From the NCBI GenBank assembly GCA_000508305.1, contig CP006977.1:1458621-1522620 (forward strand): a stretch of DNA of 64,000 nt, given 5' to 3'. Below are positions 1 through 64,000 of this stretch, in pieces. The notes beneath the pieces were generated by a model. The model worked only from the letters and a program-made list of their open reading frames with translations, was not told the DNA's origin and did not search any database. Position 1 is the stretch's first letter; the number at the start of each line of letters is the position of its first letter. The translations under genes were made by a program, and so were the position numbers. The DNA comes from Sulfolobus acidocaldarius SUSAZ. GTDB lineage: Archaea; Thermoproteota; Thermoprotei_A; Sulfolobales; Sulfolobaceae.

Positions 1-344
1 ACCATCTGTAAGTCGTTTTTAACTATTTCATCTAGTTGCTCCGTCTGGATCTTATATCGGGCATAAATATCTGCTCCTCCTCCTTGCGAAGACTGGATCA
101 TGCCTATTAGCGTCCTAATTTCAGAAATTATGGACTCTATGCGTTTCAAGATAGAGGAAAAGGGGTTAGAAGAGGCGATTTGTGATTCTATGGTTGATAA
201 ATTGTTTATTGCATTTTGTAGTTTTGCTATTGTTGACTGCCTTATTAGAAAGTCATCTTGCCTTATCAAATCCTTGATTTTATACCCTCTATATCCTGGA
301 ATAAGCAACTGTAATTGTTCTAATGGAGTTAGTTCTTTAGGCAC
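1..344 (-). CDS. Conserved hypothetical protein, N-terminal part (runs off left edge)
   Basis: The minus strand is open without a stop from a GTG at 344 to the window edge, about 114 codons. The product starts VPKELTPLEQ and then carries an IPGYRGYKIKD motif at about residues 14-24. A long, probably helical or coiled-coil stretch follows, ending in a GGG linker near residue 90. I recall IPGYxGYK starts from uncharacterised bacterial and archaeal proteins, but I cannot name the family. The plus-strand reading frame over the same bases looks non-protein-like. Start choice is GTG because no ATG lies near the N-terminal motif. The C-terminus is outside the window. Confidence 0.72.
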   Translation of the reverse strand, partial: MPKELTPLEQLQLLIPGYRGYKIKDLIRQDDFLIRQSTIAKLQNAINNLSTIESQIASSNPFSSILKRIESIISEIRTLIGMIQSSQGGGADIYARYKIQTEQLDEIVKNDLQM

Positions 345-525
345 AGTGTAAATTAGAGAGGCTAAATTAATAAAATTTATATGCAGGTTAAGGATATGAC
401 AACATTAAGTTCGAAGTCCTCTAGGGTCATAATTCTTCTAACACGTTAATCTCTTCATGAAAGCTTTTACCCTTATTAAAGGCAAAATGATCATGCATTA
501 AAGTGGAATACACAACCCCATATTA

Positions 526-810
526 TCATGCTTCATCCCTCAATTTCCTTTTTTCATCTTCTATTTGCTCTAAAACCATCTTAATCTCAGATTCAATCAT
601 ATCAAGTATTCTTAATTTCAGTTCTGTAGGAAGATTTTGCATTAACTTTTCTATTGTCTCATCAGAGATTTTTGCTCTGCTACTCCAAAAATAGGTTTTA
701 GCATGTTCACCCACTATCTCTTTGACTCTTACTGGAGGAAGGTACTTTAACACTTCTGAATATATAGCTCTTCTTGTTTCATTACTCAGGATAGGGATAT
801 AGCTTTTCAT
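526..810 (-). CDS. Small protein resembling the N-terminal domain of plasmid/virus integrases
   Basis: This encodes 94 residues, mainly helical and charged. The opening segment, SNETRRAIYSEVLKYL, and the later segment KISDETIEKLMQNLP resemble, from memory, the helix-turn-helix-like N-terminal domain of Sulfolobus plasmid-type tyrosine integrases. No recombinase core (R..HxxR..Y) follows, so it is either a small stand-alone DNA-binding protein or a cut-off integrase fragment. A TATA-like stretch at 826-840 sits about 25 nt upstream of the ATG, which argues for a transcribed, leaderless gene. The integrase link is inference. The coding call is firmer than the function. Confidence 0.55.
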   Translation of the reverse strand: MKSYIPILSNETRRAIYSEVLKYLPPVRVKEIVGEHAKTYFWSSRAKISDETIEKLMQNLPTELKLRILDMIESEIKMVLEQIEDEKRKLRDEA

Positions 811-901
811 AAGTGAACTTCAGTATTTATAATTATAAAACACTGACCCTTAAACTTACGGGTATTTGAGCTGTTATTTTAGAGTTAGTTAACTTGTGGT
901 A

Positions 902-1339
902 CTATTCCAAATCAATTTTCAGCCCAGTAATCTCCTCATAGGAGGGATAACTCCTCATTTCCTTCAGTATTGCATTCATAACATCTTGGGCTTGAACTTT
1001 GTCTATGAAGATATTACGCTCTTCATTTAGGTTATGATCCAGCACTATCTTCACATATCTTTTTATCCACTCTATATTTCTCTGTTGAATAGCTGAGTTT
1101 CCATATCTTTCAATAAGCAAGTGATCATTGGAATAAGGTTTTGCTTTTTCACCGAACAGAGGGAAAATATATTTATCCTCAATTTTAGCATGCCAGTTCA
1201 CAACAAATTCATGGGTCTTCTTTATTACGTTGATGGCATTTTTCTCGTCGTCGTTTAATAGGGACAAACCTATGGAGTATCTCACCCTCAAGATGCAATG
1301 TTCAAAATAGATGAGGTCAACTGGGTTTTTTATCCACAT
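902..1339 (-). CDS. Hemerythrin/HHE-domain-like metal-binding protein
   Basis: This 145-residue all-helical protein has a histidine/acidic pattern typical of HHE cation-binding (hemerythrin-like) four-helix bundles: H14, H43 and H50 with E54-D55, H73, and H102 with E106/E107. The stretch KTHEFVVNWHAKIED is the clearest match. Such proteins bind a diiron or mononuclear metal site and act in oxygen, NO or iron handling in the cytoplasm. There is no signal peptide. A TATA-like TTTATATTCTC lies about 28 nt upstream of the ATG. The neighbours do not suggest a pathway. The fold assignment is fairly sure, but the actual ligand set and role are inferred. Confidence 0.7.
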   Translation of the reverse strand: MWIKNPVDLIYFEHCILRVRYSIGLSLLNDDEKNAINVIKKTHEFVVNWHAKIEDKYIFPLFGEKAKPYSNDHLLIERYGNSAIQQRNIEWIKRYVKIVLDHNLNEERNIFIDKVQAQDVMNAILKEMRSYPSYEEITGLKIDLE

Positions 1340-1625
1340 ATATAGAAGTATATCTGAGAGAATATAAATGCCATAGGTTTTAACAAGATTTTGAGATAGC
1401 TTCCCATTTACCTCTTAGTCTTTACAACTGCCCAACGTAATTACCCTAAAAGAGTTGGCTATCAATAACGCTACACTAGTCTATTCATATTCTTCTTTAA
1501 TCTATTATATTTTTCATTTTCTTTATTAAATGATATTTTTGAAAAATATAAATGTAGATATCTGAACATAAATGCATGTAAGTTTATATATCGTATTTTT
1601 AAGGAAAATGAACTAAAATAATTTC

Positions 1626-1910
1626 ATGAAGCAATTTCTGATGTATCCTTTAAGTACGCTGATGACATTAGACGTTTTGACCACTGTTATTGGTTTATCT
1701 AAAGGGCTGGTAGAGGGTAATCCTCTAATAAGTGGGCTTTACTCAACACTTCCGTTTTCATTATTTGTCGTTATCTTCTTGCTTATTAAAGTAGGAGTAT
1801 TGGGTGCAGTTTATCTTCTCTATAAATACACTAAAATGGATACGGTTTTATTAGTCGGAACAGGAATTTCATTAATAATACTGGTAAATAACTTGTCCCT
1901 CCTCTTGTAA
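1626..1910 (+). CDS. Small membrane protein, DUF5658-like
   Basis: This 94-residue protein has about three membrane helices (residues 5-25, 42-63, 72-92). It carries the pattern LDVLTTVIGLSKGLVEGNP, in which D, TT, G and EGNP are the conserved features of DUF5658-type small integral membrane proteins. Function is unknown in the family. It stands alone, with about 285 nt upstream and 440 nt downstream lacking other genes. The family match is from memory. Confidence 0.65.
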   Translation: MKQFLMYPLSTLMTLDVLTTVIGLSKGLVEGNPLISGLYSTLPFSLFVVIFLLIKVGVLGAVYLLYKYTKMDTVLLVGTGISLIILVNNLSLLL

Positions 1911-2356
1911 AATTTGAGAATTTTATTCTAAAGAAACGAGTATTTCTAAGCCTATTATGCAGAGACATGGAGAGAGTGTGATTGTACTTTTTTTGTCGTA
2001 ATCTAAAAATCTCTCAGTTATTTCAGTTCAAGTGATAAGTCAGAAGTTATATGCAGTTTATCTAAGCTAATAACTCCTCACCATATATATGTTAACCCAA
2101 AAAGGACTGTAACTTATATACATATCTATCATGTGTTGAAGAAGGAACCGGTTTTTGTGTTAAGTATCTAGAACTAACTTCAGAATACCAAAAACAGCGA
2201 AGTGATATAATCTTTATCTCCTCTCACTTGATGCCTTATTTTTTAACATGTTAAGATATATGTATATTATATAAAAACTTTAGATACTTATACTGGTTTT
2301 AATGATTAAAGAGAAAAGTTATTAAATGATATTTGCATATATTATGTTGAGTGATA
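1911..2356. other. Intergenic, no gene seen
   Basis: About 445 nt of AT-rich sequence between two small membrane-protein genes. All frames are interrupted and I see no structural RNA. A TATA-like TTTGCATATA lies just upstream of the next gene. Confidence 0.6.
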
Positions 2357-2797
2357 ATGAAAAAAGAGAATATCGTTATTCCGGTTCTAATAGTCTTAGC
2401 GGTTTTGATAATTGGTACTTCTGGATTTCTCGTGGGTAGGAACCCGTTCATTTCAAGTAGTGCTGTTAGTAGTGTGTTAGGAGGAAGTTGGTCCATACAG
2501 AGTTTTCACGTGGGAAGTAATAGTACATCTGAGACGCTATATGACTCCTCAGGAGACGTGTTAATAGTTGTTAAGTATACTTTTCCATTAGCCTCACAGG
2601 CATCAGACTTCTTCTACAACAACGCTCTAGGCAGTCCACAGAGTGTCAACGGTTACTTAGTTTCATCCTACACCCACGGGTTATCTGAGTCCTTGTATGC
2701 CCTGAAAGGAAATAGTGTGTACTACATTAGTTATATAGGCACAAGTAACTCCAATTTACCTAGTCTGACTCAATTAATAAGCTTAATAAGCTCATGA
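2357..2797 (+). CDS. Exported or membrane-anchored hypothetical protein
   Basis: This is a roughly 146-residue protein. A short basic start (MKKEN) and a hydrophobic segment (about residues 6-26) form a signal anchor. The rest is a Ser/Asn/Gly-rich extracytoplasmic domain without cysteines, likely beta-rich, with several N-glycosylation sequons (for example NST). I prefer the ATG at 2357 to the in-frame GTG at 2351, because it puts the basic residues first and suits the TATA-like element about 26 nt upstream. I do not recognise the family. The C-terminal region resembles small secreted Sulfolobus proteins of unknown role. Confidence 0.65.
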   Translation: MKKENIVIPVLIVLAVLIIGTSGFLVGRNPFISSSAVSSVLGGSWSIQSFHVGSNSTSETLYDSSGDVLIVVKYTFPLASQASDFFYNNALGSPQSVNGYLVSSYTHGLSESLYALKGNSVYYISYIGTSNSNLPSLTQLISLISS

Positions 2798-2951
2798 GAA
2801 AACGATATAAAACTATTTTTGTTGAGCTATATTTAATTTTTCTTATTAATTCTGAGGCAATTTCGGATTATAGGTGAAAGGATTTCTAGAAGTAAAATGA
2901 TAGACGACCTCCTCAGCAAAATTTTATCAGTATTATCATCAAAATAAGAAT

Positions 2952-3992
2952 GTGCAGTCTTTTTGGAGTAAGTTGAAAATCGAATCCTCTAAATTACCTC
3001 CCTCATATTTTGCCTCAGTAATGGCAATTGGTATCTTTTCTATAGCATTTTTTCTATACAATTACTACGTTTTCTCTTACTTATTATCATATCTCAGTAA
3101 TGTTATATACTTCGCATTATGGGTGATTACAGTAATTAGGTGGGTTTACCACCCCTCGAGTTATTTAAATGAGTTAAAAGATTTAGGCAGAAGTCCAGGT
3201 TTCTTATCAAAGGTGATTGCAACTAACACAATTGGCTCAGAGTATATGTTGATTTTCAAAGATTACAGTTTAGCATATGCATTCTTTATGTTCGGATTGA
3301 TCCTATGGATCTTTTACCAATATGCGATCTTATCAGCAATTTCCTTTAACATTAATGATAGAAGTATAGAATATGTTGACGGAATTTGGGAATTAATTCC
3401 AGCCTCTACACAATCCGTGGTGGTTTTGGGCTCAATACTTTCACCCTTTCATAGTTACCTTTACCCTCTATCACTGATCTTATTCTTTATAGGTGTTGCC
3501 CAATACATAATTGTTACTTCCCTTATTTTAGGAAGAATTGTACTTAAGGGTCTAAAAACTAAAGACGCCTCAGGTTCATATTGGATAATCACAGGCGCAG
3601 CAGCAATAAGTGCTTTGGCTGGTGTAGATCTCCTCATCTACTTGAATAAGGTTAACCTTCAGACAGCATATATCGGAGATTTAAGGACAAACATTCTAAC
3701 GTTTATAATACTATTATGGTCTACGGGAACTTGGTGGATTCCATGGCTCATATATATGGGAATATGGAAACATGTGATAAACAGAGTACCACTACTCGTA
3801 TATGATCCACAGTTCTGGGGGGCTGTATTCCCTATGGGGATGTATACTACATCCTCATTCTTACTTATAAGATATGTTAATCTTAATATCCCAATGCTAA
3901 TTCCAGATATATTTATCCTTGTGGGATCATTGGCATTAGTATATCAAACTTCGTTAATGTTATACAATGTGGTTAAAAAGTTAGTAGATTAG
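2952..3992 (+). CDS. TDT-family membrane transporter (tellurite-resistance/dicarboxylate, SLAC1-like)
   Basis: This encodes 346 residues with about ten membrane helices. The first, PPSYFASVMAIGIFS at about residues 17-31, matches the N-terminal signature (PP..F..VMATGI) of the TDT family. That family includes the Mae1 malate carrier, TehA and SLAC1 anion channels. The substrate cannot be read from sequence. Translation probably starts at GTG 2952, because the overlapping ATG at 2950 is in a different frame. The gene stands alone, and a 7-bp hairpin directly follows its stop codon. The family call is good and the transported anion is unknown. Confidence 0.78.
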   Translation: MQSFWSKLKIESSKLPPSYFASVMAIGIFSIAFFLYNYYVFSYLLSYLSNVIYFALWVITVIRWVYHPSSYLNELKDLGRSPGFLSKVIATNTIGSEYMLIFKDYSLAYAFFMFGLILWIFYQYAILSAISFNINDRSIEYVDGIWELIPASTQSVVVLGSILSPFHSYLYPLSLILFFIGVAQYIIVTSLILGRIVLKGLKTKDASGSYWIITGAAAISALAGVDLLIYLNKVNLQTAYIGDLRTNILTFIILLWSTGTWWIPWLIYMGIWKHVINRVPLLVYDPQFWGAVFPMGMYTTSSFLLIRYVNLNIPMLIPDIFILVGSLALVYQTSLMLYNVVKKLVD

Positions 3993-4024
3993 AGAACTAG
4001 TTTTAATGAACTGCTAGGTTCTCT
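3991..4024 (+). terminator. Hairpin directly after the TDT gene
   Basis: AGAGAAC at 3991-3997 pairs with GTTCTCT at 4018-4024, leaving a 20-nt loop. It overlaps the stop codon of the transporter gene. It may be a transcript-end or processing structure. No strong T-run follows, so a true terminator is uncertain. Confidence 0.3.
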
Positions 4025-4264
4025 AACTAAAGCAGTTAATGAATAAATGAATAAAAGTAAATAACGAGATCATAGTCGTAGCATTAATAGCTTCAGTGTA
4101 AGGCTTTAAAAACATTAAGTCACTATTGAGCTACATATAGAAACTAAAGGATTTAGAACACCACTTTTCACTTGGCTACCCTGTATCTACGTAAAGGTAA
4201 GCAATCACAAATGTTCTACTATGTAGTTAAAAACATTTATTTCAAGTAATTCCAGTATCATACT

Positions 4265-4936
4265 ATGTCTAGTTATCAAAATTTTTTATCAAGTCTGTTG
4301 TCATGTAGTAAGTGCCCCAGGTTAGTACAGCATAGGAATTCCTTTCCGCAAAACTATTGGAGGAAACCAGTTCCTCCCAATGGCGACCTTCATTCCAGAA
4401 TTGTGATTGTTGGCTTGGCGCCTGCGGGAAATGGGGGTAACCGTACAGGAAGGGTGTTTACAGGGGACGAAAGCTCAAATAACCTCACTAAAGCTCTCTA
4501 CGACACTGGACTAGCAAATCAACCATATTCTGTATCGCGTGATGATGGACTAAAACTTAATGATGTGTACATTACTGCAGCGGTAAAGTGTGTTCCGCCT
4601 GAGAATAAGCCCACTACGGGAGAAATTAGAAATTGTGTGTCATATCTTGAGGAGGAGACAAAAATGTTGACAGAGGCTAAAGTTTACGTGGCTTTAGGCA
4701 AGGTAGCTTGGGATTCTCTCATAAATCTGTTTAAGAGTAAAGGATACGAATTGAAAGGTGACCGTAAATTCAATCACGGGAAAATAGTTAAACTAGTGAA
4801 AAATGGAAACATGGTTTATTTGATAGGTTCTTATCACCCTAGCCCTAGGAATGTTAGGACAAGAAGATTAACAATAGAAATGTTAGAAGAAATATTCAAG
4901 ACTGCCAAGTCATTGTTAACACAAAGTGCTGAGTGA
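4265..4936 (+). CDS. udgB: Uracil-DNA glycosylase, family 5 (UDGb)
   Basis: This 223-residue DNA repair enzyme should remove uracil, and possibly hypoxanthine, from DNA. Motif A is GLAPAGNGGNRTGRVF at residues 50-65 and motif B is HPSPRN at 181-186. Family 5 differs from family 4 in lacking the usual polar catalytic residue in motif A, as here. Four cysteines at 14, 17, 109 and 124 fit the [4Fe-4S] cluster of families 4 and 5. The length is normal. It is monocistronic, with a TATA-like stretch about 30 nt upstream of the ATG. I am confident in the family. Confidence 0.9.
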   Translation: MSSYQNFLSSLLSCSKCPRLVQHRNSFPQNYWRKPVPPNGDLHSRIVIVGLAPAGNGGNRTGRVFTGDESSNNLTKALYDTGLANQPYSVSRDDGLKLNDVYITAAVKCVPPENKPTTGEIRNCVSYLEEETKMLTEAKVYVALGKVAWDSLINLFKSKGYELKGDRKFNHGKIVKLVKNGNMVYLIGSYHPSPRNVRTRRLTIEMLEEIFKTAKSLLTQSAE

Positions 4937-5222
4937 GACTACGTATATGGTTCATACATTCTTATTTACACGTGTATATTTCCTTTAGGAATTTTAGGTT
5001 TAACTGGAAGTACACAGAGAAGTAGACGTTATAAAGAAACGTTTAAGCTCATCTTATAACTACACATAACTTTTGGAACAGATAAAAATAGTTCATGAAG
5101 AAAGGCACGTTGTTAAAAAATTCCCAATCCATCTTGAAGTCTCTCCGCAATTTCCTTTAAAATTAATAAAAAGAGTTCAAATTTAAAATCATGCTTATTT
5201 ATCTCTTCACAAATATTTATGT

Positions 5223-6524
5223 ATGGAAAACGAAAAAGCATTAAAAAATCTCTTGGAGTTCTTAAAACATCCCTCAGTTTCTGCTACAGGGGAAGGGGTA
5301 AGGGACACTGCGTCATGGTTAAAGGATTTCATGAAAGACTTGGGAATTAATGCGTGGATTGAGGAGACACCAGGTCACCCTGTTGTATATGGAGAGGCTA
5401 ATAATGGTGGAGATAAGACATTATTGGTCTACAATCACTATGATGTCCAACCTGTTGATCCTCTAAATGAGTGGAAATATGATCCATTTTCTGCTACGGT
5501 AAAGGATAACTACATTTACGCTAGAGGAGCTTCTGATAACAAAGGAACTCTAATGGCTAGGCTCATGGCTTTCTCCAGGTATAAGGGAAAGCTTAACTTC
5601 AAGTTTGTTTTTGAAGGGGAAGAGGAGATAGGCAGTATAAACTTACATCATTTTGTAGACAGAAACAAGGACAGGTTAAAGGCTGATGCTGTAATAATGG
5701 AAGGTGCAGGGCTTGATACCAAAGGCAGACCAATGATAATCCTTGGAGTCAAAGGCTTAGTTTACGTTGAAATTAGGGTTAGGACAGGGGAGAGGGATGT
5801 TCACTCATCCAATGCACCGATCGTTTATAACCCAGTATGGAAATTGGTAGAAATACTAAACTCCATATATGACGGTGAGAAGGTAAAGATCAAAGGATTT
5901 TATGACGAGATTGAGCCTATCAGTAAGGATGTGGAGGAGTTGTTGGACAAATACGACGTGGATGTTGAGGAATTACGAAAGTCATTGGGAGCTTATGCTC
6001 TAAAGCATAAGGAGAGAAAAGAGGTAGTTAAGGCATTGTTTACCGAGCCCACATGTAATATTGACGGTATATATTCAGGCTACATTGGTAAGGGGAGTAA
6101 AACTATAGTACCATCACATGTATACGTTAAGATGGACTTCCGCCTAGTGCCTAAGCAAGACCCAAAGAAGATCTTCAATGAATTAGTTGAACATGTGAAG
6201 AGGATCGATCAGAAGGTAGAAATTATAGACATGGGACTAGAAAAACCTGTGAGAACTAGTCCTAAGACTAAAGTGGCTAGAGCGATGATCAGTTCAGCAA
6301 AAGAGGTGTATAAAGTAGAACCTGTGGTGATACCAAACTCCGCAGGTACTCAGCCAATGGGGATATTCTACGACCTAGGTATTAACGAGATTGTGAGTGC
6401 AATAGGAGCAGGTACATCGTCCTCAAATGCCCACGCACCAAATGAAAACATAACAGTGGACAACTACTATAAGGCAATAGAGCACGCTCTAAAGTTCTAT
6501 GAAGAATTTGAGAGAATAAAGTGA
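5223..6524 (+). CDS. M20-family metallopeptidase (dipeptidase/carboxypeptidase type)
   Basis: This encodes a 433-residue cytosolic di-zinc peptidase. Metal and catalytic residues are visible: H72 and D74 in YNHYDVQP, D105 in RGASDNKG, the catalytic/ligand glutamates of EGEEEIGS at 131-138, and a late histidine in SSNAHAPNEN. The dimerisation lid starts near the DVHSS motif (about residue 197). Relatives include Gly-X carboxypeptidases, carnosinases and succinyl-diaminopimelate desuccinylase. The carnosinase/CPG2-like dipeptidase branch fits best by length and motif wording. A TATA-like TTATTTATC sits about 27 nt upstream. The exact substrate is not readable. Confidence 0.88.
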   Translation: MENEKALKNLLEFLKHPSVSATGEGVRDTASWLKDFMKDLGINAWIEETPGHPVVYGEANNGGDKTLLVYNHYDVQPVDPLNEWKYDPFSATVKDNYIYARGASDNKGTLMARLMAFSRYKGKLNFKFVFEGEEEIGSINLHHFVDRNKDRLKADAVIMEGAGLDTKGRPMIILGVKGLVYVEIRVRTGERDVHSSNAPIVYNPVWKLVEILNSIYDGEKVKIKGFYDEIEPISKDVEELLDKYDVDVEELRKSLGAYALKHKERKEVVKALFTEPTCNIDGIYSGYIGKGSKTIVPSHVYVKMDFRLVPKQDPKKIFNELVEHVKRIDQKVEIIDMGLEKPVRTSPKTKVARAMISSAKEVYKVEPVVIPNSAGTQPMGIFYDLGINEIVSAIGAGTSSSNAHAPNENITVDNYYKAIEHALKFYEEFERIK

Positions 6525-6594
6525 CTTAAAAGAAAGCCACGGCTTCATGGATATTAGACGTTTTCTTCTCATCTTTTTCATTTGAGGATCTATC

Positions 6595-6942
6595 TCAGAT
6601 AACCTTAAATACTGGGAACTTCTTTCCGCCATTACCAACTACAAACCTTACCTCCACATCAACTCCTATATCCGCTTCACCATTTTCATCAATAATATTA
6701 GTGTATAGTCTAAACCCTTCTTTTAACTCAACTATTCCATATATAGTATTGTTGAACTTGGTCATGGCGAATATTTTCCCTTTCCCTTCACTTGTTTTCA
6801 CTTGTAAATCAGTGCTGTTACAATCAATGCAGAATGTCCTTGGGTAGTAAAAGACCTTACCGCATTTGGTACATTTAATGTAGGGTAATCTCTCGTTTTC
6901 AAAACTATCCAAATACGCTTTAATCAACTCCTCGTATCTCAT
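6595..6942 (-). CDS. DUF35 zinc-ribbon/OB-fold acyl-CoA-binding protein, partner of the thiolase-like protein
   Basis: This is a 115-residue DUF35 protein. A rubredoxin-like zinc ribbon (C24, C27, C38, C41) is followed by an OB-fold. These proteins form complexes with thiolase-superfamily enzymes, for example the archaeal acetoacetyl-CoA thiolase/HMG-CoA synthase complex and the ChsH2-Ltp2 steroid aldolase. The zinc ribbon and OB-fold handle the CoA substrate. Its start overlaps the stop of the upstream thiolase-like gene by 4 nt, so the two are translationally coupled and surely work together. There is no HMG-CoA synthase gene beside it. Confidence 0.88.
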   Translation of the reverse strand: MRYEELIKAYLDSFENERLPYIKCTKCGKVFYYPRTFCIDCNSTDLQVKTSEGKGKIFAMTKFNNTIYGIVELKEGFRLYTNIIDENGEADIGVDVEVRFVVGNGGKKFPVFKVI

Positions 6943-8087
6943 TTCTTCTCACCTAACACTAATGTTACGGAGTGTCTTCTGCTCCACCATCCAATACCAT
7001 TTAGGAAGGCGGTATTAACATCCTTTACTTGTCTTCCCTTAGCCATTCCATTCAATTGAAGAAGAGCCTCTTCTAGTATTACTCCTCCACTCATATATGC
7101 TGGCTGTCCAGTGTTAAGAGATCCTCCGCCAGTATTTAAGGGTATATTTCCCTTATATGTGAGGTCATTCGATTCCACAAACTTACCCACTTTACCCTTT
7201 TCAACTAAGCCTATATCCTCCATTTGAAGCATAACTGTTATGGTAAAGGAGTCATATAACTCAAAGACGTCAACCCTGTTCAAGTTAAATGACGCCATTT
7301 TCGAGCTCTCAACAGCAGGAGTGTAAATTATGTCTTCCCACTCTGGAGGGGGATTAGACCAATGAGCTTCCCCATATCCTAATATGTCCACATTTCTCAG
7401 ACTTGATTTAGAGGTCTTTTTGCTCACAATGAATGCATGAAAACCGTCAACAGGATAAACTATTTCTAATAGGTGAAGTGGATAAGAGACAATTCTCGAG
7501 CTAAGGACATCTTTAACAGTTAAGGGAGTTTTAAACATAGCCTTTTCATTGCTCATGGCGTTATACCTCTGCGACACAGATACCAATGCTCTTTGCTCAT
7601 CTGTGGTTCCAAACAACTTAGAGTGTCTATAAGCTACCATGGCGTAATCTGATATGGGAGACATCTGAGTATACACTTTTATGAATTCATCAAAGGCAGT
7701 GTCCACGAAGTCCGTCTTTTGTGGAGTCACTAGTCCATCTCTAAATTGCGATATTTTACCACCTTGAACACAAAGCACAGTACTAGCTTCACCTGACCTG
7801 ATTGCTTTGTAAGCCCTGTAAACCATAGTTAGTGCTGATGGTCCTCCATACTGTATATTATCGAGATATCTTGCTCTGATCCCTAAGTATTCACTCAGTT
7901 GATCTGAACCACTTATGAAACTCTTATTTCCAAGGAACCCTCCTCTTCCAAAAGTAGATAGTACTCCGTCTATGTCCTTGTACTCCAGTCCTGCCATCTC
8001 CAACGCTTCATCTACGACTTCTTTAACGAGATCTATTCCGTCACCGTCATATCTCTTGTAGAGTTTACCTGAAAAACCTACAATCAT
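6939..8087 (-). CDS. Thiolase-superfamily protein without the usual nucleophilic cysteine (possible Ltp2-type retro-aldolase)
   Basis: This 382-residue protein has the thiolase-like fold of non-decarboxylating SCP-x/lipid-transfer enzymes. Where thiolases have the nucleophile (A-C-x-S-G), this one reads NIQYGGPSAL (residues 77-86). In the C-terminal GHPxGA-like motif it reads GGGSLNTGQPAYMSGG, with Gln replacing the catalytic His. It keeps an ELYDSFT motif. Ltp2-type enzymes that pair with DUF35 proteins lack the Cys and use tyrosines for retro-aldol cleavage of acyl-CoA side chains, which fits better than a Claisen condensation. The coupled DUF35 gene supports this. Residue-level function is inference. 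Confidence 0.82.
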   Translation of the reverse strand: MIVGFSGKLYKRYDGDGIDLVKEVVDEALEMAGLEYKDIDGVLSTFGRGGFLGNKSFISGSDQLSEYLGIRARYLDNIQYGGPSALTMVYRAYKAIRSGEASTVLCVQGGKISQFRDGLVTPQKTDFVDTAFDEFIKVYTQMSPISDYAMVAYRHSKLFGTTDEQRALVSVSQRYNAMSNEKAMFKTPLTVKDVLSSRIVSYPLHLLEIVYPVDGFHAFIVSKKTSKSSLRNVDILGYGEAHWSNPPPEWEDIIYTPAVESSKMASFNLNRVDVFELYDSFTITVMLQMEDIGLVEKGKVGKFVESNDLTYKGNIPLNTGGGSLNTGQPAYMSGGVILEEALLQLNGMAKGRQVKDVNTAFLNGIGWWSRRHSVTLVLGEKK

Positions 8088-8356
8088 AAGAATTTCTTAT
8101 TAGTTGATTGGTAATAAGAATTGACACTGAAGCTTCTTTTACGAAATTTTTCAATCGCTTTCATTTCACTCTAGTACCACCAAACAGCATGTGTCATTAT
8201 TAAGTGTGATCATATACCCACGAAGGCTTCGTAAAGGCTAAAATGCGTTTAACTATTCCTCAGAATCGAGTTAAGACTAATATGATCAAGACGTAACACT
8301 ACAGTAAGTGCATTATTACTGAGTGATAAGTATTGTTGAATTGAAGCCTTAAATAT

Positions 8357-8371
8357 TACGTATACGTATAC
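8357..8371. promoter_or_regulatory. Overlapping palindromes in the vapBC promoter
   Basis: TACGTATACGTA (8357-8368) and GTATACGTATAC (8360-8371) are two perfect 12-bp palindromes that overlap just 7 nt upstream of the antitoxin ATG. AbrB-type antitoxins usually repress their own operon, so this is a likely operator. It lies over the expected transcription start, which suits repression. Confidence 0.5.
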
Positions 8372-8377
8372 TCATAT

Positions 8378-8602
8378 ATGCCAAGAGTCACTGAGAAATT
8401 CCAGGTGACTATACCTAAAGAGGTGAGGGAGAAGATAAACTTGAAGCCTGGAGAGGAAGTTGAGGTAATAGTAATTAATGACAACGAGATAGTTGTCAGG
8501 AGAAAGGTAGCCAAGGTAAAAGATCCCTTATCTATACTTATAGGGAAAGGAGAAAGCAAAGAGATAAGCCCAGAAAAAGTAGACGAATTGGGAGAAGGAT
8601 GA
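8378..8602 (+). CDS. vapB: AbrB/SpoVT-type antitoxin (VapB)
   Basis: This 74-residue protein has a swapped-hairpin AbrB DNA-binding domain at residues 5-48, with the typical pattern KFQVTIPKEVREKINLKPGEEV. An acidic tail that would bind the toxin follows. It neutralises the VapC nuclease and probably represses its own promoter through the palindromes just upstream. Its stop overlaps the start of vapC by 4 nt, the usual arrangement of a toxin-antitoxin pair. Confidence 0.9.
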   Translation: MPRVTEKFQVTIPKEVREKINLKPGEEVEVIVINDNEIVVRRKVAKVKDPLSILIGKGESKEISPEKVDELGEG

Positions 8603-8976
8603 TATTCTTTATTGACAGTAATATCTTCGTGTATTCTAAGATAAATGATAAAAAGTACGGGGAGTGTTGTAAAAGGATAGTCAGGGATATATACGCTGGA
8701 AAGATAAATGGAGTTATTGATTCTGTTAATCTACTAGAAATTGCCAATGCTCTTAGAAAACTAGGAATAAGGGACGTTGAAGAGGAGATACTTGCAATAC
8801 TATCCCTACCGATAAGAGTAGTTGACGTAAGGAAAGAGGATGTAGTTGAAGCAGTAAAACATGAGGGACTTTCTCCATATGATTCACTTCACCTACTAAT
8901 AGCTAAAAGGTTTGAGGCAAAAATAATATCCGCAGACAAGGACTTTAAAGACAGGATAGATCCTTGCAATGTTTAA
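8599..8976 (+). CDS. vapC: PIN-domain ribonuclease toxin (VapC)
   Basis: This is a 125-residue PIN-domain protein. The acidic metal-binding set is complete: D6 (FIDSNIF), E47 (NLLEIANA), D95 (SPYDSLHLL) and D113/D115 (SADKDF). VapC toxins cut specific RNAs with Mg or Mn. It is co-translated with the AbrB-type antitoxin upstream (ATGA-type overlap). Sulfolobales carry many vapBC pairs, some linked to heat stress. The target is unknown. Confidence 0.9.
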   Translation: MIFFIDSNIFVYSKINDKKYGECCKRIVRDIYAGKINGVIDSVNLLEIANALRKLGIRDVEEEILAILSLPIRVVDVRKEDVVEAVKHEGLSPYDSLHLLIAKRFEAKIISADKDFKDRIDPCNV

Positions 8977-9189
8977 TCACGGCTTAAAGAGGATGTATTT
9001 CGTCTCTTCCATGATTCCTATCTCTAAAAAGCCCCTTTAGCGAGAAAAAAGGTGAGAGAGACAAAGTCACTCACTAGCTCTTTTTCACCTGTAATGCCGA
9101 GTGAAGAATTTAATAAATTTCAATGGGTAAAAAGGCTTGTAGAATGGGATTAATAAGTTTTATAACAAACTATATGAGAATGTCATATT

Positions 9190-10113
9190 ATGAAGTTGCT
9201 TCAATTCTCACCAAACTTAGGCGAGCAGAAAAGGATCGGAGTATATCATGAAGGAAAAGTTATAGACCTTGTGAAGGCTTATGAGATAGTCTACGATGCT
9301 ATACCACCTAATTGGTTTTTCAACATGAGAGATCTAATTGAGGGAGGAGAGGGTTCGTTATACCTCGTAAGAAAGGTCTTAGACGATTTTAAGAAGCTGG
9401 ACAGTGTCAGAAAGAGAAGTGCTGAGTTAGACCCTGAAAGCATCATATATTATCCTCCAATAACAGACCCTGAGAAGATATTTTTGTTAGCAGTGAATTA
9501 CAAGGCTCACGGTAATGAGACTAACAATAACCCTCCAAAAGAACCATATATCTTCACAAAGTTCAACAACACTTTAGTTGGGCACAATCAACCTGTACTA
9601 TTTCCTAAGGCATCAAATAAAGTAGACTATGAGATAGAGTTAGCTGTGATAATGGGTAAAAGAGCTAAGTACGTCAATTCCTCGAGGGCACTAGATTATG
9701 TGTTTGGATACACTATATTTAACGATATTAGTTTTAGAGATAAGCAATTTCCTCCTGAGACACCATATGGTATGAGATGGGTACATGGAAAGGGTTTAGA
9801 CACTGCTGCACCAATGGGACCATGGATAGTGACCAGGGATGAAATAGGTAATATTAACAACCTAAGACTTACATTAAGGGTAAATGGCGAAATAAGGCAA
9901 GACGCTTACGCTGAGGACATGATATTTAAGGTAGACCAGATAATAGAGTACCTGTCTAACGGAATAACCCTGAAGCCAGGAGATGTGATATCAACTGGTA
10001 CTCCATCTGGAGTAGCCTTAGCGACAGGGAAATATCTGAAGCCAGGAGATGTTATGGAAGCTGAAATAAGCAAAATTGGAGTACTTAGGAATAACCTTGT
10101 AGAAGAAAAATAG
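9190..10113 (+). CDS. Fumarylacetoacetate hydrolase (FAH) family protein
   Basis: This encodes 307 residues: an N-terminal cap (1-90) followed by the FAH catalytic domain. The metal ligands are visible as E148 and E150 in DYEIEL and D179 in FND. The FAH superfamily includes acylpyruvate hydrolases, 2-keto-3-deoxy-sugar dehydratases and aromatic meta-cleavage hydrolases. A sugar-acid dehydratase (the KdaD type of Sulfolobus) and an acylpyruvate hydrolase are both possible. Its place beside aromatic/acyl-CoA genes slightly favours a hydrolase. It is monocistronic and the start ATG is well supported by the family N-terminus (MKLLQF). Confidence 0.85.
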
Positions 10114-10145
10114 CAAAAAGCATATTTTTAACTCTCCTCATTTAC

Positions 10146-10188
10146 AAAATGACGAAAGCCTCGCCCTTCAGGGCGGAGAGGAAGTCAG
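10146..10188 (+). mobile_element. 43-bp IS605-like remnant: left end fused to right end
   Basis: A TTTAC sequence is followed by the left-end signature ATGACGAAAGCCTCGCC. It passes directly into the right-end signature AGGGCGGAGAGGAAGTCAG, and both match the ends of the full tnpB element at 33765-35084. Left and right ends both contain CCTCGCC, so an internal deletion through that repeat would give this product. It still forms a GC-rich hairpin. Confidence 0.7.
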
Positions 10189-10222
10189 CCAGTGCTGAAT
10201 CCACTAAACGTAACGACAATCA

Positions 10223-10244
10223 AATATTACGAGAATATTACGAG
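10223..10244. repeat. Perfect tandem repeat, 11 bp twice
   Basis: AATATTACGAG occurs twice head to tail, 35 nt after the 43-bp element remnant. It may be chance in AT-rich DNA or a regulatory site of the methyltransferase gene 135 nt downstream. Confidence 0.6.
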
Positions 10245-10378
10245 AGAAAAAACTAGCAACGTGAAGCAGTTGATCAAGTATAACGGAAATTAAATCCATG
10301 CTATTTTAGACAGTACATATTCAGTTTATTTCAAAAGCACTCACAAATCTTTATAATGGCACTTACAAATGTAATCGT

Positions 10379-10915
10379 ATGAAGAACGTAGAAGACAGAA
10401 GGATAAGTCCTTTGATACTTTCCTTACCATTAAGGAGGTTAATTGAAAGTGAGGACGATTTCATAGGTTATGTGAAACCAGGTATGATAGTTCTGGATCA
10501 TGGTTGTGGTCCAGGGTACTACACATTTTCCCTAGCTAGAAAGGTTGGTGATAAAGGGGTAGTTTATGCTTTAGACTCTGACGAAAGGCAAATAAGGATT
10601 CTATCCAGCAAACTGGAGAGAGAAGGGATAAGAAATGTGAAAACCCTTGTGTCAAGAGACCTTTCTCCAATACCAACAAACTCCATTGATTTTGTCCTTT
10701 CCAAGGATGTATTATGCTGTACAGTTTTGCATAAAGAGTTGGCTGACGAAATAAAGAGAGTATTAAAGCCGGGCGGTTTAGCGTTTGTTTCAATTCGAAA
10801 GGGATTGGGTTCTGACCCCAGGAACATAAGCGCCAAAGAGTTATTCTCGTTATTTCCTGATAGCGTAAAAAGGTATCAAGGTCTGTTGTCCGCATGGGTG
10901 TTATATAAGAAATAA
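10379..10915 (+). CDS. SAM-dependent class I methyltransferase
   Basis: This is a 178-residue Rossmann-fold methyltransferase of the UbiE/Methyltransf_11 type. Motif I is VLDHGCGPGYYT (about residues 39-50), motif II has an acidic residue in YALDSDE (about 63-69), and the post-motif segment is EIKRVLKPGGLAFVS (about 124-138). The substrate is not readable. It is cytosolic and monocistronic, with a TATA-like AATCTTTATAATGG about 26 nt upstream of the ATG. The antisense frames across it are non-coding shadows. Confidence 0.85.
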   Translation: MKNVEDRRISPLILSLPLRRLIESEDDFIGYVKPGMIVLDHGCGPGYYTFSLARKVGDKGVVYALDSDERQIRILSSKLEREGIRNVKTLVSRDLSPIPTNSIDFVLSKDVLCCTVLHKELADEIKRVLKPGGLAFVSIRKGLGSDPRNISAKELFSLFPDSVKRYQGLLSAWVLYKK

Positions 10916-11075
10916 TTTCTTGTATCTGCAGAGTCTGACAAATTTTGAGGAAAGCACATAGTTGGTTACTTGATGATACATTTCATTCACTGAACTGTTG
11001 AAGCTCCTCAGTCTTGTGGAAATAAAATTATCGAAGCAAGTATATTAATAAACGAAGTTAATATAATTATTATTA

Positions 11076-13061
11076 ATGAAATATACTATTCTTGTGTTTG
11101 TCTTCCTACTTATAGCTTTACTTCTTATTTCAAATATAGCTTATGCTGAAAACGAAACCAGAACTCCAATTAAACATGTGATAATAATATTCATGGAGAA
11201 TCACAGCTTTGACAACTTCTTTGGAGTTTATCCAACTGGAGGAGTAAATGAAAGTTTGAGCAATGAGTTAATGAAACCCAATAATTTACTGGGATTACCT
11301 GTTCTAAGCCAGCTTAAGCCTGTCCCTAACGGCACTTATGTTACAGTGGATCCTAATGAAGGCTATATTCCGTATCACCAGGACTGGAACGGTGGAAAGA
11401 TGGATGGCTTTCTTCAAGGTTCAGGTCCACAAGGTCTCACTTACTACACAGTGTCACAGTTAGCTCCACTGTGGGATTTAGCAGAGGAATACGGATTGGC
11501 AGACAATTACTTCTCTCCTGTAATGTCAGAGAGTGCGCCCAATCATCTTTACCTCTATGCAGCTTATTCACCAGTTATAGACGACTACGGTCCTCCTCCT
11601 TATATACCGTTTAATGAGACAATATTTGCTGAACTAAGCCAGTATGGAGTAAGCTGGGGATATTACATCTTTAACGCCTCTGATTGGGGTCAATCTGACT
11701 TAAAGTACTTCAGTGGAGTAAAGGACTACCTTAACCACGTGCGCAGTTGGTCTACCTTCATAGACCAATTGAATAACGGTACTCTCCCATCAGTATCATG
11801 GATTTTACCAAGTCCGACGACAGATATGGGTCCTCCTGCAAATGTGTTACAAGGTGAAATGTGGTTACTCTACATCGTTAATGCAATAATGAGGAGTCCT
11901 GAGTGGATCAGTACTGCTATATTTATAACCTTTGATGAGGCAGGAGGTTATTATGACCATGTACCTCCTCCTGTATTTCAAGGACAACAGTTGGGTGAGA
12001 GAGTTCCTTTAATAGTTATATCACCTTACAGCAAGGAAGATTATATCTCAAATACACTCTTGACACATGCTAGCTTAATAGCCTTTATAGATTATAATTG
12101 GGGTCTACCAGCTCTTAATAAGTTTGTATTAAATAGTTATCTCCCTCTAGATTTCTTCAATTTCACTCAACCTCCAAGACCTCCAGTAAATATGTCAGGT
12201 TTTCCCATTCCCTCCTCACCTTATTTCACATTCAATAATAGCGTTGTACAGGAGTACAGTAATTTAGGTAAACTATTTCCTCTCCCACCACAAATACCAT
12301 TTAACAAACTTGGTTGTCCACGTTCAGGGTCTACTAACCTTACTTTAGCCTCTATATCTTCGAAAGTTTACGTAACCAATAATGTGAGTTACACTCCTCT
12401 ACCCTTGACACCTCAATTCTTATTATTAATTGGAGGTATACAGTTGTTAGCGGCGATTGTCTCACAGAAATATTCACTGAGAGAGTCCAGTAAGTTGTTT
12501 AGAGTGGTGGAGCAATTAGCCATATGTATTCTTGGTTTTCTGTTAATCTCAAGCATGGGGGGATCCATTCTAGATTTCATTGGTGTCATTAACTACGGAG
12601 GTTATGTAGGTGAGTCAATACCAATTCTAGAGGGATTAATCATTGGTGTGCTTGTCCTTAGTGTTGTAGGTTACCTTCTGAGTAAATTTATCGGGAGTTT
12701 TTGGTTACCCATCTTACTTACTGTGGTACTACCTATAATAGACTACATAATTTTCTATTTGGAAGCTAACCAAATCTACGTATTTGGTGACACACTGTTA
12801 GGATTTGGCGCATTTCTTTCAGCCTCTCCTTCAATACTTATTTCGTTCTTGGTTTCAAGGGAATTCAGCAAGAGAAGGTGGGTGTTAATCCTTGTTTTAG
12901 TAATCCTTTCATCTTTAATAACAGTTGTGATAGCGAATGAATACATAGCCCTAGGACAGCCAGGAATTTCCACTCTCTTGTTGCCAATAACCTTAATTAC
13001 TATCCCCTTCACTGCTGTCTTTAGTCTGATCAAGGTAATTAAAGTGAAGGTAGCTAAGTAA
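11076..13061 (+). CDS. Secreted, membrane-anchored phosphoesterase (AcpA/phospholipase C family)
   Basis: This 661-residue protein has a signal peptide (1-24), a catalytic domain at about 30-370 and then six or seven membrane helices at about 440-655. Family motifs are MENHSFDNFFG (40-50), SESAPNHLY (about 155) and FDEAGGYYDHVPPP (about 287-300), which hold the metal and nucleophile residues of acid phosphatase AcpA and bacterial phospholipases C. It should hydrolyse phosphomonoesters or phosphodiesters outside the cell. The multi-helix C-terminal membrane domain is longer than in bacterial relatives. A TATA-like AAGTATATTAATAAAC lies about 30 nt upstream. It is monocistronic. Confidence 0.85.
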   Translation: MKYTILVFVFLLIALLLISNIAYAENETRTPIKHVIIIFMENHSFDNFFGVYPTGGVNESLSNELMKPNNLLGLPVLSQLKPVPNGTYVTVDPNEGYIPYHQDWNGGKMDGFLQGSGPQGLTYYTVSQLAPLWDLAEEYGLADNYFSPVMSESAPNHLYLYAAYSPVIDDYGPPPYIPFNETIFAELSQYGVSWGYYIFNASDWGQSDLKYFSGVKDYLNHVRSWSTFIDQLNNGTLPSVSWILPSPTTDMGPPANVLQGEMWLLYIVNAIMRSPEWISTAIFITFDEAGGYYDHVPPPVFQGQQLGERVPLIVISPYSKEDYISNTLLTHASLIAFIDYNWGLPALNKFVLNSYLPLDFFNFTQPPRPPVNMSGFPIPSSPYFTFNNSVVQEYSNLGKLFPLPPQIPFNKLGCPRSGSTNLTLASISSKVYVTNNVSYTPLPLTPQFLLLIGGIQLLAAIVSQKYSLRESSKLFRVVEQLAICILGFLLISSMGGSILDFIGVINYGGYVGESIPILEGLIIGVLVLSVVGYLLSKFIGSFWLPILLTVVLPIIDYIIFYLEANQIYVFGDTLLGFGAFLSASPSILISFLVSREFSKRRWVLILVLVILSSLITVVIANEYIALGQPGISTLLLPITLITIPFTAVFSLIKVIKVKVAK

Positions 13062-13129
13062 TTTGGCTAGAATTAAGTGAAGCTGACATAAGGAAGAAGT
13101 TGTTTTTCCTCACTCTAATTTTTTCAATT

Positions 13130-13825
13130 TTAATTGTGTGTATATTTTTTCAGAGCAACAGAATCTAAGCCGATTTTCACTAGTTTTTCATTTAATTTAC
13201 TTGCTAATCTGCTTTCGCTCTCCTCTGTAAGCCAGTTCTTTACTCCATAAGAGAATAGCTTATCCAGTTTAAGTTTCCTCATCTGTTCATAGATGTCATT
13301 TAGTCTAGGTAACCAGAAGTTTAATGCTCCCTGTATCTTATTTCTGTTCTCTCTCGAAAGTCTGATTATCTCGTTCTCGCTAAACATGATGTGGTACTCA
13401 TCATCCTTTACTATACTTTTAGCCAACTTACTTAATGGTTCGTATTCACAATCCATAAGTGAATTCATCATAATTACGTTGTAATTGTCGATTACGAAAA
13501 TAAATGCCACGGCGTCCTCCCATGTAAATAAGGGCAAATTAAAGGGCTCTAACCTATGTAATCCCAGTCTCAGTTCTTGTAGCTCTTTAACCTTATCCTT
13601 CTCACCAAAGTCCTCAATCATACGGGACATCTGCCATGCGTGGTTCAGCTCATCTGCGACAAACCTAGCAGTAAATAGTCTGGAGTCCACAGTGGGGGAG
13701 TTCACTAGCCATGGAGATGATTGCTCGACAACAGCTAGTTTAGAATCAGCAATGACAAAGATTAGATCTAAGAGTTCTTTCTTCAGCCCTTCATCTTTTA
13801 TCTCACTGGGAGTTTTAATTGTCAT
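13130..13825 (-). CDS. PaaA/PaaC-like ferritin-fold oxygenase subunit (second of a tandem pair)
   Basis: This is a 231-residue helical protein of the phenylacetyl-CoA epoxidase (PaaA/PaaC, Paa_catabol) family. A complete set of potential diiron ligands is present: E34, E59 and H62 (ADELNH), E103 (WEDAVAF), and E143 with H145 (DEYH). In bacterial PaaABC the structural subunit PaaC is not the catalytic one, so full retention here is notable. It lies 9 nt downstream of its larger paralogue and surely forms a complex with it. The likely role is oxygenation of an aryl- or acyl-CoA. PaaB, PaaD and PaaE partners are not seen in the window. Confidence 0.8.
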   Translation of the reverse strand: MTIKTPSEIKDEGLKKELLDLIFVIADSKLAVVEQSSPWLVNSPTVDSRLFTARFVADELNHAWQMSRMIEDFGEKDKVKELQELRLGLHRLEPFNLPLFTWEDAVAFIFVIDNYNVIMMNSLMDCEYEPLSKLAKSIVKDDEYHIMFSENEIIRLSRENRNKIQGALNFWLPRLNDIYEQMRKLKLDKLFSYGVKNWLTEESESRLASKLNEKLVKIGLDSVALKKYTHN

Positions 13826-13834
13826 TATTTGTCC

Positions 13835-14605
13835 CTAAAGAACTCTCCTGTTCTTGTAGGAATCAGGTAATTCTAAACCAAGTGGCGATATTAGTTCCTC
13901 TACGTCCTTCATGTACATCTTTCTCATCTCGTCATTACTCCACTTCTTTAAGCCGTATTTGTAAGCTAACTCAATAGTTCTAGACCTGGAGTGCCCAAAC
14001 ATGTCTAAGCCTCTGGGGTACCATTTATTAATTAACTTTTGGGCTATGTCCCTCTTTCCGCTCTCTACAAGCCTCTTTATTCCAGTGTAGCCAAAGTTTA
14101 TGTGAAACTCCTCTTCCATTAACATTGTTGGTATTATCCTTGAGAGGGGACCAAAACTTGAATCTTCAAAAGCCATTAATTGGTAAAGACCGACCCTGTC
14201 AATTAAGAACGTGAAGGCTATTGTGTCCTCCCATAAGTTGAAAGGCATGTTAAAAGCGTCTAACCTGTGCTTACCCATCCTAGTGGCTAGGAGTTCCTCT
14301 GCAATTCTTTTTCCTGGTTCGCCAAATTCCTTGAGCACTTGTATGACCTGCCATCCGTGTCTCATTTCATCTGCCATAATTCTGGCTATAGTAACCCTTT
14401 CAGTGAGACTAGGGGCGTGAAATAGCCAATATAGATGTTGTTCAATTGAGGCAAATTCTGTATCCCCTTGGACACTCAGCAATTTTAATAGAACCTCCAC
14501 AGCCTCCTGTGGGAGTTCGTAAACTGACTCAAACTTCCTAATACCTGTGAAGTCGCCCCAGTTGATAACCCTCTTTGGTTTCTTATACTCCCATTTTGTT
14601 ACCAT
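13835..14605 (-). CDS. PaaA-like ferritin-fold oxygenase subunit
   Basis: This is about 256 residues from the ATG at 14605. A longer reading frame reaches 14695, but a TATA box (14626-14633) sits inside that extension about 26 nt before 14605, and homology-like sequence begins at MVTKWEY. The diiron ligands are E55 (ASIEQ), E80 and H83 (ADEMRH), E126 (WEDTIAF), and E165 with H168 (EEEFH). It is paralogous to the gene 9 nt downstream. The pair is divergent from a crotonase with a shared 160-bp promoter region. The likely role is CoA-thioester epoxidation or hydroxylation in aromatic catabolism, inferred from family and neighbours. Confidence 0.82.
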   Translation of the reverse strand: MVTKWEYKKPKRVINWGDFTGIRKFESVYELPQEAVEVLLKLLSVQGDTEFASIEQHLYWLFHAPSLTERVTIARIMADEMRHGWQVIQVLKEFGEPGKRIAEELLATRMGKHRLDAFNMPFNLWEDTIAFTFLIDRVGLYQLMAFEDSSFGPLSRIIPTMLMEEEFHINFGYTGIKRLVESGKRDIAQKLINKWYPRGLDMFGHSRSRTIELAYKYGLKKWSNDEMRKMYMKDVEELISPLGLELPDSYKNRRVL

Positions 14606-14625
14606 GTTATAATTTTCACATTTAG

Positions 14626-14746
14626 CGTATATAACGCTTTCTATACGTGTTACGTTTTTAGCGAAAATCTCGTAATTTTTGAGACTTATGAACAATTTCT
14701 ATACGTTTATTTTACGCGCATTAAACATAACATAAAGTATATAAAT
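14626..14746. promoter_or_regulatory. Divergent promoter region with an 11-bp direct repeat
   Basis: TATA boxes face both ways: 14626-14633 for the PaaA-like gene and AGTATATAAAT at 14736-14746 for the crotonase. Between them TTTCTATACGT occurs twice (14638-14648 and 14696-14706). The ACGTATA core also appears upstream of the CoA ligase (17373-17379) and of the PaaX-like gene (19145-19151), so it may be an operator of PaaX. That link is inference. Confidence 0.5.
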
Positions 14747-14767
14747 AAGGAATTACAGTCATCTATC

Positions 14768-15571
14768 ATGGGTCTGTCAGAGTTATCACCAAAGTTCTTC
14801 AGGATAGAAGTGGAAGACGGAGTAGGTATAGTGAAGCTAAATAGACCTCCAGCAAATGCCCATAACCTGGAAATGCTCAGAGAACTTGATAACATAATCG
14901 TGGAGTCCAGGTTCGATGACGATGTAAAGGTGATAGTAATAATGAGTAATACTCCTAGATTTTTCTCTGCTGGGTTTGACATAAACGAGATAAAAGACAA
15001 ATCCCCTGAGTACATTGGTCTCTCCAGTCAGTACAGCAAGGAAGTTATGCTTAGAATGATGTCCACAAGGAAGCTTATCATAGCTTCCATTAATGGGCAT
15101 TGTATGGGTGGTGGATTGGAACTAGCAATGGCTTGTGATATAAGGTTCATTGCAGATGACGATAACATTAAATTAGGTATGCCAGAGGTCTCTAACCTTG
15201 CTCTTATCCCAGGGGAAGGAGGAACACAATTTTTAGCTAGGATAATAGGTAGGTCTAAGGCGATATATCTTATGACTACAGGCAAGACTCTTACTCCAAA
15301 GGAAGCCTATGAGTTGGGACTTGTTGAGAGACTCGTGGAACCAGAGAAGTTGTACACAGAAACCATGGATTTTGCAAGGAAGGTCGCTAGTGGTCCTGCT
15401 AAGGCAGTGGGATTTGCAAAGTTAGCTGTTAATGAAGGTTTAGATATACCTCTGTACACTGCTTTTGCACTAGAAAGAGAAATGCAGAATCAGGCGTTAG
15501 CCTCAGAAGATGCCAAGGAGGGTGCAAGGGCATTCTTTGAGAAGAGGAAGCCAGTGTTCAGGGGCAAATAG
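14768..15571 (+). CDS. Enoyl-CoA hydratase/isomerase (crotonase family)
   Basis: This is a 267-residue crotonase-fold enzyme. The oxyanion-hole segments SAGFDINE (67-74) and HCMGGGLELA (111-120) are present, as are both acid/base glutamates of true hydratases, E118 (GGLELA) and E140 (GMPEV). It should hydrate or isomerise an unsaturated acyl-CoA, in beta-oxidation or in the lower part of an aryl-CoA pathway (PaaF/PaaG-like). It is transcribed divergently from the PaaA-like pair, and the TATA box about 26 nt upstream suggests a leaderless mRNA. The exact substrate is unknown. Confidence 0.9.
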   Translation: MGLSELSPKFFRIEVEDGVGIVKLNRPPANAHNLEMLRELDNIIVESRFDDDVKVIVIMSNTPRFFSAGFDINEIKDKSPEYIGLSSQYSKEVMLRMMSTRKLIIASINGHCMGGGLELAMACDIRFIADDDNIKLGMPEVSNLALIPGEGGTQFLARIIGRSKAIYLMTTGKTLTPKEAYELGLVERLVEPEKLYTETMDFARKVASGPAKAVGFAKLAVNEGLDIPLYTAFALEREMQNQALASEDAKEGARAFFEKRKPVFRGK

Positions 15572-15756
15572 TTAAAGTTATTTTCACATTGTGCAAACCT
15601 TAGCTTCCAAAACAACTTCATTTCACACTTGAGAGACAACAAATGTCTATGTATTTTAAGTTAATTGAGGAGTCCGGTTTTATGGCTAACCAAGTCTTTA
15701 ACTGTTCTCTTTCCTCTTTTTGTTGAAGCTCTCTAACGTTCATCACTATCGGAAGT

Positions 15757-17043
15757 TTAAAACATCTCGTAAAACACTCTTTCTGAAGATATCAGGTATA
15801 AAAAGATGGATATGGGCATTATTACCTTGTTGTCCCTCATCCCCATATCATCGAGACTTAATATATACCCCTCATTTAACCTTAAGTCGTTATAGTTTGC
15901 ACTCCCATACTTCACCTCCACTCCCAGATTTCTTACCACAAAGTCAACTTCCTTACCGCTCTTTATGAAAGTATATCCAACTTCACCTCCGTATTCTCTA
16001 GCCAAATGTTCACCTACTATTCCCTCAACGACTCTGGGTATCTCATCCCTACTGATATCACCGATTCCTTTGGTATACATTTTCATAACCCTGTATATAA
16101 AGGGGTCAATGAAGTAAACCTTCTTGAAGGATTTATTGTTAAAATGTCCGTTCTCAATTTTCCTGAACACTCTGAAAGTGAATAAATTTTCACCCAGCTC
16201 AAGGTAGCTCTTAACCGTATTGTGTGAACCTATTGAGGTCTTTTTTGCTATTGTGTTTTCGGAGATTCTGCTACCAAGAGAGTCAACTATCTCCCCTATA
16301 ACATCAATAAATATTCTCTCATCCCTGCCTAATTTCGCTAAATCGCTTAATGTCGCATCTTTATAGACACTATATAACTCTAATGGGTTATCGATTAAGT
16401 TTGTGGCTAAGAAGCCTCCTCTTTCAACGTATCTTAATAACGCAGTATTTAACTCCTGTAAGTATGGTAACAAGTCTTTAGCCTTCTCATAACTCTCCTT
16501 AAGGTTGAACAGGTTTATCCTGTCTACGCTAATCTTATTTCGGAAGAATATGTTGAAATAAGTCCTAAAGTTAAGTGGGTAAAAGACTAATTTCTTTAGT
16601 GGTCTTCCTGGTAGTGTCTCCTTCATTAAGTACATTGACGTAGATCCAGTAACGTAAACGATTGAGTCTCTAAAGTATCCAGCATTAAATAAGTGTAGAA
16701 GCCCAACATTCCAGTCCTTTACAAAGGTTATCTCGTCAAGGAAGATGTAACCATTGTTGGGATTAATTAAATTCCTGTACTCATGTATTAGCTCTATTAG
16801 GTCTTCCATGTCCCTCAGAGAATCACATGAGAAGAAAAGGGCTTTTTTAGGATTAGCCTCGCTCTCTAGAACCTCCATTATCGTATTCTTCAGAAAGGTC
16901 GTCTTGCCTACCTGTCTGGGACCCAGTAACAGAATGTTCCCTCGGACGGGAGGTATTCTATAAGGGGAATTAGCTACCTTTCTCACTGTTTCGTCCTCAT
17001 AAATTTTGCTCTTATCACTCCACCAAGGGTTTTGAAAGACCAT
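15757..17043 (-). CDS. AAA-type ATPase with DUF4143 domain
   Basis: This is about 428 residues from the ATG at 17043. An in-frame GTG at 17061 is the alternative, but the product MVFQNPWW fits the family N-terminus and the TATA box at 17066-17073 suits 17043. Walker A is GPRQVGKTT (41-49), and Walker B is in YIFLDEITF, within an AAA_14 ATPase domain. The C-terminal DUF4143 region is PD-(D/E)XK-like (EVDFVVRN, GVEVKYG). These archaeal ATPases are common and poorly understood, with proposed roles in defence, toxin-like systems or DNA handling. A repeated motif array lies just upstream, so expression is probably tightly controlled. Confidence 0.85.
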   Translation of the reverse strand: MVFQNPWWSDKSKIYEDETVRKVANSPYRIPPVRGNILLLGPRQVGKTTFLKNTIMEVLESEANPKKALFFSCDSLRDMEDLIELIHEYRNLINPNNGYIFLDEITFVKDWNVGLLHLFNAGYFRDSIVYVTGSTSMYLMKETLPGRPLKKLVFYPLNFRTYFNIFFRNKISVDRINLFNLKESYEKAKDLLPYLQELNTALLRYVERGGFLATNLIDNPLELYSVYKDATLSDLAKLGRDERIFIDVIGEIVDSLGSRISENTIAKKTSIGSHNTVKSYLELGENLFTFRVFRKIENGHFNNKSFKKVYFIDPFIYRVMKMYTKGIGDISRDEIPRVVEGIVGEHLAREYGGEVGYTFIKSGKEVDFVVRNLGVEVKYGSANYNDLRLNEGYILSLDDMGMRDNKVIMPISIFLYLISSERVFYEMF

Positions 17044-17065
17044 TCGTGATATGAGCGACACATTG

Positions 17066-17148
17066 TTAATATATTGACAAGTTTAATATAAACTTTGTTA
17101 TTGATTGACAACTTTAAGGTAAAACTTGTCATAAGAGTGGCAAGTTTA
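17066..17148 (-). promoter_or_regulatory. Promoter with evenly spaced operator-like repeats
   Basis: The TATA-like box at 17066-17073 serves the ATPase gene. Upstream of it are TGACAAGTTTA (17075), TGACAACTTTA (17106) and TGGCAAGTTTA (17138), in direct orientation at 31-32 bp steps. An inverted AAACTTGTCA lies at 17122-17131. Three-helical-turn spacing suggests cooperative binding of a regulator on one DNA face. Confidence 0.55.
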
Positions 17149-17438
17149 GGAAATCCAATTAGGTTTATATAAACCATCTCACCAGCGATATTACTCCATA
17201 ACGTTTGAAGAAAGGAGTTAATGATCTCCTCACAGACCAATAGTTCCTGTGTTGATTATTCAGATAAAAAATTCCTCTTCTACGATAATCTGTGAACCCA
17301 TATATTAATTTTCAAAACTCCTCCTCCTGATTGCTGTCATTGTAACAGTAGTCTGATATGTACGACAATTTTACGTATAACAATTTTAGAATAAAATGCT
17401 TAAATACTGATTTATAAAAAATATATTTAGGAAATAGC
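17149..17438. other. Intergenic region ahead of the CoA ligase
   Basis: No gene seen. ACAATTTTA occurs twice, 15 bp apart (17365-17373 and 17380-17388), around an ACGTATA core. A TATA-like TTATAAAAAATATA lies about 28 nt before the ligase ATG. Confidence 0.45.
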
Positions 17439-19019
17439 ATGAGCAGTAAGTATGGGGAAATTTTAAATGTAACAGAGGCTATTTTCTCTAGATGGAGTAA
17501 CGAGTTAGAGAGACCTGCTATATACTACAAAGACGAGATATGGACCTATGGGAGGTTGATAGATGAAATAAATAGAGCAGGTAATGCACTGAAAAAGTTC
17601 TTAGATAGAGAACAGAGACTCCTCATGATTTCTTATGACTCGCCATACTTCATATCAGTATTTTATGGCGCAATGAAAATAGGAGCCTTCCCAATTCCAG
17701 TTAATACATTTACAATACCTGAGGATCACATATTCTACTTGGAGGACAGTAAGGCTAAAGTCCTAGTCGTAGAGCCTGAAATTTGGGACAGGTTAGCTAG
17801 TAAATTAATCGGTAAAGCAGAGGAGTTGAAGTATGTTGTGATATTGCCAGGAGGGCATAGGGAGCAGTTACATATTTCCCCTCACCCAGCTAAGGTTATG
17901 TTGTATGAGGATATAGTCCCCCACGAATCCACTGCCTTAGATCCAGCAAAGACGTCCCCAGACGAACCTGCATTTGGACTATACACTTCAGGGAGTACAG
18001 GGCATCCCAAGTGTGCTGTCCACCTCCATAAGGACATAATAGTTGTTTTGAACACGTACGTGAAGAACGTTCTGAAAATTAGTGAAAACGATAGGCTTTT
18101 TAGTGCGTCAAAGCTCTTCTTCGCATACGGGCTAGGAAACTCCTCGTACTTCGCCTTCGGAAATGGTGCATCAGTGGTCTTAATGCCTGAAAGAGTAGAA
18201 CCAAAGAGAGTCCTTGATTATATTCAGACATATAGACCCACAATATTCTTCGCGGTTCCAACAATTTACAACTCTTTACTTAACGTAGAGGAGTGGAAAA
18301 AATATGATTTAAGCTCAATAAGGCTTTGTGCATCAGCGGGAGAGCCATTACCTGGAAAAATTTATGAAGAGTGGAAGAAGAGGTATGGTGTTGAGATTCT
18401 AGACGGAATAGGTTCAACAGAAGCTCTCCATATATACATATCAAACTTTCCTGGAGAATCTAGACCTAATTGCACCGGAAAAGTAGTCCCTGGCTATGAG
18501 GTTAAAATAGTTGACGAAAATGGTAACGAGGTTAAAGCTGGGGAAATAGGTGACTTATATGTAAAAGGTGACAGTGTAGCCATGTATTATTTACACAAGT
18601 ATGAGGACACCAGAAAGAACATGCAAGGTTATTGGTTTAGATGTGGAGACAAATTTTACTTTGACGATAATGGATACTTATACTATGTTGGGAGGTCTGA
18701 TGACATGATCAAAGCAGGGGGTATGTGGATTTCCCCAATTGAGGTGGAGTCAATTATACTTACCCATGAAGCAGTACTCGAAGCAGCAGTTGTGGGAATA
18801 AGGGATGAGGTGGGATTGACTAAAGTGGTTGCTTTTGTTATACCTAAGCAGGGATATGAGGCTAATGAAAAATTAGAGGAGGTAATAAAGGAGTATTTGA
18901 AAGGCAAACTTCCCTCGTATAAAATACCAAAACAGATTAGGTTCGTTAATGAATTACCTAAGACAGCTACAGGAAAGATTCAACGTTATAAGTTCAGAAC
19001 CGGTGAAGTTAAATCTTAA
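17439..19019 (+). CDS. AMP-forming acyl/aryl-CoA ligase, benzoate-CoA-ligase-like
   Basis: This is a 526-residue ANL-superfamily enzyme that makes a CoA thioester through an acyl-AMP. The P-loop YTSGSTGHPKCAVH (about 183-196) is followed by the A5-like segment GIGSTEALHIY, the A7/A8 segment WFRCGDKFY...GRSDDMIKAGG, and the catalytic lysine in PKTATGKIQ near the C-terminus. The wording of the P-loop and A8 motifs is closest to benzoate-CoA ligases, so an aromatic acid substrate is likely. It is next to a PaaX-type regulator and 3 kb from the PaaA-like oxygenase pair. Substrate assignment is inference. Confidence 0.85.
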   Translation: MSSKYGEILNVTEAIFSRWSNELERPAIYYKDEIWTYGRLIDEINRAGNALKKFLDREQRLLMISYDSPYFISVFYGAMKIGAFPIPVNTFTIPEDHIFYLEDSKAKVLVVEPEIWDRLASKLIGKAEELKYVVILPGGHREQLHISPHPAKVMLYEDIVPHESTALDPAKTSPDEPAFGLYTSGSTGHPKCAVHLHKDIIVVLNTYVKNVLKISENDRLFSASKLFFAYGLGNSSYFAFGNGASVVLMPERVEPKRVLDYIQTYRPTIFFAVPTIYNSLLNVEEWKKYDLSSIRLCASAGEPLPGKIYEEWKKRYGVEILDGIGSTEALHIYISNFPGESRPNCTGKVVPGYEVKIVDENGNEVKAGEIGDLYVKGDSVAMYYLHKYEDTRKNMQGYWFRCGDKFYFDDNGYLYYVGRSDDMIKAGGMWISPIEVESIILTHEAVLEAAVVGIRDEVGLTKVVAFVIPKQGYEANEKLEEVIKEYLKGKLPSYKIPKQIRFVNELPKTATGKIQRYKFRTGEVKS

Positions 19020-19079
19020 GTATCATTGTCCAACCACTAGGAGATGTATATTCATATGTTATTACTGATTATTATGCCT

Positions 19080-19095
19080 AAAAATTTAAATTTTT
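19080..19095. repeat. Perfect 16-bp AT palindrome
   Basis: AAAAATTTAAATTTTT reads the same on both strands, in the gap between the ligase and the PaaX-like gene. It could be an operator or a transcript end for the ligase, but simple AT palindromes also arise by chance. Confidence 0.35.
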
Positions 19096-19273
19096 ACTTA
19101 TCTTTGTGAAGAATGTGATATTATGAAGGTTTCAAATATTTCTAACGTATATATATTCACACATGATTTCACATTAGATTGTTCATTATATCGTTTTTCT
19201 AAATCAAATATAAAAAGTATGACATTTGAAGGAGAGATATCTAAATTAATTTCTGTTACATTAAGTGGGTAAC

Positions 19274-20062
19274 ATGAAGTTTCAAACGTTGTTCTTCACG
19301 ATTTATGGGGACTACATTATAAACTACGGAAATAGCATAACTGTAAGGAGTTTGATAAAGATAATGAGAGAGTTCGGTTTCACAGAGGGGGCAATAAGGG
19401 CAGGTCTATTCCGTTTAAGACAAAAGGGACTGGTGGACATGATTGATAGGAGGAGGTGTAGTTTATCTGAAGCTGGGTTATATAGGTTACAGGAAGGTAT
19501 GAAGCGAGTCTACGAGAGGAGGAACGGAGAGTGGGACGGAAAATGGAGAATAGTAGTTTACAATATACCTGAGTCAAATAGGAGTGTCAGAGATGAGATG
19601 AGAAAAACCTTAAAGTGGTTAGGCTTTGGATACTTGGCTCAATCGACATGGATATCACCAAACCCAGTTGAGGAAAGCCTAACCAAATTCATTAATGAAT
19701 TAAAAGATAATAGAACCAATGTTGACATATTCTTCTTTATTTCGGACTTTGTTGGAAATCCCCTTGAGATGGTAAGGAAGTGTTGGGACCTAAAAGAGGT
19801 TGAGGAAAAATACAAGGAGTTTGTAAATCAATGGAACAAGGTTATGGAGAACATATCTTCTTTGAAACCAAACGAGGCATTCATAACCAGAATTAAATTA
19901 GTTCATGAATACAGGAAATTTTTACACATTGATCCCAACTTGCCAAAAGACTTACTACCGCCAAATTGGATAGGTTACGAGGCATATGAGCTATTTCAAA
20001 AACTGAGGAATAAGCTCTCTACTCTATCAGACCAGTTCTTTAAGTCAGTATATGAACCTTGA
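19274..20062 (+). CDS. paaX: PaaX-family transcriptional regulator
   Basis: This is about 262 residues. A winged-helix domain at 5-75 carries the PaaX signature (LIKIMREFGFTEGAIRAGLFRL). The central PaaX domain follows (WDGKWRIVVYNIPE), then a helical C-terminal domain. PaaX proteins repress phenylacetate-type catabolic genes and are released by aryl-CoA. I prefer the ATG at 19274 to the GTG at 19265. It lies 250 nt downstream of the CoA ligase whose product could be its effector, and it probably regulates the ligase, the crotonase and the PaaA-like pair. An ACGTATA site at 19145 may be an autoregulatory operator. Confidence 0.88.
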   Translation: MKFQTLFFTIYGDYIINYGNSITVRSLIKIMREFGFTEGAIRAGLFRLRQKGLVDMIDRRRCSLSEAGLYRLQEGMKRVYERRNGEWDGKWRIVVYNIPESNRSVRDEMRKTLKWLGFGYLAQSTWISPNPVEESLTKFINELKDNRTNVDIFFFISDFVGNPLEMVRKCWDLKEVEEKYKEFVNQWNKVMENISSLKPNEAFITRIKLVHEYRKFLHIDPNLPKDLLPPNWIGYEAYELFQKLRNKLSTLSDQFFKSVYEP

Positions 20063-20294
20063 AGGACTACATCACGGATTTTTGTTATGAAGTCTTCTTC
20101 CTCTTCCACTATCATAAAGATTGGACAATAATTATCTCTCCCTTAAATTTGGGAGTGTGTAAAAACAAGAAGTTTTTAAGACCACTCAGTCACGTTAAAG
20201 TGTAGTCACTCACGCTATATTCTCTTTATGTAATCAGAAAACTACAGCTTTGCAATTGCAGATAAATTCAGATCTAAGTGCAAAAAAGATTCAT

Positions 20295-20648
20295 TTACTT
20301 GTTAGACGTAGAGGTTTTTTTAATTATCAAATTCACAATTAACGCTGTTAGTAACGATATTATACCATAGATCAGTGGATAGAGTAATACCACTATAACC
20401 CCATTTAATCCTAGAATTCCGCCAACTTTATCTGCCAATTGAACGACGTTCCCTAGGGGGTATAAAAGGTAGAGGGAAAGTGAGGCTATGAATCCTACTA
20501 GGAACCCCGCGATAACTGAGTATTTTCTAGTCAGTAATCCCAAAGGAATACCAACTAATATGGCAGTAAATGGGTAAAGGACAAATAGTTCAAAGACGTA
20601 AGCTAATATAATGGATACAATTATGTAAATTATTGATCTAATCTTCAT
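20295..20648 (-). CDS. Small integral membrane protein in operon with penicillin acylase
   Basis: This is a 117-residue protein with about four membrane helices and a charged C-terminal tail. Its ATG starts 2 nt after the stop of the penicillin acylase gene, so the two are co-transcribed. I do not recognise the family. It may help to place or protect the exported acylase in the membrane, which is a guess from context only. Confidence 0.7.
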   Translation of the reverse strand: MKIRSIIYIIVSIILAYVFELFVLYPFTAILVGIPLGLLTRKYSVIAGFLVGFIASLSLYLLYPLGNVVQLADKVGGILGLNGVIVVLLYPLIYGIISLLTALIVNLIIKKTSTSNK

Positions 20649-20649
20649 C

Positions 20650-23145
20650 TCAATCGCCCTCTAAAGTTATGTTAGCGATAGTAGTATAACCATAGCCGGA
20701 GTATGACACATACCTAAAGCTTAGCCAAAGTGGTAGTTGGTTTTGGCTGTACTCATTAAATATTCCCTCTGATGGTCCTCCTGGAAATATCCCGTAGAAT
20801 AGAGAGGAGTTAATGGATGCGACAAATCTAAGTGAAGACCCTACAGTAACATATGGTAGTGGTACAGTTGGTACATATGGGGTTGAACCCACTGCCAAAG
20901 TGTGAGGATCTCCAAATATGGGTATTGGACCTATGGATAACTGACTTAACTGTAATGGATCATAGATCTCAAGAAAGTGCACTTTACCCCAGGTCCAGTC
21001 ACTTACATTACTTCCTAACTTTTGTTGAAGTAGTGAGATAGCTTTAGCGAAGGCATTTTGAACAAGGTTATTGAAATTACCGTTAACCCATATGGATGTA
21101 GGATCATTTAAAGCAATATAGATAAGGTCAGGGACAACATAAGGTATACCGGAGATACCTATAATTCCTAGACCATACTTGTCAAGTATCTCAGCCATAC
21201 TCATGTTTACCATTTCTGCTACTATATACGTATATATTGTGGGCGCAACCTCTCCCTGGTAGAATGTGTAGTTCCATGATTTGAGGTATTGTACTGCTTG
21301 TGCCTCAATTGTCGTATTCCCGTTACCTATGGCTTTAAGTAAAAGTGGTGTAAGTTGAGAAGCCCAATAATCCGTCACATTTGACTGTAATGACATCATA
21401 TCGCTCACGTCTACAGACTTCTGGTATTTAAGATAATGATATATGTCCTCTGCCCTTCCTCCAGAACTCCAATAACCACCTATAAATGGATAAGGATAAT
21501 TTATCCAGGCAGTTGGCTGATTTGGAGCGAAGGCATAACCTCTTGATGGGTCAAACACTTGGGGTAAGTACTTGAACGGAACATAACCTACTGGTTCAAA
21601 CTTACTGGTGGTTCCATTTAGAGGTGTTCTTGCACCAATGACTAGGACAGTCTTTCCGTTGGGTAAGGTCTCGTTTATAAGGGGATAAGAGCCAGCCACA
21701 ATGTAGCCCGCATGGTTTTTACTTATCATTGCTATGTTCTGCGGTGGTATTACCCAGTACTTAGCGGCATTTATTAAGTCATTAAAGGAAGTGGAGTTAT
21801 CTAGCAGAAGTATTCCAATAACAGTAAGTATCGGTTCTTTCATAGCAGTCCAATACAGGCTTATCCCGTAATTTCCGTCCCTTGCAACTAATGGTCCGTT
21901 ATTAGTGTAATAAACGGTATAGGTCTTTCCCATAAGTGTGTAGTTATACTCCTGCATCGGATACCATTTACCGTCAAAGTAATAGTAAGTCCCATTAACC
22001 CTTTCAACATAAGCATTAGACGAGCTCCCCTCGGGAGTTGTCAACCCCCATGCAGTGTAAGGTGTGTGCCCTATAAGTACTCCAGGGATTCCAACCAATG
22101 CCCAACCTGTAACATTAAACCCTCCTCCAACCAATTGTAAAGGTATCCACACCGAAGGGTAAAGTAGTGGTAAATGTGGATCATTGGCTAATATAGGTCC
22201 CTGTGATGAGAAGTTAGATGTAATTACCCATGAGTTGCTTGCTAGAATAGGCGCAGGGAAATCAACATAAGGGTCTGAGATGTTAAGTAGAGCATATTTC
22301 ATTAAGGGCACTAGACTTATCAGTTGTTGTTTAGTTAAGCCTGTTGCCCATGATTGATACCAGTCCAAAGACCAGAGATATGACGGGGATATCCCCTGAC
22401 TTGTAAGATTGTAACCGTTAACAGTCCCATCACCGGGCATCACTGTGAGATTACCATCAATGAAGTGTGGATAGTAGGGATTTATCTCGTTGACCTCTGA
22501 GAAGTTGAAATATGCGTAGAGAAGGGCAGATGCTAGCTCATCTGAAAACCCAGACGTTAAACTCCATGCCATGTACTCACCAAATGCCAATGAGTAAATA
22601 GGTGACCAGTTATACGGCTGAACCCCTAAAAACTTAAACTCAAGCGGTAGATCCCTGTAACTTAGAGAGCTTATGTAGTCATTTACACCTTCAGAGAAGG
22701 CTGTGAGGTAAGAGTAAACGGTAGGATAATTTTCCCTTATATACTTGGTGCTCATATTAGCGTTCTGAGGTATCCCAATCAAATGCATGGCAATGTCTGA
22801 GCTCAGTCCCTTACTACCTACCCATGAGCTCAGGTTTCCCATGGCAAGTAGACCGAAAAACTCCATCTGAAAGAGTCGCTGGCTCGCCTCATAATAACCC
22901 TCTGCTAGGAGAAGGTCATGAAGGTTATCAGCGTAAATGTGGGCAATACCATTGCTATCCACATATATATTAACGTTACCCTGAAGCCCTTTAATATGGG
23001 TTACGTAAGTTAATTCCTTAGTGTTTCCTGTTGTGACCCAGACTCCTAAATAAGGGTTTAAAATCGCTAGGGGTAGAGTGAACAGGGACACCAGTATCAA
23101 CACAACTACTAAAATGCCTGCAAATACGTAATTCTTAATGCTAAT
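20650..23145 (-). CDS. Exported penicillin acylase family amidohydrolase (Ntn hydrolase), apparent AUU start
   Basis: This is an approximately 830-residue precursor of a penicillin/cephalosporin acylase or acyl-homoserine-lactone acylase. The alpha-chain segment is GYYEASQRLFQMEF. The self-cleavage site precedes the nucleophilic Ser289 (counting from the GTG at 23103) in LASNSWVI, followed by GPILANDPHLPL. The GTG at 23103 would start inside the hydrophobic signal segment. The frame upstream gives ISIKNYVFAGILVVV from an ATT at 23145, and GAGGTGAGG (23150-23158) lies just before it. I therefore set the start at ATT. The enzyme should act outside the cell on N-acyl compounds. The downstream membrane protein is in the same operon. 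Confidence 0.78.
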   Translation of the reverse strand: MSIKNYVFAGILVVVLILVSLFTLPLAILNPYLGVWVTTGNTKELTYVTHIKGLQGNVNIYVDSNGIAHIYADNLHDLLLAEGYYEASQRLFQMEFFGLLAMGNLSSWVGSKGLSSDIAMHLIGIPQNANMSTKYIRENYPTVYSYLTAFSEGVNDYISSLSYRDLPLEFKFLGVQPYNWSPIYSLAFGEYMAWSLTSGFSDELASALLYAYFNFSEVNEINPYYPHFIDGNLTVMPGDGTVNGYNLTSQGISPSYLWSLDWYQSWATGLTKQQLISLVPLMKYALLNISDPYVDFPAPILASNSWVITSNFSSQGPILANDPHLPLLYPSVWIPLQLVGGGFNVTGWALVGIPGVLIGHTPYTAWGLTTPEGSSSNAYVERVNGTYYYFDGKWYPMQEYNYTLMGKTYTVYYTNNGPLVARDGNYGISLYWTAMKEPILTVIGILLLDNSTSFNDLINAAKYWVIPPQNIAMISKNHAGYIVAGSYPLINETLPNGKTVLVIGARTPLNGTTSKFEPVGYVPFKYLPQVFDPSRGYAFAPNQPTAWINYPYPFIGGYWSSGGRAEDIYHYLKYQKSVDVSDMMSLQSNVTDYWASQLTPLLLKAIGNGNTTIEAQAVQYLKSWNYTFYQGEVAPTIYTYIVAEMVNMSMAEILDKYGLGIIGISGIPYVVPDLIYIALNDPTSIWVNGNFNNLVQNAFAKAISLLQQKLGSNVSDWTWGKVHFLEIYDPLQLSQLSIGPIPIFGDPHTLAVGSTPYVPTVPLPYVTVGSSLRFVASINSSLFYGIFPGGPSEGIFNEYSQNQLPLWLSFRYVSYSGYGYTTIANITLEGD

Positions 23146-23146
23146 T

Positions 23147-23377
23147 CTACCTCACCTCTTGAAATTGTCCAATATATGTTGAAGTTGTGATATAATTACG
23201 AAAGGTATTTACCACGTCCTTATTTCTTAGTTGTATAATCATTGCGGGAAATAATTTAGAATAGCACTCTGTTCCACATACTTTTCGTGTCAATTCCGAG
23301 ATTGTTGCACCACTTTTTTCTTTTCCAAAGTCTCGGTTTCCTATGGACACACTCAGAAGAGGTCTGTTTTTCTTCAT
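23147..23377 (-). CDS. Possible small protein upstream of penicillin acylase
   Basis: This is a 76-residue reading frame. TTAAATATA about 25 nt upstream of its ATG is a good TATA box, and its stop lies 1 nt before the proposed ATT start of the acylase. The Shine-Dalgarno motif of the acylase is inside its last codons, so it could be a leader cistron that couples translation. The sequence has two cysteines and no recognisable domain. It may instead simply be the untranslated leader. Confidence 0.35.
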   Translation of the reverse strand: MKKNRPLLSVSIGNRDFGKEKSGATISELTRKVCGTECYSKLFPAMIIQLRNKDVVNTFRNYITTSTYIGQFQEVR

Positions 23378-23575
23378 AATGATCTAATTTATAGGTATAT
23401 TTAACTAATTAAATATCTTCAGCTAATAACTGACTTTTCACTTCTTGTGGACTAGATAAATTAGGATTAAAAATTTTAATTATCTTTACATAAGGAAACT
23501 TGAAGACAATCTTGAATTTGTAAAATAAATTTCAAATATAGGAAAATTTAATATTCAAAAAGTACATTATGTATA

Positions 23576-25252
23576 ATGATGTCTGAGGACTCATGGAAAA
23601 ACGTTTATTCATACCTCTCCAACTCTTACGGCAAAAACCACTTCACGGTTGATAAACCATTTCAACTTCTTTTGAAGTACTTTAGAGGAGCGGTTCCCGA
23701 TCTGACACCTTTAGGTGAATTTGCTGGAGGGGAGTTGCTGGAAATTTCAGATTATATAGATAAAGGGGCTCACCCTAAACACGTCATGTGGAGTATAGAT
23801 GGGCAAAGAGTTGATGAGGTTTGGATTTCACCTATGCAAAGGCTAGTTTTAGAGAGATTATTAAAAGAGTATCACGTTAATTCCTACCCATATAAGGGAG
23901 GGGATTGGTTCCAGCACTTTGCATCAATATACTTAATCTCAGATCCTGGAATAGCGTGTATCCTGACTGTAACAAATCAAACAGCTTATACCCTATACAA
24001 GTACGGAGACGCTTATCAAAGAACACTTGTAGACGGAATGATAGGTGAGAACGATAAGATACTCTTTGGCGCAACATGGTTTACAGAAGTTCAGGGAGGA
24101 AGTGACTTAGGCGCTAATCTGGTTGAGGCTTATAGGGAGGGAAATACTTGGAAATTAAACGGAATCACCAAATATTTCGCCAGTGATGCAGGGTTAGCTC
24201 ATTACGCTTTAGTTACAGCCAGACCTAAGGGAGCTCTGTCAGGAGCAAAGGGGTTAGGTCTCTTTTTAGTCCCTAAATTTGATTCCTCAGGGAGAAGGAA
24301 CTTTTTGATCAGGAGATTAAAGGAAAAAAGTGCTACCATCAGTGTTCCTACTGGAGAGGTAGAGTTTCATGATTCTGAAGCCCAACCTATAGGAGAGTTA
24401 AATCAGGGAATATACTACACAGTCGAGACCTTAACCGTGTCCAGAATAGCTAATGCATTTGGAGCTCTGGGATTAGCCAGGAAAGCGTATCTTGAGGCTT
24501 ATTACTATGTACAGAGGAGAAAAGCATTTGGAAAACCCTTAATTGAACATCCATTAGTACGTAGAGACCTATTAGATATGGAAGTTTATATTGAGGGGAC
24601 TATGGCACTTGCTCTGAAGTCAGTTAGTGAATTTCAGAAGTCGTGGATGTTGACTCCACCTTATAATGAAAATTACAATTACGCTAGGTTATTGACCCAT
24701 ATAGCCAAGAATATGACCGCTGACATGTCAGCTTACGTCACCAAAATGGCTATGGAGCTTCATGGCGGTATTGGATTTCTGAGGGAGTTTCCCATAGAAC
24801 GACTTCATAGGGAGGCTCTAATTACACCCATATGGGAGGGACCAAGTAATATTCAAGCTCTAGACATGCTTGAGGCGTTGGTTAAAAAGAAAGCTCATCT
24901 GACACTCATAAAGGACATGGAGAATTTAGTAAACCAGTTGAAGGAGGACAGAGATCTTGGTGATCTAGCATTAAGGAGTATTAATGAGTCCCTTTCAGGG
25001 ATTTTAAACATGCAGGTAGAAGATGCCCAGTATTATGCAAAAGACCTACTAAATACCCTAGGTAATGCAGTTGCAACTATTCTACTCCTTCACGCGGGAG
25101 AGAATTTAGGGTCCAGTAGATTAAGGACAGTTGGTAAACTCTACGCTATGCGGTCCTTGGAGGGAAAAGTGTACCCTATTAAGGATCTCAGAAGTGGAGA
25201 GGTAATATTCATGATAGACAAGGTAGAGTTGAAGGCTGAGACCAATGGGTAA
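23576..25252 (+). CDS. Acyl-CoA dehydrogenase (AidB/isovaleryl-type)
   Basis: This is a 558-residue FAD enzyme, longer than the usual 380 because of an N-terminal extension and a C-terminal helical domain, as in AidB and FadE5-like enzymes. Motifs include WFTEVQGGSDLGAN (the FAD/substrate loop, about 162-175), QRRKAFGKPLIEHP, MELHGGIGFLREFPIERLHR and IWEGPSNIQALD, which holds the probable catalytic Glu. It should introduce a double bond into an acyl-CoA. Its end overlaps the following CoA ligase by 8 nt, so the two form an operon that activates and then oxidises an acid. Either ATG of the initial ATGATG is possible. Confidence 0.88.
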   Translation: MMSEDSWKNVYSYLSNSYGKNHFTVDKPFQLLLKYFRGAVPDLTPLGEFAGGELLEISDYIDKGAHPKHVMWSIDGQRVDEVWISPMQRLVLERLLKEYHVNSYPYKGGDWFQHFASIYLISDPGIACILTVTNQTAYTLYKYGDAYQRTLVDGMIGENDKILFGATWFTEVQGGSDLGANLVEAYREGNTWKLNGITKYFASDAGLAHYALVTARPKGALSGAKGLGLFLVPKFDSSGRRNFLIRRLKEKSATISVPTGEVEFHDSEAQPIGELNQGIYYTVETLTVSRIANAFGALGLARKAYLEAYYYVQRRKAFGKPLIEHPLVRRDLLDMEVYIEGTMALALKSVSEFQKSWMLTPPYNENYNYARLLTHIAKNMTADMSAYVTKMAMELHGGIGFLREFPIERLHREALITPIWEGPSNIQALDMLEALVKKKAHLTLIKDMENLVNQLKEDRDLGDLALRSINESLSGILNMQVEDAQYYAKDLLNTLGNAVATILLLHAGENLGSSRLRTVGKLYAMRSLEGKVYPIKDLRSGEVIFMIDKVELKAETNG

Positions 25253-26795
25253 TTACTTCACTGTTTTTGAACTCTTGAAAAGAGCTAAAGATCTAACACC
25301 TAACGTGGAGATCGTGTATGGGAACGAGGTATATACATATAAGGAAGTTTATGAGAGGGTGGTGAAACTTACTAATTCTCTTCATAATCTTGGTATAAAG
25401 AAGGGGACAATCATAGGTGTTGCAGACTGGAACACCAACAGATTTGTGGAGTTACTCTATGCTTCAGCTCTGTTAGGCTGTGTAATTTACCCAGTTAACA
25501 TTAGATTACCTCCTGAGCAAATAATCTGGACAATTAAATTCGCCAACGTGGAATGGCTGTTCATAAGCCGTGACTTCGAGGCATTATCTAAAGTGTTTGA
25601 TTCATCTAAAGTTGTTTATCTAGATGGTAATAACGGTCAAATAAGTTATGAAGACCTCATTTCTAAGGGTGCCATGGAAAAGGTAAATTATGATGTTAAG
25701 GGAGGAGACCCTTACTCCATTCTGTTTACCTCTGGTACTACAGGTAAGCCAAAGGCTGTGATGTATACACACGAGAAGGTAATTCATGGCGCACTAAGTA
25801 TAGTCCATCAGCTTGGTCTTTACAATTCTCCTGCAAAACTCTCCTCTCATGACGTCATAATGCCATTTATCCCATTCTATCATTTGTGGTCTTGGGGCTC
25901 TGGATTTATAGCCACTTACCTTGGAGCTAAATACGTCTTGACCGGTAAGTTTGACCCAAAGACAGCAGTACAATTAATCAAAAGGGAAAATGTTACGTGG
26001 ATAAATGCAGTCCCCACTATGATACAGATGATATTATCTTCAGGAGAACAGTTACCTGGAGTTAAAGCACTTATAGGTGGACAGACTATTCCCTATAACA
26101 TTGCTAAATCCATATCCGATGCAGGGTTAAAGTTCTCAACAATCTACGGAGGCACTGATATGTTGGCAATATCCATTTCAATTATACCAGGTAAGTTCCG
26201 AGTTAAGGATGATATAGATTATTTACGTACTACTACTCATCCAGTCCCCTTTGCTGAGGTAAAGGTTGTTAAACCAGATGGGACTGAGGCTAGTTACAAC
26301 GAGATGGGTGAGTTATATGTTAGGGCTCCTTGGTTACCAGGTTCATACTACAATAATCCGGAAGAGACTCGGAGCGCCTATGACGAGAACGGTTGGTTCA
26401 AAACGGGTGATTTAGCGATAATAACTGAGGAAGGGGGTCTAAGGATAGTTGATAGGGTAAAGGACGTGATAAAGAGCGGTGGTGAGTGGATTCCCAGTAG
26501 TGTATTAGAGTCCATAATTTCGGAGATCCCCGCTGTCGAACAGGTCGCGGTATTAGGATTTCCAGACCAGAAATGGGGAGAAAGACCTGTGGCAGTAGTG
26601 AAACTGAAGCCAGGTCAAAGGACTGATCAAAAAGAGATTTTAGAATATCTTAGAGATGCAGTGAATAAGGGCAGGATAAATAAGTGGTGGCTACCTGATA
26701 AGATAGTGTTTATTGATAATATGCCATTGACTAGCACAGGAAAGATAAATAAACTCGCCTTAAGAAAGGAGGTGGAACACGTTAACGTGGGATAA
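25245..26795 (+). CDS. AMP-forming acyl-CoA synthetase (fatty-acid type)
   Basis: This is a 516-residue ANL-superfamily ligase. The P-loop is FTSGTTGKPKAVMYTH (about 160-175), with IYGGTDM (A5), WFKTGDLA and VKDVIKSGGEW (A7/A8), and the catalytic lysine in TSTGKINK. The medium-chain or short-chain fatty-acyl-CoA synthetase subgroup (FadD3-like or AlkK-like) fits best. It is coupled to the acyl-CoA dehydrogenase upstream by an 8-nt overlap. Together they start beta-oxidation of an unknown acid, perhaps one released by the exported acylase nearby (inference). Confidence 0.87.
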   Translation: MGNYFTVFELLKRAKDLTPNVEIVYGNEVYTYKEVYERVVKLTNSLHNLGIKKGTIIGVADWNTNRFVELLYASALLGCVIYPVNIRLPPEQIIWTIKFANVEWLFISRDFEALSKVFDSSKVVYLDGNNGQISYEDLISKGAMEKVNYDVKGGDPYSILFTSGTTGKPKAVMYTHEKVIHGALSIVHQLGLYNSPAKLSSHDVIMPFIPFYHLWSWGSGFIATYLGAKYVLTGKFDPKTAVQLIKRENVTWINAVPTMIQMILSSGEQLPGVKALIGGQTIPYNIAKSISDAGLKFSTIYGGTDMLAISISIIPGKFRVKDDIDYLRTTTHPVPFAEVKVVKPDGTEASYNEMGELYVRAPWLPGSYYNNPEETRSAYDENGWFKTGDLAIITEEGGLRIVDRVKDVIKSGGEWIPSSVLESIISEIPAVEQVAVLGFPDQKWGERPVAVVKLKPGQRTDQKEILEYLRDAVNKGRINKWWLPDKIVFIDNMPLTSTGKINKLALRKEVEHVNVG

Positions 26796-26829
26796 GATAT
26801 TTGTTAAATTCCTACTGTTAGCCTCAATT

Positions 26830-27277
26830 TCAACTTTTTAAGTAGAACTCTATGGCTAGATTAACAGCCTCTTTTATTTTATCCAAGCTCATAAACGGCA
26901 TATCTCTTTTGGATTCTATTGCACACCTCTCATGGCACGGTATATGTATAAATCCTCCCTTTGTACCAATTCTTTTAGCCTCCCTGAGTATGAGGAACAT
27001 GGTCATATTACAAATGTACGATCCAGCAGTGAGGCTTATCTCTGAGGGAACGTTCTTAGATTTCAAGTATTCAACCAATTCTTCAACAGGCAAATTAGAA
27101 AATATCCCGTCATGTTCATTCATGTCAATTCTCTGTCCCTTATATATGACTCCCATATTATCAGGTATCCTGGAGTACTTGTAATTTATAGCAATTTTCT
27201 CAGGAGTGATTTTAGTTCTTCCTGGTGCTAGTCCTATACCTAAAATTAGGTTTGGCTGGTAACGTCTTATACTCTAG
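26830..27277 (-). pseudogene. pcp: Pyroglutamyl-peptidase I, N-terminally truncated by a mobile element
   Basis: The minus strand reads QPNLILGIGLAPGRT, then a short linker, then the known C-terminal part with the catalytic Cys in AGSYICNM and His in GFIHIPCH. That is the central and C-terminal part of a pyrrolidone-carboxylate peptidase. About the first 60 residues (normally starting with the FGFEPF motif) are gone. The coding sequence stops at the edge of the small IS605-like element at 27278-27648, and sequence beyond the element does not encode the missing part. An in-frame ATG at 27156 could make only a 108-residue fragment, so I call this a dead gene. Confidence 0.8.
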
Positions 27278-27648
27278 CTGACCCACTCCCAGCCCTAAAG
27301 GGTTCCTTTAGAGCGGTTCACAGGTTTATGATTTACCGCCTTCACCCTCATCGTCTCATAACTAGTGAGTATCACCCACCCCACTCCACTCATCCAGCGG
27401 TAGACCAAAGGCTGGGTCTTCAGCCACTTTACCCCTATCCCTCTGGTGGAGGAACCCGTGGTGGAACCCTCATTCCACCCTCCTTGAGACTCAGGAATAT
27501 TGTTTTTCAGCATGAGGACACTTAATTGAACTGGTATACCCATTTCCATGGGTTTCCTCACGCGTCATTTTAACCAAATTTAACATCTTAACGATACTAT
27601 AAAAACCTCACCCCGCCTTAAAAGGCGAGGTTTGTCGATTCTTTGTCA
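27278..27648 (-). mobile_element. Small non-autonomous IS605-like element, copy A
   Basis: This 371-bp element shares near-identical sequence with 59615-59973. Read on the minus strand, it begins TGACAAAGAATCG, forms a left hairpin around CTCGCCTTTTAAGGCGGGG, and ends in a right hairpin with GTCAG, like the full tnpB element. It has no complete gene: the 88-codon frame inside is degenerate. A 12-bp segment rich in TTCC/ACC is present here but missing in copy B. Insertion has truncated pcp. It was probably moved in trans by a TnpA transposase encoded elsewhere. Confidence 0.8.
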
Positions 27649-27806
27649 CTCTCCCATCACCATCTATATTTAGGTCTACGTCGTCAAAGATTATGCCATA
27701 AAAACTAAAAACCCTCAATTGGTCGTAGTTTACCAATCATTTCTAAAAAAGTGCATTATCCCCACACTCAGATATTAAAGACGAAATTTTCTACTAAGCT
27801 AAAATA

Positions 27807-29009
27807 CTATTCCTCACTGTAGTTTCCATAGCCTCTATATATTTTACCGTCTTTAATTACATACATTATATGAGATGGAGATAATTCCTCTAAGCTAGCT
27901 AATGGGTCTCCTCTCACTGCAATTAGATCTGCCTTGAAACCAGCTTTTATATACCCCACATTCCTTAACCCTAAACATTCACTGGCTATACTTGTTGAGG
28001 CTCTAAGTGCATCTATATTGCTCATGTACCTAGAGAGTAACAGAGCCTCTATGTAATTCTGACCATGGGGTCTCTTCTTGGAGCCAACATAATCAGTACC
28101 TGTGGCTATCTTTAACCCATGTTCGACAGCTATCTTCATGTCCTCATTAAAGTGTCTCCTAATCATCTCTTCCCTATATATCTTAGCCTCTGGATTTACT
28201 GATTCAAAGGGTATCTGGTAAGTAGCTAATGTCGGGATATAACATATGCCTCTTTCCTTAATCATCTGAGCTGTCTCCTCATCTAAACCTAAACCATGTT
28301 CTATTGTATCTACTCCAGCCATAATCGAGTTCATTAATGCGTCCTTTCCATAGGCATGGGAAGCTACCATTAGACCAGCTCTATGGGACTCTTCCACTAT
28401 AGCCTTCAATTCATCTAAAGCAAAACCAGGTAATATTCTGCCTCCCTGGGAGAATGCTCCTGAAGAGTAGACTTTTATCACAGTTGCCCCCTGCCTTATT
28501 GCCTTTCTAACTGCTTTCCTACATTCGTACGGTGAATCACAGTAAAAGGAGTAAGAGATTGATTGTGCGAAGTCTAGGGGAAGTTCCTTGGGGTCATCAT
28601 TACCACCTGTTATTGCCAATGAGTATCCTGAAGCAATTATCCTTGGTCCTATTATCTCTCCTCTCCTTTGCAATCTGTCAAGTCTTACAGCAACCTTACT
28701 TCCCAGATCTCTCACGGTAGTAAAACCTGATCTTAAAAGCGTTTCCATATCCCTAGTGCTCCTTATGGCTACATCTATCTCATTGACTATATTCCAAGAG
28801 AGGACATTATCCTCTTCCACTCCAAAGAAGTGTAAATGGGCATCAATTAACCCTGGCATGATGAAATCAGCGTAGATTGTTTTTGAGCTTGCCCTACTAT
28901 TTTCCTCACCTTCAATTACATCCGTTATCTTATCATTCTCTACTATTACAGTTCCCTTAGGGATGACCTTCTCGCCATCAAATATTTTACCAATTAAGGT
29001 TAATTTCAT
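27807..29009 (-). CDS. Metal-dependent amidohydrolase (prolidase/imidazolonepropionase-like)
   Basis: This is a 400-residue amidohydrolase-superfamily TIM barrel. Metal ligands include the HxH of DAHLHFFG near residue 60, the likely carboxylated Lys in VIKVYSSGA, histidines in ASHAYG and IEHG, and Asp in ATGTDYVG. Close relatives are Sgx9260/Xaa-Arg-type prolidases and imidazolonepropionase-like proteins, so hydrolysis of an N-acyl or dipeptide substrate is likely. It sits 150 nt from the MFS transporter on the same strand, which could import its substrate (inference). Confidence 0.87.
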   Translation of the reverse strand: MKLTLIGKIFDGEKVIPKGTVIVENDKITDVIEGEENSRASSKTIYADFIMPGLIDAHLHFFGVEEDNVLSWNIVNEIDVAIRSTRDMETLLRSGFTTVRDLGSKVAVRLDRLQRRGEIIGPRIIASGYSLAITGGNDDPKELPLDFAQSISYSFYCDSPYECRKAVRKAIRQGATVIKVYSSGAFSQGGRILPGFALDELKAIVEESHRAGLMVASHAYGKDALMNSIMAGVDTIEHGLGLDEETAQMIKERGICYIPTLATYQIPFESVNPEAKIYREEMIRRHFNEDMKIAVEHGLKIATGTDYVGSKKRPHGQNYIEALLLSRYMSNIDALRASTSIASECLGLRNVGYIKAGFKADLIAVRGDPLASLEELSPSHIMYVIKDGKIYRGYGNYSEE

Positions 29010-29159
29010 GACTAAATAAATTACTTAAAGGTTTATAGCATTAAGTGAGGAAAAGTTGTCACTATTGGCTTTTCCTGTCAGTAATGTATTATTTAAAAGT
29101 TCAAGATAGAAAAATAAGAAAAATACTGCGATATTCGTTTTAGAACATATTTAACTCTA

Positions 29160-30638
29160 CTAGGGAGATATCTCATCTAATCTTTTGTTTGCCGTCTTAT
29201 GTCCAGATAGTATTGCAATTAAAGTTGATATGAGTTGGAATACTCCTATTATCACGAACACTTCAACAGCTAAACCAGTTGTCACTCCAGAGGACAGAAG
29301 GGAGCTTATGAAAGAGGCTATAATTATCAGTCCTATCCCTCCTCCTACATGTCCTATCCCATCGCATAATGCAAACCCTGTACTCCTAGCCCTCGTTGGA
29401 AAACTCTCAGCAGTCCACGCATATGATATTGGTACCCATAGGTTAAATCCATAGAAGAGTATTATTGACCCAATAAATGATACGACCACGTCTGTTCCTG
29501 CTAGTGCTATTAAAAGCCCTCCTAAGAAGGTGAAGATTACAGATATTGCCGTCCATACTTTCCTCTCCAATCTATCTCCAACAGCGAAGGTAGTCAAGGG
29601 GACTAGTATAAACCCAATACTTCCAATTGCTGCTATTATACCTGCTTCTGGTGGTGGGTAACCAAGAGAGGCTAGAACAGAAGTAAGCCCAGCTGCAAGT
29701 GTATACACTGTCATGTAACCGAACAACCACATTGTAAATAGGATTACAAAACGTTTTACGTACTGGGAGTTTGAGAAGATTGTTTTCAAAGCATCAGCAT
29801 ACGAGAGCCTTTCGGACAAATACGGAGTTATAACCTTCGGAAGGGAAGGTAATTGTTTGAGTTTCTTCGTAGCTTTATCCTCCATCATGTTTACAATCTT
29901 CTCTGCCTCACTTATCCTATTATGGGAGATCAACCACCTAGGTGATTCAGGTAAACTAAACCTTAGTAGTAGTCCTACCAACGCAAGTAATGCACCAATA
30001 CCATACATTACTCTCCAACCATTTACAGCAAAGAAGCCGGATAAGCCTAATGCGAATGGAAGACCTAATGGAAAAGAAGCAGGAGGGGTCGTCAGTAATA
30101 ATCCTAACCATATACCCAACGTGGCACCTAGGGTTGAGAACAAAAACACTAGACTTGTATATTTCGCTCTACCGTTAATAGGTGCAACTTCTCCTATGTA
30201 TGTATTTACTATTGCTAGATCTGCACCAACACCGATGCCTGTTATGGTTCTAGCCACTACGAAGTTAAGGTAATCATTCACAAATGTATTGTAAAGACTA
30301 CCTAAACCTGTGATAATCATTGTTATTATCAACATTCTCCTCCTGCCTATGATATCTGAAACAGGTGATAATATTAATGAACCTATTACGTAGCCTATCA
30401 AATTCAGTAGTACTGCTGGTCCCAAAAGAAGAGGGATCTGTGGTGATGACGGACTTGAGACATGAAATATGGTCACTGCTGTTTGTATGAATGATACGTT
30501 TATGTCAAAAATATCATAAAAGGTGAAGAGGAAGCCTATTCCCAGTATTCCTATGAAAATGTAAGACAGACCCCATATTGGAATCCTATCCATTCTGGCA
30601 ATAATCTCTCCTGCTTTTATTTCCGCTTTCTCAGACAT
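29160..30638 (-). CDS. MFS transporter, sugar/metabolite (SP-like) family
   Basis: This is a 492-residue carrier with 12 predicted helices. It shows the MFS loop 2-3 motif (SDIIGRRRML), the PESPRWL motif after helix 6 typical of the sugar porter branch, and a loop 8-9 motif (VGDRLERKVW). Sulfolobales have many such carriers for sugars, aromatic acids and other organic acids. The substrate is not readable. The neighbouring amidohydrolase on the same strand suggests an amide or peptide-like compound. A TATA-like element lies in the AT-rich stretch upstream of the ATG. Confidence 0.87.
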   Translation of the reverse strand: MSEKAEIKAGEIIARMDRIPIWGLSYIFIGILGIGFLFTFYDIFDINVSFIQTAVTIFHVSSPSSPQIPLLLGPAVLLNLIGYVIGSLILSPVSDIIGRRRMLIITMIITGLGSLYNTFVNDYLNFVVARTITGIGVGADLAIVNTYIGEVAPINGRAKYTSLVFLFSTLGATLGIWLGLLLTTPPASFPLGLPFALGLSGFFAVNGWRVMYGIGALLALVGLLLRFSLPESPRWLISHNRISEAEKIVNMMEDKATKKLKQLPSLPKVITPYLSERLSYADALKTIFSNSQYVKRFVILFTMWLFGYMTVYTLAAGLTSVLASLGYPPPEAGIIAAIGSIGFILVPLTTFAVGDRLERKVWTAISVIFTFLGGLLIALAGTDVVVSFIGSIILFYGFNLWVPISYAWTAESFPTRARSTGFALCDGIGHVGGGIGLIIIASFISSLLSSGVTTGLAVEVFVIIGVFQLISTLIAILSGHKTANKRLDEISP

Positions 30639-31111
30639 ATCTAGTATTATTTGACGTAAATTATTATATTCATTATAAAACTAGTTTAATATAATAGATT
30701 AATTATATTTCGAGTCCAAAAAGTAAAGCCAAGTCCATAGGTAACCTATATCTGAACCTAAGTACAGGTTAGTCTCCCTCGTATAATTGAAAGTTACTCC
30801 CTCCGTGACACTGGTTCATAAAAAACATTTCATACGTATTTCAGGGAAAATTTAGACTATTTAGACTTCCCAGTTAAAAATGGAGGGATCCAAGCAAGTG
30901 AGGGTGAGGTATAGAAGGACTATAAATTAATCATATGAATTAATTGTCAGTTCATTTTTTACACATGAATAGTAATAAACTAAGTCAGAATTCATGTAAA
31001 TTCAAATGCAGGGAAAGTTATTTTCGACCTTATGGTTTACTTAATCATCTAAATTATTTTCGAAGCAAGATATAAATAATACGTTTCGAATTCTCTACTT
31101 GGGTTTAATGG
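30639..31111. other. Divergent intergenic region, no gene seen
   Basis: About 470 nt between the MFS carrier and the divergent membrane protein. No frame of note. AT-rich promoter-like stretches occur on both sides, including AAGATATAAATAATACG about 40 nt before the right-hand gene. Confidence 0.5.
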
Positions 31112-32683
31112 ATGAATCCAATCTGGTATGATTTTAAGAGGACTTTTATTAGACTCTCAGTAATTATCCTCCTTATCGTATCTGTTCTAATAGCTGTAGG
31201 ACTAGGTTACTTGGTAAAATCATCATTATCCTCTACAAATAACTTAGGGAATATCAATGTTGTTGCGACTACCTCAGGAGATAAAATGATTGGTTATGTA
31301 TTTGACAATTCTGGTAAACCAATATCTGGAGCAAGTGTTGTCGTCTTCTCAGAAGCTGAGGTATTTCAAGCTAACAACAGTCTCGGACTTAGACCAGTTA
31401 ATGAAACTTCCCAAACTACCACCAATTCCTCAGGTATATTTATTACCTCAGTGATTCCTAATGGGGCAATAACATGTAATGTAACTTATGGAGGTAAAAC
31501 TGTGACCTTGATATCCTTTTCGCAATCCTCAGTAACTACTACAGATTATGCGTTATCTAGTGGTACAGCGACCTATTCTAGCTATTCTAGTGAGACCAAA
31601 AGTCAAGGTAGTCTAATCGTTGGAACCAGAGGTCAGGGTGGTACCTCTCCTCTGTCAGGTGAGACAATTTATTCCACTCCTTCATCAATAGTAGCTAGTT
31701 ATGCTGTTATAGCAAATAAGGAGCTCATTGTAGCATCTAATGTTTATGGTTCAAACTTAAAATTATATGTGGGATTTATTAACTCCATGCCATCAAATGT
31801 GACGCTTAATATTTCCTCATTACCTAATTATGTTAAACTAACTTATATTGGTACGGTGAATAGCTACATAAATACTTATGATATAGGGAACCTAAATGCG
31901 AATGGTAGTTACATATTTGTAGAGATAGTGAATAGTAGTAGTACTGATACAGGTAACACTCCGTCTTCCTCTGGTTCTTTTGGCTTCTCTAGATTCTATC
32001 CTTACGGTTATGTTACAGACTATGTTATTACGGCTACATACGCACAACTTTTGCCATTTTCATTTATATTCCCTATAATGATGTTATACCTGTCATATGC
32101 CATATTCGCAAAACCTAGAGATTCAGGCGCATTAAAGTTCCTGTTAGCCAGACCCGTTACTAGACGTGATGTATTCATTAACAGGTATATTTCTGGGGTT
32201 TTAACTGCACTAATTATTTCCATAGTGTTCTCGTTGGTATCTCTAATTACCATTGAACTCATTATTGGAGCTAGAATTCCTTTAGTTCCTATACTCCCTA
32301 TCTCCCTGTCACTATTTGTGGGTCTCGTAGCTTTCTTCTCTTTAACTTACCTATTTCCAACATTTATTAAATCTTCTGGAGGTTATTTAGGCATATCGAT
32401 ATTCCTATTTTTATTATTTACAATAGGATATTCTATAATTGGTGCAATTTTGGGATTGTACACTAACCTAGGTATAGTTAAAGCCCAATATATGTTAGGC
32501 TACTTTAATCCATTAGGCATATTCCAATTTGGGGAGTATTATGTAGACAAACTTATAGGCGCAGGCTTAATTTCAGACGCCTCAGGTGTGGTTATATTGC
32601 CCTTAGTAGGCCTCTCTAGCATATTGTGGATAGTTGTACCTTTAATTTTAGGATATATTAGGTTTAGAAAGGTAGAAATATAA
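31112..32683 (+). CDS. ABC-2-type permease-like membrane protein with large extracellular domain
   Basis: This is a 523-residue protein. A membrane helix at about 12-34 is followed by an exported region of about 270 residues. That region opens with a carboxypeptidase-regulatory/Ig-like fold (GYVFDNSGKPISGASVVV) and is rich in Ser, Thr and Asn sequons. Five or six C-terminal helices from about residue 310 then look like an ABC-2 permease (AKPRDSGALKFLLARPVTRRDVFINRY is the cytoplasmic coupling segment). No ATPase gene lies beside it, which is unusual. The ATPase may be encoded elsewhere. The ATG at 31108 is out of frame, so 31112 is the start. Confidence 0.75.
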   Translation: MNPIWYDFKRTFIRLSVIILLIVSVLIAVGLGYLVKSSLSSTNNLGNINVVATTSGDKMIGYVFDNSGKPISGASVVVFSEAEVFQANNSLGLRPVNETSQTTTNSSGIFITSVIPNGAITCNVTYGGKTVTLISFSQSSVTTTDYALSSGTATYSSYSSETKSQGSLIVGTRGQGGTSPLSGETIYSTPSSIVASYAVIANKELIVASNVYGSNLKLYVGFINSMPSNVTLNISSLPNYVKLTYIGTVNSYINTYDIGNLNANGSYIFVEIVNSSSTDTGNTPSSSGSFGFSRFYPYGYVTDYVITATYAQLLPFSFIFPIMMLYLSYAIFAKPRDSGALKFLLARPVTRRDVFINRYISGVLTALIISIVFSLVSLITIELIIGARIPLVPILPISLSLFVGLVAFFSLTYLFPTFIKSSGGYLGISIFLFLLFTIGYSIIGAILGLYTNLGIVKAQYMLGYFNPLGIFQFGEYYVDKLIGAGLISDASGVVILPLVGLSSILWIVVPLILGYIRFRKVEI

Positions 32684-34939
32684 TACAGTTTTTTACTTCT
32701 GCTATATATTCTGATTTCTCATTAAGTTAATTCTAAATCTTATTCCAGAGAACTGGTTTTTAACAGCGTATATAATGGAAGAATTTTCAATTAATTCAAA
32801 ATGTTATTTTCTCCATATATAAAAACTATTTCATTGAAAAGTGGTAGCTATATAGTGATTCGTTTATAAACTTTTATAATATTACTTTTCATAAACTAAG
32901 TATTGATATTAAGAGATTAAAACGCAAATTTATGAAAGCCCTACTGGTGAAACCAACAAATCCTACAGGCAGTGGTTATAATAAGTCATTTGGTTTTTAT
33001 GCCGACACCATTAGGTTTACTTCAATTAGCAGGCGACCTTAGAGCTATAGGAAATTGGTACATAAAGGTTGTTGATATGGAAGCAGACTCTTTCTCAGTT
33101 AGTGACGTAATAAGCTTAGCTAAGTCTTAGATATATTCAATGAGGATCAATATGGAGCATGTATGGAGACAGCTAGAGGATGTCCTTACGCCTGTGATTT
33201 CTGTTACACCCACTTGGGGTAATAAGTGGAGGAATAAGTCTAACTCTAGAATATTAAGGGATATAGGGGAGATAAGGAAACTTGGTTATAACTGGATCTT
33301 CTTTGTTGACGATATCTTCATAGTATGGCCCAATAGGTCTCAGAGGGAGAAACTATTCAGAGAGATGATAGACAGAAGATTAACCATAAATTTTATAACA
33401 CAGATGAGGGCTGACGTTACTGCTAGGAATCCTCAGTTAATAAAGCTGACATCAGATGCAGGTTTAAGAGTTGCGTTTTTGGGTATAGTGAGTGGTAGCC
33501 AAGAGACGCTAAAGAAGACGCATAAGAAACTTGCAATACCCAACTCTGTGAAGGCTGTAAAAGTGCTCCGTGAGAACGGCGTAATAGTGTTTCTAGGTAT
33601 GATGTTAGGTGCACCATATGAATCATTAAAGGATATAATAGCTACCATAAAATTCTCGAGGAAATTAGCTGATGTCGTGCTGATGGTGTTCAATTCTCGA
33701 TATATACTCCTTTAGCAGGAACTAGAATATTTGTAAATTCACTAGAGTAAAATTCAATATTTACAAAATGATGAAAGCCTCGCCATTTATGGCGGGGATG
33801 TAGATTTAGAAGAAGGAAAAACCAGCCATCTGTGATGAGATGCAAATTTTTTAAAATACTTCTACAGTTATACTGTCATGGGCAGTCCGGTTAAGGGGCG
33901 CAACTCTATGCGCCCTCATGAGGGATTCGAGATCCAATCTACAATCACGTTCAGGATCTCCCCCTCAGCCGGACTACTCTCCCTAGTTTCTCAGTATGGT
34001 AAAGCACTCAATTTCGTAATGGATTGGTTAAAGAAGAATAAGCCGGCGAAGAATATTATAAAGCAAGTGCATGATGCCCTTTATCAACAGTTGAGAGAAA
34101 AGTTTAATTTACCCTCCAAAGTTGCTCAAGATTGTTATAGGAACGCTGTCACAATCTACAATAGCTGGAGGAAAAACCCTAGACGTGGCAATTTTCCAAA
34201 AATTAAGCACTTCTCAGTGTGGCTAACGCCCAGTCTGTCATATAGACTTGACCTAGACAAAATGAAAGTTAACATAACTTCTGTTGGCGATCTTTCCATT
34301 ATTGGTTATCCTAGAAACTATGCCTTGTATAAGGATTGGGAAATCAGGGAGGCTAGACTGAAGATAGTAAACGATAAAGCATTTCTTAAAGTCACTTTTC
34401 TGAAGCAAATTCAGCCGCCAACCGCGTCTGGTGGTGTTGCTGTTGACGTTAACATGGAGAATCTCACTGTAGGTAATGATAAAGAACATGTTATTATATC
34501 AACACGTCTTGATGATGCTAAACACTTCAAGTCGTTGGCTGAAGGACTTCAGAAAAAGTACGGCAACAAGACCTTCACAGTTAAGAGGATACACAAGAGG
34601 TATCTTGCTTTTCATAGGAAAGCCAAACGGATCCTAGAGGATTTTGTAAAGAAAACAGGAAAATGGGTAGTTGAGGTAGCTAAGTCTTATGGCGCGTCTG
34701 CCGTTTTTATTGAGGATTTAAACAACATGATTAAGAACGTTGATAAGTTAGCTAAACCGTTTCGTGATAAATTGTATTTAATGCAGTATCGTCGTGTTCA
34801 ATACTGGATTGAGTGGCAAGCGATAAAGCATGGACTAAAGGTTGTTAAAGTTCCCGCGTTTTATACTTCTACTCGTTGTCCGAAATGTAAAGGTGAAATG
34901 AAGGAATATGCGTATAGGCAATTTAGGTGTGTTTTATGT

Positions 34940-35086
<147 letters not shown>

Positions 35087-35225
35087 GTATTTCAGGAGTA
35101 AACTGAGAATTTCTAAACTTAAGATCCCAGAGAGGAAACTAGATCTACTTAGATGGGCTGAGAAATACATGTGGAGGAAATTACCCTTCTACTTAAGGGG
35201 AACATTTATTGATCTACCTTAATCC

Positions 35226-35369
35226 ATGATCGGAGTTTTGCGCTTATCCATGAGGAAGACCAATCAAGTATCAAAAGACATCCTAGATCTGATGATCTCG
35301 GAGTCAAGTAAAATAATATATCTTGAGCAAGGTGATAATAACAGGTATTTTAAGATAAAGACAGAATAA
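35226..35369 (+). pseudogene. 47-codon frame after the radical SAM gene, probable remnant
   Basis: It follows the radical SAM stop in the same frame (TAA, then S, then MIGVLRLSM) and ends KIKTE. It may be the former C-terminal tail separated by a nonsense codon, or a small unrelated gene. Nothing recognisable. Confidence 0.3.
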
Positions 35370-35390
35370 GGGTTTCATTATAATCCATGA

Positions 35391-35410
35391 TTTGGGTAAA
35401 TCTTTTTAAC
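35391..35410 (+). promoter_or_regulatory. Promoter matching the one at 36241
   Basis: TTTGGGTAAATCTTTTTAAC differs from the 36241-36260 copy at only two positions. The TTTTTAA part is the TATA box and lies about 30 nt before the ATG at 35435, which argues against the upstream ATG at 35387. Confidence 0.6.
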
Positions 35411-35434
35411 ACCCATAGCACAAAGCCTTTGTAT

Positions 35435-35722
35435 ATGTTTGAATTATGGTATATTCACATTTCTCTTGCTATAGTATCTGCCATATTCTCTACATTAATT
35501 TTCCTTGAATTTAAGTCTCTGAGAAATGAGTTTCATGGAAAGCTCTCTGGCGTGTTACTCTTGATATCCGTACTACTACTTTTTGAGAGTATAATAAATG
35601 CTGTGGCATTTAGTATGTGGAGCTATGGTCGTGACCCAGTATACGTATATCCTTCCCTGGCAATAGCAATAGTTTCAACGTCAGTCATCATACTCTTTTA
35701 CTATTACGTAGCTAAAGTGTAA
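35435..35722 (+). CDS. Small membrane protein co-regulated with a surface protein
   Basis: This is about 95 residues from the ATG at 35435 (MFELWYIH), with three membrane helices (about 5-25, 37-60 and 73-92). The longer frame from 35387 contains the promoter, so the short form is preferred. It is unrecognised. The shared promoter with the coiled-coil surface protein at 36291, and the winged-helix gene 60 nt downstream, suggest one regulated unit. Function unknown. Confidence 0.65.
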   Translation: MFELWYIHISLAIVSAIFSTLIFLEFKSLRNEFHGKLSGVLLLISVLLLFESIINAVAFSMWSYGRDPVYVYPSLAIAIVSTSVIILFYYYVAKV

Positions 35723-35781
35723 AACTCTTTCAATTTCTACTGAGAAATTATATTAGTTTGGAAACATTTTAGTAATTACCA

Positions 35782-36081
35782 ATGAATAATAAGGAGAGAA
35801 AGCAGATAAAGAAAATATTGAAATTCTTATTCTTCTCCTCACGGGGAGGTAAAACTAGACTGGAAATCGTAAAACTCTTAGAGTTTGATTCGCTAAACGC
35901 AAATCAGATAGCTGAAAAATTGAACCTAAACTACAAAACAATAATTCATCATTTGGAGGTCTTAATGGAAAATAAAATAGTAGTAAAAGAAGGGGACGGA
36001 TATGGGGCTAAGTTTAGGTTAAGCAGAGAGTTCGTAATTTTTAGAGAAGTTCTTGTGGAACTTGAAAGAGAAACTAAGTGA
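35782..36081 (+). CDS. ArsR/MarR-like winged-helix regulator
   Basis: This is a 99-residue winged helix-turn-helix protein. The recognition helix region is LNANQIAEKLNLNYKTIIHH (about 39-58), followed by the wing (KEGDGYGAKFRL). The family is archaeal HTH_20/ArsR-like. It has no metal-binding cysteines, so metal sensing is unlikely. It lies between two genes that share a near-identical promoter and is a natural candidate to control both (inference). Confidence 0.8.
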   Translation: MNNKERKQIKKILKFLFFSSRGGKTRLEIVKLLEFDSLNANQIAEKLNLNYKTIIHHLEVLMENKIVVKEGDGYGAKFRLSREFVIFREVLVELERETK

Positions 36082-36240
36082 AATTAAATGTCAAAAACGA
36101 GTGTCTCTTTACGACCTCTATTTAAGCTTATAACAACGTTGAATTCCCTCCCTTTAACTTTTATGTCTTTATGGCTCCTTTAAGCTCAGATAGGCTCTTT
36201 ATTTTTCCTCATCTTCTAATAATAAACTAACGTAACTAAA

Positions 36241-36260
36241 TTTGGGTAAATCTTTATAAA
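36241..36260 (+). promoter_or_regulatory. Promoter of the coiled-coil surface protein
   Basis: TTTGGGTAAATCTTTATAAA, with TATA box CTTTATAA. It is nearly identical to 35391-35410. It lies too close to the ATG at 36264, so it supports the start at 36291. Confidence 0.65.
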
Positions 36261-36290
36261 CAGATGAGACCTTACACGTATCGAAGGGAA

Positions 36291-38597
36291 ATGCCTGACT
36301 CAAAAACAATAGGTTTCGTCATAGTAGCTATAATATTACTAGTCATAGCTGCGGTAGGTTTTTATGAGTACAGTGTTGTCAGTTCAAACTACACATCTCT
36401 ACAAAATTCCTATACATCACTAAGTTCTACCTTGTCCCAAGCTCAAGCTAATGCCAGTTACTTTATGAAATTGGCAGAAGAAAACTATACCAACTACCAA
36501 AAGTTACTGTCAAACTATACAACACTGGAAAACATGTATTCAGCATTACTGAAACAAAAGGTGTCAGCTCAATATACTGAGGGTAGTGCACTTGCCAATG
36601 TCTTTAAAATGTGGGATGGTATAGCAATAGAATCTCCAGGAGATGTGACTCCTTATCTAGCCTCAAACTTCACCGCAACCATATCTGGAGTACCATTCCC
36701 TGGTACATATAATTTACAGACGTTCAACTCCTCATGGCTTTCTAATTTCTTCTCTGATTATGAGACAGTGTATTTCTACACCACTGAATTACCTAAAGTA
36801 ACCCAAATGAGTAATACTTCATACCAAATATCGGCAGTGGTTCAATACTTTGTGGCTCCAACACAAGACCCCATATACCTTCAGGTATTTAATGCATCAG
36901 TGACCTTAGTAGTTCAAATAATAAATGGAGTGCCTGAGATAACCTCAATGAATTGGGTAGGTAATGAGGTCTCACCATCAGCAGTAATTTCCGGCTATCC
37001 ATCACAGCATTTAATGCAAGCAAATCAAGTGGCTTATGAGGTCCTGTCAGAGGTTAATGGACTAGGTGCAGAGTTTGCCCCTAATGTAATTTCTCAGTAC
37101 TTCAGTCCCAATGCAGTACTAAATATTTCTGGAGTGCTTCCCCAGGGGTTATCTAACGGAACTTATACTGGGTTAACAAATATACAGAATTTCTTCAATA
37201 ATTGGGACAAATATTTCATATTCGTTGTAGAGTATTCACAGAATCTCTTACCAAATGGAACTGCTATACCTCCTTCAATCAAGGTAACACTACTTCCAAA
37301 TGAGACCATGGCAGTTGTCACTGCTAATGTAACGCCTATAATTGGTTTTGTGAACCAGGGCGAACCAACATTCCCTGGTATATACGACTTACACATATCA
37401 TTAACAGCCTACTTAATGTACAACTCGACTGCTGGAATGTGGCAAATTGTCAAAGAGAATTGGAATGTAAATTCAATTCCATCAATAGAGGACACATTGT
37501 TCTACAACATAAATCAGCCGATATTTAAGGTAATAAAGGAAAGTACAATCACTGTAAACGCATCTACAGGTGGAATAGTCCAGGCAGGTAACATCGTCTC
37601 CATAGTACAACCCGGTACTTATGCTGAGTTGCCAAATGGTACATTATTATCAGTTTATAATTTCTCGTTAGTACTATTCAGTGTTCAGGGAGTTTATCCA
37701 CCCCCACTAGCTTTCTTTAACTATACACCTTCATATGCCTTTGCTTTTGCTTTGAACGGCAAGATATCTCCAGCCTATTCCTTCGTAAATTCCTCAAAGG
37801 TATCCAAACCAATAATAACAATTGTATATGGATCAAATACCTGGACAAGCTGGACTTGGCTTGGAGGAAGCTTCAATGGTACAGCTTATGTGGGTGGGAG
37901 TTACAAATTCCCAGACAAGTGGATTTACGGGAATAATGTAATGGTAAATACTCAATTCTTTAAACCTGTCCTCTGGATATTCGAAACAGGTCAAAATCCA
38001 TTAGCTATTCCACCGACTCCCTCCAATGTTTCAGTGACTAAAGCCTTTGGTTTAACACCTATAAACGCATACTCATATCAGGTTAATGGAATGGAAGGAG
38101 GAGTAATAACTGCAGGGAATATAATGGTGGTTATAAAACCAGGTACTATAATTCATACTCCCACAGCAAACTTAACTAATTACAACTTCTCAGTAGTGTT
38201 CTATTCAACCAATGGTTTACCAAACTCTCCATCTGGAGAAGTACCATTCATAGCCTTTGCATACGCCATAAATGGTAATGTCACATTCAGCTATAGTGCC
38301 TCACAGAGTTTCATTACAATAGTATCAACACCTGATAATAACGGACAAATGTGGACATGGGGTCCACCAGGATATATCCTTAAGGATTCTATAATACTTG
38401 GTAATGGTATAATGGTGAATTTAACGTTCTTCAAACCAGTACCATGGATAATTACACTCCCCACATTAACCAGTAGTTCAAGTACGACCAGCTCCTCAAC
38501 GAGTTCTATGTCAACCTCCAGTAGTTCAACCTCCAGTAGTACTACCTCAACCACTTCTACAACATATACTTCCACAACATCTACATATCCGTATTGA
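36291..38597 (+). CDS. Large modular cell-surface protein with Ser/Thr-rich tail
   Basis: This is about 768 residues from the ATG at 36291 (MPDSKTIGF), chosen because the promoter overlaps the earlier ATG. A signal anchor (about 5-25) is followed by a coiled coil with heptad-like NYTSL repeats (about 30-90). Two successive domains of about 150 residues then look like an internal duplication with SnoaL/NTF2-like traits. Two related beta domains follow (about 410-570 and 590-740), each opening with GG(I/V)xxAGNI and holding a F(F/L)KPVxWI segment. A roughly 45-residue Ser/Thr tail ends the protein. Many Asn sequons suggest heavy glycosylation. Probably exported and anchored at the S-layer. Confidence 0.75.
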   Translation: MPDSKTIGFVIVAIILLVIAAVGFYEYSVVSSNYTSLQNSYTSLSSTLSQAQANASYFMKLAEENYTNYQKLLSNYTTLENMYSALLKQKVSAQYTEGSALANVFKMWDGIAIESPGDVTPYLASNFTATISGVPFPGTYNLQTFNSSWLSNFFSDYETVYFYTTELPKVTQMSNTSYQISAVVQYFVAPTQDPIYLQVFNASVTLVVQIINGVPEITSMNWVGNEVSPSAVISGYPSQHLMQANQVAYEVLSEVNGLGAEFAPNVISQYFSPNAVLNISGVLPQGLSNGTYTGLTNIQNFFNNWDKYFIFVVEYSQNLLPNGTAIPPSIKVTLLPNETMAVVTANVTPIIGFVNQGEPTFPGIYDLHISLTAYLMYNSTAGMWQIVKENWNVNSIPSIEDTLFYNINQPIFKVIKESTITVNASTGGIVQAGNIVSIVQPGTYAELPNGTLLSVYNFSLVLFSVQGVYPPPLAFFNYTPSYAFAFALNGKISPAYSFVNSSKVSKPIITIVYGSNTWTSWTWLGGSFNGTAYVGGSYKFPDKWIYGNNVMVNTQFFKPVLWIFETGQNPLAIPPTPSNVSVTKAFGLTPINAYSYQVNGMEGGVITAGNIMVVIKPGTIIHTPTANLTNYNFSVVFYSTNGLPNSPSGEVPFIAFAYAINGNVTFSYSASQSFITIVSTPDNNGQMWTWGPPGYILKDSIILGNGIMVNLTFFKPVPWIITLPTLTSSSSTTSSSTSSMSTSSSSTSSSTTSTTSTTYTSTTSTYPY

Positions 38598-38644
38598 GGA
38601 CAATTTTCAGAACATGGTAAAAAGTCAAGTAATTTTTTCTTTAT

Positions 38645-39886
38645 CTATTCTACGTTCAATCTATCAATCCTCTTCTTCTCTCTAGCCTCTGGCACATTCC
38701 AAAAGAACTTGTAGTATAACCAGAGGTTCAATGAGTTAGTAAAGAATGCTGCAGTAAAAGGAAGTATGACAGAAACACTTAACAGAAACCCTGACAGCAA
38801 GGTAGATGAGGCTAGTGATAATAACCTTGCAGTTTGATTGGTTCCACTAGTTGTCGCTCTTCTATTGCTAGAAACTAGACTCATCATTAATGCCTGTTGT
38901 GCAGGTAATGAGATAGCTCTAAAAGACGTGAATACAGCATAGTCTAGCGCAGCTAATAAATCATATCTAAGGAAAGGAAAAACAAAAGTTAAGATCGTTG
39001 ATACGAGTCTTGTGTATATGATTAGTCTAACAAAACCTAGTCTTTCATTCAGTTTGGGCGTAAGTAAAATTAAAGATGCCGAGACTATCCCACCTATGGA
39101 TACGATATAGCCAATCTCAGCCTGAGGAAGATTGTAGAACTTCTCAAATACTATAGGTATAAATGGGACTATTAATCCTTGAGAGAGTCCGTTAAAAAGT
39201 CCTGTGTATGTAAACTTCTTTATGATATCTCTGTTTCTGTTATTATTATTATCATTATTTTTACTATTTTTATTATTTGTACTTATCTCAATAGGCTTTT
39301 CCTTCAAGTCACTTGATTTTTTCTCGGTAACGGGTATAACAAATATAAAGGATAACGTGGATAATAGGATTCCTAGAAGAAACAGTATCCTATAGTCATT
39401 TATGCCTGCCAGTAGTGCCCCTGCGGCACCGCTATATGTGGAGATGGTCGTAAATAAGGAATATATCTTGGTGAAATCTTCCTTTTTAGTTTTTTCCGCT
39501 AATATGGCAGATTGAATCGGTGCAACTATTGCCCCTACACCTCCTCCTATTAAACCACCCGCTATTCCAAATCCTCCAAGTACTGCAGATAATGCTAAAA
39601 GCGGAAAGTATTTTGTGAAGAGAAGAATTACTAGGCTTATTGGTAAGAAGGATGTACTAAGTAGTAGGAAAGGTTTCCTTCCGTACCTGTCTGCGTTTAC
39701 GGAGAAAAGGAGAGAGAATAGAGGATTGACAAATGCTCCTATTGCAAACAGGATACCTACTTGAATAGTGTTTAGCCCTATGTATAGGTAATATATGCCT
39801 ATTATTACTGATAAGAACCCAGCGGCGAGACTTCTTGAAATTCTGGAAACCATAAGTAGATAAATGTCAATCCTATCCCTATCCAT
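38645..39886 (-). CDS. MFS transporter
   Basis: This is a 413-residue carrier with 12 predicted helices and the loop 2-3 motif NADRYGRKPF. The central cytoplasmic loop (about 195-225) is a low-complexity Asn/Lys-rich run built on repeated NN and NK codons, probably a flexible linker. Drug/metabolite efflux-type MFS is the best description. The substrate is unknown. It is convergent with the surface-protein gene, with only 47 nt between them. Confidence 0.85.
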   Translation of the reverse strand: MDRDRIDIYLLMVSRISRSLAAGFLSVIIGIYYLYIGLNTIQVGILFAIGAFVNPLFSLLFSVNADRYGRKPFLLLSTSFLPISLVILLFTKYFPLLALSAVLGGFGIAGGLIGGGVGAIVAPIQSAILAEKTKKEDFTKIYSLFTTISTYSGAAGALLAGINDYRILFLLGILLSTLSFIFVIPVTEKKSSDLKEKPIEISTNNKNSKNNDNNNNRNRDIIKKFTYTGLFNGLSQGLIVPFIPIVFEKFYNLPQAEIGYIVSIGGIVSASLILLTPKLNERLGFVRLIIYTRLVSTILTFVFPFLRYDLLAALDYAVFTSFRAISLPAQQALMMSLVSSNRRATTSGTNQTARLLSLASSTLLSGFLLSVSVILPFTAAFFTNSLNLWLYYKFFWNVPEAREKKRIDRLNVE

Positions 39887-40021
39887 AGTTCATAGACGTA
39901 TCATGAATAAATATAAAACTTTCGAGACCAAACCATGCTAATAAATGGATTAATTCTTCACCTAAAATAATATTAATAAAATGAAATATTTATACTCACT
40001 CTCGATGTTGTGTTACTTAAT

Positions 40022-40040
40022 CCGGGCTTTCATTACCCGG
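40022..40040. repeat. GC-rich hairpin, possible element end
   Basis: CCGGG (40022-40026) pairs with CCCGG (40036-40040) around a 9-nt loop, in very AT-rich DNA. It follows TTAC and, on the minus strand, contains ATGAAAGCC as in the left end of the IS605-like elements. It may be another eroded end. Confidence 0.35.
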
Positions 40041-40162
40041 GTCATGTTGTCAATTTAAAGCCCTCCCTTTTTAATTATCACTTAAACAGTGTTTGTCTTA
40101 TGCCACTAATCATGAGAGTTGAGTATTATTCACTTTTAGGGCGATAGATAATTCTACTTATG

Positions 40163-40573
40163 TTAGATTTTGAAATCTCTTACATGCTTAACCCATTGCA
40201 AACTTCTAACCTTCCTCAACAGCTTCTCATCTGCAGTATATACCTCTTCGCCAAGAGTTTTACCTAGGGTTATATAGGCAGAGTCATAAATCGTTATACC
40301 GTACTTCATTGAGAAGGTTACAATTTCCTCTATATCGGAAAAGCTGTAGTAGGTTATTTGAAAATCATCTAAAATCCTTGAAATCGTGACTAGTTCCTCT
40401 TCTCCTAAACTATACGTGTATTTCAGCCCATTAATTACTTCAAAGGGTAAAATACAAGGCGCTTTAAGGTCTACTAGACCTTCAGAGTATGCTCTCTTAA
40501 GCCTATTTGCATCATCGCTATACTCCTCTTTAGCATACCATTTTATGACAACTGAAGCATCTACAATTGCCAA
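40163..40573 (-). CDS. vapC: PIN-domain ribonuclease toxin (VapC), second pair
   Basis: This is a 136-residue PIN-domain protein with the acidic set D5 (AIVDASVV), E45 (PFEVINGL), D97 (TIYDSAYI) and D115 (YTADEKLL). The start overlaps the end of the antitoxin gene by 13 nt. It differs clearly from the VapC at 8599, so this is an independent toxin. RNA target unknown. Confidence 0.88.
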   Translation of the reverse strand: MAIVDASVVIKWYAKEEYSDDANRLKRAYSEGLVDLKAPCILPFEVINGLKYTYSLGEEELVTISRILDDFQITYYSFSDIEEIVTFSMKYGITIYDSAYITLGKTLGEEVYTADEKLLRKVRSLQWVKHVRDFKI

Positions 40574-40830
40574 TTCTTATCTCTCCATTCCCTTATTTTT
40601 TCTTCAGACTTCTCTCCACTTAAATATGCGGAAAATTCCTCTGCTTTAATAGAAGCCCTTTTTATTCTATCACTGTCTTTTTTCCTAAAATTCCTCTTTC
40701 TTTTTTTGTTCTCTTCCTCTATTACACTAATTATACTTCTCCTTATAACTTCGCTCCAATTTATATAGCTTAATTCGTCCATTTTCTCTTTTAGCTCGTC
40801 GTCAATCCTAACTGTTATTATAGGCATCAT
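40561..40830 (-). CDS. vapB: Ribbon-helix-helix antitoxin (VapB)
   Basis: This 89-residue protein has an N-terminal ribbon-helix-helix domain (PIITVRIDDELKEKMDEL, then a SEVIRRSI helix), a very basic linker (KKRKRNFRKKD) and an acidic toxin-binding tail. It pairs with the PIN toxin downstream through a 13-nt overlap. The DNA-binding fold differs from the AbrB type of the other vapB in this window. Either ATG of the ATGATG start is possible. Confidence 0.85.
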   Translation of the reverse strand: MMPIITVRIDDELKEKMDELSYINWSEVIRRSIISVIEEENKKRKRNFRKKDSDRIKRASIKAEEFSAYLSGEKSEEKIREWRDKNWQL

Positions 40831-41178
40831 TTTCCTATTATAACTGTATATAAAAAACTTTACGTTACGTAATTACACATTCTTATACGGTGCAATTCAA
40901 TATTCATCATCACGAGAATTCCACTTACTTTCCAAGTCTACAGCTCATAGATTTATGAAAAATGATCTTGTTGAAGAGGTTTTCGGCAAGGACAGGAAAA
41001 GTTCAAGTGGAGAGTTCAAGTTAGCTTCTTCTTATTCCATTTAAATCTTCACTGAGCAAAGGTTTAAGGTTTATGTAAAAAGAACTAGAAATTTCAAGGA
41101 TTATTTCATATAGACTGCTGAGAAGTTCAGTGATTACATAGTTTTTAATATTTTATGAGATAAACTAAGGATACTTAC
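40831..41178. other. Intergenic, possible coding scraps
   Basis: About 350 nt without an intact gene. Short protein-like stretches (for example FKVYVKRTRNFKDYF near 41070) are broken by stops and may be gene debris. A TATA-like TTTTTAATATTTTATG about 30 nt before 41179 serves the SDR gene. Confidence 0.4.
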
Positions 41179-42096
41179 ATGGGGAAAAATATGGGAAAAG
41201 TAGCCATTGTAACTGGTGGGGCAAGAGGTATAGGAGCGTCTATAAGCTATACACTGGGTAAGAGAGGCTATTCTGTGGTCATAGCTGATGTTGATGAGCA
41301 AGCTGGTTCTTACAGAGTTGAGCAGTTCCGCAAGGAGAATATAGATTCACTCTTTATGAAAACTGACGTATCATCGGAAAGTGATGTGAAAAATCTCATG
41401 GATGAATCTTACAGAAAATACGGTAGGATAGATGTGTTAATCAACAATGCAGGGATTGGATTTAGTGGGAGAAGTATCGAGGAGCAGACACTTGAGGAAT
41501 GGAGAAAAATAATTGACACTAACCTGACAGGCACCTGGTTATGTTCAAAATATGTTATAAATTACATGAAGAGAAATAAGGAAACTGGAGGGGTAATTAT
41601 AAACATAGCGTCAACTAGAGCACTGCAATCCGAACCAAATACCGAGCCTTATTCTGCATCCAAGGGTGGAATTGTAGCCCTAACCCACTCTCTAGCTGTA
41701 AGTCTCAGCAAGTATAATATAAGGGTTATAGCTATTAGCCCTGGATGGATAGACACTAGTAGTTGGCAGTATCCTCCAAAGCAGAGCAGGTTAACTAACC
41801 TAGACCACAGACAGCATCTCACCAGAAGGGTTGGGAGACCTGAGGACATATCTTCAATAGTCTCGTTTTTGGTTTCCGAGGAAGCCTCATGGATATCTGG
41901 TGTAAATTTCGTAATAGACGGTGGGATGACTGTCAAAATGATTTACTTGGACGAGAACGTGATCAGAGATTCGCTATCAATTTTACTTGACGACGAAAAT
42001 TTATCAGGCTTATTCATGAACCTTGTGGAAAAGGCTAAATCAGATAAGGATTTTGTAAGGAGGTTACTAAACAATCTTGTATCTGATAAGGGTTGA
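41179..42096 (+). CDS. Short-chain dehydrogenase/reductase with C-terminal extension
   Basis: This is a 305-residue NAD(P)-dependent oxidoreductase. The cofactor motif is TGGARGIG (12-19), followed by NNAG, then S and YSASK as the catalytic residues, and the SPGWIDT and GGMTV segments. The classical SDR part ends near residue 252, and about 50 charged residues follow (LDENVIRDSL onward), which is unusual. They may mediate oligomerisation or binding of a partner. Asp38-like residues after beta-2 (VIADVDEQ) suggest NAD preference. Substrate unknown. Confidence 0.88.
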   Translation: MGKNMGKVAIVTGGARGIGASISYTLGKRGYSVVIADVDEQAGSYRVEQFRKENIDSLFMKTDVSSESDVKNLMDESYRKYGRIDVLINNAGIGFSGRSIEEQTLEEWRKIIDTNLTGTWLCSKYVINYMKRNKETGGVIINIASTRALQSEPNTEPYSASKGGIVALTHSLAVSLSKYNIRVIAISPGWIDTSSWQYPPKQSRLTNLDHRQHLTRRVGRPEDISSIVSFLVSEEASWISGVNFVIDGGMTVKMIYLDENVIRDSLSILLDDENLSGLFMNLVEKAKSDKDFVRRLLNNLVSDKG

Positions 42097-42343
42097 GACA
42101 TTTGCTGATGATCCATTGACTAGTACCCAAGGAATTTTCGTAATAAAATTTGATCTCAAACTCATTTAACGATTTAAGGCTTAAACTACTAAATGAGAAC
42201 GAGATTGGGCACCATTATCCTCAAGTTTAAAAACAAATTATATTTTAGACTAAACCCATCAATTTTCCTAAGTATGATTGATGGAACTACTCCTTTTGAG
42301 TCTCCCTTAAGCTCATCCGTTCTCTCCCATCCTTATTATTCAT

Positions 42344-42604
42344 TCATCTCTTGAGCTTATTTTCTATTTCCAAATAGCTCTCTATCATCTCAAGCTCTCT
42401 CCTACCACCATCTGTAAGCGAATATCCCTCCTTGTTCACCGTAATCAAGCCTAATTTTTCCATATTTGATATATATTTGGAGAATACATCATAGTTTAAT
42501 CCCACTAAATACATCAAATGAGTCTTTTTCACTTCAATTTCACTGTCCATAATTTTTTTAAGTATTGTGTAAATTATCTCAATTTTCCTCCTATGCTTAG
42601 ACAT
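42344..42604 (-). CDS. Winged-helix regulator, paralogue of the one at 46563
   Basis: This is about 86 residues from the ATG at 42604 (MSKHRRK). It is an HTH_45-like archaeal winged helix with KKTHLMYLVGLNYDVFSKYI as the helix-turn-helix and a short wing (VNKEGYSLT). It is clearly similar to the protein at 46563 (KTKLLYVTNLSSRPFYKYM). The two genes bracket the filament-like locus, which they may control. Convergent with the SDR gene. Confidence 0.8.
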   Translation of the reverse strand: MSKHRRKIEIIYTILKKIMDSEIEVKKTHLMYLVGLNYDVFSKYISNMEKLGLITVNKEGYSLTDGGRRELEMIESYLEIENKLKR

Positions 42605-43172
42605 TTTGATCATCAATGGTATTATGATTTTTACAAATTAAGTTTTTTGTGTAACTTTTATAAATAACACTTATAATTAAGGCAAATACTCTACTTCTAA
42701 AACTGAAATGAACCATCTTTCAACTGAGTAAGTTCTCTAAATTTATAAACAGTCATTACTAGTATTTGTATATCAGATAGGAATAACTTTTGAATATTTA
42801 TTTTGAAACTACTTCAAACTAGGAAGCTGAGTTTTATATACCTCTATGAAAATCAGCCTTGTCCATTTCATTAAGTTAAAATATTAAGACAAAATGTAGA
42901 GAGCTAGTTACCTTTATTGTTAAAATCTTTACAACAGTCCAGTTTAACAGAGGTTCATCAATTATTTGTACTTGATGACGGAAATTATCATTCATAACTA
43001 CACTAAAATTAATTTCGTAATATCCATTTTCATATATATCTTTGTTTATGTGGAGGTATATTTTAATCCAATTATAGTAATATATTTAGAATCGACCAAA
43101 AATATATGATATTTCAATTTTTTGTACTTATCTATTTAAATATGTAAAAAACAATAATAGGTTTGAACAAAA
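42605..43172. other. Long AT-rich upstream region of the filament-like locus
   Basis: About 570 nt with no gene. Frames are short and broken. A TATA-like CTATTTAAATATG (about 43131-43142) lies 30-40 nt before the ATG at 43173. The length suggests room for several regulator sites. Confidence 0.5.
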
Positions 43173-43886
43173 ATGAATCTAAACATTAAAACCGTAGCAA
43201 TGATATCCGTAGCAGCTCTACTATTATCAATGCTAGTATACCAGGCTTTTGTGGCAGGATTTGTAGTGAGCAACTCCGTAACAGGTAGTGTAGTTCGGAT
43301 AAATTCAGAGAACGCTCTTCTTCAAATAGACCCACTGGAATTTTCCTTAATCTCTAACAATGGTGGATTATCTATTCAATTACCAGCTATAGGTCCAGGT
43401 ACAGCAGACTATGCAGCTTTCCTTTACGACTCACATTCTAATGTTGTAGCCAGTTATTCAGCAGCATATCTGTTTGCAATAGTTGAGGTAGAGTTTAACT
43501 ACCCAGGTAATAACAATCAAATGATCAATATAGCAGCGTCCTTAGAACATGTGACTAATAACACTCCTATCCAAATCCTAGTACTGGGAACCCATGGTTC
43601 TACAATGGATCCCATAACCTCATTCCCTAACAATTCAATATCTGTTGATCCTACGAACACTCCAGGAACAGTCATGATAAATGGTCTGCAATTCACAGTT
43701 TTAGGAAGTTACGGCTTGCCATCTTCAGTATCCTCTGCAATAGGCAATACAACTGCATCAATAGGCTCTGGGAATAGTAATGGAGAAGTAGTATATGTGT
43801 TAATATTATTACCATCTTACGGAACTGTACCACCGTCTGGCTCTAGTTTTACAGCTGCACTAAACTTCTACGGATATCAGAGTTAA
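43173..43886 (+). CDS. Secreted filament-like subunit (TasA/archaeal thread-like candidate)
   Basis: This is a 237-residue protein with a cleavable signal peptide: MNLNIK, a hydrophobic core at 8-28, then small residues near AGFVVSNS. The mature part is beta-rich, Ser/Asn/Gly-rich and cysteine-free, with several N-glycosylation sequons. A signal peptidase gene follows 46 nt downstream. That order and size fit TasA/camelysin-type fibre subunits, archaeal bundling pilins and the S. acidocaldarius thread protein, which polymerise by donating an N-terminal beta strand. I infer that role from context, since no signature motif proves it. It lacks a class III (type IV) pilin signal. Confidence 0.6.
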   Translation: MNLNIKTVAMISVAALLLSMLVYQAFVAGFVVSNSVTGSVVRINSENALLQIDPLEFSLISNNGGLSIQLPAIGPGTADYAAFLYDSHSNVVASYSAAYLFAIVEVEFNYPGNNNQMINIAASLEHVTNNTPIQILVLGTHGSTMDPITSFPNNSISVDPTNTPGTVMINGLQFTVLGSYGLPSSVSSAIGNTTASIGSGNSNGEVVYVLILLPSYGTVPPSGSSFTAALNFYGYQS

Positions 43887-43932
43887 ACAGGTGAACAAGA
43901 GGGATATAAATATAAGGTAAAGGTGTTTTTTA

Positions 43933-45039
43933 ATGTCCCCAAATATAATTTTTTCGTTTTATTCATTAAAAGTATTGAAAATCATAGGAAAGGTATTTGC
44001 TCTAATTATTCTTATCTTCTCGATATTTCTTACCTTCACCAATTTAATGGGTAGACCAACTTTTGTAGCAATTACTTACGGTTACAGCATGTTTCCTTAC
44101 CTGAAACCTGGAGATGTTGCCATAACAATTCCTGAACCAGTAGCAGGAAAAATAACTAATGGCTCAGTAGTTGTAATAAAGGATCCAGATTACGGTGTAC
44201 TACCAGGTTACCCACCGTATATAATACATCAGGTAATTAACGTCTTACCAAATGGGTCCTTTGTAACCAAGGGAATCAATGATAACTTCGTGGATCAGAT
44301 CTACATGCCTCCTGTAACAGTTTCCAATATATACGCCAAACTCCTAGTCATAAATAATAATCCTGTGGTAATACCATACTTAGGGGAAATACTCAACAGC
44401 GCCAGGCTCAACTTAATTCCGTCTGTAGGAATGTTGGCGTTATTGGGAATTTCCTTTGCTGTCTTAGACAGGAGGAACAATAAAAGTAAAAAGAGAAGAA
44501 AAATAAACAACAGTGAATATGTCAACCTGAAAATTGTCGTGTTTTTCTTATCTATCTTTGTGTTTTCTGTTTTTGTGATCATGGCTAGCGCTCAGACCTC
44601 TAGCACTACAGTAGTTTACTTGGTGTCCAGAACGCCAGGATATTTATACGGGGGAACACTCCAATCCTCTTCAGTAAATCTAGGTGTACTATTATATAAC
44701 CAAATGAAGTCTTACGTATTTAACGTAACAAACAGACTGGAAATTCCCGAAATAGTTACAGTAAACTTACAGGGAGATGGAAACGAAAGTTACAATGTAA
44801 CTCCTTCACTGTTATTTATCTTGTATCCAGGTCAAGAAAAGAGTATTAACTTAACCGTAGAAGGTGCGGGAAACCAGGGATTACATGAGTTATTGGTGAA
44901 GATATATGTGATACCCACTCTATTTCCCTTAGTGATGAATATGGTAAGCCCAATACTGTCCCTATTTCTATATTCAATACTGAATACCTTTCTTGTGTTA
45001 ACCGTAATATCCTTGTTAATTTCCAGGGTGAGAGTGTGA
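43933..45039 (+). CDS. Archaeal type I signal peptidase with extra exported domain
   Basis: This is a 368-residue membrane protein. After one helix (about 14-36) comes the S26 catalytic domain with Ser52 (GYSMFPYLKPGD), His99 (YIIHQVI) and Asp117/Asp121 (TKGINDNFVD). That is the Ser-His-Asp type of archaeal and ER signal peptidases, SipW-like. A helix, a very basic loop (RRNNKSKKRRK) and another helix (about 200-220) then lead to an extracytoplasmic beta domain of about 110 residues with NLTV and NVT sequons, closed by a final helix. Ordinary archaeal signal peptidases end near residue 170. Its place after a secreted subunit gene suggests a dedicated processing or assembly enzyme. Confidence 0.82.
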   Translation: MSPNIIFSFYSLKVLKIIGKVFALIILIFSIFLTFTNLMGRPTFVAITYGYSMFPYLKPGDVAITIPEPVAGKITNGSVVVIKDPDYGVLPGYPPYIIHQVINVLPNGSFVTKGINDNFVDQIYMPPVTVSNIYAKLLVINNNPVVIPYLGEILNSARLNLIPSVGMLALLGISFAVLDRRNNKSKKRRKINNSEYVNLKIVVFFLSIFVFSVFVIMASAQTSSTTVVYLVSRTPGYLYGGTLQSSSVNLGVLLYNQMKSYVFNVTNRLEIPEIVTVNLQGDGNESYNVTPSLLFILYPGQEKSINLTVEGAGNQGLHELLVKIYVIPTLFPLVMNMVSPILSLFLYSILNTFLVLTVISLLISRVRV

Positions 45040-45449
45040 TAAAAATAGTCCTAATAACTACTGTAATATTACTCATAATTTCATTAACGTATTTAAGCTC
45101 CTTTGTCCCAGCCTTTGATATATCTAATTTCAATAATAATGTTAACATCGTATCCAATTTGGTTTATGCGTCAGTTGTTAAGGTTAATGATATGAATTTT
45201 GTGCAGGTGTTCATTAACACTAGTTATTTACAGTCAATTAGTGAAATTGAAATAATAATACTGGGAAATGTATACCATTTATCTACAATTGGTAAGCCAT
45301 TTAGTAATGGGAGTTCGGTTAACATCATAATCACTCCGCCCATATATAGTTCGAATTTGTTGGAGTTTTACACAAATTCGAATCGTGTAGTGAATATTCA
45401 AGTTATAATATACTACTCACAAGGAGATGTTGGAATATTAAGCTTATAA
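45036..45449 (+). CDS. Small exported protein in the filament-like operon
   Basis: This is a 137-residue protein with an N-terminal hydrophobic signal segment (about 3-22). The remainder is beta-rich and extracytoplasmic (NTSYLQ, NGSSVNI) and free of cysteine. Its GTG start overlaps the signal peptidase stop (GTGTGA), so translation is coupled. It may be a second or capping subunit of the same structure. Not recognised by sequence. The end overlaps the next gene by about 13 nt. Confidence 0.65.
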   Translation: MIKIVLITTVILLIISLTYLSSFVPAFDISNFNNNVNIVSNLVYASVVKVNDMNFVQVFINTSYLQSISEIEIIILGNVYHLSTIGKPFSNGSSVNIIITPPIYSSNLLEFYTNSNRVVNIQVIIYYSQGDVGILSL

Positions 45450-46357
45450 TCGTTTTAAAAATAAGTTTAGTAATAGCGTTATTAGCCTCTGCGTCTGCAC
45501 TAATATACCTGGGAGTTCTCTCTAACTCTACGGTTTATTTTCCCCAGAGAGTTGGAGTAGGTTCCTATCTAGCTGACACTAAATACCAGACAACATTTTA
45601 TATAAACAATTCTATACTTTTTAACAATAAGACTGAGATCAACACGAACAGTATGTTTAGTTCGTTGACAAAAAGTCTTGTAGTTAATGGTTACTTTGAA
45701 ACTACAGCGAACTCGTATACAGGAAATTTCACAGTAAATGAGACGATAGTTACTCCATTATGGTCTAAGCCGTTAGGGACTGTATATAGAGGAAATCTTA
45801 CCTCGCATTTCTTCTCATTCACTCCGAATTTTACTTATATAGAGAACTTATTCTACCAGATAGATAAACAGTTAAGGATTCCTATAAATTACTACTCCAT
45901 ACGTCTAAATGTAAGTGTTAATGCTGTAATCATGTACCCGTCAGGTAACGTTCCCTTAAACTTTAGGGATTCATTAACTATACAGAACGGTACGTATAAT
46001 ATCTCGGTTAATTATAATAATGATTCATTTGCATCAGGTAGTTTTTACAAGGAGATTTCAGTTGAGGAAAAAACGGGCTATAATTACTCGTATTTTTATG
46101 GTGCAGCATTTCTGGTAATTATTGCTCTTTCAATATTGTTTATTAGGTTATCATTAAATATACAGAATGTAATAAATAAGAACTCAATTAGTGGTTCAAA
46201 ACCACCCATGAATGTTTCAGTGATAGAGGTGAACAAGGCTGAAGATTTCTTGAAACTTATTAAACAGTATAACGAGAAGGCTGTAAAATTCGATAATGAT
46301 TACTATATAACTCATGATAACATAGTATATCTTTACCATGGAGAAAGTAAAGTATAA
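45437..46357 (+). CDS. DUF5305-like membrane protein with apparent AUU start
   Basis: The ATG at 45653 would cut off an obvious membrane anchor. The same frame is open back to a TAG near 45350 and contains no ATG, GTG or TTG before 45653. An ATT at 45437, 10 nt after AAGGAG (45421-45426), gives KLIIVLKISLVIALLASASA as anchor and a product of about 306 residues. A large extracytoplasmic domain (SNSTVYFPQRVG, many sequons), a second helix (about 222-244) and a cytoplasmic tail follow. The layout recalls DUF5305 proteins, which I remember as neighbours of SipW-like peptidases in archaea. Probable membrane partner of the filament system. Confidence 0.68.
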   Translation: MKLIIVLKISLVIALLASASALIYLGVLSNSTVYFPQRVGVGSYLADTKYQTTFYINNSILFNNKTEINTNSMFSSLTKSLVVNGYFETTANSYTGNFTVNETIVTPLWSKPLGTVYRGNLTSHFFSFTPNFTYIENLFYQIDKQLRIPINYYSIRLNVSVNAVIMYPSGNVPLNFRDSLTIQNGTYNISVNYNNDSFASGSFYKEISVEEKTGYNYSYFYGAAFLVIIALSILFIRLSLNIQNVINKNSISGSKPPMNVSVIEVNKAEDFLKLIKQYNEKAVKFDNDYYITHDNIVYLYHGESKV

Positions 46358-46562
46358 ATCAAGAGAAAAATTTTTTCTAAATTCTTTTATATTCTATTTG
46401 AATTTAAATCTTTTTCAATCTAACTGTCACAAAAATGAGATAGTATATAAACTATATAATTAGTTAATTAATAGATTGGAGAATCATGTGTCACTAAATT
46501 AAATGTTATACAAAACTTTATTATGGTAGACGACGAGACTATAGGGACAAAGAGATGTCGGT

Positions 46563-46883
46563 ATGCGGAAAAAGAAAAGGAGTTCAATTCAAATAGTTAT
46601 CAGCATATTAGAAGGGTGTAGATCTGGTGTCAGGAAGACAAAGTTGTTGTATGTTACTAATCTGAGTTCTCGTCCATTTTACAAATATATGAAGGTACTG
46701 GAGGAGAGTGGTCTTATCTATTTTGAACCAAGTACCAGAGAGTACATCTTAGCTCCAAAAGGGAGAAACGTGTTAGAAAAATCGAAAAGATACCTAGACT
46801 TGCTAGAACAGTTAGATAAGATTAAACCAGATATTGTTGACCTCTTAGATAGAGTTAAGGAAGATAGAAGTAAGGGGAAATAA
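46563..46883 (+). CDS. Winged-helix regulator, paralogue of the one at 42344
   Basis: This is a 106-residue HTH_45-like winged helix (VRKTKLLYVTNLSSRPFYKY as the helix-turn-helix) with a C-terminal coiled-coil helix (YLDLLEQLDKI) that would dimerise it. Its similarity to the 42344 product, and the way the pair flanks the filament-like operon, point to a local regulatory duo. The next gene starts 6 nt after its stop, so the two form an operon. Confidence 0.8.
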   Translation: MRKKKRSSIQIVISILEGCRSGVRKTKLLYVTNLSSRPFYKYMKVLEESGLIYFEPSTREYILAPKGRNVLEKSKRYLDLLEQLDKIKPDIVDLLDRVKEDRSKGK

Positions 46884-46889
46884 ATAGAG

Positions 46890-47453
46890 ATGATTACTTT
46901 TCAGATAACTGTAGTATTAATTGTATCCTATATGTTAGCGTTATTGTCATATTACTTCTTTAGGCTCTCAATGAAAAAATATATGAATGAAATAGAGAAG
47001 AAAGAAAGTGAAGCGATGATAAAAAGAACTTTAGATTTTCTAATATCCTTGTCTAAACTAATGAGCAATAGTGAGGTTAACAACCTATTGGAGGAGATTT
47101 TAACTTATATAACTAGTCTAAAGGGAAGACAGTGGAAAGAAATATATGAGACCACTATAAAAAGATTGGATCCTATAAAAAGGGAATTAGACGATACAAG
47201 GCAAAAGGTCAACAACATTATAGAGATAGAGAATGCCTCAAAAAGGGCGAAATTGTGTTATACAGCTCTTAATTATTCTATGATTACTTTGATCTTAACA
47301 TTCACAATTTCCATTGTGTTCTACTTAGTCTTTATGAATTACATATATTCTCTCGTATTGCTGGAAATTCTTGAAACAATTATAATATTCTTAGAGATAT
47401 TCTACCTTTACAAGATGTATAAAAAAATAGATATAAATATGTTTATTGAATAG
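46890..47453 (+). CDS. Membrane protein with cytoplasmic coiled coil
   Basis: This is a 187-residue protein. An N-terminal helix (3-25) is followed by a long charged helical region (about 30-125) with coiled-coil character, then two closely packed membrane helices (about 128-150 and 153-175). It is co-transcribed with the winged-helix gene. The shape fits a signalling or scaffold protein. No catalytic motif. I do not recognise the family. Confidence 0.65.
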   Translation: MITFQITVVLIVSYMLALLSYYFFRLSMKKYMNEIEKKESEAMIKRTLDFLISLSKLMSNSEVNNLLEEILTYITSLKGRQWKEIYETTIKRLDPIKRELDDTRQKVNNIIEIENASKRAKLCYTALNYSMITLILTFTISIVFYLVFMNYIYSLVLLEILETIIIFLEIFYLYKMYKKIDINMFIE

Positions 47454-47575
47454 AGCATCTTTCAACAAAATTACTTTTAAACCCTAACAAATATTTTTGA
47501 AGACATACTAGAACTCAATTACGTTGAGAATAACTTTAAATATTTTTAGGGTATCCCAAATAATAGGAGTAAAAA

Positions 47576-48457
47576 ATGTTAAGCCTAAGTACGTTGTTAA
47601 ACCCACCAGATAATCTTTCCGTTGGAGAAATAATACTCATATCATTGATACTAGGTATGCTACATGGTATCACGCCAGATGAACATACATGGCCTATAAC
47701 CTTTAGTTACGCTATAGGTAAATACAGCACTAAGGGAGGAATGAAGGCAGGTTTTCTCTTCTCATTAGGCTTTACGATTCAGAGGGCATTTTTAACTACT
47801 ATAGGATTCCTAGGGTTAGCAGCAATATATAATCAATACAATTTAGACGGTCCAGTATATGCCATTGTGGGGATTGTTATGGCTATAGCAGGTTCATATA
47901 TATTGAAGGGAAAATATTTACACTTACCCATTGACGCTCTATTTAGCAGTAAGCAACACACTGAAGAAGTAGGGAAAGTAAATGATGTACCACTTAAGAT
48001 GACAATTGTGCACGGTTTAATTGCGGGCTTCGGATTCGGCGCATATGCAACTATAATCACCTTTGTACTAGCTCCACAGCTGCCTTCAGTAATCTATGCT
48101 CCATTACCCGGCATGTTCTTTGGTATAGGTACAATGATGATGCAGATAATATTTGGTATGATATTCGGTAGTATATTACGAGTAAGGAAAATGACTAAAG
48201 AGCAGATAACATTTATTGCTAGGAAAAGTGCCGGAAGAGTCCTGTATTATGGTGGCCTAGTATTTCTTATAGTCGGTCTCCTAATAATTGCTTTACCTGC
48301 TATTGATAATTTTGCTATATCCACAGGCAATCCGATACCTAACCTTGATGCGATAAATATAGGATTTTTACTAGTGATGTCCGTTGTGGGAGTAATAGGA
48401 ATTAGTAGTATCCTGTATGGGTTCAAAGAAGCTAAGAGATTAACTAAACATATGTAA
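47576..48457 (+). CDS. NiCoT/NicO-like membrane transporter
   Basis: This is a 293-residue protein with seven or eight helices. The second helix holds HGITPDEHTWP (H30, D35, E36, H37), which resembles the HX4DH metal signature of nickel/cobalt transporters. A second histidine segment (TIVHGLIAGFGFGAYAT) matches the later NicO-type motif. It should move Ni, Co or a similar metal, or it may be a related sulfite/urease-accessory (UreH-like) exporter. A TATA-like TTTAAATA lies about 35 nt upstream. Monocistronic. Confidence 0.7.
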   Translation: MLSLSTLLNPPDNLSVGEIILISLILGMLHGITPDEHTWPITFSYAIGKYSTKGGMKAGFLFSLGFTIQRAFLTTIGFLGLAAIYNQYNLDGPVYAIVGIVMAIAGSYILKGKYLHLPIDALFSSKQHTEEVGKVNDVPLKMTIVHGLIAGFGFGAYATIITFVLAPQLPSVIYAPLPGMFFGIGTMMMQIIFGMIFGSILRVRKMTKEQITFIARKSAGRVLYYGGLVFLIVGLLIIALPAIDNFAISTGNPIPNLDAINIGFLLVMSVVGVIGISSILYGFKEAKRLTKHM

Positions 48458-48629
48458 ATGATATGACGTAGAAAATATAACCATAATACAAGTTAACTAT
48501 TTTTTAATTATAACGATCAATTTTTGTGGAAAAGTATTCAGTATAATTGAAAATATGAAGGTTCAGCGATATTTTTGCAAAAAATTTCGTGGAAAAGTTT
48601 AATTGTATAAATTGTCCATTCATTAATTA

Positions 48630-49559
48630 ATGATAGAAGTATTTAATATATCGAAATCATTCAGGTTTAAGGGCAGAATAATTAACGCCTTGGACAACGT
48701 GAGTTTTAAAATCGAGAATAAAAGTATCGGAGCATTAGTAGGACCTAATGGGGCTGGTAAGACTACCCTAATTAAGATACTTTCTACCCTTATAATACCT
48801 TCCAGTGGAGATGCATTAGTAAATGGATATAGTGTAGTAAAGGAGGAGAAAAAAGTCAGGGAATCTATTGGCTTAATGACTGTCAGCGAAAGGCTCTTCT
48901 ATTATAGGCTGACCGCTCTAGAGAACTTGATCTTTTTCGCTAGCTTACAAAACCTATCATTATCAGATGCCAGACGAAGGGCAATTGAGATGTTGGAGCT
49001 AGTTGGTCTTTCTGAGTGGGCTAACTTACCTTATATGAAATTTAGTACAGGAATGCAGAGAAAATTGGCTCTAGCTAGAGCTTTGATAACCGACCCTCCT
49101 GTATTGTTACTTGACGAACCCACATTAGGGCTTGACCCGTTATCGGCTAGAATGTTTAGAGACCTAGTGAGAAGGATAGGCAAAGAAAAGACAATACTCC
49201 TAACCTCTCATTATATGAAAGATATAGAGGAACTCTCTGAAAAGACGGTACTTCTAAAGAAGGGCAGAGTGTTGGTAGAGGGAGATAGGGAATCATTAAA
49301 GAGTTATATAGGAAAGGTTTGTGAGGTTGAGGTAAACGAATATCCCTCCTCTTTAGGTAAATACATTGTAGAGACCGGAAGTAATTACTACATTTTAAGG
49401 GTACCGGAGAGGGAATTGGAGGAATTAAGGGACTACAGAGTGATTAAGGAGGAAGAACCTTCATTAGAGGACGTGTATGTCTATTTAATAGGTGATGTGG
49501 AGGACTCGGCTAGGTTTGAGGCTGTCAAGAGAGGTGGGAGGTGGAGAGGTTGGGAATAA
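48630..49559 (+). CDS. ABC transporter ATP-binding protein (ABC-2 exporter type)
   Basis: This is a 309-residue ATPase. Walker A is GPNGAGKTT (about 39-47), the signature region is [15 protein letters not shown], and Walker B is [13 protein letters not shown], followed by the H-loop LLTSHY. It has the DrrA/CcmA-like C-terminal domain typical of drug, lipid or polysaccharide exporters. Its end overlaps the permease gene by 19 nt. The pair is likely a complete exporter of unknown cargo. Confidence 0.9.
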
Positions 49560-50353
49560 GTGGAAAAATATACTCTTTCCTATACTTGAGAGGTTTTAAG
49601 GTTTGGGTATCTTATAGGACTCAGACAATCTTGACAGTCTTAGGGTGGGTTCTGCCAGTCTTCACGTATTACTTCGTTGGTACGTCCTTAGGAAACACTT
49701 TGGTTACTGAAATTGGGGTCAAGAACTATGTAGCCTTCTTCACCGTAGGATTGGCTTTCCAAGGTTATGTATCATCTGTTATATCTACCATAAGCCAAAG
49801 ACTTAGAAACGAACAGTTATATGGAACAATTGAGTATTACGTGATATCAAGGACAGGTACCTTAGGTTTTTTGCTCTACTCAGCGTTATGGGGATTACTT
49901 TTGAATACTGTGAATTCTGTGGTCATTTTAGCAATAGGATATGTCTTGGGAGCAAACTACCATATAAACATCATAAGCACAATCATCATTCTATTTCTAC
50001 TAATAGTTTCAACACTTGGGATAGGGATGATAGCTGGGGCAGTGACAATGATAACAAAACAAGGAAATCCAATATCGTTGTTCTTTAACACATTTACCAA
50101 TCTGCTAGGTGGAACTGTTTTCCCTGTAACAGCACTACCAATCGTGGTCAGGTACATCAGTTATGGTATACCTCTTACGTGGGCTCTGGAGGGATTAAGA
50201 GGTAGCATGTTGCAGAATACACCAGTAACTAATATGCTGAACGTTGTAGAGATACTTCTCATATTTGACATCATCGTTATTCCATTAGGTGTCTTGTCCT
50301 ATAATTATGCTTTTAGGAAGGCTAGGGAAAAAGGGAGTTTAAGTGAGTATTAG
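49541..50353 (+). CDS. ABC-2 type permease
   Basis: This is a 270-residue membrane protein with six helices in the ABC-2 pattern and an elbow-helix N-terminus ([16 protein letters not shown]). The amphipathic segment [20 protein letters not shown] near residue 200 is typical of DrrB/polysaccharide export permeases. It is coupled to the ATPase by a 19-nt overlap. Cargo may be a drug, lipid or envelope compound. Confidence 0.87.
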
Positions 50354-50437
50354 ATCTAGTGATTTAAATTTCATCAAAGAGTGACGACGAAAAAGATAGA
50401 AGAGTAGATAAAAAATATACAGACTTATTTCAAAAGC

Positions 50438-50830
50438 TTAGGAGGACTGTATGATATCGTCTAATCTCTTAAGTAACTCATTTTCCACATGCGAATTCCA
50501 TAACATTTCAGGAACATCGACCGCTAGGAAAAGCTCCGAGAGAAGTAATGTCTCTATTGCAGTAACTGCTAAATTCTGTATCCATTTACCAACTCCAACT
50601 GTCACCTTCATACCCTCGGGTACTTTTTCCATTACAAAAGTTAAAGCACGGTCTGCTGCAACAATGTCCCTGAGTATTCCTCCCTTTTGAGCTTGAATTA
50701 CGACCTTATTTCCCTCAACTCTTGATTGGACTTTCCATTTATCAGATTTGAGATAATCTGAAAACTTGGTAGCTACTTTTTGGATATCGGTATTTCCCTT
50801 ATAAACTTTCTCCTTCTTAAATAATCCCAT
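50438..50830 (-). CDS. Conserved hypothetical protein
   Basis: This is a 130-residue soluble protein starting MGLFKKEKVYKG. The sequence mixes beta strands (KWKVQSRVEGNKVVIQAQK) with an amphipathic segment (LAVTAIETLLLSELFLAVD) that could lie on the membrane. I do not recognise the family. It is convergent with the ABC permease and lies on the same strand as, and downstream of, the polyferredoxin gene. Function unknown. Confidence 0.7.
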   Translation of the reverse strand: MGLFKKEKVYKGNTDIQKVATKFSDYLKSDKWKVQSRVEGNKVVIQAQKGGILRDIVAADRALTFVMEKVPEGMKVTVGVGKWIQNLAVTAIETLLLSELFLAVDVPEMLWNSHVENELLKRLDDIIQSS

Positions 50831-50898
50831 GTTTATCTACTTATATTTGACCGTATATATTAAAAAACTTTTCCAAATAAGAAAAAAATGTGTAAAGG

Positions 50899-52824
50899 CT
50901 ATATCTTATTCCCTTTAATTTTCTCTTTAAGCCAGCTCCTCACATCATAAAACACTATATTATCATATGGACATGCCTCAGCGCAATCTCCTACACCTAT
51001 ACAACGTGAGGACTTGAACTCTCCCCTTTTAATAAAGTTACCAGGTAAGTCAGTGTTTCCAACAGGACATGCATAACTGCAAGCTTTTGTCTCACATTTT
51101 ACACAAAGTTCTGGATCCTTCACCTTAAGCCTAAATAGTCCAAGACCACCAAAGAACTGATTAAAAGTACCCCATGAGCACCAACCCTGGGTTACACATG
51201 CGTAGTTACCTGAGAAGGGAATGGATATAAAGACCACATACCATAGGAAGTTAAAGTAGAACGAATATAGGAACATTGTCGGATCATTTCCAAAAATAGT
51301 TATGTTCAGTATGCCTTTTTGATCAAAATAAGAAATCACAGCAAAGGCTAAAAGGGAAGACCATATTGTTATGGCAATGACCTTATACCATGGTCTCAAC
51401 TTACTTGATAGCGTTTTCCTAGCAAGACTGGAAGTCCTATTATAAACCTTAAGAGAATTGTAGAATGTACCTTGGTACATTGTAGGGGCAGTGCAAGTCA
51501 CTGAACATATCTGTCTTGATCCAAAGAGAAATGATAGAACAGCGGAAAGCACATAAGTCCCCACAATTCCTGAGAGCAGGTAGTCTGTTGATACAGGTCC
51601 TAAAGTACCCAACCCCATGCTCCACATATAGGGTATGTAAGGGATTTTTGAGGCTAATGGGGAAAATGATGGAATATATACAGCATAGATGGCAAAGGCT
51701 GAAACCATCAGAGCTAATCTGATTTTATTCTCTCTCAACCTAACCTCTTTAATTCTGAATATAGCTAGTGTTCCCATCTCTAAACCCATCATGATAAGAA
51801 ACCAAACAGAACCAGTTACGGAACCAAATACGGAGAGAAAGTCAAATAATGCACCAGCACCAAAATACGATAAAGGATTTACAAAACCTAGTGATAAAGA
51901 ACTTATAAAGCCCTCTACCCCTGGAGAGAAGTAACCACTGGCAAAGTCTAATACCGCTCCCATAAACCACTCCATTATGAAGGTTATTAGAATGAATGCG
52001 AAGGTCCACCTTGAATCTCTCAAATAGTTACCCTTAATGGAGCTTGGTCCCTGTATAGCCCTGTAGATAAACCAAGTCATTCCAAGGATCATAGACACAT
52101 CGTAAAGGTACCAAGAGCTTGTCATGTAATAGGTGAATATTCCAGCCATCATCAAAGTGAATATAAGCATTAACTCAAGTGATGTAAACGTCTCTTGAGT
52201 TTTCTTTAATCTGTTTCGATACAGGGTGTCGTATATTATAATTGTGGCAACGATCATGAGAAGTGAACTAAGCCATATTGAGAAGGTTGGTAAGATTACA
52301 GGAGAGACCACCATGATGGGGAGTGTTATAAGCAAGTAATTTCTTATCTGTCGAGTTAAACCATTAAATGAATAAATTAGTGTGAAAGCCATTTCTGCCA
52401 GCATTACTGCGTAAAACCAATAGTTTTCTGTCCCTATTAACGGATTACCTATGCTCTTGGTTAAAATTGAGTAAAAACTCTCTCCCATGAGTGCCTCAGA
52501 TATAGTCATTAAAAAGGAAAAGAGTATGACAGTATACCACTTCCTACTCTCCATTTTGCGTCTACTGGCTCCAAGAAGTAATATGCTCAGTAGACCCACA
52601 ATCATGTAAGCTGTGTTAACCGCTAAGGCTAAGATTTCTGTGGTTAGTCTGGTATTAGACAAAGCAATAGATAAGGAAATAAACATTATGAGCATACTCC
52701 CGCTTAGGTAAAGTACAAGAAGGAATCCTATTCCGTTTATACCCTTTTTTACGAGATATATAAGGTAGATTGACACTGCAGTCATAACTGATGCGATGAT
52801 CACAAAAATTGGTAGTAAGTCCAT
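50899..52824 (-). CDS. Multi-pass membrane protein with C-terminal ferredoxin domain (NapH-like)
   Basis: This is a 641-residue protein with about 13 membrane helices. The C-terminal cytoplasmic part carries two [4Fe-4S] motifs: CVKCETKACSYACPVG and CIGVGDCAEACPYDN. Cysteine pairs in membrane loops (SRQICSVTCTAP and NYACVTQGWCSW) resemble those of the NapH/CcoG polyferredoxins. It probably moves electrons between the quinone pool and a cytoplasmic partner. The N-terminal half is an unrecognised membrane domain, so this may be a fusion. A TATA-like AATTTATAAAC is about 30 nt upstream. Monocistronic. Partner unknown. Confidence 0.75.
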   Translation of the reverse strand: MDLLPIFVIIASVMTAVSIYLIYLVKKGINGIGFLLVLYLSGSMLIMFISLSIALSNTRLTTEILALAVNTAYMIVGLLSILLLGASRRKMESRKWYTVILFSFLMTISEALMGESFYSILTKSIGNPLIGTENYWFYAVMLAEMAFTLIYSFNGLTRQIRNYLLITLPIMVVSPVILPTFSIWLSSLLMIVATIIIYDTLYRNRLKKTQETFTSLELMLIFTLMMAGIFTYYMTSSWYLYDVSMILGMTWFIYRAIQGPSSIKGNYLRDSRWTFAFILITFIMEWFMGAVLDFASGYFSPGVEGFISSLSLGFVNPLSYFGAGALFDFLSVFGSVTGSVWFLIMMGLEMGTLAIFRIKEVRLRENKIRLALMVSAFAIYAVYIPSFSPLASKIPYIPYMWSMGLGTLGPVSTDYLLSGIVGTYVLSAVLSFLFGSRQICSVTCTAPTMYQGTFYNSLKVYNRTSSLARKTLSSKLRPWYKVIAITIWSSLLAFAVISYFDQKGILNITIFGNDPTMFLYSFYFNFLWYVVFISIPFSGNYACVTQGWCSWGTFNQFFGGLGLFRLKVKDPELCVKCETKACSYACPVGNTDLPGNFIKRGEFKSSRCIGVGDCAEACPYDNIVFYDVRSWLKEKIKGNKI

Positions 52825-53028
52825 AGTTGCCTAATTAACTATTAGTTCGAAAGTTTATAAATTTTAATCCTATCGAGTTAATGAAAAATATAAAATTCTA
52901 ATCAGTTTGAAGTAATAATAATACTATAGTTCATATAATTTGAGTTTCATTATGTGCCACAGGTTTTATTCACATATCGTATAAAAATATAGAAAGCTTT
53001 TTTATCTTGAATAGATAGATTAACCCTC

Positions 53029-53739
53029 ATGCCACAATATCAAATACTAGGTGACGATCTGCAATATTTGAAAGTTGAACTAGCACAAGGAGAAGGCTTT
53101 TATGCAGATGCTGGTCATATGATAATGAAAAGCTCTACGGTGAATTTGCAGACGAAAATGAGAGGGGGTATCCTCAGTGGAATAAAGAGAGCATTGACAG
53201 GAGGTTCATTTTTTGTAACTGAGTTTTATGGACCAGGAGAAGTTATGTTATCTGGAATATTTCCAGGTAAAATAGTTCCAGTTCAGATTCAAGGTTCAAT
53301 ACTGGCGGAAGCCCATTCCTTCTTAGGAGCAGAGAATACAGTTGAATATGATGCAACTATGGCTAAATTAACCACTGGTATATTAGGTGGTGAGGGGTTA
53401 TTCCTTGCTAGGTTTAAAGGATATGGTAACATTTTCCTCCACGCATACGGAGGATTATATGTGAAAGATCTCGCTCCAGGGGAGACCATCCAGGTTGAGG
53501 CGTCTCATCTGATGGCATTCCAAGAGGGAATGAATTACTCGGTACAACTGGTTGGAGGTCTTAGATCAATATTCTTTTCTCATGAGGGATTATTCTTTGT
53601 CACAATTACAGGACCAGGTAGAGTGTGGTTACATACATTAACGGTAGAGCAACTAGCTCATGCCTTAAGACCATATTTACCCGCTGGTCAACAGGGAGGA
53701 ATCAATATTGGTGGAGGAGGAGTAAACGTTAATTTCTGA
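53029..53739 (+). CDS. AIM24/TIGR00266 family protein
   Basis: This is a 236-residue beta-rich protein of the AIM24 (TIGR00266) family. The repeat-like segments FYADAGHMIMKSS, GGSFFVTEFYGPGEVML and EGLFLARFKGYGNIFLHA, and a glycine-rich tail (GGINIGGGGVNVNF), are typical. The family forms tubby-like folds in bacteria, archaea and mitochondria, and its molecular role is unclear. A TATA box (CTTTTTTATC) lies 27 nt upstream of the ATG. Monocistronic. Confidence 0.87.
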   Translation: MPQYQILGDDLQYLKVELAQGEGFYADAGHMIMKSSTVNLQTKMRGGILSGIKRALTGGSFFVTEFYGPGEVMLSGIFPGKIVPVQIQGSILAEAHSFLGAENTVEYDATMAKLTTGILGGEGLFLARFKGYGNIFLHAYGGLYVKDLAPGETIQVEASHLMAFQEGMNYSVQLVGGLRSIFFSHEGLFFVTITGPGRVWLHTLTVEQLAHALRPYLPAGQQGGINIGGGGVNVNF

Positions 53740-54040
53740 TGATACTAGATCTACACTTGTTGAAAGTCTTAAGGCTAGAGATTTTATCATAAAATCTTTG
53801 CTTCTTTTCATATCATTGCAATTTTGGGTGAGATTTGAACCTATTAATGATAATATGCTGAGTTGGCGCAATATATAAAATATTATGTCTCTCTAAAGAC
53901 ACATATTGTTTTTCTCCAATATAAGCTAACTTAATCCATTAAATCTATTCCTTACTAGAATTATTGTGTCATTTCAGAACACGCATTAATTCTAAAAAAT
54001 TAGACGTAAAAAATTTTTATCTTACGGTGAAACAAAATTA
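53740..54040. other. Intergenic, no gene seen
   Basis: About 300 nt between convergent genes. A stretch near 53824-53866 with GTGAGA, TGATAA and CTGA loosely recalls box C/D sRNAs, but the fit is too weak to call. Confidence 0.4.
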
Positions 54041-54379
54041 TTATACACCAGCTACTTCTCTTAGTGTTTTGAATATTTCATTGAAATCTGCTTCCACAAG
54101 CTTTACAAACACTCCGTAATTCCCCATCACACATACTGCATACTCCCCTGCAGCTACAGCCCATCCTAAAAAAGGAGTCCACTTCATTCCAGATATTTTA
54201 CTGAAGGACTCAGCTTCTACTGTCCCCATTAACGTATTTGCAGCTACCATTTTAGCCACCATTTCCGCTAGTTCCTTAGGTAACTGTCCTTCATACTCAA
54301 TTAATTTTCCATCATTAGCATAATGACCTGCTACTAATGCACCCTTTAGTCGCATTAACTTATGTAACTTCTCATTCAT
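54041..54379 (-). CDS. DUF2173 (roadblock-like) protein
   Basis: This is a 112-residue protein of the DUF2173 type. It opens with LMRLKGALVAGHYANDGKLI, and the KWTPFLGWAVAAGEYAVCVMGN segment is the core. The fold is predicted to be roadblock/longin-like. Related proteins occur near sulfur-metabolism and signalling genes in archaea, but function is unknown. Monocistronic. Confidence 0.7.
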   Translation of the reverse strand: MNEKLHKLMRLKGALVAGHYANDGKLIEYEGQLPKELAEMVAKMVAANTLMGTVEAESFSKISGMKWTPFLGWAVAAGEYAVCVMGNYGVFVKLVEADFNEIFKTLREVAGV

Positions 54380-54663
54380 TTATTTTCCCAGTGTAAATTG
54401 AACTTTCTTGCTTATAAATTATATTAATAAAAAATACAAATATTTGTTTAAATATTATCATGAATCTATCAACAAATTTCACAATGTTTATAGGTTATAA
54501 AGTTAATATAGTCGTTTAATATGTAGAAAAATTTTATAAAACGCTTATATTAATGCTTCCACATCGAATAAATTTTAGACCAAAGTTCTCATAGATGCTC
54601 TAATTAATCTAATATTTTCTAACTGAATAAAAAATAAATCCTTTAAATACAAATGATGTATCC

Positions 54664-55551
54664 ATGAACCCTGCTAAAACCCTTATAAGAGCCATAATAA
54701 TATTATTGGTAGTTGGTTTTGTGGTATATATTCTACATGTAGTAATTTCAGGATTTGTTGCGCAAAACCAAACCTTAGCACCATATGCAAGAGATATTGA
54801 ACTTGGTGTAGATGCAGCCTTAGTTGGAATCGGAGGATATATCATTATAAGGATAATAAAGTACGTAATTGAGGGCTATATATTTTCAAAAACAGACAAA
54901 ACAGGATTACGCTCCATATCACTTATTGTGGATTTAATTTTATATACGTTACTAATTTTAGCTATACTTTCAGCATTAGGGGTAAACTTGACTGGTGCAG
55001 CAATTGGTGGTGCAGTAGGCGGTGTGGCGATAGGATTGGCTGCTCAAACTGTTGCATCAAATGTATTATCAGGTATATTGGTTACGTCCTCAAGGACTGT
55101 TAGACCTGGTGACTCGGTCATATTAGAATCATGGATATGGTCTCCACCAATCATTGGTGAAGTGGAACGTGTAAGTATACTTTTCACTGAGGTCAGGACT
55201 AACACAGGCAACCTTGTTAAAGTACCAAACTCAGCTTTTCTAGGTAATACCGTATTCACTAAACTTGAGGATGGTGGAGTGCTAACTTATCCATATCAAT
55301 TAACAGTAAGCGCTGACGTTTCTGCTAATCAGTTGTTGGAGAGAGTAAGTGGAATATTAGAGGACGAGTTTAAGAAGGAAAACTCATTGGTTCCTGATGT
55401 TATATTTTACAGTAAAAACGGAGTTACTAACATATTCCTTGTAAGTATAAAGGTAATGAAGATAAGTAAATTAAATGAATACATTGACATAGTGAATAAA
55501 GCCTTCGACAAGGCTTATTGGGAGCTTAAAAATCTACCTCAAACCAAGTGA
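54664..55551 (+). CDS. Small-conductance mechanosensitive channel (MscS family)
   Basis: This is a 295-residue protein with four N-terminal membrane helices. The pore helix is glycine/alanine-rich (AAIGGAVGGVAIGLAAQTVASN, about 119-140). The cytoplasmic beta domain with RPGDSVILESW and RTNTGNLVKVPNS follows. It opens under membrane tension to release solutes. The other upstream ATGs are out of frame, so 54664 is the start. Confidence 0.88.
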   Translation: MNPAKTLIRAIIILLVVGFVVYILHVVISGFVAQNQTLAPYARDIELGVDAALVGIGGYIIIRIIKYVIEGYIFSKTDKTGLRSISLIVDLILYTLLILAILSALGVNLTGAAIGGAVGGVAIGLAAQTVASNVLSGILVTSSRTVRPGDSVILESWIWSPPIIGEVERVSILFTEVRTNTGNLVKVPNSAFLGNTVFTKLEDGGVLTYPYQLTVSADVSANQLLERVSGILEDEFKKENSLVPDVIFYSKNGVTNIFLVSIKVMKISKLNEYIDIVNKAFDKAYWELKNLPQTK

Positions 55552-56349
55552 GAAGTACTGACTCACCACACGTCAAAAAGAGGTAAACATTGAAGGATTA
55601 TGGGAAACCTACTCGACTTTAGATAACAAAAAACGATTAAAAATGCTAAATATGTTAAGGAAACTTATCCTTTTAGTTTAACCTTGTTTAGCAACTCCTA
55701 ATAAGGGCAGTAATACCAAAAACTATTGGATTTCTCATATAACCAGAAGTAAAATTCATATATTAACATTTTGTTACAACTAATGAAAGCCTAGCCTTTA
55801 AAGGCATGTAGAAGAAGCTTTGTGGCAAAAAGATTTCTAACCTTTCTTTGTTCTTAATTTATTCCACTCAGGTATTGTAGTCTGATGTAATATCATAATG
55901 TGGACTCTTTAATACAAACTTAACTCTCTATAATAATCAGTGTTTATAGTTTACTTCTCATACATGAGCTGTCATGAAGCTGTTCAGCAATTAGGATTAG
56001 GAAAAGTAATAAAAACGTAAAACATAAACGCGCTCTGATGATTTATTTTAGAGAAACAGAAGTAGAGGGAAGCGATAACAACATCAAGTACTACTTCAAA
56101 CATATGGAAAATATCATTTCTAAAACCAACATCTTCACAATCTTCACACAAACTATTTTGTTTCCATTAATTTGATAATATTATAATCAAAAATAAATAT
56201 TTTTTAATATGACAGATGAGAATAGGAAAAATTCACATTCAGAATCACATATATTCTAAATAGTCATGTATAGCTTATAATTAGTTATATTTATTATAAA
56301 GGAAGAGTTTATTTTTATTTTTATTATTATATATGTATAATCGATTAAA
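55552..56349. other. Long intergenic region with an element remnant
   Basis: About 800 nt without a convincing gene. It holds the IS605-like remnant at 55778-55818 and a 44-codon frame at 56039-56173 with no recognisable features. The last 150 nt before the next gene are extremely AT-rich and contain several possible TATA boxes. Confidence 0.5.
55778..55818 (+). mobile_element. Left-end remnant of an IS605-like element
   Basis: Preceded by TTAC, it reads AATGAAAGCCTAGCC, a hairpin with AAAGGC, then ATGTAGAAGAAG, closely following the left end of the tnpB element at 33765. No right end is found nearby. Confidence 0.55.
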
Positions 56350-57066
56350 ATGAGTTTTAATGGAATAGGATTTTACACCGACAAACCGGGAGAAATTTCA
56401 CTACCAATAGTAGCTGCCTACTTTGTCATAGCCCTAGCTGTGGTCATATACTTTGGTAAAAGAACAGGTGGATTAAAAGCATTCAAAACTATTGACTGGG
56501 TATACATTGGAATAGGAGCAGCAGCTGCTTACATTTGGCAATTCATTATAGGTGCGGTAGCAGGAGGAGCAATACCATCAGGACTTACAAATTTCATTCA
56601 AATACCGTTTTGGGGAAGGATATTCATAATATTTATCGTAGCGGGATTAGTTAGAAAAGTTGGCGTAGGAATGATATCCCTATTTTTATTTGACCTTCTA
56701 TCTAGCCTCTTCCATTACGGATTCAGTGGAGAACCTATGTTCTTCATTTATGAAGCTTTAACATATGGTCTATTTATTGACCTCATGATAGCTTTCACAG
56801 GAGGAAAGATATTTGGATTAGGATTAACCAAAGGTCCGACATACGTAAATGCTATATCAGCATTAGAAGGAGCAATACTTGGGGTTTTATGGGCGATTCC
56901 ATACTATATATTATATTTTGGCTTTTTCAATCCATTTATAAACGGTGCCGTAGTAAGTTGGTCTAAAATCATCTTTGGCTTAGCAACCAATATTCCCATA
57001 GATGGTGCTGTTGGAATATTTGCTGAATTAGCAGCGAATAGTGTAGGAAATGCTGTACAGGTGTAA
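56350..57066 (+). CDS. Membrane protein, possible ECF-type S component
   Basis: This is a 238-residue protein with six or seven helices. The short polar N-terminus (MSFNGIGFYTD) and glycine/alanine-rich helices (YIGIGAAAAYIWQF, EGAILGVLWAIPYY) recall vitamin-binding S components of ECF transporters such as the YkoE thiamin-related type. No ATPase genes are next to it, as in group II ECF systems that share a remote energising module. The assignment is tentative. Coding is clear. Confidence 0.5.
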   Translation: MSFNGIGFYTDKPGEISLPIVAAYFVIALAVVIYFGKRTGGLKAFKTIDWVYIGIGAAAAYIWQFIIGAVAGGAIPSGLTNFIQIPFWGRIFIIFIVAGLVRKVGVGMISLFLFDLLSSLFHYGFSGEPMFFIYEALTYGLFIDLMIAFTGGKIFGLGLTKGPTYVNAISALEGAILGVLWAIPYYILYFGFFNPFINGAVVSWSKIIFGLATNIPIDGAVGIFAELAANSVGNAVQV

Positions 57067-57282
57067 ATTAATGTACGCAGTAGAGATAAAGGGATTACAA
57101 TTTTTTTACCTAGGATATTCAACACAAGCCATAACAGTCTAACTCTTTAATATCTAAATACGAGAGTAAGTTAACTAATATGAGTTTATATTGACGTATA
57201 TAATCATTAACTCTTTATTTCATATAGGGTGAGTATTGCTGTAGTAATTAACGTTTTAAGAACGGGATTCTTAGAATTTTTA

Positions 57283-58326
57283 ATGAAATCAACATTAGTT
57301 ATTCACCGTATTACCAGGTCTGTTAGTGGAGAAGGTTATGTGGTTAGAGTTTCTGCCGAACTTCTAAGAGAGAAAAACGTAGAGACTAGGATAGCTACTT
57401 TCTCTCCACCTTTGGAGGACTTAGGTTTTCCTTACGTCTCAGTTATACCCTTTAAAATGAGGAGGTTTGACAAGTATCAAAGGGTTTTTACAGTTTTTTC
57501 CGCAAAGAAAACTAACCCAGATTTTTTCCTTAATATAACAGCCATACCCTTACCGTTATCAAGAATAGCCCCACATATTATTTATGGTGTTGCACCAGAG
57601 TTCTCCTCTGTTCCATCCAAATACAATTCCTCATTTATTTGGAGATTATACCTAGTTCCCATGAGGGGTATACTAAAGCAATTCAAGGAGGAGGCGAAGA
57701 GGGCAATATTTATAGCTAACTCTAATTATTCAGCTAAGGCTATAGATGAGATATATAATGTAAAGCCTAGAGTAATATATCCACCTGTCGATGTGAAAGA
57801 TTTCTCGAAGATTCCTATCGGAACAAGGGAACCGTTCTTCGTTACCGTAGGTAGATTTGAAAGAGGTAAGAGATTAGACTTATCCGTCAAATTATCAGCC
57901 ATGACTGGAGTAAAGGGTGTGATAATAGGATCCTTCGAAGGAGGAGGGTATCTAAATGAGTTAATTAAATTAAGAAAATCATTGAATGCTCCTGTTGAGT
58001 TTTTCCCAAATTTACCCAGAGAGAGTATGGTTGAGGTCATGAAAAGAGCATCAGTTTATTTTCATCCAACACCAGGGGAACATTTCGGAATACCGATTGT
58101 TGAGGCTATGGCAGCTGGACTAATTACAATAGTCCCTAGAGAAAGTGGAGGGGCTGAGATTTTACCTGAATTTACTTATGGAAACTTAGAAGAAGCTTCT
58201 ACTCTGCTAAAAAACAACTTATACCCACCTGAGGAATTGAGAAAAAGCTTGAGAGAAAAATCTCTGAGTTTCGACAAGGAGATCTTTAAAAGGAAAATGT
58301 GGGATCTGATAGAATCTTTAAAATAA
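57283..58326 (+). CDS. GT4-family glycosyltransferase
   Basis: This is about 347 residues from the ATG at 57283 (MKSTLVIHR). A GTG at 57229 extends the frame by 18 residues, but a TATA-like TTTTAAGA lies inside that extension about 26 nt before 57283. GT-B fold: the C-terminal domain has TVGRFERGKRLDL, FHPTPGEHFGIPIVEAMAAG and a late RESGGAEIL segment, where the EX7E-type nucleotide-sugar motif sits. It probably builds envelope or N-linked glycans. It opens the glycosylation cluster. Confidence 0.85.
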   Translation: MKSTLVIHRITRSVSGEGYVVRVSAELLREKNVETRIATFSPPLEDLGFPYVSVIPFKMRRFDKYQRVFTVFSAKKTNPDFFLNITAIPLPLSRIAPHIIYGVAPEFSSVPSKYNSSFIWRLYLVPMRGILKQFKEEAKRAIFIANSNYSAKAIDEIYNVKPRVIYPPVDVKDFSKIPIGTREPFFVTVGRFERGKRLDLSVKLSAMTGVKGVIIGSFEGGGYLNELIKLRKSLNAPVEFFPNLPRESMVEVMKRASVYFHPTPGEHFGIPIVEAMAAGLITIVPRESGGAEILPEFTYGNLEEASTLLKNNLYPPEELRKSLREKSLSFDKEIFKRKMWDLIESLK

Positions 58327-58626
58327 CACTATTTTCTCAGAAACTTAAGTTACGATAGGAAAAGCAAAAAATTGGTAAAAAAAAATGAGATTATTATACA
58401 ATTATCATTATTTGAACCTATTTCTGTGCAGTCTCAGATATCATTTTAATTTTCCTCACTTTCTCCCTGCCCTAACTGGTTAGGCTTTATAAATTTGCAA
58501 AGGGGATGATTGTATTACGTTGTTTGTTTTATGTCCACGTTTTAGATACAGTTGAAGCAAACAAAAAAGAAAGGGTAAGTAAGATATTTTATGAAGGGGA
58601 TTGATGATTTCAGACTGAGTTAACTC
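58327..58626. other. Intergenic, no gene seen
   Basis: About 300 nt between convergent units. AT-rich with A-runs and no frame of note. Confidence 0.5.
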
Positions 58627-59571
58627 TCATGCTACGTTAAGTCTCGTCATTAAGTATTCTCTGAGATAAGTTATACCTTTCTCTAACGTAGTTTCAGGAG
58701 AGAAACCTATTTGGGTCTTTAACTTGTTTATACTCACGATTCTACTTCTGGAATCTCCTATCCTCTCCTTTTCCCAAATTATTTCGGCCTTTTTGTCTAA
58801 CACTTTCTTTATGGTCTCTAGTAACTGAAGAGTAGTAGTTCCCACACCAGTCCCTACGTTAAATATTCCACTAATTTGCTTACCTATTCCATACATTATC
58901 GCTTTTGAAACGTACCCAGCATAGACAAAGTCCCTTACCTTACTCCCATCTCCGTAAACTGTAACTGGTTTATTGTTCATAAATTTTATCATGAAGTTAG
59001 TAACTGCTCCTCCGTAACTACTCCTTTCCCTTTTATAAATATAAACGTTAAATAATCTGAAAATTATCGTCTTTATGCCATATACTTTATCAATGTTTTA
59101 CAATATATTTCAGACACTAGTTTTGATGCTGCGTATGGTGAATCAGGTTCTAAAAGGTCATCCTCACTAATAGGTTTAACAATATCTCCTTTATAAAAAG
59201 AGCCTGAGGATGTGAATACGAAAATTTTTGCATCATATCTTCTTGTCAGGTAAAGTAAATATAGGTTTCCATTGACGTTAATATCATGATAAAGTAAAGG
59301 ATTGTGGACAGAACTCCCTAAGTCACCCTTTCCCACTAAGTTTACAACAGCGTCGAAATGGCCCTCTTTGAAAATTTCCTCTAGGGAAGTCTTATTTAAT
59401 ACGTCAACTTTGTAAAATTTTATTTTATCGGGTAAGAGTGAAGATAAGTTCTTAAGAGATCCTGAGGACAAATTGTCAATAACAGTCACCTCAATTCCAT
59501 TTTCGACTAGAAGTTCTGTTAAATGGCTAACCAATAAACCCTGCTCCTCCAGCAACTAAAATTCTAGTCAT
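58627..59571 (-). pseudogene. NAD-dependent sugar-nucleotide epimerase/dehydratase with two frameshifts
   Basis: The minus strand starts with ATG at 59571 and reads MTRILVAGGAGFIG, the Rossmann GxxGxxG start. It then hits TAG because of one extra T. One frame over it continues SHLTELLVENGIEVTV, with the catalytic S (TSSGSF) and YAASK. A lost base near 59083 shifts the frame again (KTLIK, then YGIKTIIFRLFNVY). The rest, GGAVTNFMIKF, GDGSKVRDFVYAG and the C-terminal domain, is intact to 58627. The family is UDP-glucose 4-epimerase/dTDP-glucose dehydratase-like. The two shifts cancel, but the early stop prevents normal translation. Sequencing error cannot be excluded. Confidence 0.82.
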
Positions 59572-59614
59572 TTGACTCAGGAGATACCGTGGATATATAA
59601 GTCTTACTCTTAAT

Positions 59615-59973
59615 TGACAGAGAATCGGCAAGCCTTGTCTTTTAAGGCGGGGTGGGGTTTTTATAGTATCGTTAAGATGTTAAATTTGGTTAAAATGATG
59701 CGTGAGGAAACCCGTGGAAATGGGTATATTAGTTCAATTAAGTGTGTCCTCATGCTGAAAAACAATATTCCTGAGTCTCAAGGAGGGTGGAATGAGGGTT
59801 TGACCAGAGGGATAGGGGTAAAGTGGCTGAAGACCTAGCCTTTGGTTTACCGCTGGATGTGTGGGGTGGGGTTGGGTGATACTCACTAGTTATGAGACGA
59901 TGAGGGTGAAGGCGGTAAATCATAAACCTGTGAATCGCTCTAAAGGAACCCTTTAGGGCGGGGAGTGGGTCAG
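59615..59973 (+). mobile_element. Small non-autonomous IS605-like element, copy B
   Basis: This 359-bp element is near-identical to 27278-27648 in the opposite orientation. It begins TGACAGAGAATCG, has the left hairpin around TCTTTTAAGGCGGGG and ends in CCCTTTAGGGCGGGG...GTCAG. The internal 74-codon frame is not a gene. It has inserted 44 nt upstream of the frameshifted epimerase, probably in its promoter region. Confidence 0.8.
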
Positions 59974-60088
59974 ATTAGTCTGTGAATTAAGTAGTCATTT
60001 GGATACTTCAGTCTCCTAGGAATGTATGCGTAGTAGTATTACTCAACTCATCTTCACACGCTAATCATTTTTTTACTATGATAACAAT

Positions 60089-61063
60089 CTATATGTACGT
60101 ATTTCTACGTCTATCGTAAAGCTTTCCTATAACGAATCTCTTAATAAATTGTGGAGATAAGGCAGTTAAGAGTATCATCATATTATAAATAAAGCTCCGA
60201 ATATTACTGATGTTTTGGGAAGATAACCAAAGGAAAATATCATCAAACTTTATCTTTTCAAGTTTATAGGAACTTAATGGTAAGGCTCTATATTCTAACT
60301 TATTCCTTACTAAAAAGTACCTTACGACCTTCTCGTAATAGGTACTAGCTAACATTTTTGAAATTACTAAAAGATCGTTGTAACTTCTTAAAAACGAGGT
60401 GGCCCTCCCTTCAATGTATTCATCCATTGATTTTAAATTCCCTCCTGAGTTTCCCATATGTCTTCTGTATTTTGTGAAGGCTTTTGAGGAACTGACGAGC
60501 GTGTTTCCATAAAGAAGAGATGATGCGTATAGAAATACATCAAGAGCTAAAGATATTTCTTTTAAGTAATTTCTAGTTTTGTGAAGTATTTCAGTTCTTA
60601 AGGACATACTACTACTATTTCCTAAAGCTAACTTAAGTAAAAACTTTCTCTTATCTTCCTCTCCCTTAGCGACTATATCGAGACCATTCGTTCCTAGCAC
60701 TTTGCCGGAGTTATTTACTATTATTATACCGTTTCGTAAATAATCAATGCCTTTGTTAAAAACCTCCTCTACATATTTAAGTTTTCCAGGCAAAAATTCA
60801 TCATCGTCGTCAAGAAACGACACAACTTCACCTTGAATCTGATCCAAAAACTCCTCAATTTCCTCTCCAGATCCGCGTCTCTCAGAGTAAAAGACTTTTA
60901 CATTTAGTTGTGTTAGTTTTTTATCAATTTTTTCATCCTTGAAGTTTTTTATCACAACTATTTCATAATTATCTCTAGGAAAATCTTGTGAAACTACAGA
61001 GTTAACTGCGTTAAGTAAGTAGTCCTTCCTATTGTACGCTGTAATAATAACTGATATGAACAC
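60089..61063 (-). CDS. GT2-family glycosyltransferase
   Basis: This is a 324-residue GT-A enzyme. The nucleotide-sugar domain starts FISVIITAYNRKDYL and has the DxD-type motif in VSFLDDDDEFLPGK (about 94-107). The C-terminal part is a mixed helical region. It likely transfers sugars onto lipid-linked or envelope glycans. It is part of the cluster with two GT4 genes and the dead epimerase. Monocistronic on the minus strand. Confidence 0.85.
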   Translation of the reverse strand: MFISVIITAYNRKDYLLNAVNSVVSQDFPRDNYEIVVIKNFKDEKIDKKLTQLNVKVFYSERRGSGEEIEEFLDQIQGEVVSFLDDDDEFLPGKLKYVEEVFNKGIDYLRNGIIIVNNSGKVLGTNGLDIVAKGEEDKRKFLLKLALGNSSSMSLRTEILHKTRNYLKEISLALDVFLYASSLLYGNTLVSSSKAFTKYRRHMGNSGGNLKSMDEYIEGRATSFLRSYNDLLVISKMLASTYYEKVVRYFLVRNKLEYRALPLSSYKLEKIKFDDIFLWLSSQNISNIRSFIYNMMILLTALSPQFIKRFVIGKLYDRRRNTYI

Positions 61064-61309
61064 ATTTTTAGTATTTTCAGATGATTATAAGTTTATGTTG
61101 ATCAAGCTCTAAATCAAACTATATTCCTCTTAAGCTTTTCATAGAAACATTATCGTACATTATTATTTAGTATATGAGAAATTACCTACTTTTCGTCTAT
61201 CTTTTCTAGCGTTAAACACTTGCTTGTTTAAATAAAGGGATGTTTTACTAGAAAATAAATATTAAAACGGTAAGATTTAATAAGCCTTAAAACACTTTTG
61301 ATCTATAAA

Positions 61310-62527
61310 ATGACAAAGCTAGGCATAGTATCTTCTTCCCCTTTTCTGATAAAGGAAGGTGGTGCTGAGAAACACGTATGGGAATTTTTGGAAAGAGCTA
61401 AAAAAGAATTCGAATTGGTCTTATTTCCTACTATTAACGCTCTTCTACAGGTTAAGAGTGAAGAGGATAGAGAAATTTTGATGAAAAATCTAGATTTTCT
61501 AGACAAGAAGTTCCTTATACAAGATAGTGTTAAGAATCTGTTCGAAAATTTTTATGCAGATAGAAGGCAATTATTACTCAACTATATAAACCTTAATTTA
61601 CATGAAAGACTTGTAAGAAATTTGAATGATGGAGTTAATAAGGTTGATTTTCTCTTCTCACCGAACTTCCTGTCTCCAGAGGTGGGAATGTTTAATAAGC
61701 CTTACGGGATATTAGTTAATGGATACCTAGCTCCCTTATATATGAATACCCTTAGTCACGCTATTTGGAAATCAAAGATTGGTCAAGAACCTATCTACAA
61801 GGGTTTGCCTAAGAGTATAATAGTGAAAAATTACTGGAAAAAAGCTATAAGAAAGATGTTGACTAATCCTCCTAAATTCATAGCAGGTAACAATAAGATT
61901 ATACTTGAGAGCGAAATAGCTAAATTACCAAGTGAAAAAGTGATAATTGATCCAGGGTTTGCCTATGAGTCTGACCTGAAGTTTGTACATGATAAAGAGG
62001 ATTATGCAGTTTTCATGTCGGCAAGACTTACACCTAGTAAAGGTATATATGATATCCTTAGGGTATGGAGAAGAATAAATAAAACCTTGATCATCATGGG
62101 TAGGCTTGAAAATTATGAAAAAAACTTTTTACGTCTAGTGAAGAAAATGGGATTAGATGACAGGATCGAGTATAAGGGATTCGTACGAGGAGAGGAGAAA
62201 GAGAGAATCCTAGGAAGGGCAAAGGTGCTTGTCTATCCAACTCACGATGATACAAATTCGCTGACAATTCTGGAGTCTCTTTTCCACGGAACGCCTGTTG
62301 TTTCTTATGATATCCAGGGCATAAGATATGTTTATCAAAGTGTACCAGGAGTAGAATTAGTAAAGGAATTTAATTATGAAGAGATGTCAAAAAGAGTCCT
62401 AGATTACATGGAAGATAGAAGGACATTCCCATACGAATCTGAGGAGTTAAAGAAGTTTCTACTGAATCACTCATCCTGGGATAGGGTTATTGCTCAAGAG
62501 ATTGAAATTATAAAAAAACATCTATAA
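61310..62527 (+). CDS. GT4-family glycosyltransferase
   Basis: This is about 405 residues from the ATG at 61310 (MTKLGIVSSSPF). The TTG at 61298 is a less likely start. The N-terminal domain has KEGGAEKHVWEF. The C-terminal GT-B domain has SARLTPSKGIYDIL, YKGFVRGEEKERILGRAKV and YPTHDDTNSLTILESLFHG with the EX7E-type glutamates. A TATA-like TTTAATAAG is about 30 nt upstream. Envelope or S-layer glycan synthesis is likely. Confidence 0.86.
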   Translation: MTKLGIVSSSPFLIKEGGAEKHVWEFLERAKKEFELVLFPTINALLQVKSEEDREILMKNLDFLDKKFLIQDSVKNLFENFYADRRQLLLNYINLNLHERLVRNLNDGVNKVDFLFSPNFLSPEVGMFNKPYGILVNGYLAPLYMNTLSHAIWKSKIGQEPIYKGLPKSIIVKNYWKKAIRKMLTNPPKFIAGNNKIILESEIAKLPSEKVIIDPGFAYESDLKFVHDKEDYAVFMSARLTPSKGIYDILRVWRRINKTLIIMGRLENYEKNFLRLVKKMGLDDRIEYKGFVRGEEKERILGRAKVLVYPTHDDTNSLTILESLFHGTPVVSYDIQGIRYVYQSVPGVELVKEFNYEEMSKRVLDYMEDRRTFPYESEELKKFLLNHSSWDRVIAQEIEIIKKHL

Positions 62528-63173
62528 AATAAAATTTACCTAGTCTTTCTTTGATAAGAATTAGAAATTGAGACATAATTAGGATTAATTATTGGGCTAT
62601 GAAATATATATTCTGTTAAAGGAAGAAACTGGGAAATTACACAATGATCGATAATCTCCTTAATTTCACATAGATCTAAATTATATTCCCAAACTCCCTA
62701 GTCTCAAAAGATTGACATAAATGTTATTGTAAAAAATGTATATATTTTTCCTTCTTACTTAACATTACTAAAGCTTACAGAATTCGATTTTTTGAGTAAT
62801 TTTCTCAATAACAATCTATAATTATTCTGTGGTCGTGGTAATTCTAATTTGTCTCTATGTTTCTTAAATTGATAGTAAACACTCTGTAGTTTGTCCTCAT
62901 GATACATATTTACTACTTCTGAATATTCTGAATTTTATTTAAGAGACTACTTGTCGTTTGTTAAATAAAAGTAAATGTACTGTATAAGAATCCTAGTATC
63001 TATAATCTAAATAAACTCTCACTATAGGCATTCAATAGTATTATTTAAAATGTTGCGATTAAAATATTGCTGTCAGTATCGGAAATATCTATAATTGTTT
63101 TAATATGTACCATAAACCTATCTTTTCACAAAGCCAAATTTTGGTTATCTAGCAAGCCAATTCTGAGTAAAGA
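62528..63173. other. Intergenic, no gene seen
   Basis: About 645 nt of AT-rich DNA with all frames broken. It may hold the eroded upstream part of the MFS pseudogene that follows, but I could not trace it. Confidence 0.5.
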
Positions 63174-63482
63174 GGTAACATTACTGGAATAATTATTTAC
63201 ATCCTTAGTGCAACACTCTTTTCTTACAAAATCACTCTGGCCGAGCTCATACTATCTGTCTCTAATTCAGCTCTATATTCTCCATAATCGTCGATCTTTG
63301 TGGATTTGTTCATGAGCAAATATAGGGTGTCAGGCACTAGCTTTTCCTATCAGCTAGCCAGTATGCTTAGAGGATCCATAGTACCTTCTGTATTAGCTTT
63401 ATATCATTTACCATTACTTAGCTTAGTAATTCCCATTTCAATAATTTCACTTTTTTCAATAAGTTACGCAGAGGTAAAGTAG
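63174..63482 (+). pseudogene. MFS transporter, C-terminal fragment with nonsense codon
   Basis: The frame reads GIIIYILSATLFSYK, then ALYSP, then TAA at 63285-63287, then SSIFVDLFMSKYRVSGTSFS and LASMLRGSIVPSVLAL. This matches helices 10-12 of SP/shikimate-type MFS carriers, where the segment is normally PQ..F....P.KYR.SG.S..YQ. The TAA probably replaced CAA (Gln). The first nine or so helices are missing. Confidence 0.75.
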
Positions 63483-63550
63483 GATGTAAATTGATCAATG
63501 TTTGATCCAAGGGAAAACATAAAACAAGGTTTACAGTTTACACTTTTCAC

Positions 63551-64000
63551 TCACACTAAAAACTTCGATGAACTTACACCATGTGATACATAAACCATGA
63601 TAGGTTTAAGTTTCTTTATCTTCTCGACACTCCTTTTAAGCTCCTCAAAGTCCTCGTATATACTAGGGTATTTTAGTCCTCTCCTCGTACCTTGTAACAT
63701 ATCACCTACTATTACAGAGCCTATTTCAGGTAGGTAGATCGATATAGAATCACTTGTATGACCCGGTGTCTTCATTATCTCAACGCCATCTACAAGTTTT
63801 CCATCCTTCAATTCAAGGTCAACTTTTGTACCCTTTAACCCTCTAACAATAAACGGTCTTGTCAAGCCGAAAAGGAACTTCTGAAGGGAGGAGTGCAATA
63901 CAGGATTCCTGATTTTACCCTCTTGTAAATAGGAAACTCCGCTACTTTCTATACTGAACTTAGCATTAGGTAGAAGGTCTTTAAGCTCGTGGGCACTGCC
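63551..64000 (-). CDS. Metallo-beta-lactamase-fold hydrolase (N-terminus outside window)
   Basis: The frame is open from the right edge through GSAHELKDLL. A TTG at 63898 is internal, not the true start. Visible motifs are TPGHTSDSISIY (metal-binding His), GSVIVGDMLQG (bridging Asp) and YVSHG near the end. The HxHxDH motif should lie just beyond the edge. Glyoxalase II-like or quorum-quenching-type hydrolases share this layout. Substrate unknown. Convergent with the MFS pseudogene. Confidence 0.85.
   Translation of the reverse strand, partial: GSAHELKDLLPNAKFSIESSGVSYLQEGKIRNPVLHSSLQKFLFGLTRPFIVRGLKGTKVDLELKDGKLVDGVEIMKTPGHTSDSISIYLPEIGSVIVGDMLQGTRRGLKYPSIYEDFEELKRSVEKIKKLKPIMVYVSHGVSSSKFLV

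Follow-up and report, generated by a model that had tools for sequence, protein, structure and literature searches.

The window (the whole stretch of 64,000 nucleotides that was analyzed) carries a module comprising a putative filament subunit, an extended signal peptidase, a small exported protein, a DUF5305 membrane protein, an Sso10a-type winged-helix protein and a coiled-coil membrane protein. All of the open reading frames named in the preliminary description lie where it had placed them, and purifying selection acts on every one of these genes (dN/dS of 0.06-0.21 against S. acidocaldarius). The S. acidocaldarius counterparts are 97% identical for the subunit, 95% for the peptidase, 94% for the DUF5305 protein and 88% for the small exported protein. 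Subunit homologues are present in 9 of 31 Sulfolobaceae, and in all nine genomes that carry the set, S. acidocaldarius included, the module genes are physically linked, with differing gene orders. The association goes beyond chance, as seen from this linkage and from the co-occurrence of the genes across the 31 genomes, for which hypergeometric p values, calculated without regard to phylogeny, are 1e-6 to 5e-8. Among GTDB contigs the subunit had no match, and the peptidase matched Metallosphaera javensis and two distant bacterial peptidase fragments. The conserved gene set probably serves the export, trimming and assembly of a surface fibre that is heat-stable and has a signal peptidase dedicated to it.

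The putative filament subunit (43173..43886, plus strand; 237 aa) consists of a signal peptide, a disordered N-terminal tail that is a candidate donor strand, and a beta-rich head, as judged from homologues, models and its best PDB fold match, 7pnb. It had been described as secreted, cysteine-free and beta-rich, and this description holds: the protein has no Cys, a sole N-terminal hydrophobic segment (residues 13-31), three N-glycosylation sequons and, beyond the signal helix, a predicted fold made almost wholly of beta structure. The TATA-like TTTAAATA (43135..43142, plus strand), which precedes the gene by about 35 nt, is a candidate promoter, and conservation of the gene's 5' region extends to S. 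acidocaldarius and L045. GFVVSN (43257..43274, plus strand) marks the signal-peptide junction predicted for the subunit; its G29 and F30 are invariant, and Phe30 resembles the aromatic residue just after the cleavage site of TasA. A genome-wide pattern search for [GA]F-x-[VI]-S-N gave 24 matches, and a signal-peptide-like segment precedes the motif only in the subunit and in the small exported protein, where it reads AFDISN (45111..45128, plus strand). This shared junction suggests that both proteins may be substrates of the neighbouring peptidase.

In its AlphaFold model the subunit has a hydrophobic helix at the N-terminus (residues 5-28) and then a beta head, which is also the architecture expected if the 43173 product were a type IV pilin, cleaved by PibD and assembled by the general pilus machinery. 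We consider this very unlikely, given the type I peptidase next door and the module-specific junction motif; a Pfam scan of the nine proteins from 41179-48454 contains no pilus ATPase or platform protein, and no type IV pilin is found among the 50 best fold matches of the subunit.

The peptidase gene (43933..45039, plus strand) encodes a dedicated enzyme of the archaeal/SipW type. The window protein matches TIGR02228 at E 7e-10 with 38.9 bits (cut-off 51.85), and of the seven other intact homologues, four pass the cut-off with their best stretch and a fifth does so when that stretch is taken with its neighbours. Ser52, His99 and Asp121 are invariant in eight relatives. The family profile and these Ser/His/Asp catalytic residues place the protein among the archaeal type I signal peptidases (TIGR02228, SipW/Sec11 type). 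The second exported domain that the preliminary description had recognized is also present between the transmembrane segments; an alignment of homologues delimits it at approximately residues 220-318 (44590..44886, plus strand), and HMM searches of homologues give only weak Ig/choice-of-anchor-like matches for it. The genome has two TIGR02228 genes, a housekeeping one (137 aa) and that of the module, and in genomes without the module, where checked, the short housekeeping peptidase is the only one. Adjacency of peptidase and subunit is conserved, and thus, as at SipW-TasA loci, a second signal peptidase sits beside its putative exported substrate or substrates.

The gene for the small exported protein (45036..45449, plus strand; 137 aa) begins just before the peptidase gene ends, with a 4-bp GTGA overlap, which agrees with the translational coupling proposed earlier. 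Apart from the junction motif the protein has no recognizable domain; it is a candidate minor or initiator subunit. The DUF5305 membrane protein that follows (45437..46357, plus strand) has an N-terminal transmembrane segment, an exported domain with many N-glycosylation sequons, a second transmembrane segment and a cytoplasmic tail. Its probable start is an ATT approximately 10 nt after an AAGGAG motif, conserved in S. acidocaldarius, which opens a frame that includes the N-terminal transmembrane segment. The first ATG (45653) was rejected as the start because this segment would be lost, and the originally assigned start near 45437 is therefore retained. The DUF5305-like assignment rests on relatives: the window protein scores a sub-threshold 9.9 bits against PF17231 (cut-off 29), and homologues 27-28% identical to it, which share its topology, pass at 29.8 and 37.2 bits, the best at E 5e-9.

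A winged-helix DNA-binding protein of the HTH_45, Sso10a-like kind (42344..42616, minus strand; PF14947, E 5e-17) is encoded divergently and is a likely regulator. It reaches 58.4 bits against NF053610, 1.6 bits short of the cut-off of 60, and has paralogues at all nine related loci. The second winged-helix protein (46563..46883, plus strand) exceeds that cut-off at 72.7 bits and matches HTH_45 at E 1e-16. Both genes are thus of the winged-helix type that had been assigned to them, more specifically HTH_45 and Sso10a-type; the pair is bound to the locus, and its regulatory role is putative. The coiled-coil membrane protein (46890..47453, plus strand; 187 aa) keeps its linkage to the rest of the module in each of the nine genomes. 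The statement that the accessory proteins are undescribed applies to the roles of the DUF5305, small exported and coiled-coil membrane proteins, but not to family membership, since DUF5305 and Sso10a/HTH_45 are named families. No function is known for DUF5305, and none of the papers searched mentions it. Sulfolobicin came into consideration as well, and a literature search on it yielded nothing useful.

Elsewhere in Thermoproteota, a secreted subunit, a signal peptidase and a DUF5305 protein recur together, often with a winged-helix gene, and the subunits there have SipW- or AbpX-like N-termini. The short secreted proteins beside peptidase and DUF5305 genes begin with AMWSETL..TG or AVFSDTE..TAGTL, and weakly match AbpX (E 0.003) and the SipW-dependent signal model TIGR04088 (E 0.007). 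Three further Sulfolobaceae have a sister module with a different subunit, and profile comparison of that subunit with ours stayed at background level, with no detectable relation. These recurring loci, the second, module-specific peptidase, the conserved linkage and the junction motif confined to two exported proteins make the dedicated secretion locus, as originally proposed, a well-supported conclusion.

The resemblance to the tapA-sipW-tasA operon of Bacillus subtilis, with which the locus had been compared, lies in the machinery. In both, a dedicated peptidase of archaeal type adjoins a main beta-rich exported substrate and a minor exported protein, and an aromatic residue directly follows the predicted cleavage site, as it does in TasA, which is cut by SipW (PMC10269814). 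The SipW- and AbpX-like N-termini beside the same machinery in Thermoproteota support this part of the analogy. Unlike the operon, the window locus adds DUF5305, winged-helix and coiled-coil membrane proteins, its peptidase has an extra exported domain, and its subunit is not homologous by sequence: Pfam, NCBIfam and PDB profile searches found no match to the TasA/camelysin family or to the SipW-cognate signal TIGR04088. A similar relationship holds with the AbpA/AbpX bundling pili of Pyrobaculum. AbpX-like subunits adjoin the same peptidase, DUF5305 and winged-helix set in other Thermoproteota, but the window subunit lacks the WSETL..TG N-terminus, has no PDB profile match to AbpA/AbpX, and aligns by hhalign to two AbpX-like groups at background. 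In the PDB profile search no filament protein of solved structure resembled the subunit in sequence, and searches of PDB, Pfam, NCBIfam, IMG/VR and 398 Thermoproteota genomes gave no match beyond the nine Sulfolobaceae. This confinement of the subunit family, and its failure against the SipW-cognate model, speak against the filament explanation.

Both AlphaFold models of the subunit are of low confidence (pLDDT 60 and 62). For the better one, the S. acidocaldarius thread subunit 7pnb ranks first among 350,542 PDB chains, but at E 0.02 with a probability of 0.72, and this low-confidence model superposes on it with a TM of only 0.32-0.35 and an rmsd of 12.7; for the other low-confidence model 7pnb is at rank 18. 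Neither the PDB search of the models nor a BFVD search returned a match at E 0.001. The preliminary description envisaged a structure search against TasA and the thread subunit; for the mature protein the thread subunit is the best PDB match, if a weak one, and neither TasA nor AbpA is among the 50 matches listed. The models are consistent with a donor-strand filament subunit, and their disordered tail is what donor-strand exchange would predict in a monomer, though no proof of it. As the models are of low confidence and the match to 7pnb is weak, filament formation is something that we infer.

Not far below 7pnb in the ranking are beta-sandwich enzymes and lectins, as might be expected if the locus secreted a non-filamentous surface protein, such as an S-layer-associated coat protein, an adhesin or a hydrolase, with peptidase and DUF5305 protein acting only in export or anchoring. 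The strong conservation of the subunit in S. acidocaldarius would suit a coat protein too. However, the same machinery elsewhere accompanies N-termini of the AbpX/TasA type, which belong to fibre formers, and Pfam and NCBIfam profile searches match the subunit to no enzyme family. We regard the non-filamentous alternative as rather unlikely.

The thread filament itself (Saci_0406/0405) shares with the window locus a signal peptide, a tail, a beta head and a second exported gene alongside. Its subunit differs in beginning with Asp24 and YYY after the cleavage site, which are absent here, and Saci_0406 shows no sequence similarity to ours (BLASTP E 0.05, hhalign probability 0.9%). The thread cluster has no recognized chaperone or usher (PMC9715654), Saci_0406 and the module occur together in S. 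acidocaldarius and in the window genome, and the low-confidence subunit model resembles the thread subunit; the locus might then be the missing assembly machinery of the thread. This idea is weakened by the distribution of the thread gene, which has a homologue in only 3 of the 9 module genomes and occurs in six genomes without a 43173-type subunit. Moreover, the thread gene sits elsewhere (352 kb), in a cluster with no dedicated peptidase, DUF5305 gene or other module homologue, and we hold the idea to be highly improbable.

We therefore favour, as somewhat probable, a locus that by itself exports and assembles a donor-strand surface filament and is distinct from the thread genes. It would be the form taken in Sulfolobaceae by a module widespread in archaea, consisting of winged helix, subunit, signal peptidase and DUF5305. 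Hypothetically, the 43173 product would be exported by Sec and cut by the dedicated peptidase at the GF.VSN junction, and the freed N-terminal tail would complete the beta-sandwich of the next subunit by donor-strand complementation. The product of 45036 is probably processed along with it and forms a minor subunit at the start or the end of the fibre, in the role of TapA or Saci_0405. Holding or guiding subunits at the membrane is the probable task of the peptidase's extra exported domain and of the DUF5305 protein with its many sequons, and the Sso10a-type proteins probably control expression.

For S. acidocaldarius, a genetically tractable model of the archaeal cell surface, four filaments have been described (PMC11607397). 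The module is additional to these, and since the same locus is present in the S. acidocaldarius genome, a fifth surface structure is directly testable there. Which machinery assembles the donor-strand fibres of archaea is an open question (PMC9715654), and DUF5305, which across Thermoproteota is tied to signal peptidases and to TasA/AbpX-like subunits, provides a concrete candidate. We tentatively suggest, as a possibility somewhat short of even, that donor-strand filaments of archaea are built on a general membrane platform composed of DUF5305 and the peptidase with its exported domain. This counterpart of chaperone-usher machinery would have had unrelated subunits (AbpX/TasA-like, thread-like and those of the sister modules) swapped onto it, and S. 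acidocaldarius would use it for a fifth filament that has so far gone unseen.

The region around 43173 is likely a dedicated export locus, and we lean towards a filament formed through donor-strand assembly, a reading inferred from the genes that accompany its machinery together with a weak fold signal. The window (positions 1,458,621-1,522,620) lies within a 2.06 Mb single-contig genome, and ORF and sequence inspection recovered every gene named in the preliminary description. The start at 45437 described there for the membrane protein also holds: the ORF tool placed it at ATG 45653 only, the frame is open upstream of this codon, an ATT at 45437 is preceded by AAGGAG, and the N-terminal TM segment encoded from this ATT is conserved. 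By homology the product is a DUF5305 protein. The products of 42344 and 46563 are HTH_45/Sso10a proteins, and no family was assigned to the coiled-coil membrane protein (46890); its relative in a sister locus (L111 3634-4206), from the related modules with a different subunit, has a weak SLATT_1 match of 20.6 bits where the cut-off is 41. Across the module, dN/dS against S. acidocaldarius ranges from 0.06 (subunit) to 0.21 (42344). We place the module edges at flanking genes 41179 and 47576 because these are shared only with S. acidocaldarius. At 40163-40830 on the minus strand, a PIN-domain protein (PF01850, E 9e-10) overlaps a small 89-aa gene as a VapBC-like pair.

Of 31 Sulfolobaceae genomes examined, nine have a homologue of the subunit, and none was found outside those nine among 398 genomes sampled across the phylum. 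The extended peptidase has a high-score match in eight of the nine. Every intact locus keeps the small exported protein, DUF5305, winged-helix gene(s) and coiled-coil protein in linkage with the subunit, in at least three different arrangements. Co-occurrence of the genes gives p values of 1e-6 to 5e-8, uncorrected for phylogeny. In three Metallosphaera-group genomes, including M. javensis, the gene set covers about 7.5-8.5 kb, with subunit and peptidase on opposite strands. In genome G155 (L044 5650-10744) the machinery has been lost naturally while the subunit was retained: two transposase-like genes occupy the expected place of the peptidase and small protein, the DUF5305 gene is fragmented, and the subunit gene is still open. 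A second, decayed DUF5305 and coiled-coil copy with two stops lies distant from the intact locus in another genome (G042:C1:2609869-2611241), and G175 keeps a coiled-coil gene remnant.

By profile and alignment, the 43933 product belongs to the archaeal type I signal peptidases, and its Ser52, His99 and Asp121 are invariant. One further signal peptidase, a 137-aa housekeeping enzyme, is encoded in this genome; the module-free genomes checked (G022, G059, G131) and likewise G155 have the housekeeping peptidase only. The subunit and small exported protein (45036) align over just 34 columns (hhalign E 6e-5), comprising the signal peptide and a junction at which both carry [GA]F-x-[VI]-S-N. As a DNA pattern this motif has 24 genome matches (11 for the reversed control), and a signal-peptide-like segment precedes it only in these two proteins, both in this locus. 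The motif is the best sequence evidence that both may be processed by the same enzyme. TasA, which is cut by SipW, carries an aromatic residue close to the cleavage site (PMC10269814), as the module substrates do at or near the predicted junction.

AlphaFold2 models built on nine sequences gave pLDDT 60.0 and pTM 0.64 for the subunit precursor and 62.2 and 0.70 for the mature chain; both leave the first ~37 mature residues mostly unstructured, followed by a beta head. Neither matched the PDB at E 0.001 in Foldseek. The thread filament subunit of S. acidocaldarius (Saci_0406, PDB 7pnb) ranked 18 for the precursor (E 0.13, rmsd 5.0 over 127 columns) and first for the mature chain (E 0.02, probability 0.72, 192 columns; TM 0.32-0.35, rmsd 12.7), and the two models are not independent because they share the same nine sequences. 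The pilus major subunit CfaB ranked third, and neither TasA nor AbpA/AbpX was among the best 50 matches listed. The modelled likeness to 7pnb is thus suggestive only. No sequence relation was found between the subunit and Saci_0406, AbpX-like or sister-module subunits, and it passed no test for membership of the TasA, AbpA or thread families.

Genome G032, a relative from the same genus, encodes a protein identical to Saci_0406 and is therefore S. acidocaldarius; SUSAZ has its own thread gene at 352 kb, 84% identical. A Saci_0406 homologue occurs in three of the nine module genomes and in six genomes without the module subunit, and the thread cluster contains no homologue of the module. Because of this distribution and the lack of module homologues there, module and thread filament are separate systems. 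Four filaments have been described in S. acidocaldarius (PMC11607397), to which a module filament, if real, would add a fifth.

DUF5305 was detected in 38 of 300 genomes of the phylum, and we compared 18 regions (DUF5305 or extended-peptidase loci) in which 16 DUF5305 genes were scored. A peptidase profile match lies within 3 kb of 12 (two just 168-175 aa), a 396-401 aa protein takes the peptidase's position at two more, same-strand secreted proteins lie near 13, and an HTH_45/Sso10a winged-helix gene near nine. Several of the secreted proteins begin AMWSETL..V..TG or AVFSDTE..TAGTL and weakly match AbpX (9sj2, E 0.003), TIGR04088 (E 0.007) and TasA (E 0.02). The module also occurs in three further Sulfolobaceae (G084, G119, G072), where another subunit of 172-187 aa takes the place of the usual one; the peptidases of these three share the extra exported domain at 20-25% identity. 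This recurrence of peptidase, DUF5305 and winged helix beside differing subunits indicates that the machinery half is old and shared and that the subunit half varies by lineage. Within the SipW-TasA/AbpX type, the locus is a variant that has a subunit of its own and carries additional parts.

The matching peptidase stretch that follows the second TM is SYFSDSEWAEATFTAGQW and SYFVDVEATRVTTEAATW in two distant Thermoproteota, and it resembles the N-terminus of a SipW-type substrate. Such a motif opens the extra domain after TM2 at L116 3029-4024 and L118 6899-7924, as if a subunit-like domain had been fused to its own peptidase. Long proline runs are inserted in loops of putative subunits from different families and genera (L046 6684-7430, L111 6943-7503, L112 11235-11786), and the tail at the end of Saci_0406 is proline-rich as well. 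Three paralogous putative subunits (L112 1670-2194, 5002-5529 and 11235-11786) lie within one 12-kb locus.
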